NCBI RefSeq assembly: GCF_004363295.1
Contig: NZ_SNYQ01000004.1
Location: forward strand, 1 to 64,000
DNA: 64,000 bases
Origin: Mesocricetibacter intestinalis
GTDB taxonomy: Bacteria; Pseudomonadota; Gammaproteobacteria; Enterobacterales; Pasteurellaceae
Reading direction: 5' to 3'
The position numbers and the translations under genes are program-made. Shown piece by piece: positions 1-64,000 of the stretch. Each line of letters begins with the position of its first letter. Positions within the stretch are counted from its first letter, which is position 1. The notes beneath the pieces are model-generated. The model did not search any database. It was given only the letters and a program-made list of their open reading frames with translations, and was not told the DNA's origin.

Positions 1-150
<150 letters not shown>

Positions 151-160
151 TTAAACAGAA

Positions 161-2263
161 TTATTTTTTACGCGCTTCGATAATAGCGTCGGCAATATTT
201 TTCGGCGCTTCTGCGTATTTTAACGGTTCCATTGAGTAGGAAGCACGACCCTGAGTCTGTGAACGCAGGTCTGTCGCATAACCGAACATTTCGGATAACG
301 GAACCTGAGCACGAATCGCTTTACCCATACCCACATCGTCCATACCTTCAACAATACCGCGACGACGGTTTAAATCACCGATAACATCACCCATGTATTC
401 TTCAGGGGTTTCCACTTCCACTTTCATAATCGGCTCAAGCAACACCGGATTGGCTTTGTTAAACGCCGCTTTAAATGCGATGGAAGCCGCAAGTTTAAAG
501 GCTAACTCGGAAGAGTCCACATCATGGTATGAACCGAAGTGTAAACGAACACCGATATCCACTACCGGATAACCAGCCAACGGACCGGATTTAAGCTGTT
601 CTTGAATACCTTTGTCAACGGCAGGAATATATTCGCCCGGAATCACACCGCCTTTGATTTCGTTTACGAACTCATAACCAGGACCTTCCGGCTCTAACGG
701 ATATAAGTCGATAACCACATGACCATACTGACCGCGACCACCGGATTGTTTCGCATGTTTACCTTCCACGTCGTTAGCACGAGTACGGATGGTTTCGCGA
801 TAAGATACCTGAGGTTTACCTACGTTGGCTTCCACTTTGAATTCGCGACGCATACGGTCAACGATAATATCTAAGTGTAATTCACCCATACCGGAAATAA
901 TGGTTTCGCCGGATTCTTCATCGGTGTGAACACGGAATGAAGGGTCTTCCTGAGCAAGACGACCTAATGCGATACCCATTTTTTCTTGGTCTGCTTTAGT
1001 TTTAGGTTCTACCGCTACGGAAATTACCGGCTCAGGGAATTCCATACGCTCAAGGATAATAGGTGCGCTCTGATCACAAAGGGTATCACCGGTACCTACA
1101 TCTTTCAAGCCGATAGCAGCGGCGATATCGCCGGCGCGGACTTCTTTGATTTCTTCACGTTTGTTAGCGTGCATCTGTACGATACGACCGAAACGTTCAC
1201 GTTTTTGTTTAACGGAGTTCATCACCGTATCACCGGAATTAATCACACCGGAATAAACACGGAAGAAGGTTAAGTTACCTACAAACGGGTCGGTGGCGAT
1301 TTTGAACGCAAGAGCAGAGAAAGGTTCATCATCGCTGGCATGACGTTCGCCTTCGGTTTCGTCCAGATTGATCCCTTTAATTGCCGGAATATCTGTCGGG
1401 GCAGGCAAGTAGTCGATTACAGCGTCAAGCATCGCCTGAACACCTTTGTTTTTAAAGGCTGAACCGCAAGTTACCAGAATAACTTCTGTCGCTAACACGC
1501 GCTGACGTAAACCGGCTTTGATTTCTTCCTCGGTTAATTCTTCACCACCAAGGTATTTTTCCATTAATTCTTCGGAAGCTTCGGCTGCGGCTTCAATCAG
1601 ATTCTGACGCCATTCTTCGCAGTCCGCCTGCATATCCGCCGGGATATCTTCATAAGTGAAAGTCATACCCTGGTCCGCTTCGTTCCAGTTAATGGCTTTC
1701 ATTTTGATTAGGTCGACAACGCCTTTGAAGTTATCTTCCGCACCTACAGGAAGTTGAAGAGGAACAGCATTTCCGCCTAAACGGGTTTTAATCTGTTCTA
1801 CTACGCGCAGGAAGTTAGCACCGGTACGGTCCATTTTGTTCACGAACGCAATACGCGGAACCTGATATTTGTTAGCCTGACGCCATACGGTTTCGGACTG
1901 AGGCTGAACGCCGCCCACCGCACAATAAACCATTACCGCACCGTCAAGTACGCGCATGGAACGTTCAACTTCGATAGTGAAGTCAACGTGTCCCGGGGTG
2001 TCGATAACGTTGATACGGTGTTGTGGATATTGCTGCGACATACCAGACCAGAATGCAGTGGTTGCTGCGGAGGTAATAGTGATACCGCGTTCTTGTTCTT
2101 GTTCCATCCAGTCCATGGTGGCTGCACCATCGTGCACTTCACCGATTTTATGACTTACACCTGTATAGAATAAGATACGCTCAGAGGTAGTTGTTTTACC
2201 TGCATCGATGTGAGCACTGATACCGATATTACGATAGCGCTCAATAGGAGTTACGCGAGCCAT
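161..2263 (-). CDS. fusA: Elongation factor G
   Basis: A 700-residue translational GTPase that drives ribosome translocation and, with RRF, ribosome recycling. The G domain shows G1 AHIDAGKTT (residues about 17-25), G3 DTPGHVDF (about 88) and G4 NKMD (about 142), followed by the EF-G domains II-V; the C-terminal part contains the domain [10 protein letters not shown] motif. Length matches the E. coli protein (704). The ATG at 2263 has an AAGGAAA site about 8 bases upstream. It lies 108 bp after rpsG and 64 bp before tuf, the usual str order. Confidence 0.99.
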
Positions 2264-2371
2264 TAGTATATTTCCTTGTTTGGAATGCTAAATAAATATG
2301 AAATTTTAAATATGGATAAGGCTCCACCGCATAAATATGAGATGAAGCCTGAAAAACCTATCGCTAACCTA

Positions 2372-3369
<998 letters not shown>

Positions 3370-3421
3370 TTATTCAATAATAATGTTATTAAAGCCCGTC
3401 CTATACAAGGACAGACAGCGC

Positions 3422-3450
3422 ATTTTAGAGAGTTAAAGGGATTGTGTCAA
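3422..3450 (-). promoter_or_regulatory. sigma-70 promoter of the str operon
   Basis: On the minus strand, TTGACA (complement of 3445-3450) is followed after exactly 17 bases by TAAAAT (complement of 3422-3427). This is a near-consensus housekeeping promoter about 80-110 bp before the rpsL start, as expected for a highly expressed ribosomal operon. Confidence 0.85.
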
Positions 3451-3471
3451 GGATTGAAGGGGGATCTTTTA

Positions 3472-3495
3472 GCCGGATCCGGCAGGGATCCCGGG
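3472..3495. repeat. Cluster of short perfect palindromes upstream of the str promoter
   Basis: Three overlapping or adjacent palindromes lie between tusB and the str promoter: GCCGGATCCGGC (3472-3483), GGGATCCC (3485-3492) and CCCGGG (3490-3495). No U-run follows on the minus strand, so a factor-independent terminator for tusB is not clear. The role is unknown; they may limit read-through or be chance GC-rich palindromes. Confidence 0.4.
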
Positions 3496-3527
3496 AGAAA
3501 TAATGCGAATGACGGATCAATATCCGC

Positions 3528-3803
3528 TTAATAAGCGAGCTGCGGAAAATATCGTTCAGTCAGTAACACCATCTCTTCTATGGAAATTAAACGCGACTTT
3601 GCGGAAGGCGGCAGCAATGGGAGCAGATTACGGGCCGCCACATCTTCTGCCAAAATGTAGCAATGGGAAAACAGTTCGGGATATTTCAGCGCCAGTAACA
3701 CGCCGTCCTGCCAGAGCAGCAGGGCGTCATTTTCACCGCGGGCATTTAGGCAGTCGGTTAATAAATGCGGCGGGTAATCCGCTCGGGAAAAGGTATAGAG
3801 CAT
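3528..3803 (-). CDS. tusB: TusB, sulfur-relay protein
   Basis: A 91-residue DsrH/TusB-family protein. With TusC and TusD it forms the complex that passes persulfide sulfur from TusA towards TusE and MnmA for 2-thiolation of U34 in tRNA. The sequence starts MLYTFSRADYPP and shows the family's LLLWQDGVLLAL core. No ribosome-binding site is visible before the ATG: the 13 nt after the tusC stop are occupied by an uptake sequence, so translation probably depends on coupling to tusC. The order yheO-tusD-tusC-tusB-rpsL is the enteric one. Confidence 0.93.
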   Translation of the reverse strand: MLYTFSRADYPPHLLTDCLNARGENDALLLWQDGVLLALKYPELFSHCYILAEDVAARNLLPLLPPSAKSRLISIEEMVLLTERYFPQLAY

Positions 3804-3808
3804 AGTAA

Positions 3809-3817
3809 AAGTGCGGT
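3809..3817 (+). repeat. DNA uptake sequence core at the tusC-tusB junction
   Basis: An exact AAGTGCGGT lies between the tusC stop (it overlaps its first base) and the tusB start, taking the place where a ribosome-binding site would be expected. Confidence 0.85.
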
Positions 3818-4179
3818 CAAAAAGTTAAAAGTTTTTCACTGTGCTGCAAACGGCGGCATAATTCTTCCCGCCTAACCGTCTCGCAGTCAATAATCAGATC
3901 CCGCGCTTCCAAGCCGTAGCGCTCTAAGCTGTTGCAACAGATATAGCGCTGCTTAATTTCATACAGATCCAACAGTTTAAACGCAGCAATAAAATCTTTT
4001 TGTAAAATCAGCGCGGGATTCTGCCCTTTGAGCAGATTGAATACGCCGTCGTCGATAAAATATACGGCAATATCCTCTTCATTACAGAACGCAGTAGCCG
4101 CCAGCAGCGCATCTAAGCCCTCGCGGCTGTCGGAAGTGCCATAGGGCGACGAACGGAAAACAAAAGCCAGTTTAGTCAT
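3817..4179 (-). CDS. tusC: TusC, sulfur-relay protein
   Basis: A 120-residue DsrF/TusC-family subunit of the TusBCD sulfurtransferase complex in the cytoplasm. It begins MTKLAFVFRSSPYGTSDSREGLDALLA, the usual family opening (residues 1-27). Its ATG overlaps the tusD stop by 4 bp (ATGA), so tusD and tusC are translationally coupled. Confidence 0.95.
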   Translation of the reverse strand: MTKLAFVFRSSPYGTSDSREGLDALLAATAFCNEEDIAVYFIDDGVFNLLKGQNPALILQKDFIAAFKLLDLYEIKQRYICCNSLERYGLEARDLIIDCETVRREELCRRLQHSEKLLTF

Positions 4180-4556
4180 AGGGTTATTACTCGATCGGCA
4201 CCGGCAACGGCGCTGATAAACTCACCCAAGCCGGCAATAATAAAGCCTGCGGCAAGGTTACAATGCTGCTTATCCGCCGCACTGCTCGTATCTACGACGC
4301 CGCGGCGTTGCGAGGCGGCGACGCACAAATGCAGAGGAACATGATATTCCCGCTGCAGTTTTTGCCAGGCGGCGAGCAGATTAAATTCGTCATTGGCGGG
4401 GTAAACATAGGCGTTAGCATTACTGACGCCGTTCTGAAAAAAGAAAATCTGGCTAATCTCATGCCCTTTGCGTAACAACGCCGAAGCAAACTGATAAGCC
4501 AAATAAGCCCCCTGAGAACCGTAAACCGGTTGTTTTACCGCAAGCACATAACGCAT
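4176..4556 (-). CDS. tusD: TusD, sulfur-relay protein with active-site cysteine
   Basis: A 126-residue DsrE/TusD-family protein, the TusBCD subunit that receives the sulfur. The catalytic cysteine falls at residue 78 in LCVAASQRRGV, matching Cys78 of the E. coli protein. It overlaps yheO by one base (TAATG) and tusC by four, so yheO-tusDCB is one transcription unit. Confidence 0.96.
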   Translation of the reverse strand: MRYVLAVKQPVYGSQGAYLAYQFASALLRKGHEISQIFFFQNGVSNANAYVYPANDEFNLLAAWQKLQREYHVPLHLCVAASQRRGVVDTSSAADKQHCNLAAGFIIAGLGEFISAVAGADRVITL

Positions 4557-5221
4557 TATTTATGTTCGTCCTGCTTGATCTGACGGATATATAAATAAAC
4601 CGTATGCCGGGAAATATCCAAACGAGCAGCCACCAGGTTAATGGCATCCTTAATATCAAAGATTCCCTTTTCAAACAGAGATACCACAATCTGACGATTT
4701 TTGTTGTTATTGGCGACAAAGCGATCGGCGGAAACTTCCTCAATGGTATTTTCCACCGTCTGTGCCACCAGTTCTTCGACGGAACTGGCAAAATTAACCG
4801 CGGAAGTTTCTTCGTGCTGCGGCGGCGGGATCAAGCTCTGTACAAACTGAGAAAGGGGAACGTCAAGATTAATATTAATACAGAGTAAACCAATAATGCG
4901 CTGATTTTTATTACGAATCGCAATGGTAACGGATTTCATCAGGCCATTGGTTTTCGCTCGGGTAAAATAGGGCTTAGATACGCTTTCGGTTTTCATGCCG
5001 TGCAGGGATTTAAGCGCCAGATCGGTAATCGGCGAACCTTCCTGACGATTGGTATTATGACCGTTAGCAATACAAATGGCGGAACGTTCCAAATCTTCCA
5101 GCGAATGCAATACGATTTCGCAATGAGTTCCGATTAAAGCGCTGACCCCTTCAACCACGGCGCGATAAGAATTCAGTATGGTGCGATCTTCTTCAGTAAA
5201 GGGGCGTTTATCAGTTAACAT
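4556..5221 (-). CDS. yheO: YheO-family transcriptional regulator (PAS-like plus HTH)
   Basis: A 221-residue protein with an N-terminal YheO-type PAS-like domain (about residues 15-130, including GTHCEIVLHSLEDLERSAI) and a C-terminal helix-turn-helix (about 170-215, DAINLVAARLDISRHTVYLYI). The family is a predicted DNA-binding regulator next to tusDCB in enteric bacteria and Haemophilus. The ligand and targets are not visible in the sequence. It is first in the yheO-tusDCB unit. Confidence 0.9.
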   Translation of the reverse strand: MLTDKRPFTEEDRTILNSYRAVVEGVSALIGTHCEIVLHSLEDLERSAICIANGHNTNRQEGSPITDLALKSLHGMKTESVSKPYFTRAKTNGLMKSVTIAIRNKNQRIIGLLCININLDVPLSQFVQSLIPPPQHEETSAVNFASSVEELVAQTVENTIEEVSADRFVANNNKNRQIVVSLFEKGIFDIKDAINLVAARLDISRHTVYLYIRQIKQDEHK

Positions 5222-5242
5222 GAATTTCTTCCGGAATTAAAG

Positions 5243-5283
5243 ACCGCACTTTTCTCTTGTTTCAAGCAAGATAAAAGTGCGGT
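5243..5283 (-). terminator. Inverted uptake-sequence pair after fkpA
   Basis: Two exact uptake cores in opposite orientation, ACCGCACTT (5243-5251) and AAGTGCGGT (5275-5283), extend into a stem of about 17 bp with one mismatch and a loop of about 7 nt. Such pairs often serve as terminators in Haemophilus and Pasteurella. It lies right after the fkpA stop; the U-run after it is short, so termination efficiency is uncertain. Confidence 0.65.
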
Positions 5284-5294
5284 AAATTTTTTAA

Positions 5295-6023
5295 TTATTT
5301 TTTCGCCTGAGGCATAACGTCCAACACCTCTACCTCAAAATAGAGCGTAGAATTCGCCGGAATTTCACCCATTTCCTGTTCGCCGTAGGCCAGTTTCGGC
5401 GGGATTACCAATTCGATCTTGCCGCCTTTCTTCACCAACTGCAATCCTTCGCTCCAGCCCGGAATCACCTGATCCAGACGAAATTCCGCCGGCAGGTTAC
5501 GCTGACGCGAGCTGTCGAACACTTTGCCGTTCGGAAGTTTACCGGTGTAATGCACCTTCACCTTATCGGTGGCCTTGATGTTTTCACCTTCGCCGGCTTT
5601 ATCGATGCGGTACAACAAGCCGGAATCGGTTTTCTTCACCCCGGATTTCTTATTGAATTCGGCAGTTAACTTAGCCCCGTCTTCCTGCGCTTGTTTCGCC
5701 TGTTCCGCGGCCTTAGCCAAACTTGCCGCCTTTAATTTTTCATCGACGCCTTGTAAGGTTTCCACCAACTGTTTATCTTTACTTAAATCCGCTTTTCCTT
5801 TCAGCCCGTCAGCCACTCCGGCCAGCAATTTTTCCTGATCATATTTAATCACCTCTTGCTGCGCTTCGGTCATACCTTTTAAATCCATACCGACCAGAAC
5901 GCCCAGAGCATAGGAAGGATCTTTCGCTAATGTATTTTCAGATTGAGCCGCCTGTAACGCCGAAACGCTAAAAAAAGCACCCACCGCTAATGCAACCGCC
6001 GTCATTTTTTTCATTTTTAACAT
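5295..6023 (-). CDS. fkpA: FkpA, periplasmic FKBP-type peptidyl-prolyl isomerase
   Basis: A 242-residue chaperone and prolyl isomerase that helps outer-membrane and periplasmic proteins fold. Residues 1-26 form a signal peptide (basic start, hydrophobic AVALAVGAFFSVSAL, cleavage near LQA-AQS). An N-terminal helical dimerisation domain (about 30-125, with long Lys/Ala/Gln helices) is followed by the FKBP domain (about 130-240) with VHYTGKLPNGKVFDSS and VIPGWSEGLQLV. The first ATG has AAAGGAAA about 8 bases upstream. Next to slyX, as in enteric bacteria. Confidence 0.96.
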   Translation of the reverse strand: MLKMKKMTAVALAVGAFFSVSALQAAQSENTLAKDPSYALGVLVGMDLKGMTEAQQEVIKYDQEKLLAGVADGLKGKADLSKDKQLVETLQGVDEKLKAASLAKAAEQAKQAQEDGAKLTAEFNKKSGVKKTDSGLLYRIDKAGEGENIKATDKVKVHYTGKLPNGKVFDSSRQRNLPAEFRLDQVIPGWSEGLQLVKKGGKIELVIPPKLAYGEQEMGEIPANSTLYFEVEVLDVMPQAKK

Positions 6024-6182
6024 TATAATTTCCTTTAAAATGGTTGAGAATATTTTAGATCAGTCCGATTCTAACAATCCTTGTTTAAGATAAAATAAAC
6101 GAAAAAGGGTTTTCAATATACACTTTGTGTGCGATAAGTTAAAGCCAATTTAATAAATCTCCCCCTGTTATTTAGGATTATT

Positions 6183-6395
6183 ATGCAAAAAACGGAAATG
6201 CGTCTTGCCGAACTAGAAATGAAAGTAACCTTTCAGGAAAATACTATTGAAGAATTGAACCAAGCCTTGGTGGCTCAGCAGTTCGAACTGGAGAAAATCC
6301 AACTGCAGCTGCGCTATCTGGCGCGCAAGCTAAAAGATATGCAGCCCTCGAATATCGCAACCCAAGCGGAAGAAACGCCGCCGCCGCATTATTGA
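6183..6395 (+). CDS. slyX: SlyX-family small coiled-coil protein
   Basis: A 70-residue protein, almost wholly a heptad-repeat coiled coil ([20 protein letters not shown] and on to about residue 55) ending in the family's PPPHY tail. The function is unknown even in E. coli, where it is encoded beside slyD and fkpA. An AGGA site lies 5 bases before the ATG. It is divergent from fkpA and shares a 159-bp intergenic region with it. Confidence 0.95.
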
Positions 6396-6440
6396 TAAGC
6401 ACATTTATTGCGCGCCCTGAATGCGGCGGCTCGCCGCAAT

Positions 6441-6492
6441 AAAAAAACCGCACCTTGGCGCCCTTTCAACGGGCGGAAAAGTGCGGTCGTTT
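6441..6492. terminator. Bidirectional terminator with an embedded uptake sequence (slyX / pgdx)
   Basis: A run of seven A's, then ACCGCAC, an inner GC-rich stem (GGCGCCC with GGGCGG) and AAGTGCGGT (exact core, 6479-6487) followed by CGTTTTT. On the minus strand this gives a strong stem followed by seven U's at the end of pgdx; on the plus strand it serves slyX. A second small hairpin, GCGGCG/CGCCGC, lies just before it at 6423-6437. Confidence 0.85.
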
Positions 6493-6503
6493 TTAGCCGA
6501 AAT

Positions 6504-7238
6504 TTATTTTGCTGCGAAGTAGGCTTCTAAATCTTCGCTACCGCCCACATACTGGCCGCCGATAAAGACCTGCGGAACAGAAGTTTTACCGGTAATCGCA
6601 CGCACCGAGATGGTACTTGCATCACGGCCTAGGACGATTTCTTCAAAGGTATAACCCTTAGCTTTTAACAGCGCTTTCGCTTTGGCGCAATAAGGGCAGC
6701 CCAGTTTAGTGATAATGGATACGGAAGGTTTGGCACTCCAGTCCGGTTTCAGATATTTAATCATGGTATCCGCATCGGAAACTTTAAACGGATCGCCCGG
6801 CTCGTTCGGTTCGATAAACATTTTTTCAACGACACCGTTTTTAACTAACATGGAATAACGCCATGAACGTTTACCAAAGCCCAGATCCTCTTTATCCACC
6901 AGCATACCCATACCTTCGGTGAACTCGCCGTTACCGTCCGGAATCACGGTGATATTTTCCGATTCCTGATCCGCCTTCCAAGCATTCATAACGAAAGTAT
7001 CGTTTACCGACATACAAATGATATCGTCTACGCCCAGCGCTTTAAATTCGCAGGCCAGTTCATTGTAGCGCGGCAGATGGCTTGAAGAACAGGTCGGGGT
7101 GAAAGCACCCGGTAATGAGAAAAGTACCACGGTTTTGTTATCGAATAACTGTGCGGAAGTAACATCAACCCAGGCATCGCCCTGACGGGTATGAAACGTA
7201 ACTTGCGGAACCTTTTTTCCTTCCATATTTGCAGACAT
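6504..7238 (-). CDS. pgdx: Fused peroxiredoxin-glutaredoxin (PGdx)
   Basis: A 244-residue hybrid peroxidase. Residues about 1-165 are a Prx5-type peroxiredoxin with the peroxidatic cysteine at residue 50 in PGAFTPTC; residues about 170-244 are a glutaredoxin with the CPYC redox centre at 181-184. The glutaredoxin domain reduces the peroxidase domain with glutathione, so the enzyme removes H2O2 and alkyl peroxides using GSH. The fusion is characteristic of Haemophilus and relatives. It is divergent from oxyR, the peroxide sensor likely to control it. An AGAGGAAAA ribosome-binding site precedes the ATG. Confidence 0.97.
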   Translation of the reverse strand: MSANMEGKKVPQVTFHTRQGDAWVDVTSAQLFDNKTVVLFSLPGAFTPTCSSSHLPRYNELACEFKALGVDDIICMSVNDTFVMNAWKADQESENITVIPDGNGEFTEGMGMLVDKEDLGFGKRSWRYSMLVKNGVVEKMFIEPNEPGDPFKVSDADTMIKYLKPDWSAKPSVSIITKLGCPYCAKAKALLKAKGYTFEEIVLGRDASTISVRAITGKTSVPQVFIGGQYVGGSEDLEAYFAAK

Positions 7239-7360
7239 AATTTTCCTCTCTTTTTTAACGGGTTGGTTTGTTTTACGGGTTTATTATAGGGAGATTTATG
7301 CTATAGTTACAATCAATTAATTCTATGCTTTTAATCGCCTTTTTCTATAATGAGGTAAAT

Positions 7361-8269
7361 ATGAATATCCGTGACTTAGAATATCTAGCCGCCCTTGCAG
7401 AATATAAACACTTTCGCCGTGCCGCCGATGCTTGTCATGTCAGCCAGCCCACCCTCAGCGGCCAAATCCGCAAACTGGAAGACGAACTGGGGATCACCCT
7501 GCTGGAACGTACCAGTCGTAAAGTGTTGTTTACGCAATCGGGTCTTATTTTAGTCGAGCAGGCAAAAAAAGTTTTGCGGGAAGTCAAAGTATTGAAAGAA
7601 ATGGCCAGTAATCAAGGCAAAGAAATGACCGGCCCCCTGCACCTGGGCGTTATCCCTACCGTAGGCCCCTATTTACTGCCTTACATCATGCCGATGATAA
7701 AAGAATCCTTTCCGGAACTGGAATTGTTCTTGTACGAAGCCCAAACTTCACAGTTATTGGATCAATTGGAAAGCGGCCGTATCGATTGCGCCATTCTGGC
7801 CAGCGTACCGGAAGCGGAAGCCTTTATCGAAGTACCTATTTTCCATGAAGAAATGCTGTTGGCGGTTTCCGAGCAACACCCTTGGGCCGATAGCCGCCAA
7901 ATAGAAATGGAACGCCTGAAAGGTTGTGAAGTACTTATGCTGGACGACGGCCATTGTCTGCGGGATCAGGCGTTGGGCTATTGTTTTACCGCCGGCGCTT
8001 CGGAAAATCCGCACTTTCAAGCCACCAGTTTGGAAACTCTGCGTAATATGGTAGCGGCCAACGCCGGTTTAACGCTAATGCCGCAACTGGCCGTACTGAA
8101 CGAAGGCTCCCGCGGCGGGGTAAAATACATTCCCTGTATCCACCCGGTTCCACAGCGTACCATCGCCCTGGTCTATCGTCCCGGCTCGCCTTTACGCAGC
8201 CGCTATGAACGCATTGCCGGCGCAGTAGCGAATATGGTGCAACCTATTTTAACGGCGCAAGGAAAATAA
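7361..8269 (+). CDS. oxyR: OxyR, LysR-type peroxide sensor and regulator
   Basis: I place the start at the ATG at 7361 ([18 protein letters not shown]), preceded by TGAGGT, rather than an upstream in-frame ATG at 7325; this gives 302 residues. The N-terminal helix-turn-helix spans about 1-60. The redox cysteines fall exactly at 199 and 208 (DGHC...GYC), the pair that forms the activating disulfide in E. coli OxyR. It is divergent from pgdx and followed after one base by fabR. Confidence 0.98.
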
Positions 8270-8270
8270 T

Positions 8271-8897
8271 ATGGCGGGCATTCGTGCGATTCAGAAAGAA
8301 AAAACCCGCCGCGCCCTGGTGGATGCGGCCTTTAATCAATTAACCGCAGAAAAAAGCTTTTCCGGTTTAAGTCTGCGCGAAGTCGCCAGAGAAGCGGGAA
8401 TTGCGCCGACTTCATTCTACCGGCATTTCCGCGATATGGACGAACTCGGCCTTACCATGGTGGACGAAGCGGGACTCACCTTGCGCCAGCTAATGCGCCA
8501 GGCGCGTAAACGCATTGAAAAAGGCGGCAGCGTCATCGCCATTTCCGTCGAAACCTTTTTTGAATTTATCGCCGGCAGCCCGAACGTTTTCCGCCTGCTG
8601 CTGCGCGAAAGTTCCGGCACCTCACAGGCCTTTCGTACCGCAGCGGCACGGGAGATCAAACATTTTGTCGACGAGTTGGCGGAATATATCGCCTATAAAA
8701 ACGACTATTCGCCTTATGTGGCCTACGTTCAGGCGGAAGGCATGGTTACCATTGTGTTTACCGCCGGTGCCAATGCGCTGGATATGAATAATAAGGAACG
8801 GGAGCAGCTAAAAGAGCGCTTAATTCTACAGTTGCGTATGCTGGCAAAAGGGGCGCTGACCTATGCCAATGCCGTTAGCGCTTTTGATCGCCTGTAA
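8271..8897 (+). CDS. fabR: FabR, TetR-family repressor of unsaturated fatty-acid synthesis
   Basis: A 208-residue TetR-type regulator. The N-terminal HTH (about residues 12-55, [20 protein letters not shown]) is nearly identical to that of E. coli FabR, which represses fabA/fabB according to the acyl-CoA/ACP pool. It starts one base after the oxyR stop, so it is probably co-transcribed and coupled. In E. coli sthA lies between oxyR and fabR; it is absent here. Confidence 0.95.
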
Positions 8898-8959
8898 TCG
8901 AAAGGGGCGGTGAAACAATGTTTTTGCCGCACCGGATTTACCCTGCTTCCAGCCGACAA

Positions 8960-9715
8960 TCAATCGCTTAAACACCGGGGCAGCCCGCTGCCGAAATCCT
9001 CCGGCAAGCCCTGATCACAAATCAATAAATCGAACTGCGCCAACTCGGCGATATAAGCCTGACGCACCTGATTCAACTTGGAATGATCGAACACCAAAAT
9101 ATTCTGTCGACTTTTCGCCATGGCTTTCTGCTTAGTTCTGGCCTCATCCAAATTAAAGCAGGTGGCGCCCTGTTTAGGATCTACGCCGGCGGCGGAGATA
9201 AAAGCCTTATCGGTACAGAGCGCATCCAATTCGGTACTGAGCTGAATCGGCGTAATAAAAGAGTTGTTGCGTGAATAATGCCCGCCGCACAGAATCACCT
9301 CGCACTGCGGTTTTTCCTGCAACAGCATAAAAGTATTAATCGAGCAGCAAAGTGCGGTAAATTTCAAAGCATTATCAATCTGCGAAGCGATAAAAGGAAT
9401 GGTGGAACCGCAGTCGAAAAAAACAATATCGTTCTCTCTGATCAAATCGGCAGCCAGTTTGCCGATATGCATTTTTTGCGCAATATTTTTACTTTCCTGC
9501 TCAAAAATCTGATAAACGTTTTCAGCGCTTTTCGGCGCCTCTCTAACAATATAACCCCCTAGCAGAATCACCGAACCCGTATGGGCGTTTAAATCCCGTC
9601 GTATGGTCATTTCAGATACATTCAGAATTTCCGCCGCATCGCGCAGATGAATTTTATCCATTTGCTTCAGCAAAAATTCCAGTTTTTGAATACGTGATTG
9701 AGCTTTTTTGTCCAT
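8960..9715 (-). CDS. deoR: DeoR-type repressor of the deoxyribose/deoxynucleoside genes
   Basis: A 251-residue DeoR-family regulator. The HTH is at about residues 15-45 (LRDAAEILNVSEMTIRRDL), followed by a sugar-phosphate effector domain with FFDCGSTIPFIASQID, CGGHYSRNN and SAAGVDPKQGATCFNLDEA, all close to E. coli DeoR, which senses deoxyribose-5-phosphate. It is downstream of deoC on the same strand (24-bp gap), and the deoC/deoK control region carries repeats that resemble DeoR operators. In Salmonella-type deoxyribose operons the regulator is called deoQ; which name fits better is open. An exact uptake core lies inside it at 9350-9358. Confidence 0.88.
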   Translation of the reverse strand: MDKKAQSRIQKLEFLLKQMDKIHLRDAAEILNVSEMTIRRDLNAHTGSVILLGGYIVREAPKSAENVYQIFEQESKNIAQKMHIGKLAADLIRENDIVFFDCGSTIPFIASQIDNALKFTALCCSINTFMLLQEKPQCEVILCGGHYSRNNSFITPIQLSTELDALCTDKAFISAAGVDPKQGATCFNLDEARTKQKAMAKSRQNILVFDHSKLNQVRQAYIAELAQFDLLICDQGLPEDFGSGLPRCLSD

Positions 9716-9739
9716 ACTGAGTCCGGTGTGAGGCTTTGT

Positions 9740-10414
9740 TTAATAACCGCCGTTAGTATCTTGTAAACCGTTAATAATTGCAATCCCGGCACTGGCGCCG
9801 ATACGGTTGGCTCCGGCTTCAATCATCGCCAGTGCGCTTGCGGTATCACGAACGCCGCCGGAAGCCTTAACCCCGATATCCGGGCCGACGCTACGGCGCA
9901 TCAAAGCGATATCTTCAACGGTGGCGCCGCCTTTATTAAAACCAGTGGAGGTTTTAACAAAACCTACTTTTAATTCGCGACAGATTTCACAAGCCTTAAC
10001 AATTTCTTCTTTAGTCAGCAGGCAGGTTTCCAGAATCACTTTCAGGGTAGCGCCGGCAGCGGCATTCAATACCGCTTGAATATCCGCCTTAACAGCCTCC
10101 CAGCGCCCGGATTTAATCCAACCCACATTAATCACCATATCCACTTCACCTGCGCCGGCAGCAATCGCCTGTTCGGTTTCGAACACCTTAACGGCTGTCA
10201 TATTGGCCCCTAACGGAAAACCAATCACTGTGCAAATTTTAACATCGCTGCCCTGAAGCTGCCGCTGTGCCAAAGGAATATGGCAAGGATTGATACAAAC
10301 CGAAAAAAAATGATGCTGCTTTGCTTCTTCACAAAGCTGAATAATATCTTGTTCGGTTTTTTCCGCAGTCAGTGCCGTATGATCGATAAATTTCGCAATA
10401 TCTTTAGATTCCAT
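9740..10414 (-). CDS. deoC: Deoxyribose-phosphate aldolase
   Basis: A 224-residue class I aldolase that splits 2-deoxy-D-ribose-5-phosphate into acetaldehyde and glyceraldehyde-3-phosphate. It is of the shorter type, with the Schiff-base lysine at 154 ([10 protein letters not shown]), the second active-site lysine at 183 (GVKASGGVR) and the aspartate at 92 (EVDMVINVG). It is first in the leftward deoC-deoR unit and divergent from deoK, whose product it consumes. It has a consensus TATAAT -10 about 60 bp upstream. Confidence 0.97.
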
Positions 10415-10470
10415 AATGCTAGCCTCTCTGTTAAATAAAAATGAATGAAAATGGTTGATAAACTTTTTGC

Positions 10471-10476
10471 ATTATA
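10471..10476 (-). promoter_or_regulatory. Predicted -10 of the deoC-deoR promoter
   Basis: The minus strand reads TATAAT exactly. No good -35 lies 17 bp upstream, which fits an activator-dependent promoter; the CRP-like site at 10497-10512 is centred about 40.5 bp before the implied start (about 10464). The start site is inferred from the -10 position. Confidence 0.6.
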
Positions 10477-10496
10477 CATCAATTAATTTCAAAAAT

Positions 10497-10512
10497 TGTG
10501 ATCTGTGTAACT
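10497..10512. promoter_or_regulatory. CRP-like site shared by deoC and deoK
   Basis: TGTGATCT (10497-10504) is a perfect CRP left half; the right half GTGTAACT matches poorly (11 of 16 positions of the symmetric consensus overall). Its centre is about 40.5 bp from the predicted deoC start and 41.5 bp from the predicted deoK start, the class II activation spacing on both sides. Binding is inferred. Confidence 0.5.
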
Positions 10513-10525
10513 TTTTTAACATTTT
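10506..10525. promoter_or_regulatory. Candidate DeoR operator 1 (direct-repeat copy 1)
   Basis: TGTAACTTTTTTAACATTTT, repeated 50 bp downstream with 18 of 20 identities. The right half (TTTTAACA) resembles the right half of the E. coli deo operator TGTTAGAATTCTAACA as I remember it. It overlaps the CRP-like site, so repressor and activator would compete. Confidence 0.55.
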
Positions 10526-10533
10526 TATTTGTT

Positions 10534-10539
10534 TATACT
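10534..10539 (+). promoter_or_regulatory. Predicted -10 of the deoK-deoP-deoX promoter
   Basis: TATACT, with no convincing -35; the implied transcription start (about 10546) is 41.5 bp from the centre of the CRP-like site. Another AT-rich hexamer, TAAAAT at 10548-10553, could serve instead. Confidence 0.4.
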
Positions 10540-10555
10540 CATAACCATAAAATTA

Positions 10556-10575
10556 TGTAACTATTTTAACATTTG
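10556..10575. promoter_or_regulatory. Candidate DeoR operator 2 (direct-repeat copy 2)
   Basis: TGTAACTATTTTAACATTTG, exactly 50 bp (about five helical turns) from copy 1 and just upstream of the deoK ribosome-binding site. Two operators on the same DNA face would suit looping by an oligomeric DeoR-type repressor. Confidence 0.55.
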
Positions 10576-10595
10576 TCAGCCTAGGAGATATGTGT

Positions 10596-11519
10596 ATGAG
10601 TATTGCTGTAATAGGTTCAAATATGGTGGATTTAATCACCTATATTGAAACAATGCCAAAAATGGGGGAAACCCTGGAAGCGCCGGATTTCAGTATCGGC
10701 TGTGGCGGTAAAGGTGCGAATCAAGCTGTTGCCGCCGCTAAATTAGGCGCCAAGGTAATGATGCTGTCAAAAGTCGGTGATGATATCTTTGCCGATAACA
10801 CCATTGCCAATCTGCAAAAATTCGGGGTAAATACGGATTATGTTGAAAAAGTAACAGGCGTATCCAGCGGCGTAGCCCCGATTTTTGTCGATCCAAGCTC
10901 GCAAAACCGTATTCTGATTATTAAAGGGGCGAATAATTATCTGAAACCTGCGGATATCGATCGTGCCGAAGCCGAATTGAAAAAATGTAAATTAATTATT
11001 CTACAGCTGGAAATTCCGCTGGAAACCGTATATTACGCCATTGATTTTGCGAACAAACATAATATTCCGCTGATTTTAAACCCGGCGCCCGCCAGCAAAG
11101 CGCTGGATATCGATTACGCCTGTAAATGCGATTTCTTCGTGCCGAATGAAACCGAGCTGGAAATTTTAACCGGCCTACCGGTAACTTCCATGCAGGAAAT
11201 CCGCACCGCCGCCGATACTTTACTGGCCAAGGGCTTAAAAAATCTTATTGTAACCCTCGGCGATAAGGGAGCGGTTTGGCTACGTGGCAACGAAATCACT
11301 CATATTGAGCCTTACCGCGTCAATGCAATAGATACCAGCGGCGCAGGCGACGCCTTTATCGGTTGTTTCGCCCATTATTACGTGCAAACCAAAGATGTGG
11401 AACATTCAATGCAAATGGCCTCGCTGTTTGCCGCTTACAGTGTAACCGGACAGGGTACCCAGTCTTCTTACCCCGACAAACAGGCTTTTGAAAACTTTCA
11501 GCAACAATTTAAAAAATGA
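10596..11519 (+). CDS. deoK: PfkB-family sugar kinase, probable deoxyribokinase
   Basis: A 307-residue ribokinase-like enzyme. I choose the ATG at 10596 because AGGAG (10583-10587) is 8 bases before it; the ATG at 10590 would leave only 2. The PfkB signatures are present: GCGGKGANQAVAAAKLGA near residue 40 and the catalytic DTSGAGDAFIG (the Asp near residue 250). Ribokinase itself is the closest general match, but deoC, a sugar permease and a DeoX-like protein around it point to phosphorylation of 2-deoxy-D-ribose to deoxyribose-5-phosphate. Substrate inferred from context. Confidence 0.85.
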   Translation: MSIAVIGSNMVDLITYIETMPKMGETLEAPDFSIGCGGKGANQAVAAAKLGAKVMMLSKVGDDIFADNTIANLQKFGVNTDYVEKVTGVSSGVAPIFVDPSSQNRILIIKGANNYLKPADIDRAEAELKKCKLIILQLEIPLETVYYAIDFANKHNIPLILNPAPASKALDIDYACKCDFFVPNETELEILTGLPVTSMQEIRTAADTLLAKGLKNLIVTLGDKGAVWLRGNEITHIEPYRVNAIDTSGAGDAFIGCFAHYYVQTKDVEHSMQMASLFAAYSVTGQGTQSSYPDKQAFENFQQQFKK

Positions 11520-11530
11520 GGGACGGAACA

Positions 11531-12820
11531 ATGAAAAATATTCAGCAAATGCCGGACGGCTATCTTAATCGCACGCCGCTGTTTCAGTTTATTCTGCTTT
11601 CCTGCCTGTTTCCGCTCTGGGGAGCGGCGGCAAGCCTGAATGATATTCTGATCACGCAATTTAAAAGCGTATTTACCCTAAGTGATTTCGCCAGTGCATT
11701 GGTACAGAGCGCATTCTATGGCGGTTATTTTCTGATTGCGATCCCCGCTTCCTTGGTAATCAAGAAAACCAGTTATAAAGTGGCCATCTTAATAGGTCTT
11801 ACCTTATATATCGTGGGCTGTTCCATGTTCTACCCGGCTTCTCATATGGCGACCTACACCATGTTTCTGGCCGCTATCTTCTCCATTGCTATAGGTCTGA
11901 GCTTTTTGGAAACTTCGGCAAATACCTACAGTTCCATGATCGGGCATAAAGACTACGCGACCTTACGCTTAAATATCAGCCAGACCTTTTATCCCATCGG
12001 CGCCATCGCCGGCATCCTATTGGGTAAATATCTGATTTTCCAAGAAGGTGCAAGTCTGACCGAACAAATGAGCGGCATGACCCCGGAACAGGTTCACGAC
12101 TTCAAACTGGCGATGCTACAGCATACGTTGCAACCTTATAAGTATATGATTTTCGTACTTATTGCGGTAACAATCCTCTTCCTGCTCACCCAATTCCCGA
12201 AATGTAAAGCGGTAACCAGCGATAACCGTCCGTCGGAGGTAAAATTCAGCGATACCCTGAAATATCTCGCCGCCAACAAAGAATTCAAAAAAGGTATCGT
12301 CGCCCAATTCCTGTATGTGGGTATGCAAGTGGCGGTTTGGTCTTTCACTATTCGTTTAGCTCTGAACCTGAGTAATATGAACGAACGGGACGCCTCTAAC
12401 TTTATGGTTTACAGCTTTATCGGCTTCTTTGTGGGTAAATTCGTCGCCAACTTCCTGATGACTAAATTTAAATCGGATTTGGTTCTGGTTTGGTATTCGG
12501 TATTAGGCGTTATTACGCTGGCTTATACCGCCTTCGTACATGATTTCTCCGCCGTATATGCGGCAATTTTCGCCAGCGTACTGTTCGGCCCTTGTTGGGC
12601 GACCATCTATGCTTCCGTTCTGGGTACCGTTGCGCAGGAACATCGTGAAGTGGGCGGAGCTGTTGTTGTAATGTCCATTATCGGCGCAGCCGTAGTACCG
12701 GCCATTCACGGTTACGTTTCCGATATGGTCGGCTCCCTACAATTCGCCTTTGTAGTGCCGTTACTCTGCTTCGCCTATGTGGGCTATTATTTCTTCGACA
12801 AAATGAAAAAGAATAAATAA
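11531..12820 (+). CDS. deoP: MFS sugar permease of the fucose-permease type, probable deoxyribose transporter
   Basis: A 429-residue inner-membrane carrier with about 12 hydrophobic segments and the FucP/FGHS features FPLWGAAASLNDILITQF and SFLETSANTYSS. I choose the ATG at 11531 (GAGGGACGG eight bases upstream) over an earlier ATG that overlaps the deoK stop. Position between deoK and deoX matches the deoK-deoP-deoX order of Salmonella-type deoxyribose operons, so it probably imports 2-deoxyribose with protons. L-fucose is a possible alternative substrate, but no fucose catabolic gene is nearby. Confidence 0.85.
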   Translation: MKNIQQMPDGYLNRTPLFQFILLSCLFPLWGAAASLNDILITQFKSVFTLSDFASALVQSAFYGGYFLIAIPASLVIKKTSYKVAILIGLTLYIVGCSMFYPASHMATYTMFLAAIFSIAIGLSFLETSANTYSSMIGHKDYATLRLNISQTFYPIGAIAGILLGKYLIFQEGASLTEQMSGMTPEQVHDFKLAMLQHTLQPYKYMIFVLIAVTILFLLTQFPKCKAVTSDNRPSEVKFSDTLKYLAANKEFKKGIVAQFLYVGMQVAVWSFTIRLALNLSNMNERDASNFMVYSFIGFFVGKFVANFLMTKFKSDLVLVWYSVLGVITLAYTAFVHDFSAVYAAIFASVLFGPCWATIYASVLGTVAQEHREVGGAVVVMSIIGAAVVPAIHGYVSDMVGSLQFAFVVPLLCFAYVGYYFFDKMKKNK

Positions 12821-12832
12821 CGGGAGAATTCT

Positions 12833-13849
12833 ATGAAAAGCTATATTTACCTTGATAAAGGGCAGTTCGGCGCAAAAGAACGGGTAATCTGTCAAAACGA
12901 AAAATTTAGTGCCGTCGCATTTAAATACGACTCCGGCATCGAAGCGGTTAAACTAAGTAATAGCAAAGGTTCCGTTACCGTATTACCCTTTTACGGACAG
13001 ATTATCTGGGACGCGGAATTTAACGGCCATAATCTGAAAATGAAAAATATGTTCTCCCAACCGAAACAGGGCGACAATATTATCGACACCTACGGCTGTT
13101 TCGCCTTTCACTCCGGGCTGATCCGCAACGGTTGCCCCGCTCCCCAAGACGATCATCCGCTTCATGGTGAAATGCCCTGCGCCCAAATGGATAAGGCCTG
13201 GTTGATCATCGATGACAACCTGTTAGGCATCGGCGGACAAACGGAGTACGTTAAAGGCTTCGGCGATCATTATCTGGCCGAACCGGAAGTCGTTTTACGC
13301 GCCGACAGTTCATTATTCGATATTAATATGCGGGTAACCAATTTAGCCGGTGTGGAAATGCCTTTGCAATATATGTGCCACATGAATTACTGTTACGAAC
13401 ATGGCGCGGAACTGAGCCAGAATATCCCCGAAAGCGCGGTGCAATTGCGCCGTACCATTCCCGCCCATGTTAAACCGACCCCGGAATGGCTGGACTTTAA
13501 CCAACGGATCCAACAGGGAGAATATCGCCTGAACAGACTGGAAAACGACGAAATGTACAATCCGGAAATCGTTTTCTTTATGGATAAGCTGAATCAATAC
13601 CGGGAAATGGCCGAATATCGTATGCAATCGCCGCAAGGACATACTTACCTGACCCGCTTCAGTACCGAACAGTTCAACTATGCTACGCGTTGGATTCTGT
13701 ATAATCAGGATCAACAGGTCGGCGCCTTCGTACTGCCGGCCACCTGCCGTCCTGAAGGTCATTGTGCGGCGAAGGAAAACGGTAGCCTGATTATTATGGC
13801 GCCCCATGAAAGCCGCTATTTCTCGGTAACCACGGGCATCGAAGAATAA
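12833..13849 (+). CDS. deoX: DeoX-like DUF4432 protein, probable sugar mutarotase
   Basis: A 338-residue protein resembling the DUF4432 group, which has the galactose-mutarotase fold. A histidine-rich motif, HPLHGEMPCAQ (about residues 108-118), resembles the catalytic His region of aldose epimerases, and PHESRYFSVTTG lies near the C-terminus where a catalytic acid is expected. It would interconvert anomers of deoxyribose for DeoK. The catalytic role is inferred and I know of no proof for the family. GGGAG lies 7 bases before the ATG; 12 bp after deoP. Confidence 0.75.
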   Translation: MKSYIYLDKGQFGAKERVICQNEKFSAVAFKYDSGIEAVKLSNSKGSVTVLPFYGQIIWDAEFNGHNLKMKNMFSQPKQGDNIIDTYGCFAFHSGLIRNGCPAPQDDHPLHGEMPCAQMDKAWLIIDDNLLGIGGQTEYVKGFGDHYLAEPEVVLRADSSLFDINMRVTNLAGVEMPLQYMCHMNYCYEHGAELSQNIPESAVQLRRTIPAHVKPTPEWLDFNQRIQQGEYRLNRLENDEMYNPEIVFFMDKLNQYREMAEYRMQSPQGHTYLTRFSTEQFNYATRWILYNQDQQVGAFVLPATCRPEGHCAAKENGSLIIMAPHESRYFSVTTGIEE

Positions 13850-13862
13850 ATATATAAAAATC

Positions 13863-13894
13863 AAGCGCCGTATATTATTGACGGCGCTTTTTTT
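13863..13894 (+). terminator. Terminator of deoK-deoP-deoX
   Basis: AAGCGCCGT and ACGGCGCTT form a perfect 9-bp stem with a 9-nt loop, followed by TTTTT. Confidence 0.93.
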
Positions 13895-13952
13895 ATATTC
13901 GGAGCCGTCCTTCGCTATCCGACCCTAAGGGCGACTCTAAGTCGAGCCCCCA

Positions 13953-13986
13953 TAAAAAAACTTAGCGATTTTTCACCGCACTTTTA
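13953..13986 (-). repeat. Long-form DNA uptake sequence
   Basis: The complement reads TAAAAGTGCGGTGA, then an AT tract, six mixed bases and AGTTTTTTTA: the 9-bp core (13975-13983) plus two AT-rich blocks one helical turn apart. It lies between the deoX terminator and hldD. The rest of this gap holds GC-rich imperfect palindromes (about 13901-13950) that I cannot assign. Confidence 0.8.
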
Positions 13987-14048
13987 GCACATCCTTTTAA
14001 AATCCATTACAATAGCTCAATCTTTTTAACCAACATAAGGACGGTATT

Positions 14049-14975
14049 ATGATTATTGTAACCGGCGGTGCGGGATTTATCGGCAGTAATATTGTAAAAG
14101 CGCTGAATGATATGGGGCGCAAAGACATTCTGGTGGTAGATAACCTGAAAGACGGTACTAAATTCGTTAATTTAGTGGATCTGGATATTGCAGATTATTG
14201 CGACAAGGAAGATTTTATCGCTTCAATAATTGCCGGCGACGAATTAGGCGAAATCGATGCGGTATTTCATGAAGGCGCCTGTTCCTCCACCACGGAATGG
14301 GACGGCAAATACATTATGCATAACAATTACGAGTATTCAAAAGAATTGCTGCATTATTGTCTGGATCGCCAAATTCCTTTTCTGTATGCCTCCAGCGCCG
14401 CAACCTACGGCGATAAAACCGAATTTATCGAAGAACGTCAATACGAAGCGCCGTTAAACGTTTACGGCTATTCAAAATTTCTGTTCGATCAATATGTGCG
14501 TGAAATTCTTCCTCATGCGGATTCGCCGGTATGCGGTTTCCGTTATTTCAATGTTTATGGCCCGCGCGAGCAGCACAAAGGCAGTATGGCGAGCGTCGCC
14601 TTCCATTTAAACCGGCAGATTTTAAACGGAGAAAGTCCGAAACTCTTTGCCGGCAGCGAAAGCTTCCGTCGTGATTTCGTTTATGTGGGCGATGTCGCCG
14701 CAGTCAATATCTGGAGCTGGCAGAATAAGATTTCCGGTATTTATAACCTGGGTACCGGCCGAGCGGAAAGCTTTGAAGAAGTGGGTAAAGCGGTTATTAA
14801 ATTCCATGGCCGAGGCCATCTGGAAACCATTCCGTTCCCGGCCCATCTGAAAAACCGTTATCAGGAATTTACTCAGGCCAATCTGAGCAAATTACGTGCC
14901 GCCGGTTATGACAAAGCCTTTAAAACCGTAGCGGAAGGCGTGGCGGAATATATGGCCTGGCTGAATCGTAAATAA
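14049..14975 (+). CDS. hldD: ADP-L-glycero-D-manno-heptose 6-epimerase
   Basis: A 308-residue short-chain dehydrogenase/epimerase making the heptose donor for the lipopolysaccharide inner core. The NADP-binding GGAGFIGSN is at residues 6-14; the catalytic Ser is in SSAATYGD and the Tyr/Lys pair in YGYSKFLFD (about 139-147). [10 protein letters not shown] is also typical. Length matches E. coli (310). AAGGACGG precedes the ATG. It is followed by waaF and opsX, which use its product. Confidence 0.98.
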
Positions 14976-14989
14976 GCCGATAGAATAAC

Positions 14990-15018
14990 AAGTGCGGTGG
15001 CTAATCCGCACTTTTATT
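14990..15018 (+). terminator. Terminator of hldD containing an uptake sequence
   Basis: AAGTGCGG (exact uptake core AAGTGCGGT at 14990-14998) and CCGCACTT (15006-15013) form an 8-bp stem with an 8-nt loop, followed by TTATTTT. Confidence 0.85.
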
Positions 15019-15135
15019 TTCTCTCTATTAGGGATAATGGGCGGCACAACCCGGATTAAACCGCCTGCATATTGACACAACATATTCTGTATTATAATAA
15101 AAGGTCAAAATCTCACAGCGAGCGGATACTCCCTT

Positions 15136-16182
15136 ATGAATATTCTGATTATCGGCCCTTCGTGGGTCGGCGATATGGTAATGTCGCACAGCCTGTACCA
15201 AACTCTGAAGCAAGGCTATCCCGATGCGAATATCGACGTACTGGCACCGGAATGGTGTAAGCCGTTGTTGGCACGGATGCCCGAAGTACGTCAGGGATTA
15301 AGTATGCCGATCGGACACGGCAGCCTTGCCCTGAGCGAACGCTATGGCATAGGTAAATCCCTGCGCCACCGCTATGATATGGCGATAGTATTGCCGAATT
15401 CCCTGAAATCCGCCTTAATCCCGCTTTTCGCCCGTATTCCTCTGCGCCGCGGCTGGAAAGGAGAAAGCCGCTACCTCCTGCTAAACGATCTGCGTACCAA
15501 TAAAAGGGATTACCCGATGATGGTACAGCGTTATACGGCGCTGGGCTACGAACGCGGCCATATTCCCGACGCACAAAATCTGCCGATTCCTAAGCCTTAT
15601 TTAAACACTCAGGCGGCGCAAATCGCACAGACTAAACAGTTATTCGCTGCTCAGTTAGCGGCGGCGGAACAGCGTCCCGCCATCGGTTTTTGCCCGGGGG
15701 CGGAATTTGGCCCGGCAAAGCGCTGGCCCCATTATCATTACGCGGAACTGGCACGGCGCTTAATCGATATCGGCTATAGCATACGCCTGTTCGGTTCGGC
15801 TAAGGATCAGGCCTGCGGCGAACAAATTCGCCAGGCCTTATCCGATGCTCAACAACCCTATTGCCTGAATCTGGCCGGCCAAACCACATTGAATCAGGCG
15901 GTGGATTTAATCGCCGACTGCCATGCCGTAGTCAGCAACGACAGCGGATTAATGCACATTGCCGCCGCCCTGGATCGCCCGTTGGTCGCGCTCTACGGCC
16001 CCACCAGTCCGCAATATACGCCGCCCCTGTCCGATAAAGCGGAGATTATCCGTTTAATTGAAGGCGATTTAATTAAAATCCGTACCTCTTCCGACAGTAA
16101 AGAAGGCTATCATCAGAGCCTGATCGATATTAATCCGGAAAAAGTGCTGGATAAACTGAGCATATTGCTAACCGAGGCCTAG
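15136..16182 (+). CDS. waaF: ADP-heptose:LPS heptosyltransferase II
   Basis: A 348-residue GT9 glycosyltransferase that adds the second heptose to the lipopolysaccharide inner core. It begins MNILIIGPSWVGDMVMSHSLYQTL, the acceptor-side motif with the catalytic Asp in WVGDMVM, and has the C-terminal donor motifs FCPGAEFGPAKRWP and VVSNDSGLMHIAAAL...YGPTSP. It acts at the cytoplasmic face of the inner membrane. No clear ribosome-binding site stands out beyond GAGCGGA. Confidence 0.96.
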   Translation: MNILIIGPSWVGDMVMSHSLYQTLKQGYPDANIDVLAPEWCKPLLARMPEVRQGLSMPIGHGSLALSERYGIGKSLRHRYDMAIVLPNSLKSALIPLFARIPLRRGWKGESRYLLLNDLRTNKRDYPMMVQRYTALGYERGHIPDAQNLPIPKPYLNTQAAQIAQTKQLFAAQLAAAEQRPAIGFCPGAEFGPAKRWPHYHYAELARRLIDIGYSIRLFGSAKDQACGEQIRQALSDAQQPYCLNLAGQTTLNQAVDLIADCHAVVSNDSGLMHIAAALDRPLVALYGPTSPQYTPPLSDKAEIIRLIEGDLIKIRTSSDSKEGYHQSLIDINPEKVLDKLSILLTEA

Positions 16183-16249
16183 GCGGAGCCGCACCGGTCA
16201 TCGCCGCTGCGCTCCCTGAAATTTATCTCCATATAACGAATAACATAAT

Positions 16250-19242
<2,993 letters not shown>

Positions 19243-19459
19243 TCTAATTTCCTGTTCCAACGAAAAAATAAAGCCCGTTCATTGTAACAGAGGAACAGGG
19301 GCGCTTGACAATTCATTCTTAGCCTAAGCGGGCAAGCTTGGGAGAGAAAAAACGGTATTTTATCAGACCGATTCAGGCTAAAATAACAAAGTTTTGTTAG
19401 ATGCGCCGAATACTCCGGCGTATCCGAGCCTAAGCAGCATATTTTCAACGGGATTTTAT

Positions 19460-20824
19460 ATGACCAAACTAAGCGTAGTAATTCTTGCCGCCGGCAAGGG
19501 AACCCGAATGTATTCCGATTTACCTAAAGTACTGCATCCCATCGCCGGAAAAGCGATGGTAAAACATGTGATAGATACGGCCAATGCCCTAAATGCACAA
19601 CATATTCACCTGATTTACGGCCATGGTGCGGATTTACTCAAAAAACATCTGGCCGACGAGAGCCTCAACTGGGTTTTCCAAGCCGAGCAACTGGGCACCG
19701 GGCATGCGATGCAGCAAGCCGCCCCTTTCTTTGCAGAAGACGAAAACATTCTAATGCTATACGGTGATGCGCCTTTAATCACGGCGGAAACCCTACAAAA
19801 GCTCATCGCCGCTAAGCCGGAAAAAGGTATCGCTCTGCTCACCGCCAAACCCAACAACCCGACGGGTTACGGTCGCATCATTCGGGAAAAGGGTAATGTT
19901 GTCGCTACTGTCGAACAAAAAGATGCCGACCCGCAGCAATTAAAAATCGATGAAGTAAATACCGGCGTACTGGTCGCCGACGGCGGCAGTCTGCGTAAAT
20001 GGCTGGCGCAGCTGGACAATAACAATGCTCAGGGCGAATACTATATGACCGATGTTATCGCCTTGGCCAACCGGGACGGTTGCATGGTAAGGGCGGTACA
20101 GATTGAGGATCCGATGGAAGCGGAGGGTGCCAATAACCGTCTGCAACTGGCGGCATTGGAACGCTACTATCAGAATAAGCAGGCGGAAAAACTGCTGTTG
20201 GCGGGACTGAGCCTAAGGGATCCGGCCCGTTTCGATCTGCGCGGCGAATTAATTCACGGTAAAGACGTCAGTATAGATATCAACACCCTAATCGAAGGCA
20301 AAGTCAAACTGGGGAACCGCGTACGCATCGGCGCCGGCTGCATACTGAAAAACTGCGAAATCGGCGACGATACGGAAATTAAACCCTATTCCGTAATCGA
20401 AGATGCGGTGATTGGCGCAAGTGCGGCGGTAGGGCCTTTCTCCCGCTTACGTCCGGGAGCGGAGCTAGGGCCGCAAACTCATGTGGGAAATTTTGTCGAA
20501 ATTAAAAAATCCCGTCTGGGGCAAGGTTCCAAAGTTAATCATCTGACCTATATCGGTGATGCGGAAATCGGGCGCGACTGTAATATAGGCGCGGGGGTAA
20601 TTACCTGTAATTACGACGGTGCCAATAAATTTAAAACCTTGATCGGCGATAATGTTTTTGTGGGTTCCGATACCCAACTGGTAGCGCCCGTTGAGGTGGC
20701 GGACGGTGCAACTATAGGCGCGGGCACCACGGTTACCCGCAATGTGGAAAAAGACCAATTGGTCATCAGTCGGGTAGCGCAGCGACATATTCCCAACTGG
20801 CAACGGCCGAGCAAGAAAAAATAA
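19460..20824 (+). CDS. glmU: Bifunctional GlmU (GlcNAc-1-P uridyltransferase / GlcN-1-P acetyltransferase)
   Basis: A 454-residue cytoplasmic enzyme that makes UDP-GlcNAc for peptidoglycan and lipopolysaccharide. The N-terminal pyrophosphorylase domain has [20 protein letters not shown] (residues 6-25); the C-terminal left-handed beta-helix (about 250-454) has the hexapeptide repeats and [14 protein letters not shown] take the ATG at 19460 (MTKLSVVIL); an upstream in-frame start would add 22 residues with no counterpart in the family. GlcNAc-6-phosphate recovered by the neighbouring AnmK-MurQ can feed this pathway. Confidence 0.97.
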
Positions 20825-20827
20825 CCC

Positions 20828-20852
20828 AATGCGCCCCTAAGGGCGCATTTTT
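20828..20852 (+). terminator. Terminator of glmU
   Basis: AATGCGCCC and GGGCGCATT form a perfect 9-bp stem with a CTAA loop, followed by a short T-run. Confidence 0.93.
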
Positions 20853-20877
20853 ATCTCCTTAAACTCAGCCGCACGCA

Positions 20878-22437
20878 CTATTCAAATTCCAGCCCCAATC
20901 CGGCTTCCTGTAATTGAAAGCGCTCCGCCGCCAAATCGTTTTCCAACAGCGGATTATCGCGTAAATAATCCTTTTCGAAGCATAGTCGCCATTCGCCGCC
21001 TTGCTCCGCATTCAGGCGGATATCCTCGGTACTGTCCGTCGCCTGACGGGATTTATTCAGTAATACGGCCAGACGCAGTAACCGGATCAAACTCAATACG
21101 TCGCGGCTGTCATAACGGGAAAAGGAAGGAATATCCTCGGCACGGAAAGCGCGAATCTGGTATCTTACCAATGCGGATAACAAATGTTGTTGCTCTCTAT
21201 CAAACCCCGGTAGCTCAATATGCTGCAGAATATAAGCGGAATGGCGTTGCATTCCGTTATGATTAATAACGATCCCCACTTCGTGCAGCAATGCCGCCCA
21301 AAGTAAAATTTCCTGCATTTCCTCCGCCGTTCCCTTATTGCGCCAGGCCTTAAACTGGCGAGCCAGCAACAAGGCGCTTTTCCCCACCCGCTCGGCCTGT
21401 GAAGGATCGATATTAAACTGCTCCGCCAATCCCTCCGCCGTACGTTGACGAATATTGGCCACCTGAAAGTTATCTTCCAGACTGTACATCACCCCTTCTC
21501 GCAAAGCGCCGTCGGAATAGCGCATATTCTGAATTGAGAAAGTTTCGAATACGGCACTTAAAATCGCCAAACCGGAAACAAAAACATCAGCCCGTTCGGG
21601 GGGTAATCCCGCCAGGCGCAGCTCGTTAAAATGAGCGGCCTTTAAAGTGCGTTCGATAAGAGTTTCCAATCGTTGTGTATTGATAATACCGTTGGCATCA
21701 ATTGCGGCGCAGATAACCTGATGGACGGTTTTAATCGTGCCGGAAGAACCGAGTACGGACTCCCAGCCCAGCGCAAGGTAAGAGTCGGCCAAATCTTCAA
21801 TCCGGCTCAATGCGGCGGCCCGCGCCTGACGAAATCTGGCTTCCGAAATAATACCGCCGGGAAAAAAAGTTTTGGCAAAGCTAACGCAGCCCATATCACG
21901 ACTGTTCGCCACTAAGGGCTGAAAATTATCACCGATAATCATCTCGGTGGAACCGCCGCCGATATCAATTACCAGCTTACGTCCCTGCTCCGGCTGAGTA
22001 TGGGCGACACCGGCATAAATCATACGGGCTTCGGTTTCACCGGAAATAATCCGAATCGGATAGGGGAATACCCGATGGGCCTGAGCCAAAAACTCCTCTT
22101 TATTCACCGCACTGCGTAAGGTATAGGTTCCGACCACATTAACGTCTTGCGGCGCAAAGCCCTGTAAACGTTCGGCAAACAGCGCCAAACAGTTTACTCC
22201 GCGCGTAATCGCCTCCTGACTGAGAACATTGTTCTGATCTAACCCGGCCGCCAGCTGTACCTTTTGTTTCAGACGGGACAAAATCTGAATGGAGCCGTTA
22301 ACGATACGGGCGATAATCATATGGAAGCTATTCGAACCTAAATCAATCGCAGCGATTTCCCTGATTTCGCCGTGCTTTCTATGCTCTCCCTGCCGATTAA
22401 GTGCGGTCGCTTTTTCGCGAAGATTTTCGTTATTCAT
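20878..22437 (-). CDS. ppx: Exopolyphosphatase
   Basis: A 519-residue Ppx/GppA-family phosphatase. The ASKHA motifs AAIDLGSNSFHMIIAR (about residue 29) and VIDIGGGSTEMIIG (about 155) are clear, and an HD-type C-terminal domain has LLHEVGIVINHNG. Compared with the two E. coli paralogues as I remember them, it follows Ppx (RGVNCLALFAERLQGF, VVGTYTLR, RHSAYILQH) more closely than GppA, so it probably removes terminal phosphates from polyphosphate; pppGpp hydrolysis is also possible. It starts 9 bp after the end of tamB on the same strand. An uptake core lies at 22399-22407. Confidence 0.88.
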   Translation of the reverse strand: MNNENLREKATALNRQGEHRKHGEIREIAAIDLGSNSFHMIIARIVNGSIQILSRLKQKVQLAAGLDQNNVLSQEAITRGVNCLALFAERLQGFAPQDVNVVGTYTLRSAVNKEEFLAQAHRVFPYPIRIISGETEARMIYAGVAHTQPEQGRKLVIDIGGGSTEMIIGDNFQPLVANSRDMGCVSFAKTFFPGGIISEARFRQARAAALSRIEDLADSYLALGWESVLGSSGTIKTVHQVICAAIDANGIINTQRLETLIERTLKAAHFNELRLAGLPPERADVFVSGLAILSAVFETFSIQNMRYSDGALREGVMYSLEDNFQVANIRQRTAEGLAEQFNIDPSQAERVGKSALLLARQFKAWRNKGTAEEMQEILLWAALLHEVGIVINHNGMQRHSAYILQHIELPGFDREQQHLLSALVRYQIRAFRAEDIPSFSRYDSRDVLSLIRLLRLAVLLNKSRQATDSTEDIRLNAEQGGEWRLCFEKDYLRDNPLLENDLAAERFQLQEAGLGLEFE

Positions 22438-22446
22438 AACCTACTC

Positions 22447-25400
22447 TTAAAATTCAAATTGGTATAAAAGATCCACCGCCTGATTCACTCCGGTAACGGA
22501 CTGCAGATACAACTGCGGAAATAATTTATAACGTACGGTAAATTCCGCCAGCCCGTCAAATAAGCCCACCCCGTATTTTACCTGTAAGCGCGGGGTAATA
22601 TTACCGCTGACAACCACCTTAGAGCTATCTCCCACGCCGGCGGTACCCAGATTCAGATCCTGAATACCGAAAGCCTGTCCGATACCGCCCACGGCCTTAC
22701 CGCTTTTCGCCAATCCCATTCCCAGCAATGCGGCACCGATAGAGCCGCCGGAACCGGCTTCGCCGCTGTTTTCCAAGGAGCGCCCGGTCAGAATATAGGA
22801 TAGCGCCTGATCCTGCGGCATTCCCGGTTCGGAGAATACGGTAACCTCCGGCGCCTCCGCCACACCTATTACCTTCACACCGGCCACTACCGAAGTGTCT
22901 TCCATGGCTTCAGGGTTACGAATCGCTTCAATATTCAGCATAGGCTGCGAAGGCAGACCGGAAAAACTGATTTGCCCTTTACGGATAATCAGATCCTGAC
23001 CGAAGGAAGCATAACGACCGTTCTTCAAATCGATTTGACCGAACAAGCCTAAATCCCCGTTATCCTGGCGCACTGAAAGCAAACCCTGCAGATGCGTATT
23101 CAAACCGTAGGCATTCAGCGTAACATCATTACCGATATGGATTTTTAAATCGGATTTAATCGCCATCCCTGAGGATTGCGGTAATTTCTGCGGAACCGCA
23201 CTTCTTCCCCGATTAGCCTCCAGAATCACTTCATCGCTGCTGACCGATACCGCACTTTCCGGCAGATTATCAATTTCCAATCTTGCCCAAGGAATCTCCG
23301 CCAAACCGGAAAGTTCCAGCAGTTTCGGCGAAGCTTTCATTTCTACGTTCGGGCTGATTTTAAGCTTTCCGATAGAAGGAATATCCAGTCTGAACTGATC
23401 GGCACGGGCATGAACCCGGGTATTCCAGTTCTCTACGTCCTTCCAGTTTGCTTCACCGCTAAGTTCCAGACGACTGTCGTCATTACGCAGTTCTCCGCGC
23501 AAAGAGGAGCTGTTACCCTGAAATTGCAGGGTCAGGCTGCTGTTTTTCAACTCAAAGGGCATAGACTGAATGGATGCGCCGAGGGAAGCGATATCTACAG
23601 AACCCTTGAGTAAAGGTTTATTCAGATCACCGCCCAGCGTCAACGCGGAACGGATTTCGCCGGAAACGGACTCCCCGCTTCTGAGCAACTGATTGAGTAA
23701 CGACAAATTCAGCCGTTCAATTTTAAAGGTACCACCTAATTTACGCCCGCCGGCCAGATCCTGCAGCTTCAAATCGGCGCTGATATTTCCGTTATTGCGA
23801 ATCCGGATATCGGATTTTACGCCCAGATTGTTATCGGCAAGCTGAGTATTAAGATTGAGTTCGGCAACCTCGAATCTGAAGGTTCGATAATCGACTTTCT
23901 GCGCAAAACCGAGATTGCTGCCCTGAACCTGCATATCAAAACGCAGCGGCTTATCGCTAAACCATTGAACCTTACCTTTACTTTGTAAACGGCCTTTTAG
24001 CGTTTCCTGTTCGATAAGCTTATTTACCAGCGCCAAATCCGCCTTTTTAATTTCAAAGGGAACACTGCCCTCCAAACCGGCGTTAAAGGACTGCGGGAAG
24101 CAAAATTCGACATCGGGATTCGTCCAACAATGGGCGGATACTTCGGCGTTAATCGCTTTGTGGTCGTAATTGATACTAACCTCATTGTTTTTAAAACTTC
24201 CGGCGGGAGAAAAAATCTCCGTTTGGCTTAACTTACCTTTCCAGCGCTGACTCGCACGATCAAAACTGCCGTTTAAATCAAGGCGGGCGGCCACAGGTTC
24301 GCCCTCGGAACGCAAATGCAGTTCATGTTGCCCTTCATTTCCCTTTGCGCTCAATTTAGCGCTGTTCAGTCGGATATTTTCGCCATAATTCAGCGCCTCC
24401 AGAGCAATATCCAGATTACCCTGAATCTGCCCCGCCGAGCTGATATTCCCCTTTGCGGTAAAGGCATTCAGACGCAGATCTTGAAAACGAATATTCGTCC
24501 CCTTAAGATCAACGGCCAGATCCGGAGCGCTCAACTCTCCGTTCAGAGAAGCCTTACCGTACAAGGAAGCATTCAGGGTCGGTAGCAATCCTTGCAGATT
24601 CGGCGCATCCACATTTAGGTTAAAGGCGGATGCCCGTCCCAGCACACCGCCGGCACTGAGTTTATTATTGCCATAGTTCAGCACAAATTCGGGGACATTT
24701 AACAGGGTTTCGCTGCCGCTGCTGAGGGCGCCTTTCAGATTCAGGGGTTTACCGCTGACACTGCCCTGAATATCAATCAGCGGAAAATCCGCCTGCCATC
24801 TATTATTAGCCTGCATACCGGAAGAAATAATCCGACCTGACAGCAACGCCGGGAAATCCTTTACATAAGCGCTTAAATTCAGTTTGTTCAAATCTGCCTG
24901 CGCCTGCCAGCCTACGCCTTCCCGCCATTGCACCTCGCCTTTCAGATCAATACTGCCCTTCAGTGCATTAAGCCGGAGCTTTTCCAGCTCGGCACGATAA
25001 AGTTTTCCCGTTGCGGTTAAATCCAGCTGCGAAGGTGAAATCCCCATACCCTGCGCCTTGCCCTGCAAAGCAAGACGATAATCGATTAAATCGCCCTCAA
25101 TATCCAGTTTCAGATCATTGATTTTCAGGGGATCGACGGAATCGAAAGGATAACTGGCGCGTTCCACCCTAAGTTCGAGCTTTAACGGCATTTTCTCTTC
25201 GGCCAGCTTCACCTGCGCATTTAATTGCGCCTGCAAAGCACCCGTTATATGGAGCTTCAATTCGGTTTGTCGGCGTAATTGCCCGGCCAGATCCAGTTCA
25301 AGCCGGGTTGCCGGCAAGAGTAGTTCATCGGCATATTTCAGCTCCCGAATATCCGCATCAAGTCTGAATGCTAGCGGTGATTCGCTATCCAGCCGCCAAT

Positions 25401-26460
25401 TTCCGACGGCGCTAATATCGCCCGCAGAACTGTTCAGGCTCAACTCATTCAGGCGTACCTGATTATCCGCCGCATCGGCCTGAATTTTGAGCTTGTTCAG
25501 ATGAATTTTCTGTACCGTTTTTTCATTAACAATATTCTCGTACAACCAATCCTTGGCCTGTAAATCACGGATATGTATATCCAGCGGTAAAATCAGTTCT
25601 CTTTCTTGAGTAAGGAACGGCTTAGTTAAATTCCGTTCCAGCAAATCCCAGTCAATCGGAGCGGCGGCTTGTTCCTGCACAGGAAGAGATTCCGCTTCCT
25701 TATTGTGAGTAACCGCTTCCTTCTCGCTATCCGAACTCAACTGCTCAATTTCCTGCTTGATCTGCCGGGCCTTCGCCTCTATTTGCGCCGCACTCATTTG
25801 ATTTTTTCCCGCGGCATCGCTCTGCTCGAGCATCAGTTCCTCATCTGTTTCCCGACGGACGAAATGCAGCTTATCAATGGTCGTCGGCAACAGGGTCAGA
25901 CCCTTTTGATTATCTAAGGTCAGTGCGGTTTTAAACTGTGCCAGTGCGATTTGATTATTGTCGATATCGAGATGGAGATTTTCCACCGCAAGATTATCCA
26001 GACCAACGGCAATAGGTAAAGAAATGCGCCGTAACGGGCCGCTATCTTGAGTTTCCGCTTCATCGGAAGGGGGAATTTGGGTGGTATCGATTGAAATTAC
26101 CGGCTGATTCAGGCTGAAATCCCCGATACAGAGGCGAGCCCGCCATAAACAGGAAAAATCCAGTTGCAAACGGGTATTTTCCACCAGAACATCAATACCC
26201 GGCGATTGAAAACGCAGATTATGCAGCTGCAACCCCCGACCTAAGTTACCGCTAACCTGTTCGATTGAAAGCGCCTCGCTGAATTTATCCGCCAGACGGA
26301 TCAGCCCCTGCTGTCCGCTCTGGGTACTCAGCGTTAGGACTAAGGTTAGGACGGGAATAATAACCAATACCGCCACACCCCATAAAATGCGGCCATATAG
26401 TTTCTTCTTCGGTTTGCGCGTTTGTGTTGTCTGTTCCGTACTCTGTTGCTTTTCAGTCAT
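22447..26460 (-). CDS. tamB: TamB, inner-membrane/periplasmic bridge protein
   Basis: A 1337-residue AsmA-like protein: an N-terminal signal anchor (about residues 22-46), a very long repetitive beta-rich region, and the conserved DUF490/TamB C-terminal domain (about 950-1337) ending in an aromatic residue, YQFEF, for contact with its partner. With TamA it spans the envelope and aids insertion of some outer-membrane proteins and probably phospholipid transport. It lies 65 bp after tamA on the same strand. Two uptake cores are inside (23195-23203 and 23249-23257). Confidence 0.95.
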   Translation of the reverse strand: MTEKQQSTEQTTQTRKPKKKLYGRILWGVAVLVIIPVLTLVLTLSTQSGQQGLIRLADKFSEALSIEQVSGNLGRGLQLHNLRFQSPGIDVLVENTRLQLDFSCLWRARLCIGDFSLNQPVISIDTTQIPPSDEAETQDSGPLRRISLPIAVGLDNLAVENLHLDIDNNQIALAQFKTALTLDNQKGLTLLPTTIDKLHFVRRETDEELMLEQSDAAGKNQMSAAQIEAKARQIKQEIEQLSSDSEKEAVTHNKEAESLPVQEQAAAPIDWDLLERNLTKPFLTQERELILPLDIHIRDLQAKDWLYENIVNEKTVQKIHLNKLKIQADAADNQVRLNELSLNSSAGDISAVGNWRLDSESPLAFRLDADIRELKYADELLLPATRLELDLAGQLRRQTELKLHITGALQAQLNAQVKLAEEKMPLKLELRVERASYPFDSVDPLKINDLKLDIEGDLIDYRLALQGKAQGMGISPSQLDLTATGKLYRAELEKLRLNALKGSIDLKGEVQWREGVGWQAQADLNKLNLSAYVKDFPALLSGRIISSGMQANNRWQADFPLIDIQGSVSGKPLNLKGALSSGSETLLNVPEFVLNYGNNKLSAGGVLGRASAFNLNVDAPNLQGLLPTLNASLYGKASLNGELSAPDLAVDLKGTNIRFQDLRLNAFTAKGNISSAGQIQGNLDIALEALNYGENIRLNSAKLSAKGNEGQHELHLRSEGEPVAARLDLNGSFDRASQRWKGKLSQTEIFSPAGSFKNNEVSINYDHKAINAEVSAHCWTNPDVEFCFPQSFNAGLEGSVPFEIKKADLALVNKLIEQETLKGRLQSKGKVQWFSDKPLRFDMQVQGSNLGFAQKVDYRTFRFEVAELNLNTQLADNNLGVKSDIRIRNNGNISADLKLQDLAGGRKLGGTFKIERLNLSLLNQLLRSGESVSGEIRSALTLGGDLNKPLLKGSVDIASLGASIQSMPFELKNSSLTLQFQGNSSSLRGELRNDDSRLELSGEANWKDVENWNTRVHARADQFRLDIPSIGKLKISPNVEMKASPKLLELSGLAEIPWARLEIDNLPESAVSVSSDEVILEANRGRSAVPQKLPQSSGMAIKSDLKIHIGNDVTLNAYGLNTHLQGLLSVRQDNGDLGLFGQIDLKNGRYASFGQDLIIRKGQISFSGLPSQPMLNIEAIRNPEAMEDTSVVAGVKVIGVAEAPEVTVFSEPGMPQDQALSYILTGRSLENSGEAGSGGSIGAALLGMGLAKSGKAVGGIGQAFGIQDLNLGTAGVGDSSKVVVSGNITPRLQVKYGVGLFDGLAEFTVRYKLFPQLYLQSVTGVNQAVDLLYQFEF

Positions 26461-26525
26461 TATCCAATCGTATTCCTGTCTTTTTACGCCAAGCCGCTAA
26501 CCTGAACTAACGGCAAAATATAAAA

Positions 26526-28286
26526 TTATAATTCCGAACCCAGGCCGATATAAAACTGTAGGTTTTTACTGTTATCCTTATCCCGAACCGGCGTGGCGAC
26601 ATCCAATTTCACCGCACCTACCGGCGATGCCCAACGAACGCCGATACCCGCACCGTAACGTAGCTGATCGGTAGAATAACTGTCGGCGGCAAGTCCGCTA
26701 TCGACAAAAGTCGCCAACCACCAGTCGGGAATCACCTGGTACTGGTATTCCAGAGTCGCCGTAGCCAAACGTGAAGCGCCGACATATTTTCCCTTATGAT
26801 CCTTAGGCGAGATTTTTTTGTAGCCATAACCTCGTACGCTGCGATCCCCCCCGGCAAAGAAACGCAGGGCCGGCGGAATACGCTTTAATTCATTCGTATG
26901 CAAATAACCGATTTCGGCACGGGTAAGAATGCGATGATTGTCGGCAAAGGTTTTAAGCCAGCCGGCGTTGACCCGAATGCGGTAAAAATCCACATCGGAA
27001 ATAAAAAACTTTTTCGCATAATCAAAGGTAGCGGAAACAGTGTCCGCCCGGCGCGGGAACAGCCCGCCGGATAAACGGGAACGGGTTACCGAAGCTGTAG
27101 GATAAAACAGCAGGGTCTTATCTTCCACGTCCGCCTGGGTAAATTTATCATAGCGTACGCGCGCACCGAAAGAATACTGCCAGCCGGTAGGATGATTCCA
27201 GTAACGCAATGCGGCGCCCGTAGCCGCTAAAGATTTGGTATCGTTTTTATTTTCGTTTTCCACCCCGGCCGCATATTCATAATAATAACGGGTCGGGTTT
27301 TTCAGCAGGGGAATTTTATAGGTCGCTTCAAAGGTTTGTTTCGGTGAAGATAAATACAGGTCGGAACGCAAACTATGTCCGCGGCTGTTAATCCAGGGGC
27401 GCACCCAACCGAGTTGTAAACGGGGGCCCACATCGGAGGAATAACCTATCCCCACTTCCATGCTGTTTTTCTTTTTCGGATAAGTCAGCAGTTTTAAATC
27501 CACGGTTTTGCTTTCAGCATTCAGCTTCGGCTCCACCAGCACCGACTGAAACCAGCCGCTGGAGGTATAAATATTGGTCATAGCCGAAACCTCATTAATC
27601 AAATAAGGCTGCCCGGATTGGATATTCAGCATATTACGCAAATAATCCGTGCGGATTTGAGAATGGCCGAAACTGATTTCGCCGTAACGGTAGCGTGTTC
27701 CGCTATCGAAACCGATTCGCCACCAACCCTGATTGGTGGAAGGCATCACTTCCAGCTGATGGAGGAAAAAATCCGCATCGAAATAACCGCGCTGAGCCGC
27801 CAGCTTTTGTAAACCGCTTTTATAATCCTCGTATTCCTGATGGGTTAAAATAGCCCCGGATTGAGGAATTTTCTTATTTAGCTGATGAAAGGCTTCGTCT
27901 TTTTCGGCATCGCCGCGGATTTCCACATCCGTCGCTTCGATTCTGACCGGCTGACCGGCGGCCACATCGGCAATCAACAGTCCCTTACCCTTACCGCCGG
28001 GCTGTAAATTAAAATTCACGCGAATATTATAGTAGCCGTAAACCCGCAAGGCTTTATCGATAGCCTCGCCGACCAGTCGCTGGTAACGCTCGGATCCGTC
28101 CGCTTCTTCTTTATCTATGGCAGCCAGATAAAGGCGAACGTTTTTATTCGCATTTTCACCTTTAATCCCGGTAACTTTTAATTCGACCTGTTGTGCGGCA
28201 AAACCATTGGTGGCAATAAGACTCAGTGAACATAATATGCCCAGGTTTGCAGCTAAGCGGATTATTTTATCGCTGAAAGTTTTCAC
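26526..28286 (-). CDS. tamA: TamA, outer-membrane Omp85-family protein
   Basis: A 586-residue BamA-related protein: signal peptide (about 1-30, cleavage after GFA-A), three POTRA domains (about 35-275) and a C-terminal 16-strand barrel with the FAGGDRSVRGYGYKK motif (the R-G-Y-G loop typical of Omp85 proteins) and a C-terminal strand ending in L. The start is GTG with AAGGAAA 7 bases upstream. The tamA-tamB order is conserved in proteobacteria. Confidence 0.95.
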   Translation of the reverse strand: MKTFSDKIIRLAANLGILCSLSLIATNGFAAQQVELKVTGIKGENANKNVRLYLAAIDKEEADGSERYQRLVGEAIDKALRVYGYYNIRVNFNLQPGGKGKGLLIADVAAGQPVRIEATDVEIRGDAEKDEAFHQLNKKIPQSGAILTHQEYEDYKSGLQKLAAQRGYFDADFFLHQLEVMPSTNQGWWRIGFDSGTRYRYGEISFGHSQIRTDYLRNMLNIQSGQPYLINEVSAMTNIYTSSGWFQSVLVEPKLNAESKTVDLKLLTYPKKKNSMEVGIGYSSDVGPRLQLGWVRPWINSRGHSLRSDLYLSSPKQTFEATYKIPLLKNPTRYYYEYAAGVENENKNDTKSLAATGAALRYWNHPTGWQYSFGARVRYDKFTQADVEDKTLLFYPTASVTRSRLSGGLFPRRADTVSATFDYAKKFFISDVDFYRIRVNAGWLKTFADNHRILTRAEIGYLHTNELKRIPPALRFFAGGDRSVRGYGYKKISPKDHKGKYVGASRLATATLEYQYQVIPDWWLATFVDSGLAADSYSTDQLRYGAGIGVRWASPVGAVKLDVATPVRDKDNSKNLQFYIGLGSEL

Positions 28287-28427
28287 ACCTGTTTCCTTAA
28301 TTAAAATGGCTTTAGTTTACCTGTTAAAAGCGGGTTTTAGCAATGCAACGGACAATAAAATTTAGCGGGAAAAAACAGGCTTGCGGTCGAAAAAAAATGC
28401 AAAAGAAAATTTCAACTCCGCCGCCCG

Positions 28428-28463
28428 CCGTAAAAAAGTGCGGTACTTTTTTACGGATTTTTT
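28428..28463 (+). terminator. Perfect hairpin built around an uptake sequence
   Basis: CCGTAAAAAAGT and ACTTTTTTACGG form a perfect 12-bp stem whose loop (GCGGT) completes an exact AAGTGCGGT core (28436-28444); ATTTTTT follows on the plus strand. It lies between tamA (upstream) and narP, with no plus-strand gene before it, so it may block antisense transcription or be simply an uptake element. Confidence 0.55.
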
Positions 28464-28493
28464 CAGCCGGCTCTTCGTGCTTGATTTAAATAG

Positions 28494-28520
28494 AAAAAAA
28501 CCGCACCCTTAGGCACGGTT
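28494..28520 (-). terminator. Terminator of narP
   Basis: On the minus strand AACCGTGCC and GGTGCGGTT form a 9-bp stem (two G-U pairs) with a 4-nt loop, followed by seven U's. Confidence 0.88.
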
Positions 28521-28550
28521 TTCCGCTGTTATAGCCGCAATATCTCCGCT

Positions 28551-29177
28551 TTACCCCTTGTATTCCAGATACAATACGGTAGCGGCGACGCGGGAATGAA
28601 CATTCAGCTTACGCAATAAATTCCGGATATGTACCTTCACGGTTTCTTCCGAAATAAATAACTGTGCGGCAATTTGTTTATTCGATAAACCGGTAGCAAT
28701 AAGCTGCAATACATCCATTTCGCGATCGGTCAGACTATGAATCGGATTTTCGCAGGCGTGCTGCTGTAACAGCAGGTTTTTAATCGAATCGCTTAAAATA
28801 ACTTCCCCTTGTGCCACACTGCGGATTTGCTCCAGCAGCGTATCGGGTTCCGTATCTTTTAACAGGTAGCCGTCCGCACCTGCATCTATTAATGCGTAAA
28901 CATCGGCTTTCGAATCCGATACGGTCAGGATCAGGATTCGCGCGTCCACTCCCTCGCGGCGTAAGGCTTTCAAGGTGTCCAAACCGGACAACCCTTTCAT
29001 ATTCAGATCAAGAATTATCAGATCGGGCGACATCCGCAACGCCAGTGCAATACCTTCATTACCGTTACCGGCATCGCCGATGGTTTCAAAACTATCGTCC
29101 AGTTCTATCAGTTGCTTAATGCCGCGCCGCATCAAAGGATGATCATCAATGATTAAAACTTTTGTTTTTTCTGTCAT
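28551..29177 (-). CDS. narP: NarP, NarL-family nitrate/nitrite response regulator
   Basis: A 208-residue two-component regulator: receiver domain (about 5-120, phosphorylated Asp in LIILDLNMKG near residue 57, and the K of LLKDTEPD) and a LuxR-type HTH (about 145-205, LTDREMDVLQLIATGLSNKQIA). It follows NarP of Haemophilus, which with NarQ controls anaerobic nitrite and nitrate respiration genes. No sensor kinase gene is adjacent. Its place next to cyaA does not suggest an operon (104 bp between the genes). Confidence 0.92.
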   Translation of the reverse strand: MTEKTKVLIIDDHPLMRRGIKQLIELDDSFETIGDAGNGNEGIALALRMSPDLIILDLNMKGLSGLDTLKALRREGVDARILILTVSDSKADVYALIDAGADGYLLKDTEPDTLLEQIRSVAQGEVILSDSIKNLLLQQHACENPIHSLTDREMDVLQLIATGLSNKQIAAQLFISEETVKVHIRNLLRKLNVHSRVAATVLYLEYKG

Positions 29178-29281
29178 GACATTGACTCCCTATAGCCTTT
29201 ACCCCTGCTCAGGGGAAAAATAGTCGGAACGGTGGGTAATTTTAAGCAATAATGCAAGCTAAGACAAATGATTCGCTGCAC

Positions 29282-31807
29282 TTATTCCGTTCCATTACTT
29301 TGAAATAAGCTAATCCGAGTTTCCCGCCCTTCTTCCGTCAGGCGGTAAAACTGCGGATAATTGAAATCTCGCTGGATAATTTTATAGGGATTATTGTTCC
29401 TATCAATACCCGAAGCATTATAAATACGATTGATTTCGCGGATTTTCTGCTCTTTCACCCCATCGCAGTTACGATAGATCTCTATGCGATTCGCCTCGTC
29501 CAGTAAATACACATTAAAAGAACCGTCGGGATTATCTTCAAAGAAAAACTGCAGAAAACCTTCGCTGGCAAAGCTGTCAATTTCCGCCGGATAGCGCTTG
29601 GAAGCGGAGTCCGTGCTTGTTGTCGGCGGCGGAGATTGCGGCGGTTGCGGCGTTTTTTCCTCAATGTTACGATGCAAAGCGGAATCCAGGGCGCGTTCCT
29701 GCGGCGCGCTGACCTCATCGATTTCCTGCAAGCTGATCCCCCGTTCCTCAAAGAAAAACGCCCAGTTTTTACCCGCCACCCGCAGCAAATTATTCGTATG
29801 CGAAGGCTGGCTGGTACCCAATTGAATACTGATACATTTATTCACCAAAATCGCCACAATATTACGCAATGCCCGCCGATAATGCTGGCTGTAGCAAACT
29901 ACATGCACGGACTTCGGCGATGCCGCCCCCTGATAGATCTTATTGGACAACACTTTCAGCGCAAGCAAAATAGCATTCTGCCCGGTAAAATGCAGGGTAC
30001 GCACCTCATTCCATAAATTCCGGTAAATCAGATCAATGCTGCCCACCAAATTTTCCTCTTCCGGACCGAAATTAAACAGATCCCTCTGTTGCAGAGAGCC
30101 TTTCTGCTGGAGCAGATTTTTGGTCGGATCCGAAACCAGATTAACCGCCACAATCAGCTGACGGATTTCACAGGGGTGATTTAATTCTTCATTGGTAGCG
30201 GGCGGTACGCTGACCGGAAAGAACAAACGTAAGTCCGTTACAAATTCCCGTAGGGTTTCTTGGCTGATATTGGCGCTGAAAATATGCAATTCGGTATTGG
30301 CGGTAAGCAAACCGTTAAAATAAGCCCAAGCAACCAGTTTGTGCAAATTGGGATTATATTCGGTATAACGACTTTGCCCCATTTCATCTATGCTCGGCGC
30401 ACGATTAACCACATACCAGCCCGGCTTCAAGGCCGAAGAACCGCCCTTTTCCACTTCGATAAAGGTAAGATGGGGTTCGGAAAGATCGATGGAAATCTGC
30501 GGATTCAGTAGGGTAACCTTCCCCGGCAGTTCTTCAAAGGCAATGTAGAGTTTTCGGGTCAGAATGCTGATATCTTTCGGCGCGATGCTGGCATTGACTT
30601 TATGTTTACGCGCAAACTGCACCAGATGACGGTAGCTCAGCATCATTACGCGTACCAAACTATCATAGGCGGCCTTCACCTGCTTTATTTTCCACAAGGG
30701 CCGGTGATTCAGCTCCTCAACCAGCGCCGGCGACCATTGCCAGCTGCGCACAAGATCCGCCAACATATCCAGACGCCAGCTCGGCTTCGGGTTATACCAT
30801 AAATCTTCGGTGGCTTTAATGTAAAAACAGCGTCGGATAAATTCCAGACGCTTAAAATCCTTCTGGTGCAGCAAATAGGCGGTCGTTCTTTCCAGCATGG
30901 CCAGATAAGGATCGAATAAATGATTTTCAGTACGATCGGTAAGCAGATGATATTTGAAATCACAGGCGATCAAATGGGTATTCGGATATTCCCAGGAATA
31001 GGACTCAAGTAACAGAATCTTTATCGCCGCCTTATAGGGAGCGTCTATCCCCTTGTACAGTTGCCAAAGGCTGGCACCGAAATATTCATTGGCGGAAAAA
31101 GAGCCTAGCCCGCCGAAGTCGACCCATTGTTCGGGATCTATAATTTTTTCCCCTATTAGGCGGGTCACCTCCGCTTCGTAATCCTTTTCATTTGTTACCA
31201 ACAGGTGCATCCATAGCAGGGGTTTCCCCGCCAGGCGAATAACGGAACGATAAAACTCGTCCAGCAACAGCATATATTGTGCCGAACCGCAGTTTTCCGC
31301 ACTCATTTGATCCGCATAGCGGAAGCAACGAAAGCGGTTTTGATCCATCGGGAAAAAATTAATTTCAACATCCTGACCTTTAGCCCAGGCTTTTAAAGCC
31401 TCGGCTTTCTGTTCCAACAGCTGTAATTGAACTGCGCTTAAATCCGCGCGATGGCAAATCCAGATATCGATATCCGAAGAGGCGGTCTGAGTAATGGAAG
31501 AAATACTGCCCATACTGTACACCCCGTGAATATCCGCTTGCCGCTCGGATAAAAGCAAACTCGCCGCCTTATCCATAGGGAGAGAATTCAGATAATTCTG
31601 ATGATAAGGGGATAATTCAAAGTTACAAATACCCGTAGGCGCATCAGGGATATAACCCGGTAAATGCGGCGTATTGAAATGTAAAAGCAAGCTGATCAGC
31701 TGAAATACATGCTGAAATTCTTCCGATGCGCCCGATAACGCGCGAATAGTGCGAAACCGGTCGAGATCCGACACTTGCTGTTTGGCGAATTCAAGGTCGT
31801 ACTTCAA
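29282..31807 (-). CDS. cyaA: Class I adenylate cyclase
   Basis: An 841-residue enzyme that makes cAMP, the CRP co-activator; in Pasteurellaceae it also controls natural competence. The N-terminal catalytic half contains GSISSITQTASSDIDIWICH (about 100-119), the nucleotidyltransferase motif, and the C-terminal half carries the glucose-response region. I place the start at a TTG (31805-31807, reading M/L-K-Y-D-L-E-F), the inefficient UUG start known in E. coli; an in-frame ATG 36 bp upstream would add 12 residues unlike the family. Divergent from hemC, as in enteric bacteria. Confidence 0.93.
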   Translation of the reverse strand: MKYDLEFAKQQVSDLDRFRTIRALSGASEEFQHVFQLISLLLHFNTPHLPGYIPDAPTGICNFELSPYHQNYLNSLPMDKAASLLLSERQADIHGVYSMGSISSITQTASSDIDIWICHRADLSAVQLQLLEQKAEALKAWAKGQDVEINFFPMDQNRFRCFRYADQMSAENCGSAQYMLLLDEFYRSVIRLAGKPLLWMHLLVTNEKDYEAEVTRLIGEKIIDPEQWVDFGGLGSFSANEYFGASLWQLYKGIDAPYKAAIKILLLESYSWEYPNTHLIACDFKYHLLTDRTENHLFDPYLAMLERTTAYLLHQKDFKRLEFIRRCFYIKATEDLWYNPKPSWRLDMLADLVRSWQWSPALVEELNHRPLWKIKQVKAAYDSLVRVMMLSYRHLVQFARKHKVNASIAPKDISILTRKLYIAFEELPGKVTLLNPQISIDLSEPHLTFIEVEKGGSSALKPGWYVVNRAPSIDEMGQSRYTEYNPNLHKLVAWAYFNGLLTANTELHIFSANISQETLREFVTDLRLFFPVSVPPATNEELNHPCEIRQLIVAVNLVSDPTKNLLQQKGSLQQRDLFNFGPEEENLVGSIDLIYRNLWNEVRTLHFTGQNAILLALKVLSNKIYQGAASPKSVHVVCYSQHYRRALRNIVAILVNKCISIQLGTSQPSHTNNLLRVAGKNWAFFFEERGISLQEIDEVSAPQERALDSALHRNIEEKTPQPPQSPPPTTSTDSASKRYPAEIDSFASEGFLQFFFEDNPDGSFNVYLLDEANRIEIYRNCDGVKEQKIREINRIYNASGIDRNNNPYKIIQRDFNYPQFYRLTEEGRETRISLFQSNGTE

Positions 31808-32083
31808 AAAATATTCCAAAAAGATGAGGCACTCAAAGGGCATACTCTACCACTAGCACCGGGTGAAAGCAAACCCGAAGCGCCGCCGCCTTTTCCCTGC
31901 AGCAAAGGATAAAAATAAGCCACGGAAAAGAGATTAGAAAGAACGCGGACAGAAAAAATCGGGCATAAAACGACCGCACTTCCGCCCCCATATTACCTAG
32001 GATTCCATGCAATTAGCGCCTGACATTCAAAACCAATAATGATAGGATAAGCCTATTTAACGAAAATCAAGGGCTTACCCCAT
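31808..32083. promoter_or_regulatory. cyaA-hemC divergent intergenic region
   Basis: This 276-bp region separates the divergent cyaA and hemC genes and must hold both promoters. It contains one exact uptake core on the minus strand (31973-31981). I saw no full CRP palindrome and no consensus -35/-10 pair that I trust. Confidence 0.5.
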
Positions 32084-33013
32084 ATGAAGAATAACAGCCT
32101 GAAAATCGCAACCCGTCGCAGCCCGCTGGCACTGTGGCAGGCAAATCACATCCGCGAACTTTTGCTCCGACATTATCCGAGTTTAAAGGTAGAACTGGTT
32201 CCTATGGTTACCAAGGGCGATATCATTTTAGATACCCCCCTAGCTAAAATCGGCGGCAAAGGCCTGTTTGTCAAAGAACTGGAACAGGCATTATTAAACG
32301 AAGAAGCGGATATCGCCGTACATTCCATGAAAGACGTACCTATGCAGTTTCCCGACGGGCTTGGCCTAGGCGTTATCTGTCGGCGCGAAGATCCGCGCGA
32401 TGCCTTTGTGTCCAATCAATACCGCAGTTTTGAACACTTACCTCAGGGGGCGGTAGTGGGAACCTCCAGTCTGCGCCGTCAGTGTCAGCTAAAACAATAC
32501 CGCCCCGACTTGGATATCCGCTCTTTGCGCGGTAACGTAGGCTCCCGTTTAAATAAACTGGATCAAGGGGATTATGACGCCGTTATTCTGGCCGCCGCCG
32601 GGCTTATTCGCTTAGGTATGGCGGAACGTATCGCCGATTTTATCGCCCCGGAAGTTTCCTTACCCGCAGCGGGGCAGGGCGCAATAGGGATTGAATGTCG
32701 CAGCGATGATCAAGAAGTACGGCAACTACTGGCTCCCCTGGCGGATGCCGAAACCGCCGCCTGCGTTAGCGCCGAACGAGCAATGAATAATCATCTTCAG
32801 GGCGGTTGTCAGGTACCTATCGGTGGTTACGCCCAGTTGCATAATAATGAAATCTATCTGCGCGCATTGGTGGGAACCACAGAGGGTTCACTTATCCTTC
32901 GGGCCGAAGGGCGCAGCCCGATACAGGATGCGGAAGGCTTAGGAATCCGCATTGCGGAACAGTTATTACAGCAGGGGGCCGATAAAATTCTGCAAGCCCT
33001 TTATCAGGATTAA
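32084..33013 (+). CDS. hemC: Porphobilinogen deaminase (hydroxymethylbilane synthase)
   Basis: A 309-residue enzyme that joins four porphobilinogens into hydroxymethylbilane. The dipyrromethane cofactor cysteine is in [11 protein letters not shown] (about residue 242); [12 protein letters not shown] and [11 protein letters not shown] are the N-terminal and central signatures. First gene of hemCDXY. Its presence shows that this organism makes haem, unlike H. influenzae, which lacks this part of the pathway. Confidence 0.98.
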
Positions 33014-33015
33014 TT

Positions 33016-33762
33016 ATGGCTGTATTGGTTACCCGTCCCGGTGAACAAGGTGAAACGCTGGTAAAAATGCTGAATAATATCGGCATTGCCGCTCTGCACC
33101 TGCCATTGTTCAACATCAACAGCGGCGAGCAACTAAACCAATTACCAAATAAAATCAGTGCGCTGAACGCCGGGGATTATGTGTTTGCGGTATCTAGAAA
33201 TGCGGCGGATTATGCCGCTCAAACCCTAACCAATGCAGGGTTCCGCTGGCGCGAAGATTTAGTCTATTTCAGTGTCGGACGGCAAAGCGCCGCCCATTTA
33301 TCCGCCCTTAGCGAACAACCGGTACATTATCCCTGCGGGCAGGAAAGCAGCGAAGGATTACTGGCTTTAAGCGCCATGCAACGGCTAGAGGGTAAACGCA
33401 TTCTTATCCTGCGCGGTAACGGCGGACGAGAATATTTTGCCGAACAAGCCGCTTTACGCGGCGCACAAACGGAAACACTGGAATGTTATCGTCGCCAACC
33501 GATAGAATATGATAATATTCAGCAGACCAGTATTTGCAAACGTGCCGGTATTCAAACCCTGATCGTTACCAGCGGCGAAATTTTAAACTCACTGATAGCC
33601 TTTGTACCCGAAAGCGAATACGATTGGCTGAAACAATGCCGGTTGATTACCGTCAGCCGCAGAATCGAACGTGAAGCAATCGCTTTCGGCTGGCATAATA
33701 CGATTATCGCCGCAGGCGCGGATAATAACAGTCTGCTGCAAGCCGTTTTAACGGCAAGCTAA
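33016..33762 (+). CDS. hemD: Uroporphyrinogen-III synthase
   Basis: A 248-residue enzyme that closes hydroxymethylbilane with ring-D inversion to uroporphyrinogen III. The family is poorly conserved; recognised from the N-terminal VLVTRPGEQGETLVKML, the central KRILILRGNGGREYFAEQ and TLIVTSGEILNSL, and its position 2 bp after hemC. Confidence 0.95.
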   Translation: MAVLVTRPGEQGETLVKMLNNIGIAALHLPLFNINSGEQLNQLPNKISALNAGDYVFAVSRNAADYAAQTLTNAGFRWREDLVYFSVGRQSAAHLSALSEQPVHYPCGQESSEGLLALSAMQRLEGKRILILRGNGGREYFAEQAALRGAQTETLECYRRQPIEYDNIQQTSICKRAGIQTLIVTSGEILNSLIAFVPESEYDWLKQCRLITVSRRIEREAIAFGWHNTIIAAGADNNSLLQAVLTAS

Positions 33763-33824
33763 ACTATTTTCCGGCCATTGCGGGAATAATCACTTAACAG
33801 ATCCTATTTCAGAAGGTTATGAAC

Positions 33825-35078
33825 ATGACAGACAAGCAAACAGAAAATGCGGATATCCTGCCAGATGAACAAGGGCAGACCCCCGAAGTTCCTGAAACCG
33901 GCACGGCAACCGCAACGGAAAAGGTGGTGGTGAAACGTAGCGGTACGGGATTAAGCCTGCTGGCATTATTAGTCGCCTTAGGTATCGGCGGCGCAGGTTT
34001 TTACCTCGGGCAGCAACAAGTAACGAAAATCGAGCAAAAACTGACCGCACTTGAAAGCGGCAACCACTCTAGCGGCGATATCGATTTAACCCAGGAACGC
34101 GAGCAGCTCGCCCGTTTACTGGAAGAAAACCGTGCCGGTAACGCCAAAATTGAAAATTTTGAACGCCAACTGGCAGAAAAAGAACAAACCTTGGCGGAGC
34201 TACGTACTCAAATCGACAAGATACGTAATAGGGTCAAAGCCGAACAACCGAGCGACTGGTTATTATCCGAAGCGGATTTTCTGCTGACCAGCGCCCTGCG
34301 TAAAATCGTACTGGATAACGACGTAGATACCGGTATTTCGCTGCTAAAAGTTGCTGACGAAGTGTTGGAAAAAGTTTCCGATTCCCGTGTGGTTCCGGTG
34401 CGTGCGGCAATTAATAACGATTTAAAACAGCTGCTGTCGGTAAATAACGTGGATCAGAATGCCATTATGCAGCGTCTTTCCCAGCTTGCTAACACAGTGG
34501 ACGAACTGGCGGTAATGAATGTAAACTTCGCCGAATCGACCCAAGAGGACAGCCAAGTATCCGACTCGGTTACCGACTGGCAGTCAAACCTGAAAAAAAG
34601 CGCGGCTTCATTCCTCGATCATTTTATTCGCATTAGTCCGAAAACGGCGGACAGTAAAGAATTACTGGCGCCGAATCAGGATATTTATTTGCGCGAAAAT
34701 ATCCGTCTGCGCTTGCAAATCGCTATTCTGGCGGTGCCGCGTCAGCAAAATGAATTGTATAAACAGTCGCTGGAAACCGTGGCTTCTTGGGTCAGAACCT
34801 ATTTCGACACCAATACCGAAGTGGCGCAGGGCTTTCTGAAAAGTATCGACGAACTGGCGGAACAGTCCGTCTATATTGACGTACCGGAAAAACTAACCAG
34901 CCTGAGCGCACTGGATAAGGTATTAAACAAACCGGAAACGGAAGTGAAAAAAATATCATTGTCGGCGGACAAAGGATTAAGCGAAGAACATCCGGCTCCT
35001 GCTGCGGCGGAACAACCGGCCGAAGAACAGCTGCCTGCTCCGGCAGAACAACAGCCTGCCGACACTAAAGCGCAATAA
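33825..35078 (+). CDS. hemX: HemX, inner-membrane protein of the hem operon
   Basis: A 417-residue protein of unclear function: a charged N-terminus, one membrane segment (about residues 42-65, SLLALLVALGIGGAGFYL), a coiled coil (about 68-140) and a periplasmic HemX domain, ending in a Pro/Ala/Glu-rich tail (about 385-417). I choose the ATG at 33825 because AGAAGG lies 8 bases upstream; an ATG at 33819 would be only 2 bases away. It is sometimes annotated as a methyltransferase, which the sequence does not support. An uptake core lies at 34044-34052. Confidence 0.92.
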   Translation: MTDKQTENADILPDEQGQTPEVPETGTATATEKVVVKRSGTGLSLLALLVALGIGGAGFYLGQQQVTKIEQKLTALESGNHSSGDIDLTQEREQLARLLEENRAGNAKIENFERQLAEKEQTLAELRTQIDKIRNRVKAEQPSDWLLSEADFLLTSALRKIVLDNDVDTGISLLKVADEVLEKVSDSRVVPVRAAINNDLKQLLSVNNVDQNAIMQRLSQLANTVDELAVMNVNFAESTQEDSQVSDSVTDWQSNLKKSAASFLDHFIRISPKTADSKELLAPNQDIYLRENIRLRLQIAILAVPRQQNELYKQSLETVASWVRTYFDTNTEVAQGFLKSIDELAEQSVYIDVPEKLTSLSALDKVLNKPETEVKKISLSADKGLSEEHPAPAAAEQPAEEQLPAPAEQQPADTKAQ

Positions 35079-35091
35079 TAAGGAATAAACC

Positions 35092-36372
35092 ATGTTTAGA
35101 ACATTATTTCTGATGCTGGTGTTATTAGCCGGCTTGGTCGCCGGCCCCTATCTTGCGGGCAAACAGGGCTACGTATTAATTGATACCGGCTCCTATAAAA
35201 TTGAAATGGCAATTACCACATTGGTAATTCTGTTCGTAGCGGCAATGGCACTGGTTTATGCGGTCGAATGGATTGTAGTGCGTTTTTGTCGGTTAAGTAA
35301 CAATACCTATAGTTTTTTCTCGCGCAGAAAACGTAGCCGCGCTCAGAAACAAACATTGGAAGGTCTGATGCGAATGAACGAAGGAGATTATTCCAAAGCG
35401 GAAAAACTCATAGGTAAAAACGCCAAACATTCGGACAAACCAATCCTGAACTTTATTAAAGCGGCGGAAGCCGCACAGCAGCGCGGCGATGAATTCAGCG
35501 CCAACCGCTACCTTATCGAGGCCACCGAACTGGCCGGCAGCGATAATCTGTTGGTGGAACTGGCCAGAACCCGCATTTTATTACTGCAAAATAAATTACC
35601 TGCCGCACGCAGTTCCGTTGACAGCTTGCTGGAAATGGCAGCGAAAAATATCGAAGTGCTGAAACTGGCGGTAGAAATTTATTTAAAATCAAAAGCCTAT
35701 GCGGCACTGGATAAAATTCTGGACAATGTTGAACGTAGCGGTCTGTATTCCGGCAAAGAATTTCAGGCTCTGCAGCGCCAGGTTGAAGACGGGCTACAAG
35801 ATGAGGTGATGAATGAAGAAGGCGCCGACGGTCTGCTTAACTGGTGGGAAAATCAACCCCGTAAACGCCGTAACGACGCCTATGCTAAAGTCGGACTGAT
35901 CCGTCGTCTGATCGATTGTAACGATCATGAATCCGCCTACGAACTGGTACTTGAAACAATGAAAAAAGCGCCGGAAGAACAGGCGGTCAGCCAGGTACTG
36001 TTCGCACAGATTACTCGCTTGCAGCCTACCGACAGCAGCAAACTGGTAAAACTACTGGAAAAACGTGCCGCATCCGCTGCGGCGGACAGTCAATGCTGTA
36101 TTTACCGCGCACTGGGATACTTGTTTGTACGCGCCGACAATTTCAATAAGGCCAGTGAAGCCTTTAAAAAAGTTCTGCAAAATAAAGAACAATTATCTCC
36201 AAACGACGCTACCATGGCAGCCTATGTATTCGAACAGGTAAATGACCACGAAGCGGCGCAGCAAGTGCGGGAAGAAAGTCTACAGAAAGCGATGGAAATC
36301 AGCAAAGCGCCGTCGGAGGAAAAGGATACCGACCCGATTCAGCCCCTTGGCTTGGAAGATAAATCCAATTAA
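35092..36372 (+). CDS. hemY: HemY, TPR-containing inner-membrane protein
   Basis: A 426-residue protein with two N-terminal membrane segments (about 4-24 and 40-63) and helical TPR-like repeats (about 90-400), typical of the proteobacterial HemY family in hemCDXY operons. It is not the protoporphyrinogen oxidase that carries the same name in Bacillus. Exact role unknown. It starts 13 bp after hemX. Confidence 0.93.
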
Positions 36373-36393
36373 ACTTTGCTTAGCTATCTTATC

Positions 36394-36426
36394 AATACCG
36401 GTCTGCTTTATCAGGCCGGTATTTTT
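36394..36426 (+). terminator. Terminator of hemCDXY
   Basis: AATACCGGTCT and AGGCCGGTATT form an 11-bp stem with one G-U pair, followed by TTTTTT. Confidence 0.93.
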
Positions 36427-36531
36427 TGCCCGTTTTATTTAGAAAGGCAAATATTGCCCCCCTATCGAATTAAATTTTTGCGCGGGAAAAACCTTATTGT
36501 AGAGGCGCCATACCTCCCTATTGAGGAAAAC

Positions 36532-36591
36532 CCAATCCCCTTTAAAGCATAAAAGTGCGGTGGTTTTCAAGCGAGTTTTTTTGGCAAAAAA
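36532..36591 (+). repeat. Long uptake-sequence element, copy 1 of a 60-bp direct repeat
   Basis: It starts CCAATCCCCTTTA, contains the exact core AAGTGCGGT (36553-36561) and ends CGAGTTTTTTTGGCAAAAAA. It matches the copy at 36668-36727 at 57 of 60 positions. Confidence 0.9.
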
Positions 36592-36667
36592 GAAAGACGC
36601 TATATTAGCGCCGATTTATTTTTACCTCCGTTAGTTTGGAAGGCTATGCCGACATCCTTATTAAAAT

Positions 36668-36727
36668 CCAATCCCCTTTAAGGTATAAAAGTGCGGTGGT
36701 TTTTAAGCGAGTTTTTTTGGCAAAAAA
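36668..36727 (+). repeat. Long uptake-sequence element, copy 2 of a 60-bp direct repeat
   Basis: Same structure as copy 1, core at 36689-36697. Its final A-run is also the U-run of the hslU terminator on the opposite strand. Confidence 0.9.
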
Positions 36728-36758
36728 TATAGGGGCGTCGATATTAATCGGCGCCCCT
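36722..36758 (-). terminator. Terminator of hslVU
   Basis: AGGGGCGTCGAT (36731-36742) and ATCGGCGCCCCT (36747-36758) form a 12-bp stem with one G-U pair and a 4-nt loop; on the minus strand ATATTTTTTG follows. Confidence 0.93.
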
Positions 36759-36770
36759 GCTTTATTAAGA

Positions 36771-38102
36771 TCAGAGAATAAAGCGGCTTAAATCTTCATT
36801 CTCAACAACATCGCCCAAGGCTTTATTAACATAAGCCTCATCAATCAGAATTTTCTGACCGCTCATTTCACTGGCATCGAAAGAAATCTGATCCATCAGG
36901 CGTTCCATTACGGTATGTAAACGACGGGCGCCGATATTTTCGGTTTTTTCATTTACCCGGAAAGCCGCCTCGGCGATTTTGCCGATAGCCTGTTGGTTAA
37001 ATTCGATTTCTACCCCTTCCGTTGCCATCAGCGCCTTATATTGCTCGGTTAGCGAAGCGTGCGGTTCGGTTAGAATCCGTTTAAAATCTTCCGTACTCAG
37101 CGCGGACAATTCTACTCGGATCGGTAAACGTCCTTGCAGTTCAGGAATCAGATCCGAAGGGCGGGCCACCTGAAAGGCGCCGGAGGCGATAAATAAAATA
37201 TGGTCGGTTTTCACCATACCATGTTTAGTATTTACGGTAGAACCTTCCACCAGAGGCAGTAAATCGCGCTGCACGCCTTCGCGCGAAACATCGGCGCCGC
37301 TGTATTCGCCTTTTTTACAGATTTTATCAATCTCGTCGATAAATACGATACCGTTCTGCTCCACCGCATCAATGGCTTTTTGTTTCAGCTCCTCGGGATT
37401 GATCAGCTTCGCCGCTTCATCTTCAATCAGCGCCTTCAGCGCCTCTTTTACCTTCAGCTTGCGCCGTTTGGTCTGCCCACTGGAAAGATTCTGGAACATG
37501 GACTGTAACTGGTTGGTCATTTCTTCCATACCCGGCGGTGCCATAATCTCTACGCCCATGGATACGCCCGCAACATCGATTTCAATTTCTTTATCGTCAA
37601 GCTGACCTTCACGCAATTTTTTACGGAAAACCTGGCGGGTATGGCTCTGGCTGTCGCTTGATTCCGTCTGTCCCCACTGGTTTTTCGCCGGCGGTAACAA
37701 TGCGTCTAGAATCCGTTCCTCCGCCGCTTCTTCCGCACGGAAACGATTTTTTTCAATTTCATTCTGGCGAACCAGCTTCATAGCGCTATCGGTCAGATCA
37801 CGGATAATGGAATCCACTTCCTTGCCCACATAGCCCACTTCCGTAAACTTGGTGGCTTCCACTTTAATAAAGGGCGCATTGGCCAATTTGGCCAAACGAC
37901 GCGCAATCTCGGTTTTACCGACCCCGGTCGGGCCGATCATCAGAATATTTTTCGGCGTTACCTCATGACGTAAAGGTTCCTGCAACTGCATTCTTCTCCA
38001 GCGGTTTCTTAATGCAATGGCAACCGCTCTTTTCGCACCGGATTGGCCGATAATATGCCGATCCAGTTCGGAAACAATTTCGCGAGGGGTCATTTCTGAC
38101 AT
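36771..38102 (-). CDS. hslU: HslU, ATPase subunit of the HslUV protease
   Basis: A 443-residue AAA+ unfoldase that feeds substrates to HslV. Walker [10 protein letters not shown] is at about 54-62, Walker B VFIDEID at about 252-258, with the inserted I domain between (about 110-240) and the C-terminal EDLSRFIL tail that docks on HslV. Opening [20 protein letters not shown] is typical. It lies 62 bp after hslV on the same strand, under a heat-shock promoter. Confidence 0.98.
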
Positions 38103-38164
38103 AATTTATTCCTTATTGAGCCGCGCGAAGCTAACCCCGGCGGCCTATATTGATTATAGGGGGA

Positions 38165-38686
38165 TTATAGTTCTTCGATAGTATGATTCAGATTGGTGAA
38201 CACACAGATATCACCGGCGATTTTCAGCGATTTGCTCACAATTTCGCGAGCCGAGAGTTCGGTATTTTCAATTAATGCGCGCGCCGCGGATAAAGCATAG
38301 TTACCGCCGGAACCTATGGCTAAAATCTGATCTTCCTCCGGCTGCACCACATCACCGTTACCGGTGATAATCAGGGATTCGGTTTTATCCGCCACAATAA
38401 GCATGGCTTCAAGCTTGCGCAATGCGCGGTCGGTACGCCATTCTTTGGCCAATTCCACCGCACTTTTCAGCAAATGTCCCTGGTGCATTTCAAGCTTACG
38501 TTCAAATAATTCAAATAGGGTGAAGGCATCCGCCGTACCGCCGGCAAAACCGGCCAGCACCTGATCCTTATACAAACGGCGGACTTTACGCGCATTACCT
38601 TTCATTACCGTATTACCGAGGGATACCTGCCCGTCTCCGCCCACAACCACTTTTCCGTTGCGGCGTACGCTTACAATCGTAGTCAT
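38165..38686 (-). CDS. hslV: HslV, peptidase subunit of the HslUV protease
   Basis: A 173-residue threonine peptidase related to proteasome beta subunits. The catalytic Thr becomes residue 1 after removal of Met ([20 protein letters not shown]), with the conserved Lys in GNARKVRRL and the [14 protein letters not shown] segment. An uptake core lies at 38457-38465. Confidence 0.98.
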
Positions 38687-38720
38687 AACGCTTTCCTTTG
38701 TTTAATCGAGATAGTGCAAT

Positions 38721-38748
38721 AGATTGGGATAAAAAAGCGATTTTCAAG
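38721..38748 (-). promoter_or_regulatory. Heat-shock (sigma-32) promoter of hslVU
   Basis: On the minus strand CTTGAAA (complement of 38742-38748) is followed after 12-13 bases by TCCCAATCT (complement of 38721-38729), close to the sigma-32 consensus CTTGAAA-N(13-15)-CCCCATnT. It lies about 35 bp before the hslV start. hslVU is a classic heat-shock operon. Confidence 0.78.
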
Positions 38749-38761
38749 TAAAAGGGGAGAT

Positions 38762-38790
38762 AAAAATCCGCCGCCCGGAAGGACGGCGGA
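38762..38790 (-). terminator. Terminator of bamC
   Basis: On the minus strand TCCGCCGTCC and GGGCGGCGGA form a 10-bp stem (one G-U pair) with a TTCC loop, followed by TTTTTA. Confidence 0.92.
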
Positions 38791-38810
38791 GAGAAAACTA
38801 GGGGACAGGA

Positions 38811-39821
38811 TTATTTACTGATCAAAAGCTGTAGCGCCTGATAAACCGCCTGTGCCTGTTCACCGCTCAAGGCTTCTTTATCCTCGTCGGTAATCACCAC
38901 AGAACTGTATTTACCGCCGTAGGTACTCAGCTGCATATGATATTCGCCTTCTTCCAGCGCCGGTGCGCTGAGGCCTAAGCGTAACCAAACCTGAGGATCG
39001 GCGGCTTTATACTCCAAACCGCGATAACCGCGGCCGGGATTTTCCTCTTCAATCTCGAATCCGATCGCCGGCAACGCATCCGCCAGCTTTTGCCAAGACA
39101 GATTAAAATCACTGCTCATCGCCAGTGCGGTATGGCCGTTCGCATCGGTAACCAAGGCGGTTTCCACCAAGGTTCCCTGCGGCAATGTCGCCACTTGCTG
39201 CAACTGGGTACGATAACTCTGATTCAGCTTGCCGATTAGGCTGTTTAACCGATCGGAAGTATAGCGCTGCTTATCCGTTGACTTTGGAGTAAACACAATA
39301 TCGTTACGTTTGGCCTGCAGTACGGATACCACCAAAGCATTGGCTTTAGCGGTATTTATTTCTTCAATCAGATAACGGATTTGCAGATCGCCGACCTCAT
39401 CGCTACGTCCGCTGGCGGCCCAGTCGGTTTCGATTTGCTTACCCTGTGTGCGGAAGGAAATATTTTCCTCGCCCAATAGACGTCCGATTTGGGTTAAATT
39501 ATACACGCCGCTTTTTTCCGCCGGATAAACGATTGAAGCGCGTTCGCCGTCAAACTGAGCGACGGAATTACCGATAATCGACATGGGAATCGAAGGGGGA
39601 CGAATATCGACGGCGGGTCCTTTACTGATCTGATCGCTGCTCGGCAACTGGTAAGTGTTATCCTGGCCAAAAATAGTAACGCCGCCGGTATTAAGCGGCG
39701 CGAAATTCGGGGTGTCTCCGTGTTTTTGGTAACTGTCATTGGCGACCTGGCGGCTTTCGTTACTGGCGGAACAGGCGGTCAATGCAGTCAAAAGAGCAAA
39801 GGGGACAAACCATTTTTTCAT
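38811..39821 (-). CDS. bamC: BamC, lipoprotein of the outer-membrane assembly complex
   Basis: A 336-residue lipoprotein. The lipobox LTAC places the lipidated cysteine at residue 17; a long unstructured N-terminal stretch (about 18-90, containing the BamD-binding region) is followed by two helix-grip domains. It is part of the BamABCDE machine that inserts beta-barrel proteins. Located after dapA on the same strand, as in E. coli (dapA-bamC). Confidence 0.94.
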   Translation of the reverse strand: MKKWFVPFALLTALTACSASNESRQVANDSYQKHGDTPNFAPLNTGGVTIFGQDNTYQLPSSDQISKGPAVDIRPPSIPMSIIGNSVAQFDGERASIVYPAEKSGVYNLTQIGRLLGEENISFRTQGKQIETDWAASGRSDEVGDLQIRYLIEEINTAKANALVVSVLQAKRNDIVFTPKSTDKQRYTSDRLNSLIGKLNQSYRTQLQQVATLPQGTLVETALVTDANGHTALAMSSDFNLSWQKLADALPAIGFEIEEENPGRGYRGLEYKAADPQVWLRLGLSAPALEEGEYHMQLSTYGGKYSSVVITDEDKEALSGEQAQAVYQALQLLISK

Positions 39822-39868
39822 AAATTATCCTTGACGACTTTGAAGTAAAAAAATATGCGCATAATAAT

Positions 39869-39910
39869 ACCGCACTTTTAGCGCCCATGCAGGAAAACCA
39901 AAAGTGCGGT
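39869..39910 (-). terminator. Inverted uptake-sequence pair between dapA and bamC
   Basis: ACCGCACTTTT (exact core 39869-39877) and AAAAGTGCGGT (exact core 39902-39910) can form an 11-bp stem around a 20-nt loop. It lies directly after the dapA stop; no strong U-run follows, so it may only attenuate transcription into bamC. Confidence 0.6.
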
Positions 39911-39916
39911 CAAAAA

Positions 39917-40813
39917 TTACAGTAAACCGGCGGCGCTCAGCGCTTCCGTAATCTTAGGTTGAGCCTGTTCGCTTAAGGTGGTGAGCGGCAAACGTAACAC
40001 CGGCTCTTTAATAAATCCGAGTTTATAAGCCGCCCATTTAACCGGAATCGGATTGGATTCCACAAACAGATTAAGGTGCAACGCCATTAAACGCTGATTA
40101 ATAACTTCCGCCTCATCGAATTTACCCGCTAATGCCAGGCGGCACATTTCCGCCATATCCGCCGCCGCAATATTATTGGTTACGGAAATCACACCCTGTG
40201 CGCCGGCTTTCATGGCTTCCAGTCCGGTTGCATCATCACCGCTGAGAACGATAAAATCATCGCCCGCCAGGGATTTAATTTGCTGTACCCGTTCCACTTC
40301 GCCGGTGGCCTCTTTAATACCGACGATATTCTCGATTTCGGCCAAACGCGCTACGGTCTGCGGCTTCATATCACTGCCGGTACGTCCGGGAACATTATAC
40401 AGAATCTGCGGCAATTCGGTGCAGGCGGCAATGGCTTTAAAATGCTGATACATTCCTTCCTGAGTCGGTTTATTGTAATAAGGTACTACGGAAAGAAAAC
40501 CGGCCACCCCGCTGTCATTCAGTAATTTCGTCATGGTAACCGCTTCGCTGGTGGCATTGGCACCGGCGCCGGCAATCACCGGAATGCGCCCGTCGGCAAA
40601 TTCCACCGTTTTTAAGATGGTTTTAACATTTTCCTCAATGCTCAGAGTCGCCGCCTCGCCGGTGGTTCCCACCGATACGATGGCATTGGTGCCTGCGGCA
40701 ATATGGTATTCCACCAGTCGCTTCAGTTCGTCGTAATTCACTTCGCCGTGGTTATCCATCGGAGTAATAAGCGCCACAATGCTACCGTAGAATAAAGGAT
40801 GACTGGAAGACAT
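39917..40813 (-). CDS. dapA: 4-hydroxy-tetrahydrodipicolinate synthase
   Basis: A 298-residue class I aldolase that condenses pyruvate with aspartate semialdehyde, the first committed step to diaminopimelate and lysine. The Schiff-base lysine is in GIKEATGE (about residue 162), the catalytic tyrosine in YNVPGRTG (about 134), and [12 protein letters not shown] is the N-terminal signature. Lysine feedback cannot be judged by eye. Confidence 0.98.
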
Positions 40814-40943
40814 AGAAACCTCTCTTATTTATTATCATTATGTGTCTGCTTGGAAAATATTCATTAGGATTGCTAAAATACCCCTAATTTGCAAGAAGTT
40901 TTTTTAATTTTATTGATGAAAAATGATTTTACGAGGAAATCTT

Positions 40944-41417
40944 ATGGAAACCTTAAAGAAAGGGGTAGCGGCCCCTCAATTCAACCTGCCGGATCAGAAT
41001 GGAGAAAGCGTAGCGCTCAGCGATTTTAAAGGTCGCAAAGTACTGGTTTACTTTTACCCGAAAGCGCTAACGCCGGGCTGCACTACGCAAGCCTGCCATT
41101 TACGCGACAGCAAAAGCGAACTGGAAGAAATGGGCGTAACCGTTCTCGGCATCAGCCCCGACAGCCCGAAAAAGCTACAGAATTTCATCCAGAAAAAACA
41201 GCTGAATTTTACCCTGCTGGCGGACGAGGATCATCAGGTGGCGGAAGCCTTCGGCGTTTGGGGAGAGAAAAAATTTATGGGGCGCACCTTCGAAGGTATT
41301 CACCGCATCAGCTTTCTAATTGATGAAAAGGGGAATATCGAACAGGTTTTCGATAAATTCAAAACCGGCGAACATCATCTGCGGGTACTGGAATATTTAC
41401 AACAACAGGCAAAATAA
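40944..41417 (+). CDS. bcp: Thiol peroxidase Bcp (PrxQ type)
   Basis: A 157-residue peroxiredoxin. The start at 40944 has GAGGAAA 6-8 bases upstream; an ATG 21 bp earlier gives an N-terminal tail absent from the family. The peroxidatic and resolving cysteines are in TPGCTTQACHLRD (five residues between, the PrxQ pattern). It removes organic and hydrogen peroxides with thioredoxin. Divergent from dapA. Confidence 0.96.
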   Translation: METLKKGVAAPQFNLPDQNGESVALSDFKGRKVLVYFYPKALTPGCTTQACHLRDSKSELEEMGVTVLGISPDSPKKLQNFIQKKQLNFTLLADEDHQVAEAFGVWGEKKFMGRTFEGIHRISFLIDEKGNIEQVFDKFKTGEHHLRVLEYLQQQAK

Positions 41418-41474
41418 TCCCCCCCTTAACGGAAGTTGGTTTTAAGCCTAGCAGTCGCGCTCTCTTTGCATGGC

Positions 41475-41519
41475 AGCTCAAAAAACTCGGTCGAAAATAA
41501 CCGCACTTTTATACCCTTT
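41475..41519 (-). repeat. Long-form DNA uptake sequence downstream of bcp
   Basis: The complement reads AAAGGGTATAAAAGTGCGGT (core 41499-41507), then ATTTTCGACCGAGTTTTTTG, the same layout as the repeats at 36.5-36.7 kb. The rest of the bcp-bipA gap (41418-41636) shows no gene. Confidence 0.82.
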
Positions 41520-41636
41520 ACGAGATGGCATCGCTCCGCCGCGATAAGGTTAAATAAGCGGGAAACAAAAATACCGCAGAAATCCATATGGCGTCTTTGT
41601 CTGTAGTGGCGAAAGGATTTCCATTGCCCATATGTA

Positions 41637-41661
41637 AAAGCCCCCTTTGTCAGGGGGCTTT
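41637..41661 (-). terminator. Terminator of bipA
   Basis: AAAGCCCCC and GGGGGCTTT form a perfect 9-bp stem with a 7-nt loop, flanked by TTTTA on the minus strand; it could also stop transcripts from bcp. Confidence 0.9.
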
Positions 41662-41671
41662 AGCTTTAAGG

Positions 41672-43522
41672 TTAATGGGTGCTGGTACTGGTCGTGGTAC
41701 GGTTGGCACGTTTACGATCGGTTTCGGTCAGCAGTTTTTTCCGCACTCGAATAGACTGCGGCGTAACCTCTACCAATTCGTCGTCATCAATAAACTCAAT
41801 GGCCTGTTCAAGGGTCAGTTTCACCGGTGTAGTCAGCGCAATGGCGTCGTCTTTTCCGGAAGCGCGCATATTGGTAAGTTTTTTACCCTGCAAACAGTTT
41901 ACGGTTAAATCGTTGGAACGGCTGTGAATACCGATAATCTGTCCTTCATACACTTCGGTTCCGTGATCGATCATCAATTTACCGCGTTCCTGTAAGCCCC
42001 ATAAGGCGTAAGCCAGCGCCTTACCTGTGGCGTTGGAAATCAATACGCCGTTTTTACGCTGCCCGATTTCACCCGGTTTTACGTCGTCATAATGACTGAA
42101 GCTGGAATAAAGCAGCCCCGTTCCCGAGGTCATGGTCATAAATTCGTTACGGAAGCCGATTAAACCGCGGCTCGGAATAACATATTCCAGTCGGGTGCGG
42201 CCTTTGCCGTCCGGTACCATATCCTTAACTTCGCCTTTACGGATCCCCAGTGCTTCCATTACCGCACCCTGGTGCTGTTCTTCAATATCTATGGTTACCT
42301 GCTCAAAAGGTTCCTGTTTGCGACCATTAACTTCTTTGTAAATAACCTTAGGACGGGATACCGCCAGTTCATAGCCTTCGCGCCGCATATTTTCAATCAG
42401 TACGGATAAATGCAGTTCGCCGCGGCCGGAAACACGAAATTCGTCCGGGTTCGGGGTTTCTTCCACACGCAGGGCCACATTATGCACCAGTTCTTTATTC
42501 AAACGTTCCAGAATCTGACGCGAAGTAACGAATTTACCCTCTTTACCGCAGAATGGGGAAGTATTAACGCAGAAGAACATGGTTACGGTAGGTTCGTCTA
42601 CGCTCAGCGCAGGAAGCGCTTCCGCATTATTAATATCACATAGGGTATCGGAAATATTCAGTTCCCCCAAGCCGGTCAGCGCAACAATATCGCCGGCCTG
42701 CGCCAAATCTTCTTCATAGCGCTGTAATCCCAGATGGCCGAGCACCTGACCGATTTTACCGTTACGGGTTTTACCCTGGCTGTCGATAATAGTTATGCTC
42801 TGATTCGGTTTAACGGTACCGCGTTTAATCCGTCCGATACCTATAACACCGACGTAATTATTGTAATCCAACTGAGAAATCTGCATTTGGAAAGGGGCGT
42901 CCAGTTCTACTTTCGGCGCCGCCACATATTTAACGATGGCTTCGAACAAGGGGGTCATATCCGCCGCCAGTTCTTCGTGTTCCAAGCCCGCAACCCCCAT
43001 CAGCGCGGAAGCATAAATAATCGGGAAATCCAGCTGTTCGTCGGTAGCGCCGAGATTTACAAACAGATCGAAAACCTGATCCACCACCCAGTCCGGACGA
43101 GCGCCGGGACGATCCACTTTATTAATGACAACAATAGGTTTTAAACCGTGCGCAAAGGCTTTCTGAGTAACAAAACGAGTCTGCGGCATAGGGCCGTCAA
43201 AGGCGTCCACCACCAGCAATACCGAATCCACCATGGACAGTACGCGTTCCACTTCGCCGCCGAAATCCGCATGCCCCGGAGTATCAACGATGTTAATGCG
43301 ATAGCCGTTCCAGTTAATGGCGGTATTTTTCGCCAAAATGGTAATGCCGCGTTCTCTCTCCAGATCGTTTGAATCCATGACGCGCTCGTCGGAATCGCCG
43401 TTGCGAGCCGCTTCTAAAGTACCGGATTGCTGTAACAGTTTATCAACCAATGTGGTTTTACCATGGTCAACGTGCGCGATAATAGCGATATTGCGTAGTT
43501 TATTAATATCTAATTCTGCCAT
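41672..43522 (-). CDS. bipA: BipA/TypA, ribosome-associated GTPase
   Basis: A 616-residue translational GTPase needed for ribosome assembly and growth under stress and cold. G1 [10 protein letters not shown] (about 16), G3 [15 protein letters not shown] (about 79) and G4 NKVD (about 132) are present, followed by EF-G-like domains and the BipA-specific C-terminal domain with [22 protein letters not shown]. It is divergent from glnA, as in E. coli. A TATAAT on the minus strand at 43610-43615 is a possible -10 for it. Confidence 0.97.
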
Positions 43523-43733
43523 TTAAAGTATCTTAACGTTATAAAATATAAAGGAATGATGATTTCGGAAATTTCGTATAACGATGATGCGGTGTACGAA
43601 AGGTCGCCGATTATACAACTTTTTATATGAGCGAGCTATTAAATAATGGGTAAAAATAGGATAAAATCCCCTCTTTGAACCCCAACCCAATAAAATTCGA
43701 CTTTATTTACGCCCATTTAAGAGGATTTACTCA

Positions 43734-45161
43734 ATGACAAATGCAAACGCCATCGCGAAGGTTTCCGAATTGATTGAGGAAAACGATATCAAATTCGTTC
43801 TCCTACGCTTTACCGATATAAAAGGCAAGGAACACGGAGTTTCCTTACCGGTCAGCTTAGTGGGAGAAGATCTGGAAGAATTATTTGAAGAAGGAAAAAT
43901 GTTCGACGGCTCTTCCGTAGAAGGCTGGAAAAGCATCAGTAAAGCGGATATGCTGCTGATGCCTATTGCCGAAACCGCCGTTGTAGATCCTTTCGCTCAA
44001 ATTCCCACCCTTTCCATTCGCTGCAGTATTTATGATCCCAACACCATGCAAAGCTATGATCGCGATCCGCGTTCAATAGCTATTCGTGCAGAAAACTATC
44101 TGAAATCCACAGGGATTGCGGATAGCGTACTGTTTGGGCCGGAGCCGGAATTCTTCCTGTTTGACGATGTGCGTTTCAGTACCGATATGAATAACGTCTC
44201 CTACAAAATTGATGATGTGGAAGCCGCCTGGAATACTAACCGCCGTTACGAAGACGGCAACAACGGCTACCGTCCGTTGAAAAAAGGCGGTTATTGCGCA
44301 GTGGCGCCTATTGATACCGCTCATGATATCCGCTCCGAAATGTGCTTGATTCTGGAGCAAATGGGACTGGTTATCGAAGCTCACCACCATGAAGTGGCGA
44401 CCGCCGGTCAGAATGAAATCGCCACCCGTTTCAATAGCCTCACCTTAAAAGCGGATGAAACCCAGATTTATAAATATGTGGTACAAAACGTGGCGTTGGA
44501 ACATGGTAAAACCGCTTGCTTTATGCCAAAACCTTTTGCCGGCGATAACGGTTCCGGTATGCACTGTAATATGTCCCTGAGCAAAGAGGGTAAAAACGTA
44601 TTTATGGGCGATAAATATGCGGGCTTATCCGAAACCGCATTATATTATATCGGCGGTATCATCAAACATGCGAAAGCGCTGAACGCCTTTACCAACCCGA
44701 CCACCAACTCCTATAAACGTCTGGTGCCAGGTTTTGAAGCGCCGGTATTATTGGCTTATTCCGCCGGAAACCGTTCCGCCTCCATTCGTATTCCTGCGGT
44801 AACCAGCCCGAAAGCGACCCGTATCGAAGCACGTTTCCCGGACCCGCTGGCCAACCCTTATCTGGCGTTCGCCGCACTGTTAATGGCGGGGATCGACGGT
44901 ATCCTGAATAAGATTCACCCGGGCGACGCCATGGATAAAAACCTGTACGATTTACCGCCGGAAGAATTGAAAGATATTCCTGCCGTATCCTCCTCCTTGG
45001 GCGAAGCTTTGGACGCACTGGAAGCGGATTACGACTTTTTAACCCAAGGCGGCGTATTCAGTAAAGAATTTGTCGATGCTTTTGTGGCCATAAAACGTAA
45101 AGAAGTGGAACGCGTTAATATGGTGCCACATCCGGTAGAATTCGAAATGTACTATGCCTAA
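43734..45161 (+). CDS. glnA: Glutamine synthetase type I
   Basis: A 475-residue dodecameric enzyme that makes glutamine from glutamate and ammonia. Signatures: [12 protein letters not shown] (about 56), EPEFFLFDD, the metal-binding NEIATRFNS and NGSGMHCN, the ATP-binding [10 protein letters not shown], and [12 protein letters not shown], which contains the tyrosine that GlnE adenylylates. Adenylylation control is therefore likely. The NtrB/NtrC genes that follow glnA in E. coli are absent; hcp comes next. Confidence 0.98.
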
Positions 45162-45191
45162 GCGCGCTACAAAATCATATTAAATCCATAG

Positions 45192-45217
45192 AGCGGTTGT
45201 TTTACAACCGCTTTTTT
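45192..45217 (+). terminator. Terminator of glnA
   Basis: AGCGGTTGT and ACAACCGCT form a perfect 9-bp stem with a TTT loop, followed by TTTTT. Confidence 0.95.
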
Positions 45218-45279
45218 ATTCCTCATATTCAGTGTAATCGCTGCCGTTCCGACCTTCTACCCTTTATTAAGTAGCTGTT

Positions 45280-45293
45280 TTCGATTGGATCAA
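45280..45293 (+). promoter_or_regulatory. Possible degenerate FNR site upstream of hcp
   Basis: TTCGATTGGATCAA has a perfect FNR right half (ATCAA) but a poor left half against TTGAT-N4-ATCAA (7 of 10). It lies about 125 bp before the hcp start. hcp-hcr is FNR-controlled in E. coli; here the site is only suggestive. Confidence 0.3.
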
Positions 45294-45415
45294 TAAAGTT
45301 GCAGTTAATTTTAACTAAGGCTTTTTCCTCCTTTGTAAACATATTACTATGCTCGCAGATTTTCCTACCATTTTGGTCGGATATTTTTCTTCTTTTTATA
45401 TCAGGAGTGATTATT

Positions 45416-47068
45416 ATGTACTGCGTTCAATGCGAACAAACCATGCGTACCCCGGTGGGTAACGGTTGCAACTATAGTCAGGGAATGTGCGGAAAAACCG
45501 CAGAAACTTCCGATTTACAGGATTTATTGATTGCCACGCTGCACAGCCTTTCCGCCTGGGCGTTGCAAGCCAGAGATCTCGGCATTGTAGAACATGAAAT
45601 CGACGCTTTCAGCGCCAAGGCTTTTTTCGCCACGCTAACCAACGTTAATTTCGACTCTCAGCGCATTATTGATTATGCCAAACAAACCTTGAACTACCGC
45701 GATCAGCTGATCCAACGTTGCCGTGCGCTAAATTTCAGTATTGATGCAGACCACCCCTTGGCACATCTTACACTTAACGGCGACAGTATCGCCGCATTAA
45801 CCGAACAGGCGGCAGAATTCGCACTAAATACGGATCGCGCCGAAAGCGGAGAAGAAGTACATGGGGTTCGTATGCTCTGTCTGTACGGCTTAAAAGGGGC
45901 GGCGGCCTATATGGAACATGCTCATGTTCTGGGCAAATACGATAACGAAATCTATCGTCAATTCCATCAGTTTATGGCCTGGTTGGGTACCCGCCCGACG
46001 GATTTAAACCAACTGCTGGAAACGGCATTAGCCATAGGTAATATGAACTTCCAAGTAATGGCATTATTGGATCAGGGCGAAACCGAAGCCTTCGGTAATC
46101 CGACCCCGGCAACGGTGAATGTTAAGCCGGTCGCAGGTAAATGTATCCTGATTTCCGGTCATGATCTGAAGGATCTGAAAGCGCTGCTGGAACAAACCGA
46201 AGGTACGGGTATTAATATTTATACCCATGGCGAAATGTTACCGGCACATGGCTATCCCGAATTGAAAAAATATAGCCATCTGGTTGGTAACTACGGTAGC
46301 GGCTGGCAAAATCAGCAAAAGGAATTCGCAAAATTCCCGGGGCCTATTGTGATGACCTCTAACTGTATTATTGATCCCAATGTGGGGAATTATGCCGATC
46401 GCATTTTTACCCGCAGCATTGTCGGTTGGCCGGGCGTCGCGCATATTGAAGATCGCAATTTCAGTACGGTTATCGAAAAAGCTCAGCAAATGGCGGGATT
46501 CCCTTATTCCGAAATCGAACACCGAATTACCGTCGGCTTTGGTCGCCAAACCTTATTGGACGCTTCAGATACGGTAATCAATATGGTGGCCGAGAAAAAA
46601 TTGCGTCATGTTTTCTTAGTCGGCGGCTGCGATGGCAGCAAAGGCGAACGCAGTTATTATACGGATTTTGCCCGTCTGGTACCGGCCGATTGCGCAATTC
46701 TGACCCTGGGTTGCGGTAAATACCGTTTTAACAAACTGGATTTCGGCAGTATTGAAGGCTTACCGCGTCTGTTGGACGTAGGTCAATGTAACGACGCCTA
46801 TTCCGCCATTATGCTGGCGGTAAATCTGGCGCAAAAATTGGGCGTCGGCGTTAACGAGCTGCCGCTGACCTTGGTGCTTTCCTGGTTTGAACAAAAAGCC
46901 ATCGTCATTTTACTGACCTTGCTGGCTCTGGGGGTGAAAAACATTTACACCGGCCCGAGCGCACCGGCTTTCCTGAACGATAATGTGCTGAATTTGCTCA
47001 ATGAAAAATTCGGTTTACGCGGCCTGACCACGCCGGAACAGGATATGGCTGAAGCATTGGCAAAATAA
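45416..47068 (+). CDS. hcp: Hybrid-cluster protein (Hcp)
   Basis: A 550-residue iron-sulfur enzyme that reduces hydroxylamine in vitro and acts as a nitric-oxide reductase and in S-nitrosylation under anaerobiosis. I start at the ATG at 45416 (AGGAG 8 bases upstream); the open frame runs 39 codons further upstream but without family similarity. The four N-terminal cluster cysteines are at 3, 6, 18 and 25 (CVQC...CNYSQGMC), and the hybrid-cluster ligands follow around [13 protein letters not shown] and LGCGKYRFN. Same strand as hcr. Confidence 0.97.
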
Positions 47069-47078
47069 TTAAACGGAT

Positions 47079-47110
47079 AAAAGTGCGGTCGTTTTTGCAC
47101 TGTTTTTTTG
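47079..47110 (+). repeat. Long-form DNA uptake sequence between hcp and hcr
   Basis: AAAAGTGCGGTCGTTTTTGC (core 47081-47089) followed by a second T-rich block. It separates hcp and hcr by 70 bp without a clear terminator. Confidence 0.8.
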
Positions 47111-47138
47111 CAGCGACCGCCTTTTCACGGGAATCTCT

Positions 47139-48161
47139 ATGTCAAATCATTCAAACCCCTTATGTTGCAATGAAATGCAGGTGCATAACATTATCCGCGA
47201 AACCGATGATGTTTATACCCTCGAATTAATTGCGCAGGATTATTACCCTTACGAACCGGGTCAGTACGCGCTGGTCAGTATCGCCGACAGCCCTACCATT
47301 ACGCGCGCCTATACCCTATCTTCCAGCCCGGGACTCAGCCCCTTTCTGACCCTGACCGTACGCCGAATAAAAAACGGCATCGGCTCCAACTGGCTGACCC
47401 AAGAGGTGAAAGTGGGGGATCTAATCCGGCTGTCCGATCCCATGGGCGAATTTACCTGTTCCAGAATTCTCGCCGATAACTACCTTCTGGTGGCGGGCGG
47501 CTGCGGCGTTACCCCTATTATGTCCATGACCCGCTGGCTGTTAAAACACCGCCCTCAGGTAAATCTCAGGGTAATTTACAGCGTTCACGAACCTAAAGAT
47601 GTTATCTTCAAACGGGAATGGCAAGCGCTGCAGCAGCAATATCCGCAACTCGAACTGTTCATTAACGCCTCGGTCAATGCCACTGAAGGTTTTATTGCCG
47701 GAAGAATCAGCCAAGCGATGTTAGCCCGGCTGATACCGGATATAGCGGATTACAGCGTGCTTACCTGCGGCCCGCAAGATTATATGGATCAGCTAAAAAG
47801 CATTGTTACCGCACTCGGCGTAGCGGAAAACCGCTTTTACTCGGAACAGTTCCATTCCTCGGCGGAAAACTGCCTGTTGGATACGGATAAGCAAGCGGTT
47901 CTGAGCATCAGCGCTCCTTTAGCGCAAAATTTTAAGGTGCCTGTCGGCATGAGCCTGCTTACCGCCTTGGAAAGCAACGGCGTACCTATTATCGCCGGTT
48001 GCCGTACCGGAGTATGCGGTTCCTGTAAAACACTGGTGCTAAGCGGTGAATACGAAAGCGATAACTATGGCCCGCTAACGGAAGAAGAAATCAAACAGGG
48101 TTATGTGTTGGCCTGTTCCTGCCGCTTAAAAGGAAATCTGAAAGTCAATATGTTGCCTTAA
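47139..48161 (+). CDS. hcr: Hcr, NADH oxidoreductase partner of Hcp
   Basis: A 340-residue flavoprotein: FAD domain with RAYTLSSSPG (about 60-69), NAD domain with VAGGCGVTPIMSM, and a C-terminal plant-type 2Fe-2S ferredoxin domain with CRTGVCGSCKTLVLSG and LACSCRL cysteines. It passes electrons from NADH to Hcp. The hcp-hcr pair is conserved with enteric bacteria and helps cope with nitric oxide. Confidence 0.95.
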   Translation: MSNHSNPLCCNEMQVHNIIRETDDVYTLELIAQDYYPYEPGQYALVSIADSPTITRAYTLSSSPGLSPFLTLTVRRIKNGIGSNWLTQEVKVGDLIRLSDPMGEFTCSRILADNYLLVAGGCGVTPIMSMTRWLLKHRPQVNLRVIYSVHEPKDVIFKREWQALQQQYPQLELFINASVNATEGFIAGRISQAMLARLIPDIADYSVLTCGPQDYMDQLKSIVTALGVAENRFYSEQFHSSAENCLLDTDKQAVLSISAPLAQNFKVPVGMSLLTALESNGVPIIAGCRTGVCGSCKTLVLSGEYESDNYGPLTEEEIKQGYVLACSCRLKGNLKVNMLP

Positions 48162-48185
48162 TCTCAATCCCGCCGGAATAAAATA

Positions 48186-48212
48186 GGACGCCGCAATGGC
48201 GTCCGATTTATT
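48186..48212 (+). terminator. Terminator of hcr
   Basis: GGACGCC and GGCGTCC form a 7-bp stem with a 5-nt loop, followed by GATTTATTTTT. The same palindrome with a different loop (GGACGCC-TGCAT-GGCGTCC) occurs at 57839-57857. Confidence 0.8.
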
Positions 48213-48279
48213 TTTACCGCCCTTGTATTTCGGGGGACAAACATGGCCCCGAATTAATATTCAATTCTGTTAACAACTC

Positions 48280-48312
48280 AAAAGTGCGGTTATTTTCAAC
48301 CGAGTTTTTTCG
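48280..48312 (+). repeat. Long-form DNA uptake sequence
   Basis: AAAAGTGCGGTTATTTTCAA (core 48282-48290) followed by CCGAGTTTTTTCG. It lies in the 283-bp gap before the patatin-like gene; the remainder of the gap shows only the hcr terminator and GC-rich imperfect palindromes (CGGGGG...GGCCCCG, about 48231-48251). Confidence 0.85.
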
Positions 48313-48444
48313 CCTACCAATAATCTATTCCGCATGAATACGGGAGCCGTACCGAGGTGCAAAAATATTGTGTATAATTCTGCGCAGCTTAAAATTTTTT
48401 GTTCGCGGCAATAATAGGGGCGTGAACAGAAGCAGGAGAAAACA

Positions 48445-49290
48445 ATGAAAGTGGGACTGGTACTTGAAGGCGGTGCAATGCGGGGAATGTTTACCGCCGG
48501 CGTGCTGGACGTATTTCTGGACGAAAATATCCCCGTCGATACCATCGTCAGCGTATCGGCAGGCGCCCTATTCGGCGTTAATCTACCTTCCCGCCAGCGA
48601 GGACGGGTGCTGCGTTATAACAAAAAATACCTTAGGGATAAACGCTATATGGGGCTGTATAGCCTGATAACCAGCGGAAATATCATCAACCGCGATTTTG
48701 CCTTTTATCAGCTGCCTTCCAGTTTGGATCCCTTCGATCAGGCGGCCTTTGCCCGCTCCGGGACAGATTTCTGGCTAACGGCGACCAATATGCGCAGCGG
48801 TGCAGCGGAATATTTCAAAATTACCGATGTCTTTAAACAAATGGAGCTATTCCGTGCCACCTCGGCCATGCCCTTTGTATCCCGACCGGTAAATATTGCG
48901 GGCCAATTATATCTGGACGGCGGTATCGCCGACAGCATTCCGCTGCATAAATGCCTAGAACTGGGCTGCGACAAAATTATTCTGGTACTGACCCGCCCTG
49001 CGGACTATCGCAAAAAACCCTCGAATAACTTATTGTTCCGCACCCTTTACCGCAACTATCCGCAGCTTATCCAACGCTGGCAAAACCGTTATGCGGAATA
49101 CAACCGGATAACGGAGGAAGTTATCCGCCTCCAACAGGCAGGGCGGATCTTTGTGATTCGCCCCACTGAACGGCTGAATATCAGCCGTCTGGAACGTAAT
49201 CCGGAAAACCTACAAAAAATGTATGAGCTGGGTAACGCCGACGGCAAAAACGCGATTAAAGCACTAAGGACCTATCTGGCGACAAAATAA
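48445..49290 (+). CDS. Patatin-like phospholipase family protein
   Basis: A 281-residue protein with the patatin fold: an oxyanion-hole motif LVLEGGAMRGMFTAGVLD (about 5-22), a nucleophile serine in SVSAGALFG (about 37), and the catalytic Asp in LDGGIADSIP (about 155). The usual G-x-S-x-G elbow is S-V-S-A-G here, so its first glycine is lost. The YjjU-like group is the nearest I recognise; substrate unknown, probably a phospholipid or lysophospholipid. No signal peptide. AGGAG lies 8 bases before the ATG. Confidence 0.88.
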   Translation: MKVGLVLEGGAMRGMFTAGVLDVFLDENIPVDTIVSVSAGALFGVNLPSRQRGRVLRYNKKYLRDKRYMGLYSLITSGNIINRDFAFYQLPSSLDPFDQAAFARSGTDFWLTATNMRSGAAEYFKITDVFKQMELFRATSAMPFVSRPVNIAGQLYLDGGIADSIPLHKCLELGCDKIILVLTRPADYRKKPSNNLLFRTLYRNYPQLIQRWQNRYAEYNRITEEVIRLQQAGRIFVIRPTERLNISRLERNPENLQKMYELGNADGKNAIKALRTYLATK

Positions 49291-49331
49291 CATATAAGGG
49301 ATAAGGGAAAAGCGGAAGGGATAAAAAATAA

Positions 49332-49365
49332 ATCAGGCGACAATCCCTGCCGCCTGATGATTTTA
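49332..49365. terminator. Bidirectional terminator between the patatin-like gene and relA
   Basis: ATCAGGCG and CGCCTGAT form an 8-bp stem with an 11-nt loop; TTTTATT follows on the plus strand and TTATTTTTTAT on the minus strand. Confidence 0.88.
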
Positions 49366-49378
49366 TTGCAATCGCCCT

Positions 49379-51598
49379 CTACAGACGTTTAGCCTCAATA
49401 ACGTCCTCCAAGGAAGACAAACGTTGCAGAATTTTACTCAGCATCTCCACGTTTTTCAGTTCGATTTCCAAATCCATGGTTGCCAACTGCTTTTTACTGT
49501 CCAAACGGGTAGACACGCCAAGTACGCTGATTTTTTCATTGGCCAGTACCGTAGTAACGTCCCGCAACAAACCGCTGCGATCACTGGCGATAATCCGAAT
49601 ACTCAAATGGAAGCCGGCACTATGACCTTCCCCCCAAACGGATTCCACCACCCGCTCCGGATGGGCGGCCTGTAAGTCCTGAAACTGCTCGCAATCGCGG
49701 CGATGAATGGAAATACCACGCCCCATAGTAACGTAACCTACAATATTATCGCCCGGAATCGGCTGGCAGCAACGGGCGATATGGTGCATCAGATTGCCCA
49801 CCCCTTCAACGATGACATATCCTTTCGGCTCGCTTTTCTGTTGCAGATTATTGGCGCTTTTACTGGATACATGGCGCAGAATTTCTTGATCCGTTTCCTG
49901 TGCGCTCGGCTTAATCAGCTTATTCTGCAGAAAATTCATCAACTGGTTCAAACGGATATCACCGCTGCCGACGCCATTATACAAATCATCAATATTCTTC
50001 AGATTGTAACGGGGCAGGGCATATTGCTCCACCTGTTTTAAACTGATGCCAAGACGGCTGATTTCACTATCCAGCAACTCCTTCCCGGCAGGAATATTTT
50101 TATCCCGATCCTGCTTTTTAAACCAGGCCAGAATTTTGGAACGCGCTTTGGCCGTATGGGTAAAACCGGAATTAGGGTTTAACCAGTCGCGGCTCGGGTT
50201 CGGATTCTTTTGCGTAATAATATCGACCTGATCCCCCATTTGCAGCTGGTAGGTAAAAGGTACGATTCGGCCGCCGATTTTCGCCCCGATACAACGATGC
50301 CCCACATCGCTGTGAATGGCGTAGGCAAAATCCAGCGGCGTAGATCCTGTAGGTAGGTCGATAACTTCCCCTTTCGGCGTAAACACATAGACCCGATCGT
50401 CAAATACCTGGCTGCGCAATTCCCCCATAATTTCGCCGGAATCGGTAAGATCATTCTGCCAGGCCAACAGTTTGCGCAACCAGACGATTTTTTCCTCATA
50501 GGCGGACATCGAGCCGGTAGTCCCTTCTTTATATTTCCAATGTGCGGCTACGCCCAGCTCCGCATCATCATGCATTTTTCGGGTGCGAATCTGTACCTCA
50601 ATCGGCTTATCGCCCTTACCTAACACCACCGTATGAATGGACTGATAGCCGTTCGGTTTCGGATTGGCGACATAATCATCGAACTGATCGGGTAAATGGC
50701 GGAAATGGGTATGCACAATTCCCAATGCGGAATAGCAGTCCTGTAGTTTAGGGACAATAATTCTGACCGCGCGTACATCATACAATTCGTCAAATTTCAG
50801 GTGCTTTTTCTGCATCTTACGCCAGATGCTGTAAATATGTTTAGGTCGCCCGTAAATTTCTACCTGTTCGACGCTTTCCTGTAAATAACCGTTTAATTCC
50901 GCGACGAAATCATTAATATAGCGCTCGCGATCCAGCCGGCGTTCATGCAGCATATTGGCGATATGCCGGTATTGATCCGGCTGTAGATAACGGAAGCAAT
51001 AGTCCTCCAGCTCCCATTTCAGCTGTCCGATACCGAGGCGATTGGCCAAGGGTGCATAAATATTGGAACATTCTTTGGCGGCGAGCACTTTATCTTCCCG
51101 GCTGCAACCCTGCTCGTTGTCGCGTAAAAAAGTAATGCGTTCGGCAAGCTTAATAATCACGCAGCGGAAATCGTCTACCATGGCAAGCAGCATACGACGT
51201 ACATTATCGATTTGCAGCGTATCGGCAGATTGTGAGGCGTTCAACTGGCGCAGGTTATTCATCGCCATTACCCCTTTTACCAGTTTCCCGATTTTGCTAC
51301 CGAAATCCTCTTTAATCTGTTCCTGATTGATAATCTTGGCATTGACGCTGGGAAATAACATGGCGGCCAGCAAGGTATCGGTATCCATATTCAGGCTGTG
51401 CAGAATCTCCACCATTTCCACGCCATCGCTTAAATACCAATGGCTGTTCTGAAAAAGCTGCTGCGCTTTTTCCTGACAATAATGCCAGGCGCGGACGATT
51501 TCTTTTTCCGCCGCTGTGGATAAGCCCAGATTGGCGCACCATTTCTCAATGATAAAATCTTTCGGATTGAGTAAATGGGATCCTCGTACTGCAACCAT
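49379..51598 (-). CDS. relA: RelA, (p)ppGpp synthetase
   Basis: A 739-residue ribosome-associated enzyme that makes (p)ppGpp during amino-acid starvation. The N-terminal hydrolase-like domain is degenerate (AAMLFPSVNAKI where SpoT-type enzymes have an HD motif), so it should only synthesise. The synthetase domain has YGRPKHIYSIWRKMQKK and the VANPKPNGYQSIHTVV loop; TGS (about 400-460) and C-terminal ACT domains follow. It lies 9 bp after rlmD on the same strand, as in E. coli. Confidence 0.97.
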   Translation of the reverse strand: MVAVRGSHLLNPKDFIIEKWCANLGLSTAAEKEIVRAWHYCQEKAQQLFQNSHWYLSDGVEMVEILHSLNMDTDTLLAAMLFPSVNAKIINQEQIKEDFGSKIGKLVKGVMAMNNLRQLNASQSADTLQIDNVRRMLLAMVDDFRCVIIKLAERITFLRDNEQGCSREDKVLAAKECSNIYAPLANRLGIGQLKWELEDYCFRYLQPDQYRHIANMLHERRLDRERYINDFVAELNGYLQESVEQVEIYGRPKHIYSIWRKMQKKHLKFDELYDVRAVRIIVPKLQDCYSALGIVHTHFRHLPDQFDDYVANPKPNGYQSIHTVVLGKGDKPIEVQIRTRKMHDDAELGVAAHWKYKEGTTGSMSAYEEKIVWLRKLLAWQNDLTDSGEIMGELRSQVFDDRVYVFTPKGEVIDLPTGSTPLDFAYAIHSDVGHRCIGAKIGGRIVPFTYQLQMGDQVDIITQKNPNPSRDWLNPNSGFTHTAKARSKILAWFKKQDRDKNIPAGKELLDSEISRLGISLKQVEQYALPRYNLKNIDDLYNGVGSGDIRLNQLMNFLQNKLIKPSAQETDQEILRHVSSKSANNLQQKSEPKGYVIVEGVGNLMHHIARCCQPIPGDNIVGYVTMGRGISIHRRDCEQFQDLQAAHPERVVESVWGEGHSAGFHLSIRIIASDRSGLLRDVTTVLANEKISVLGVSTRLDSKKQLATMDLEIELKNVEMLSKILQRLSSLEDVIEAKRL

Positions 51599-51607
51599 AG
51601 TTTTTCC

Positions 51608-52927
51608 TCATTCTTTCTTGACAAAAAGCGTCATGCTTTCCAAATGCCCCGTATGCGGAAACATATCGATCATCGCCGTGCGCCGGATAATATAACCCGC
51701 CTCCAACAACAATGCGGCGTCGCGCACCAATGTGGCGGGATTACAGGATACGTAAAGAATCCGCCGCGCCTGTAAGCGGCAAAGAGCCTTCAACGCAAAA
51801 GCCGCACCGCTGCGGGGCGGGTCTAATAGAATCTTATCAAACCGGCAAGCCGCCCAGGGCTGATCATCAAAGGATTTATCCAAATCCGTCCGATAAAATT
51901 TGACATTCTCGCACTGGTTTTGTTCGGCATTAATACGCGCCTTTTCAACCATAGCCTCGACCCCTTCGATACCGATCGCAGACTTCGCCCGACGCCCCAG
52001 CGGCAATGTAAAGTTGCCCATACCGCAGAATAAGTCCAACACATTATCGCTTTGGTTCAAATCCAACCAGTCCAGTGCGGTACTGACCATACGGCGGTTC
52101 AGTTCAGCGTTAATCTGAATAAAATCGCGAATATCGAAATTAAGCTCCAATGCCGGCGGCAGGCGATAAAGGGGATTAGCTTCAGTGATCCTGCTCAGCT
52201 GCCGATCATCTTGCACAAACAGCATTATCCCGCGCTCACGGGCGAAATCCAGCAGTAAAGTGCGGTCTTTTGGGGCTAAGTTTTTATGATGACGCAATAA
52301 CATGGCAATACCGTTATCGGCGGCCACCAGTTCAATATGTCCAAGCAGGCGGGGAGCGGAAAAGCTGCGTAATAGTGCGGTCAGTTCGGGGAGTAAAAGA
52401 TTTAATTCGGGAACAATTACTTCACATTGCTGAATATTAACAATCTGAGTACTGTTTTTGCGCCTCAAGCCGATATCCAGACTTTGGCTTTTGGCATTGT
52501 ACATAATGCTTAAACGCAAACGCCGACGATACTGCCAAGGTTCGCCGCAGATCATCGGCATTACCTCAATAGGCTCGGTCTGTAATTCGGTCAGCTGCTG
52601 CACCAGCGCTTGCTGTTTGCTGCGGCGCTGCATTTCGATGGGAATATGCTGCCCCTGGCAACCCCCGCACTGTTCGAAATAGCGACATTTCGGCGCTTGC
52701 CGAACTTCGCTGGCACGCAGAATGCGATGGCTGGCGGCAAAACCGTGGCGCCGCTTTTCTTCAATCACGCGCAGCTGCACTTTTTCCGTGGGCAGGGCAT
52801 TTTCCACAAACCATATTTTGCCGTCGATTTTAGCAATGCCTAAACCCTGATAATCCAGTGCGAAGATTTCGGCGACCGGCATCGACCCGGATTTAGCCGT
52901 TTTCTGCGGGGTATAAAGTAAAACCAT
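51608..52927 (-). CDS. rlmD: 23S rRNA m5U1939 methyltransferase
   Basis: A 439-residue SAM-dependent enzyme. A TRAM domain (about 15-70) is followed by the 4Fe-4S cysteines CRYFEQCGGC (about 83-92), SAM motif DLFCGMGNFTLPLG (about 290) and the catalytic cysteine in SCNPATLVRD (about 395). It methylates U1939 of 23S rRNA. Formerly called rumA or ygcA. Precedes relA in one unit. An uptake core lies at 52258-52266. Confidence 0.96.
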   Translation of the reverse strand: MVLLYTPQKTAKSGSMPVAEIFALDYQGLGIAKIDGKIWFVENALPTEKVQLRVIEEKRRHGFAASHRILRASEVRQAPKCRYFEQCGGCQGQHIPIEMQRRSKQQALVQQLTELQTEPIEVMPMICGEPWQYRRRLRLSIMYNAKSQSLDIGLRRKNSTQIVNIQQCEVIVPELNLLLPELTALLRSFSAPRLLGHIELVAADNGIAMLLRHHKNLAPKDRTLLLDFARERGIMLFVQDDRQLSRITEANPLYRLPPALELNFDIRDFIQINAELNRRMVSTALDWLDLNQSDNVLDLFCGMGNFTLPLGRRAKSAIGIEGVEAMVEKARINAEQNQCENVKFYRTDLDKSFDDQPWAACRFDKILLDPPRSGAAFALKALCRLQARRILYVSCNPATLVRDAALLLEAGYIIRRTAMIDMFPHTGHLESMTLFVKKE

Positions 52928-52942
52928 GCTCTTATTAACTTG

Positions 52943-53680
52943 CTATTTTAAATACAGAATATTCTGCGTAAACAATTCCCGGCTTTTCAGCGGCTGCCCG
53001 CCCAAATAGGGCTTCAGCGCCATACGGGTAAAACGTTTTGCCGCCTGCAGAACTTCAGCGTCGCTGAAATTAAGGCGCTCGAAAGCCAAAAGTTCGCGTC
53101 CGTAAAAGGTGCGGTTATCTTTAATCAAAGAAGCGATAAAGCCCTGTTCCTCGCGGTAACGGTAGGTCATATTCTCCTCCACAACCGCCCCGGAACCGGC
53201 GCAATGTAAAAAATCCACGCCGTAACCCAAGGTTCTTAACAAACGGAATTCAAAGGTACGCAAGGCCGGCTCCACCGCTTGCGGTGCCGTGGCTAACCCG
53301 GTCAGGCATTGCAAATAGTCCTGAAAAAGCTGCGGATAGGCGGTTTCCTGCTCCAATACCCGGCACAATAATTCATTTACATAAAAGCCGCTGTACAGGG
53401 CGGTATGCTGTAAAGGCAGCGAAAGTGCGGCGGCTTCCGCCTTAGTCAGGGTTTTCAAGCCGCCCTTCCCGCTCCAGCGTAACAGCAGGGGAGTAAAAGG
53501 CTGTAATACGGACTTCAGCACCGAGCGCTTAGCTCTGGCGCCTTTTGCAATCACCGACAGCCGCCCCTGATGTTCGGTAAACAGATCAACCAGTAAACTC
53601 GTTTCTCCGTGCGCTCTGCAGTGCAGGACAAAACCCCGTTGCCAGTTTTCGATGCCTCGCTCCTCTCTCAACTTTTTCAC
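52943..53680 (-). CDS. recO: RecO, recombination mediator
   Basis: A 245-residue protein that with RecR loads RecA onto SSB-covered single strands in gap repair. An N-terminal OB-fold (about 12-85, [25 protein letters not shown] in that region) and a helical C-terminal domain are seen. The start is GTG at 53680 with AAAGG 6 bases upstream. It is 15 bp upstream of rlmD on the same strand, so recO-rlmD-relA may be co-transcribed. Confidence 0.95.
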
Positions 53681-53821
53681 CCAATCCTTTCGAGCGGCAT
53701 TTTAACAGACCCGCAGCCAAAATCATAACCTTTAGGCGAAATATCCCGTCCCTGTGTTTTTCACATATTCCGCCGCTCGCTTTTCTGTTATGATTCGAAA
53801 TAAACTTTCCTGTGAGGCATT

Positions 53822-54553
53822 ATGAGAATTCCCCGCATTTATCATCCCGAACCCTTAACCGACGCCCGTTTCTGCCGCCTGAGCTCGGAGGCCGCCAATC
53901 ATGTAGGCCGTGTTTTACGTATGCAGGCGGGAGAAATGCTTGAATTATTCGACGGTAGCAACCATATTTATCCGGCACGCATTACCCAAGCGGATAAAAA
54001 AATGGTGGAAGCGGAAATTCTGGAATGCCGGGAGGAAGATCGGGAAAGCCCGCTGAAAATTCATCTCGGTCAGGTAATTTCACGGGGAGAGCGTATGGAA
54101 TTCACCATACAGAAATCCGTTGAGCTTGGCGTCAGCCTGATTACACCGCTATGGTCGGAACGCTGTGGGGTGAAACTGGACGCCGAACGCATGGAAAAGA
54201 AAATTCAGCAATGGCGTAAAATCGCCATATCCGCCTGCGAACAATGCGGACGTAATCTGATTCCGCAAATCCGTCCGATGATGAAACTGCAGGACTGGTG
54301 TGCCGAACAGGACGGTACGCTGAAACTGAATCTGCACCCTCGCGCCGAATATTCGGTACGAACCTTACCCCATATTCCCGCACAGGGCGTTCGTCTGCTT
54401 ATCGGTTCGGAAGGCGGCCTGTCCGCCCAGGAAATCGAACAAACGGAAAAACAAGGGTTTACCGGCGTGCGTTTAGGAAAACGTATCCTACGCACGGAAA
54501 CCGCTTCGTTAGCTGCCATCTCCGCCTTGCAGCTATTTTTCGGCGATTTATAA
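53822..54553 (+). CDS. rsmE: 16S rRNA m3U1498 methyltransferase
   Basis: A 243-residue SPOUT-family methyltransferase. An N-terminal PUA-like domain (about 1-70, with the NHVGRVLRM motif) is followed by the knotted domain with [15 protein letters not shown] and [15 protein letters not shown] (about 195-235). Divergent from recO. In E. coli the next gene is gshB; here it is yqgE. Confidence 0.97.
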
Positions 54554-54635
54554 CCCGTCCTTTTGTTCTCTCGCGTCGGCCACAAAGGTCGGCAAGTTAA
54601 GCTATTTGATTGATAAATTACTCGGAAGAAAAAAT

Positions 54636-55193
54636 ATGGAACTTCAGGATCATTTTCTTATTGCCATGCCCAATTTGGACGATAGCTATTTTCAGCGTTC
54701 GATTATTTATATTTGCGAACATAACGAACAGGGTTCAATGGGCTTGATGTTGAATCAGCCGACGGATCTCAGTATCACCGAATTGGCGGCGAAACTGAAC
54801 TTTATGATGTCGGACGGGCGAACCTATCCCGAAGGCTATGTGCTGGCGGGCGGGCCGGTAAATACGGAACGCGGTTTTATTTTGCATACGGCGACGGCAC
54901 AGCCTTTTCAGAACAGCTATAAGGTAACGGATAATCTGAATCTGACCACATCTGCCGATGTGATCGAAACCTTCGGCACGCCGGATTCACCGCAAAAATA
55001 TCTGGTTGCCCTCGGTTGCGCCAGTTGGAAACCGGATCAACTGGAAGAAGAGATCGCCGATAACGCTTGGTTGGTAGTACCTGCCAGCGAACGAATTTTA
55101 TTCGATGTTCCCTGCGAACAACGCTGGCTGGAAGCGCAACAGCTACTGGGCTTCCAGTATCATAATTTGGCGGATAAGGCCGGGTACTGCTAA
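54636..55193 (+). CDS. yqgE: YqgE family protein (UPF0301/DUF179)
   Basis: A 185-residue protein of unknown function. I start at the ATG at 54636 ([19 protein letters not shown]) with CGGAAG about 8 bases upstream, not at a TTG 30 bp earlier. Signatures: [18 protein letters not shown] and [16 protein letters not shown]. Its stop overlaps the ruvX start by one base (TAATG). The pairing with ruvX is conserved across proteobacteria. Confidence 0.95.
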
Positions 55194-55618
55194 TGGCAAT
55201 TACCGCACTGGCCTTTGATTTCGGTACCAAAAGCATCGGCTGTGCCGTCGGTCAGAGTATCACCGGCACGGCACAGGCGTTACCTGCCTTTAAAGCGCAA
55301 GACGGTATCCCGGACTGGAATCAGATTGAAAAATGCCTACGCGAATGGCGGCCCGATGTAATAGTGGTGGGCTTACCGCTGAATATGGACGGTAGCTCGC
55401 AAGATTTAACGCTGCGCGCCAAAAAATTTGCCAACCGTTTACAAGGCCGCTTCGGCATTAAGGTTATTCTGCAGGACGAACGACTGACCACCACGCAGGC
55501 ACGCAGCGAAATTTTCGAACGCGGCGGTTATCGCGCCCTGAATAAAGGAAAAATCGACGGCATCTCCGCCTGTCTGATTCTGGAAAGCTGGTTTGATAAT
55601 GCCGCTAACGAACTGTGA
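55193..55618 (+). CDS. ruvX: YqgF/RuvX, putative Holliday-junction resolvase
   Basis: A 141-residue RNase H-like protein. Active-site acidic residues are in [15 protein letters not shown] (Asp about residue 8), [10 protein letters not shown], and DERLTTTQA (about 97-105). In E. coli it is essential and also linked to 16S rRNA processing. Translationally coupled to yqgE. Confidence 0.95.
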
Positions 55619-55670
55619 ATAAATAATAACGGGCAATAAGCCCATGGCGAATATCGCCTCAGAAATGCCG

Positions 55671-55693
55671 AAAGCCCGGATATACCGGGCTTT
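55671..55693. terminator. Likely bidirectional terminator between ruvX and the YtfE-like gene
   Basis: AAAGCCCGG and CCGGGCTTT form a perfect 9-bp stem with a 5-nt loop between convergent genes. U-runs are short on both strands. Confidence 0.7.
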
Positions 55694-55697
55694 ACGC

Positions 55698-56369
55698 TTA
55701 TCTGCCTTCATTTACAACACGTTTAAACAAAATATTATTTTCCGTATGAATATGCATGCTTAAATCCTCTACAAAGGTTTTAATTCCGGCATATAGCGTA
55801 CGCCAACTGCTACAGGCGTCGGCAGGCGGCGTAAAATCTGCGGTCATATCATATAGGGTCTGAATATGACTGCCGTGTTCATCATGCTCATGTTCCATCA
55901 CTCTAATGGGCATTGCGGCCATGGCATATTGTCCGGCGCGAATCATCGGAAACAAAATCTGCTCCTCTTTCATCATATGCCGGCCGAGATCATGTTCCAC
56001 CGCGCGCAACGCCTCGGTCAGCCCTACCGGACAAGCATCATGTTCCCGATGAACCTGTTCCACTTTCTCCGCCAGAACAATCAGCTCCGCCAACTGCTGC
56101 CGATGGCATTGGTGATAACGCTGAAGAATATGTGCAATCAGTTCCCCATAGGGTTCGAGATTAGGATCAAGCCCTTTGCTTTGCGCCTCATGCTGAAGTG
56201 CGGTCAGTTTTTCCATTATTTTTTCTGCCGCCGGGCCTTTATGTTGAATCACCTCGGCTAAGGTGTTTTCACCGTCCCGATATAAAGATAAGCCTAATTG
56301 TTGAAAAAGCGTATTCGCCGCCGGCAGGCTGACGGCAAGATCAATAATAGTACGTTGTGCCAATGACAT
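55698..56369 (-). CDS. ytfE: YtfE/ScdA/RIC-like iron-sulfur cluster repair protein, lacking the N-terminal Cys pair
   Basis: A 223-residue di-iron protein that repairs iron-sulfur clusters after nitric oxide or peroxide damage. I start at the ATG at 56369 (MSLAQRTI, AAGGGGGAAA upstream). The hemerythrin-like domain (about 80-220) keeps the His/Glu metal ligands in HILQRYHQCH, HMMKEEQILFP, MEHEHDEH and HIHTENNILF. In the N-terminal domain, the Cys-Cys of E. coli YtfE (DYCCGG) is replaced by SLYRDGEN. An FNR-like palindrome lies 111-124 bp upstream. Uptake core at 56196-56204. Confidence 0.87.
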   Translation of the reverse strand: MSLAQRTIIDLAVSLPAANTLFQQLGLSLYRDGENTLAEVIQHKGPAAEKIMEKLTALQHEAQSKGLDPNLEPYGELIAHILQRYHQCHRQQLAELIVLAEKVEQVHREHDACPVGLTEALRAVEHDLGRHMMKEEQILFPMIRAGQYAMAAMPIRVMEHEHDEHGSHIQTLYDMTADFTPPADACSSWRTLYAGIKTFVEDLSMHIHTENNILFKRVVNEGR

Positions 56370-56479
56370 ATTTCCCCCTTGCTGTATCCGCAACAATGAA
56401 TGCGAACAATAAACCGAGTAAAATACTAGGTTATTTAACAACAATTACAAAGAAGTTTTTTCCGTTCCCACAGGGGTTT

Positions 56480-56493
56480 ATGATTTAAATCAA
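56480..56493. promoter_or_regulatory. FNR-like palindrome upstream of the YtfE-like gene
   Basis: ATGATTTAAATCAA matches TTGAT-N4-ATCAA at 9 of 10 defined positions. It sits inside a larger perfect inverted repeat (AGGGGTTT at 56472-56479 with AAACCCCT at 56493-56500) that lacks a U-run on either strand, so a terminator is less likely. A TTAAAT hexamer about 45 nt downstream on the minus strand would place the site near -61. Alternative: a weak terminator of the exporter gene. Confidence 0.5.
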
Positions 56494-56540
56494 AACCCCT
56501 ACCTCATTAAAGGTAAAAAAAGACAGATACTTTGGCGAGT

Positions 56541-57149
56541 TTAAAAGGTGGAGAGGAGCAAAGCGCCGGCAACAACCAACATTGCGATACCGGAAAAACG
56601 ACTGACCCCCTTGGCATAGGCGGGGCGGGAAGCCAGTAAGGCACCGGTGCCGAAACCGAAAAAAGAATAAAACAATGCACAGTTGGCGATAAAAATCAGA
56701 CCCAGTACCAGAATCTGCATCGGCAACGACCAACTAAAAGAAGGACTGGTAAACTGAGGCAGCACCGCCATAAGCAATAATAACCCCTTAACGTTCAAAC
56801 CGCTGACCAGGGTTCCCTTATAAAACCATTTTCTGCGACTACTCACATTTAAGGCTTTATTTAAATCAATAGTAGCCGGGTGGCGTAAACTCTGAATACC
56901 GAGCCAAATCAAATAACCCGCTCCCGCATAGGTCATAGCGGTTAAGATGCCCGGGTGAGCGGCAACACTAACACCGAGTCCGGAAGCAAGCAACAAGGTA
57001 ATCGCCAGATAACCCACTAAAATACCGCCTAAAGCCGGTAAGGTGGCGCGTTTGATACTGGCGGAAATCAGATAGGCCCAGTCCTGCCCCGGGCTGATTG
57101 CCAGCGAGAGGGACAAAATCCAAAAGCTAAGTAAATATTCATGTGCCAT
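56541..57149 (-). CDS. LysE/RhtB-family amino-acid exporter
   Basis: A 202-residue inner-membrane protein with six hydrophobic segments (about 5-27, 40-62, 68-86, 112-134, 145-167 and 182-202) and the family's early SPGQDWAYLISASI motif. It probably exports an amino acid or homoserine-lactone-like compound; the substrate cannot be read. Divergent from an Lrp/AsnC-type regulator 108 bp away, the usual pairing for these exporters. Confidence 0.9.
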   Translation of the reverse strand: MAHEYLLSFWILSLSLAISPGQDWAYLISASIKRATLPALGGILVGYLAITLLLASGLGVSVAAHPGILTAMTYAGAGYLIWLGIQSLRHPATIDLNKALNVSSRRKWFYKGTLVSGLNVKGLLLLMAVLPQFTSPSFSWSLPMQILVLGLIFIANCALFYSFFGFGTGALLASRPAYAKGVSRFSGIAMLVVAGALLLSTF

Positions 57150-57257
57150 ACTATTCTCCGGCGGAGAGATTAACTGCCGCCTATCATAATGTCTTTTTAA
57201 CGGGAAGTTGTTGCGATTTTTTGTTAGAATACGAATTATTTTGGAAGATTATTGCGT

Positions 57258-57710
57258 ATGGATAAGATAGATAAGAAAATTATTGCGCTACTGCAGAAAA
57301 ACGGCAGAATCTCGCTAACCGAACTGAGCGAGGCGGTAAATATCAGTCTCTCCCCCTGCCAACGGCGGGTAAAATCTCTGGAGCAATCCGGGGTGATTAA
57401 CGGCTATCAGGCTAATATTAATCCGAGCAAAGTAGGTTTGGGTTTTGCCGCAATTATTTTTGTTACCCTGAAAGAAATGGCCAGCGACGGCGTAAATAAA
57501 TTTGAAAACGCTCTGTCCGATATACCGGAAATCGTACAGGCGCAACGCTTATTCGGCGATCCCGATTATATGCTGCATATAGTTACCAAGGATCTGGACA
57601 GCTTCCAGAAACTCTATGATCACAAACTTTCCGCACTGCCCAACGTATCCCGTCTACGCTCGACGCTGGTTATGAAAAACGTACTGTCGGATCGTACCCT
57701 GCCGCTGTAA
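57258..57710 (+). CDS. Lrp/AsnC-family transcriptional regulator
   Basis: A 150-residue regulator: N-terminal HTH (about 5-60, DKIDKKIIALLQKNGRISLT in the first part) and a C-terminal RAM ligand-binding domain (about 65-145, with GDPDYMLHIVTKDLDSF). Start at the ATG at 57258; an in-frame TTG two codons earlier is too close to the GGAAG site. It probably controls the divergent exporter in response to an amino acid. Confidence 0.92.
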   Translation: MDKIDKKIIALLQKNGRISLTELSEAVNISLSPCQRRVKSLEQSGVINGYQANINPSKVGLGFAAIIFVTLKEMASDGVNKFENALSDIPEIVQAQRLFGDPDYMLHIVTKDLDSFQKLYDHKLSALPNVSRLRSTLVMKNVLSDRTLPL

Positions 57711-57730
57711 TCTTTATCATCTAAATAGAA

Positions 57731-57927
57731 GGGCGCTGGCACGGCGTTCCTTCCGTTCGAATCAAATATATTTCGTTCCCCAAAAAACTTGCTCAAAAAT
57801 CACCGCACTTTTATACCCCAGCGGATTGGATTGATCTCGGACGCCTGCATGGCGTCCCTACAGAGAGGCTCTTAATTTTCCGGAAAGAAGTACGAATCTA
57901 TTGCCGGGACGCCGTGCTTTGCGCCCC
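57731..57927. repeat. Intergenic inverted repeat enclosing a long uptake sequence
   Basis: GGGCGCTGGCACGGCGTTCC (57731-57750) is matched in inverted form by 57906-57927 (GGGACGCCGTGC...GCGCCCC; about 17 of 20). Between them lie a long-form uptake sequence and a perfect GGACGCC-TGCAT-GGCGTCC hairpin (57839-57857). No gene is present in the 252-bp gap. It resembles a small dispersed palindromic element. Confidence 0.6.
57779..57819 (-). repeat. Long-form DNA uptake sequence
   Basis: The complement reads GGGGTATAAAAGTGCGGTGA (core 57802-57810), an AT block, then GCAAGTTTTTTGGGG, closely like the repeats at 36.5-36.7 kb including the flanking AATCCAATCC on its left. Confidence 0.88.
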
Positions 57928-57962
57928 AAACCGACGTACCCGCATACAAGGGGCAATTGGGA

Positions 57963-59258
57963 TTAACGGTATTTATCCAAGAAGCGGTAATAGTTCATTC
58001 CCACCAGCGTTGCCGCCCGTTTAATCCATTTACCGCCATACACCACAGGAACTTTCAAACTTTCAAATACACGCAGGCGATGATCGTCGCCCAGAATGCT
58101 TTCGGCGATAATCCGTCCCGCCAGGCCGGTAAGGGCAATACCGTGCCCGGAATAACCATGGGCGAAATAAACATTGGGGGCGATACGTCCGAAATGAGGT
58201 TTGGCGTTAATGGTCATATCGATAGGGCCGCCCCAGCCGTACTCAATACGCACATCTTCCAACTGAGGGAAAACCTTCAGCATATTACGCCGCATTACCT
58301 GTTTCATATTGGCTTTACCGCTCGAATCGCTACCGAACAGCAAGCGGTTATCCGCACTCAGACGGTAGTAATCCAACAACAGGTTATTATCACAAACAGA
58401 CATACCGTTATTAATCAAACTATCGGCGGTACGTTGATCCAAGGGTTCGGTGGCAATAATAAAACTTTCCACCGGCAACACGGTTCTCGCCGTCCCTTTA
58501 TGCAGGCGTTTGGGTAATGCCGTAATATAAGCATTGGTAGACAGCACTAGATGATCGGCTCGAACCTCGGCCCGATCGGTTTTTATCCTTACCTTATCGG
58601 CGCCAATCCGCATATCCGTTGCCGGCGACTGTTCAAAGATCCGCACCCCCGCATCTAAACAGGCCTTCGCCAAACCCAAGCAATAATTGAGCGGGTGTAG
58701 ATGACCGGAATTGCTATCGAACAGGGCGCCGCAGTAAATATCGCTGCCTAAATGCCGTTGCAATTGCGCCTTATCCCACAGCTGCATATTCTTATAGCCG
58801 AACAGATCTTCCGCCGCCTTTTCCGCCGCAATTAAATCTTGCAGGCGTCGCTCGTTTAAGGCAAGGGTGGCATAGCCTTTTTTCCAGTCGCATTGAATAG
58901 CGTATTTCGCCACCCGCTGATCGATAATATCTATGGCTTCCAGGGACATATTCCACAGCTTGCGTGCAGTTTCGATTCCCAATTCGTCCACATATTCATC
59001 AATACCGTCTTCAAAACCGTTAATCGCCTGTCCGCCGCTGCGTCCGGAGGCGCCGAAACCGATTCTGGCGCCCTCCAGTACTATAACATTCTTGCCCTGT
59101 TCGGCCAGTTCCAAGGCAACGGATAAACCGCCCAAGCCTGCACCTATAACACAAACCTCGCAGCTAAGATTTTCGCGTAACTCCGGCTGACGCAAATAAA
59201 TATTACGAGTGTGATAATAATAAGTATCTATATGTTCCTGATGTGAAAATGCCAGCAT
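57963..59258 (-). CDS. PuuB-like FAD-dependent amine oxidoreductase
   Basis: A 431-residue flavoprotein of the DAO family. The dinucleotide fold CVIGAGLGGLSVALELAEQG is at residues 36-55, followed by ARIGFGASGRSGGQAINGF (about 65-83) and the C-terminal FAHGYSGHGIALTGLAGRIIAE (about 368). It most resembles gamma-glutamylputrescine oxidase and OrdL-type proteins, but glutamylputrescine ligase is not nearby. Divergent from an orphan potD, so a polyamine or related amine is the likely substrate; inferred. Confidence 0.85.
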   Translation of the reverse strand: MLAFSHQEHIDTYYYHTRNIYLRQPELRENLSCEVCVIGAGLGGLSVALELAEQGKNVIVLEGARIGFGASGRSGGQAINGFEDGIDEYVDELGIETARKLWNMSLEAIDIIDQRVAKYAIQCDWKKGYATLALNERRLQDLIAAEKAAEDLFGYKNMQLWDKAQLQRHLGSDIYCGALFDSNSGHLHPLNYCLGLAKACLDAGVRIFEQSPATDMRIGADKVRIKTDRAEVRADHLVLSTNAYITALPKRLHKGTARTVLPVESFIIATEPLDQRTADSLINNGMSVCDNNLLLDYYRLSADNRLLFGSDSSGKANMKQVMRRNMLKVFPQLEDVRIEYGWGGPIDMTINAKPHFGRIAPNVYFAHGYSGHGIALTGLAGRIIAESILGDDHRLRVFESLKVPVVYGGKWIKRAATLVGMNYYRFLDKYR

Positions 59259-59476
59259 AATAAATTTTTTTTGCTAATTTTGCGCCATCTTACTCGCGTA
59301 GCCTTATATGTCAATACACTATCGCAACGCCGTGTAACAAAGGGCTATCCGGCGGAAATTAAGCAGAAAAATAAAAAATATGCTATTCTTGCCGCGTGCC
59401 GCAATCGGTTTTTCCGTACTTCGCCTGCACAAACGGGCCAGTCCCTAAAAATCACTGCACTTTCAAAGGGTTAAAA

Positions 59477-60523
59477 ATGAAAATACTCAGTCAATCGCTT
59501 AAAGCTTTATTTATTTCGGCCAACGCCTTGTTTGCAACCGCTGCACTGGCCGCCGAACAGCTTTATATCTACAACTGGACAGACTACATTCCCTCGGATT
59601 TAGTCGCGCAGTTTACTAAAGAAACCGGTATCGAAGTCAATTACTCCACTTTCGAAAGTAACGAAGAAATGTACTCGAAACTTAAGTTGACGACCGATAA
59701 ATCCGGCTACGATTTGGTTTTTCCTTCCAGTTACTATGTAGCTAAAATGGCGAAAGAAGGTATGTTGCAGCCTCTGGATCAGAGCAAACTGAAAAATTTG
59801 CATCAAATTCCGGAAAATCTGCTGAACAAGGATTTCGACCCGGAAAATAAATATTCCTTACCCTATGTGTACGGACTAACCGGCATTGCCGTCAATGTAT
59901 CTGTAATAGATCCGGAAAGCGTAAAAAGCTGGGCGGACTTATGGAAGCCGCAGTTTAAAAACAAAGTATTGCTAACCGCAGATGCACGCGAAATTTTCCA
60001 TATTGCCTTATTACTGGACGGTAAGTCGCCGAATACCAAGGATCCTGCCGAAATTAAAGCCGCTTACGAGCGACTGACGAAATTACTGCCGAATGTCGCC
60101 GCCTTTAATTCCGATACGCCGGAGCTGCCTTATATTCAGGGCGAGGTAGATTTAGGTATGATCTGGAACGGCTCCGCTTATATGGCCGCCAAGGAAAATC
60201 CTGATATTAAATTCGTTTATCCGAAAGAAGGGGCGATTTTCTGGATGGATAATTACAGTATTCCGAAACATGCCAGAAATATTGAAGGCGCCCATAAATT
60301 TATCGATTTTATGTTACGTCCGGAACACGCCAAAATTATTATCGAACGCATGGGCTTTTCTATGCCGAATAAAGGTGCCAAAGCACTGCTGAAGCCGGAA
60401 GATGTGCAAAATCCGTTATTATTCCCACCGGAAGAAGAAGTGAAAAAAGGTATTTTTCAGGCCGATGTGGGTGATGCGGTGGATATTTATGAGCGCTACT
60501 GGAATCTGCTAAAAACGAATTAG
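59477..60523 (+). CDS. potD: PotD-like periplasmic polyamine-binding protein
   Basis: A 348-residue solute-binding protein. Start at the ATG at 59477 with AAAGGG 6 bases upstream; the frame is open for 27 codons earlier without family similarity. A signal peptide (about 1-26) is cleaved after ALA-AEQ. The mature start [15 protein letters not shown] and [11 protein letters not shown] are typical of PotD/PotF, with aromatic and acidic residues for spermidine or putrescine. No potABC genes follow, so it must work with a transporter encoded elsewhere. Confidence 0.93.
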
Positions 60524-60540
60524 AGGCTGCAATAATATAA

Positions 60541-60580
60541 ATAAAGGATTAATCCCTAAGGATTAATCCTTTATTTTTTA
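60541..60580. terminator. Bidirectional terminator between potD and the phosphoethanolamine transferase gene
   Basis: ATAAAGGATTAATCC and GGATTAATCCTTTAT form a perfect 15-bp stem with a CTAA loop, with T-rich sequence on both outer sides. Confidence 0.93.
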
Positions 60581-60592
60581 ACTTAACGACCC

Positions 60593-62188
60593 TTAGCGAT
60601 AGTCCGGCAAAATATCCTCTTTCAGTTGGTCAAAAGAAATTTCTTTTTCAAAGTTAAACACTTTAATCTCCGTATCGTTTTGATCGGAAAAGAAATCATA
60701 ATCCGCCAGTTCCTGGGTTTGAATCCCCAACCATTGGGCAAAACCATAAATAAATTTCATGCCGCTGCGCCGAACATTTACCTCCCTCCGCCGGGTATCG
60801 TCGCTGGAAAGTTTGAAAAAGGGGACTTCGTAATTTTGTTTAAATTCGCAGCCATGATCCAAGCTCAGTTTTTCCTTGGATTCTTTATCTACATAAGATA
60901 ATCCGTGATCGGAAAAATAAAGTAAGGAATAACTCTCATCTTTCTGCCGCAATAATCCGATTACCTTTTCAATCAGCTTATCGGTTTTCAAAATACTGCT
61001 GGCATAGCAGGAAAGAGATTTATTAATAAACTCAATGCTGATCTTATTATTTACCCGATCACAGAAATTCGCATGAGAGCCCATTAGATGCAAAACGAAT
61101 AACCTGTTTGCCTCCGGGGTTTGGTAAGCCAGTTCCTGTTCCAGCATTTCCACCAATTTATCATCATCAACGCCGCCCATATTAAAGGCACCCACCTTAG
61201 TAAACTGATGGCGGTGCGCCGAAGCCCCTATTCTGCTTGCTACGGTATCATATTTTCCCATCCGCCCCTGATTAGATAACCAAACCGTATGAATACCGGC
61301 AGCTTTGGCCAGGGTAATAATATTATAGGCATAATTTACTTTCTTCACTTTCGGATCGGTAAAATACAAGGAATAAAGCAGAGAATGGTAGGTTCCGGGA
61401 GCGGCGGCAATATACCCGCTGTTAATATAGCCCTTGCTCCCGTCTAAAAACGGGGTGGTGGGTAAATTAAAGCCGTAGCTTGAAATCCAATCCTTTCTGG
61501 CGCTTTCACCGATAACCAGAACATAGTTGCGGTATTGTGGATTCACTGCAGAAATTTTCCAGGGTGGGGTAATATGAGTTACATTTTCCAGTTCCTGTTT
61601 TTCCTGATAATAACCGGAAATACTGGCGTAAATATTCGCATAAAACGAAACCAGGTTCACCGGCGAATCGGTTAAACTCCACCTTGCCTGTTCCAACCCT
61701 TTCTGCTGATTAAAATAAGACTTTATCGGTATCCATACAATACTAAAAATTAATACTACAAATAAAACGCCGTGTAGAATTTTTTTATTATCCTGCGCCG
61801 GTTTATTATATTTTTCCAGTCTAAATAAGAGTACGGCGGATAATAAAAATAATAGGGGAATAACAAAATGCGATAAATCCAGTTCTTTAATAAAGGCAAA
61901 GGATTCTTCCGGATTGGTTTCGAAAAAAGCCGCCACAATACCGGAATTTAATGAACTGTAGCGTAAATAAACCGGATAATATAAACACAGGCTGAGGGTA
62001 ATAATCATCACCGCAATAAAGAAAAATCTTTTATTCGCGACATATAACAAATAATACAAAATATAAGTACTTAGCACCGCATAATAAATACTTTTTTCCG
62101 GCGAAGTAACTACGGTGAGAAAGGAAAACCACAGTAACCACAGATAGAAAAAGCGCTGCGCTAAATAGCGATAGAATCGTTTTAACAT
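60593..62188 (-). CDS. Phosphoethanolamine transferase (sulfatase-like, LPS-modifying)
   Basis: A 531-residue inner-membrane enzyme with five N-terminal membrane segments (about 12-165) and a periplasmic alkaline-phosphatase-like domain (about 215-510). The metal-binding GESARKDW, the catalytic Thr in APGTYHSLLYS, LHLMGSHANF and FSDHGLSY are all present. It moves phosphoethanolamine from phosphatidylethanolamine to lipid A or core heptose/Kdo. Which site cannot be read; EptA, CptA and Lpt6 are alternatives. It follows the tad genes on the same strand but by 78 bp. Confidence 0.88.
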   Translation of the reverse strand: MLKRFYRYLAQRFFYLWLLWFSFLTVVTSPEKSIYYAVLSTYILYYLLYVANKRFFFIAVMIITLSLCLYYPVYLRYSSLNSGIVAAFFETNPEESFAFIKELDLSHFVIPLLFLLSAVLLFRLEKYNKPAQDNKKILHGVLFVVLIFSIVWIPIKSYFNQQKGLEQARWSLTDSPVNLVSFYANIYASISGYYQEKQELENVTHITPPWKISAVNPQYRNYVLVIGESARKDWISSYGFNLPTTPFLDGSKGYINSGYIAAAPGTYHSLLYSLYFTDPKVKKVNYAYNIITLAKAAGIHTVWLSNQGRMGKYDTVASRIGASAHRHQFTKVGAFNMGGVDDDKLVEMLEQELAYQTPEANRLFVLHLMGSHANFCDRVNNKISIEFINKSLSCYASSILKTDKLIEKVIGLLRQKDESYSLLYFSDHGLSYVDKESKEKLSLDHGCEFKQNYEVPFFKLSSDDTRRREVNVRRSGMKFIYGFAQWLGIQTQELADYDFFSDQNDTEIKVFNFEKEISFDQLKEDILPDYR

Positions 62189-62266
62189 AGTATTAAAGGA
62201 GATAGCGGCAAAAAACTTTCCCGAAAATAACCGCTCTTCGGGAAAGGATCTGCCGATGTTAAGGCA

Positions 62267-63853
62267 TTAACGTCTACTGAATTTCGGTTTTTTATTCAGG
62301 GAATGGCCCACTTCTTCTTCCAGACCGATAATACGGCGGAAAGCGTCCAATAATTCTTTCTCATTATCGGCACGGTAATAATGTTTACCGACACATTGTA
62401 GCCAAGCATCTCTCTGTCGGCCTTCCGGCGGATAACCGAAGGCAACAAAGGCTACGCGACTGCGCCGTTGTGCATATTTAGGATCCTGTAAACTATCCAA
62501 TTTTTTCTGGATTTTGCTACACATTCCGCCTTCAATCAATTTAGGGGTAATGGAAAGCTCACCATAATCTTTAGTTGCACTTGCATTTAGCTCATCTTTT
62601 CCATCCGATAGAATCAATAAAATCCGCTGCGTATTGGTTTTTAATTCGCTAGGCTGCGCCTTAGGATCAGTATTCACATCCATTAAATAATTCGCCCCCA
62701 CCAAAATACCGGAACTGGCTAAAGTAGCCCCATTCACACTTAAAGAGGAAAATGTATTTTTTAATGAATTTAAATCCTTTTGACCGTACCAATACCTAGT
62801 GGTAGCTCGATTATCGTTGAATAGACATCTATCGCCTTTCGGAATACTGAGCGGATAGCTAATCGTTTTACCTGAAAATTTATCAATATTTTCTATGGTT
62901 GCCCGATAATCAATACTTTTTTCAAGCAGATAAGGACCATATTGTCCGGCAGCCGAAGAACGCGCATACTCTCGCAAATCACTGTCCGCAACATTGCCGG
63001 GACGTTTACTTCTCGGCAAAAGCAGATAAGGCAAATCGCAGTAACTAGAACTATCCTGCTGTGCGCCAAAAGCAAAAGCGGTAAAACCTATTCGGTTATA
63101 AGGGCTAATCGCTCTGCCTTCTCTTTCCGCTTTTTTCTCATCCAGTAAATCATCACTTAAATTTCTAACCACCGATTTCAGAATATCTATTTTTGATTTA
63201 CCATCTTTTCCGCCATTAACATTAAATCTCATAGAACCGGTAAAGTCCGATACCAGCATTAAGTCCAGAGGCGCCACATCATCGCGATTTTTCTGGGCAT
63301 AAATAGCGCCGGAAGAAATTTTATTGGTTTTTTCAAAAGATAAAGGGGCATCTTTTAAATAGAGCCAGGAAGGACGATCGAAACTCCCCGCAACCTCACA
63401 GGCAACGGATCTTCCTTCGGTACCGTCATTACGGAGAACAAAGTCGCATTGATACTGATAATCGTCCTTCACCTTGCTATTACCCGGGCGATAGGTATTG
63501 CCCAAATAATAAACCCGCGTTATACCGGCGATTAACTCTTTATTACGTTTATCCTGCCGTTCGCTAAGATTCAACTTTCTATTCGGATCACTCTGGCGTT
63601 TGATATCGCTGTGTTCCTTGGTTTCTCGATTGGCGTTATTTTCCGCCACCAATGCTAAGGCCGCCTGCTCCATACCCTGTACAAAGCGAGCTTTATCCAA
63701 TAGCAGACCGGAACCGTCCACAGCAAGGGCGACCAAGCCTATTAATACAAAGCCGAGCAGCCCCATCAATACGGTATAAACCCCTCGCTCATTTTTGTAG
63801 AATTGCCGCCAGGCACGGTAGCATGCGGCGGTGAAATAAAATCCTTTTTTCAT
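62267..63853 (-). CDS. tadG: TadG-like protein with vWA domain (Flp pilus locus)
   Basis: A 528-residue protein: an N-terminal membrane segment (about 30-52) in a Tad-type region ERGVYTVLMGLLGFVLIGL followed by DGSGLLLDKARFVQGMEQAA, and a von Willebrand A domain (about 195-510) with the metal site SDFTGSM (a D-x-T-x-S variant) and ILSDGKDE. I start at the ATG at 63853 with AAAGGAA 8 bases upstream rather than a TTG 30 bp earlier. In Aggregatibacter and Pasteurella tadG is the last gene of flp-tad, needed for tight adherence pili. Confidence 0.88.
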   Translation of the reverse strand: MKKGFYFTAACYRAWRQFYKNERGVYTVLMGLLGFVLIGLVALAVDGSGLLLDKARFVQGMEQAALALVAENNANRETKEHSDIKRQSDPNRKLNLSERQDKRNKELIAGITRVYYLGNTYRPGNSKVKDDYQYQCDFVLRNDGTEGRSVACEVAGSFDRPSWLYLKDAPLSFEKTNKISSGAIYAQKNRDDVAPLDLMLVSDFTGSMRFNVNGGKDGKSKIDILKSVVRNLSDDLLDEKKAEREGRAISPYNRIGFTAFAFGAQQDSSSYCDLPYLLLPRSKRPGNVADSDLREYARSSAAGQYGPYLLEKSIDYRATIENIDKFSGKTISYPLSIPKGDRCLFNDNRATTRYWYGQKDLNSLKNTFSSLSVNGATLASSGILVGANYLMDVNTDPKAQPSELKTNTQRILLILSDGKDELNASATKDYGELSITPKLIEGGMCSKIQKKLDSLQDPKYAQRRSRVAFVAFGYPPEGRQRDAWLQCVGKHYYRADNEKELLDAFRRIIGLEEEVGHSLNKKPKFSRR

Positions 63854-63872
63854 TTGATATTCCTTTACTAGA

Positions 63873-64000
63873 TTAACGGGCAACCGCTAAAGAGCTGGAA
63901 CGCAGCACACCCTTTAACTTAGAAGCGTCTTTTAACAATAATGCCCGGAATAAACCGCTGCCTGTTTCGGTACAAAGGGTAACCTGATAGAGCGGTATCT
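63873..64000 (-). CDS. tadF: C-terminal fragment of a probable TadF-like pseudopilin gene
   Basis: The last 41 codons are in the window, ending in the stop 19 bp upstream of tadG. The peptide contains YQVTLCTETGSGLF and ends SSSLAVAR. Position directly before tadG on the same strand fits tadF, the minor pseudopilin-like gene of tad loci, but the fragment is too short for identification by sequence. The rest lies beyond the right edge. Confidence 0.6.
   Translation of the reverse strand, partial: IPLYQVTLCTETGSGLFRALLLKDASKLKGVLRSSSLAVAR

Follow-up and report, generated by a model that had tools for sequence, protein, structure and literature searches.

In the window, the 64,000-nt stretch of the Mesocricetibacter intestinalis genome analysed here, the convergent genes hemY and hslU are separated by a gap of 398 bases which, on direct reading, contains only short open reading frames (Table 1). 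Both hslU, whose stop codon lies at 36771, and hslV were named by NCBIfam models above cut-off, and the match of the hemY product to the HemY equivalog NF008017 (349.3) stayed below the cut-off of that model (608). Two copies of one block lie in the gap, both on the plus strand and therefore in direct orientation, with 136 nt from start to start. Each copy consists of a leader, the core AAGTGCGGT of a Hin-type uptake sequence (USS), and the A-run tail GGCAAAAAA. The initial annotation had described a pair of sequences 57/60 identical and 136 bp apart, and direct reading together with a repeat search confirmed it, as 36532-36591 and 36668-36727 differ only at the sites 36546, 36548 and 36568. 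On the 3' side of the core, both copies carry GGTTTT(C/T)AAGCGAGTTTTTTT, which corresponds to the two AT-rich segments of the USS, while the leader of about 24 nt common to both copies lies outside the USS motif. The AT-rich tail, which had been described as a part of the uptake-sequence element, is indeed present in the copies, but the GGCAAAAAATAT tail also falls outside the motif.

Table 1. Coordinates of the features at the hemY-hslU gap and of the sites compared with it (window positions unless a contig is given).
Feature	Position	Strand	Evidence or remark
hemY, convergent neighbour	35092..36372	+	TIGR00540, 369.5 bits (cut-off 142)
Separate predicted hemY terminator hairpin	36394..36423	+	-17.9 kcal/mol, z -6.3; not listed by the simple scan
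Copy 1 of the block (leader, USS, A-run tail)	36527..36596	+	64/70 identical to copy 2
Hin-type USS core AAGTGCGGT, copy 1	36553..36561	+	Core count
Second, weaker terminator-like site	36586..36612	-	7-bp stem, then TTTCTTTTTT from the copy 1 tail
Inter-copy spacer, 66 nt	36597..36662	none	Direct reading
Copy 2 of the block	36663..36732	+	Direct reading and repeat search
Hin-type USS core AAGTGCGGT, copy 2	36689..36697	+	Core count
Predicted intrinsic hslU terminator	36722..36758	-	Hairpin 36758-36731, then T-run ATATTTTTT
hslU, convergent neighbour	36771..38102	-	TIGR00390, 766 bits (cut-off 362.45)
Partly similar USS-bearing gene end	48175..48322	+	Hairpin, GATTTATTTTTACC, about 60 nt, USS
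Partly similar USS site	57767..57832	-	82% over about 66 nt, E 4e-11 in own genome
GGACGCC/GGCGTCC hairpins, window	48186-48204, 57839-57857
GGACGCC/GGCGTCC hairpins, own genome	C2:77597-77615, C2:84223-84241, C2:277262-277280, C3:113880-113898, C1:518928-518946, C5:35149-35167

Predicted hairpins and T-runs connect the block with the end of hslU, in support of the link to the hslU terminator that had been proposed. The first hairpin after the hslU stop codon on the hslU strand (36731-36758) has a stem of 7+4 bp with one mismatch and a folding energy of -18.8 kcal/mol (z -4.0), and none of 200 shuffles was as stable. This GC-rich hairpin is directly followed by the T-run ATATTTTTT, the arrangement of a predicted intrinsic terminator, and this T-run corresponds, on the opposite strand, to the end of copy 2 with its A-run tail, so the suggestion that copy 2 supplies the U-run of the hslU terminator was borne out. 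A hairpin had been claimed after each copy, and this also holds, the one after copy 1 (36596-36612) being weaker, with -12.7 kcal/mol over 36578-36625 and a z of -3.9. Because T-run hairpins follow both copies, two terminator-like sites stand one after the other on the hslU strand, with a USS behind each. A simple terminator scan of 36300-36850 listed three sites versus 1.1 expected from shuffles, namely one on the hslU strand, at copy 1, and two on the plus strand, 36730-36759 (the strong palindrome, with the tail CTTTATTAAG) and 36598-36610; as both hairpins are thereby listed on the plus strand too, they could act in both directions. The same scan listed neither the strong hairpin on the hslU strand nor that of hemY, and for the former its rule of unbroken pairs, which excludes a mismatch, is presumably the reason.

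USSs near the end of hslU are common among relatives, while a direct pair is rare. In a sample of 464 kb, made up of the window and a further 400 kb of this genome, drawn as 20 pieces of 20 kb each, 134 exact USS cores were counted, and 14 adjacent pairs lie within 300 bp of each other, 12 of them opposed and 2 direct. The hslU copies are one of the two direct pairs; the other, 54 bp apart, lies at 23195-23257 of the window. For the comparison with relatives, 30 hslU loci were used, that is, one named locus and 29 non-own loci (1 of them outside the family) from an earlier search of 61 genomes, which matched 40 genomes and included no genome of the same genus. An exact Hin or Apl core occurs within 300 nt downstream of hslU in 14 of these 30 loci, and an opposed Hin pair stands at the hslU end in 7, with a direct pair in none of the 30. 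Moreover, hemY faces hslU in three of the loci (L030, L043 and L052), two of which have opposed pairs. As separate observations, a hairpin, a T-run and a USS follow each other in the same layout as at hslU at two further sites (L006, around 1760, and L007, around 1779), which look like 5S rRNA gene ends. As well, USS cores lie in near-identical tandem units at about 2490-2640 of L004, where AAG TGC GGT would read Lys-Cys-Gly, and repeat-rich coding sequence may create USS cores.

The initial annotation had proposed a 60-bp uptake-sequence element with homologues, a claim left unsupported by the searches, since, among the candidates scored, neither the own genome nor any of 139 other family genomes yielded a further full copy. 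When a 244-bp block was compared with the own genome (2.21 Mb, 18 contigs), no other full copy appeared among the best 40 of 187 candidates; these gave at least 29 matches, comprising the block itself, the site at 57767-57832 and 27 others, which mostly cover 30-40 nt around the USS. With the best 5 candidates considered per genome, matches at E <= 1e-8 were obtained in 3 of 140 family genomes, namely the own genome, G030 and G154, and the full block was absent at this threshold from the 139 other family genomes. The matching sites in G030 and G154 are USS cores with no leader, and the one in G030 has GGTATA-like letters before the core and a hairpin with ATATTTTTT nearby. The leader CCAATCCCCTTTA, with at most one mismatch, occurs at 8 sites of the own genome, and an exact USS core follows it only in the two copies. 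At one of these leader sites (C2:249245), TTGTGCGGT stands at the same spacing with 7 of 9 core letters, and it was considered as a relative of the block; its 18-20 matches in 52 positions beyond the leader are below the 99% point of random window stretches (22/52) and it lies inside a 465-codon open frame, and for these reasons it was taken as chance. Searches of the own genome by the leader, by leader-plus-USS patterns, by DNA similarity and by a sequence model of the upstream part located the full unit nowhere else, so that several homologous copies at unrelated loci, as in a dispersed repeat, were not seen there. An exact pattern search of IMG/VR gave no hit, a plasmid search gave no match, and Rfam at E up to 1 returned four matches, all below gathering scores. 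The annotation had set its element against a recent tandem duplication limited to this strain, with no other homologues of the unit; one half of that alternative, the lack of another full copy, was found among the candidates scored in the genome and its relatives, whereas the 5-9% divergence between the copies argues against the word "recent".

REP-type palindromes were also considered in the surroundings of the block. A GTAGGGACGCC-type palindrome stands before the site at 57.8 kb and a look-alike with two mismatches before copy 1, and two palindromes of this type were found in the window versus 0.26 expected. A hairpin of the form GGACGCC-loop-GGCGTCC occurs 8 times in the own genome versus 0 for the backward control, and several of these, in the contexts read (all except C5:35149), lie at gene ends with T-rich sequence after them. 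The same hairpin was detected in 12 of 24 other family genomes and in 0 of 16 other genomes searched, and in two relatives, L118 (G009) and L129 (G018), it forms inverted doublets with a spacing of about 55-59 nt, which resemble those of REP elements. One to four matches to a Y1 tyrosine transposase were obtained in each of the four relatives searched (G001, G002, G009 and G018), and a search of the own genome with PF01797 (Y1 transposase) gave no match. Where a REP/RAYT system would show a Y1 transposase and many palindromes, the own genome has at most 8 palindromes, none inside the copies. REP activity was tried as the source of the pair and probably did not make it, because neither copy contains the palindrome.

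The origin of the pair can be judged from how far the identity extends beyond the USS motif. The Hin-type USS is strongly over-represented (26 cores in the window versus 0.32 expected), and in the 132 sites of the sample that have full flanks, the information of the motif spans about -2 to +28 from the core start. USS tails are thus alike genome-wide, which is what an independent origin of the two USSs would call upon, the likeness then coming only from the extended motif and from terminator composition. When -26 to +43 without the core (61 positions) was compared over all 8646 pairs of these sites, the two copies matched at 55 of 61 off-core positions, against a mean of 19.27 (sd 4.45) and 40 for the next best pair, and both their upstream (23/26) and downstream (32/35) matches were the highest of all pairs. 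As the leader also lies outside the motif, an independent origin is extremely improbable. This outlying off-core identity indicates that the copies descend from one segment, and common descent is the only good reading; the view of the annotation that the unit was copied rather than independently selected, and that the identity is longer than the extended uptake motif, is upheld, since motif information stops at about +28. Probably, a terminator-plus-USS block in the hemY-hslU gap was locally duplicated long ago, which resulted in two terminator-like sites in series and an unusual direct USS pair. The duplicated segment of about 65-70 bp would have comprised the leader, the USS downstream of it and the A-run, which serves as the T-run of the predicted hslU-strand terminator, and the event was probably a single chance duplication by slippage or short-range recombination, not a transposition, with a divergence of 5-9% since then. 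No clear second copy of the 66-nt spacer was found. Beyond the 70 nt, the anchored extension was reached by 19 of 400 shuffles upstream and by 11 of 400 downstream, these shuffles keeping dinucleotides exactly, while the score of an unanchored local alignment between the two hairpin regions was reached by 116 of 1000 shuffles, which, like those for the spacer, are a simple approximation. Since a tandem duplication would repeat the spacer, the pair requires either a second event that removed one spacer or the copying of a patch. A longer duplication extending upstream of copy 1 was also tried: the spacer resembles the hemY terminator region (reached by 4 of 1000 shuffles), and the upstream model matches weakly at 36492-36550 (E 0.25) and 36417-36474 (E 1.46), but it was not built on because many comparisons had been made. 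The sharp borders of identity on both sides and the spacer without a clear repeat also fit gene conversion or template switching, in which two older, independent USSs would have been homogenised over about 65 bp, seeded on the USS, perhaps during natural transformation. The opposed pairs at the hslU ends of 7 of 30 relatives mean that two USSs may have been there first, and in its account of neisserial DUSs, Treangen et al. 2008 (PMC2397512) attributes many recent ones to recombination over point mutation. In those relatives, however, the cores are opposed, whereas here they are direct. Moreover, USS pairs within 21 kb are no more alike than others (with copy 1 left out, means of 19.25 for near and 19.21 for far pairs; a difference this large arose in 149 of 300 permutations), so no general local copying process is visible, and gene conversion at this locus is regarded as unlikely.

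Two further sites of the window bear on whether the pair belongs to a low-copy dispersed element of hairpin, spacer, leader and USS, with relatives at 48.2 and 57.8 kb and two members now side by side at hslU. The site at 48.2 kb, located after a gene assigned to NADH oxidoreductase family NF007964, aligns over about 150 nt with 36586-36732, which covers the last part of copy 1, the spacer and copy 2. The aligned parts are the hairpin, the 16 identical nt CCGATTTATTTTTACC and a USS of the same orientation, which in both places is nearly equally far from these 16 nt. Its upstream part scored 57, the top of 8635 pairs, but other pairs came close, with 53 for the two copies themselves and 52, 49 and 49 for unrelated sites, which in two cases have an opposed USS in common. 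Without the USS, the 48.2-kb site scored 57, the next site reaching 47 and reversed controls 46 and 53, and a stricter scoring gave 35 versus 32 for the next site and 30-33 for controls. The 19 nt shared with the 48.2-kb site have BLAST E values of 0.06-0.15 in the sample, and the 14-mer GATTTATTTTTACC, with at most one mismatch, occurs at 9 genome sites versus 5 for the backward pattern. A sequence model built from the upstream part of the 48.2-kb site and of its counterpart at hslU gave 11 matches at E <= 10 in the whole genome (68 of 68 candidates scored), of which only those two were full length, without a third. Of the nine weaker matches, two are those mentioned above upstream of copy 1 and six coincide with hairpins at gene ends whose stems resemble GGACGCC/GGCGTCC; a USS core occurs within 340 nt in 2 of the 5 weaker sites read. 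These alignments suggest that 48175-48322 might be a distant relative of the spacer plus copy 2. The site at 57.8 kb shares AATCCAATCC and GGTATA before the core with copy 2, and when the alignment was extended upstream from the anchor, 2 of 400 shuffles did as well for copy 1 and 0 of 400 for copy 2; much of its identity is the USS motif, and it lies outside the 14 best upstream pairs. Both sites are partly similar to the block, with weak evidence for a relation, and given also the missing Y1 transposase match in the own genome, a dispersed element is quite unlikely. A broader reading, in which USS-bearing blocks with terminator parts are copied as patches seeded on the USS, the hslU pair being a younger case and the 48.2- and 57.8-kb sites older ones, appears improbable as well; if it were true, copying instead of point mutation would be the source of some USSs.

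Under the favoured local duplication, the consequences for hslU would be modest. As a predicted terminator, the block should end hslU transcripts; transcription would stop mainly at the first site, with read-through caught at the second, and the doubling would probably give a tighter hslU end at most. In other species, the Hin motif is known to bind the uptake machinery. By analogy, each copy, as a USS, should bind this machinery and may work as an uptake signal, while the doubling itself would have little or no effect on uptake. In the results of Mora et al. 2020 (PMC7811141) that concern close pairs, two USSs within 100 bp gave no detectable rise in uptake, and influenzae uptake maps suggest little extra uptake from such pairs. 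The hslU pair is like these in having two USSs near each other, but the count given there covers distances up to 100 bp, with examples at 69 and 230 bp, and the spacing here is 136 bp.

In the open-licence literature, at the level of titles and abstracts, no description of such a duplicated block was found, and its parts can be compared with known systems. The Hin-type USS, as characterized in the motif description of PMC1626085 (2006), has the core AAGTGCGGT and two downstream AT-rich segments, the same as here and in the 132 sites. Unlike plain Hin-type USSs, the two sites at hslU have a leader of about 24 nt and the GGCAAAAAA tail in common and form a direct pair. According to the protein alignments presented in PMC1626085, substitution, rather than the insertion of a replicating element, gave rise to the USSs of coding sequence; a USS gained with its flanks by copying would be a small exception in non-coding DNA, and because it is one locus in one genome, that picture is unchanged. 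USSs in terminators are already well known from the cases treated by Kingsford et al. 2007 (PMC1852404), and the hslU site shares with those the tail-to-tail gene end and the hairpin-linked USS. In the type they describe, the hairpin is typically formed by two opposed USSs, whereas at hslU both cores are on the plus strand, a GC-rich palindrome distinct from the USSs forms the stem, and the T-run is provided by the A-run that follows the USS. A direct USS pair with a shared leader is unusual here, given 2 direct against 12 opposed pairs, but it is no new type of feature.
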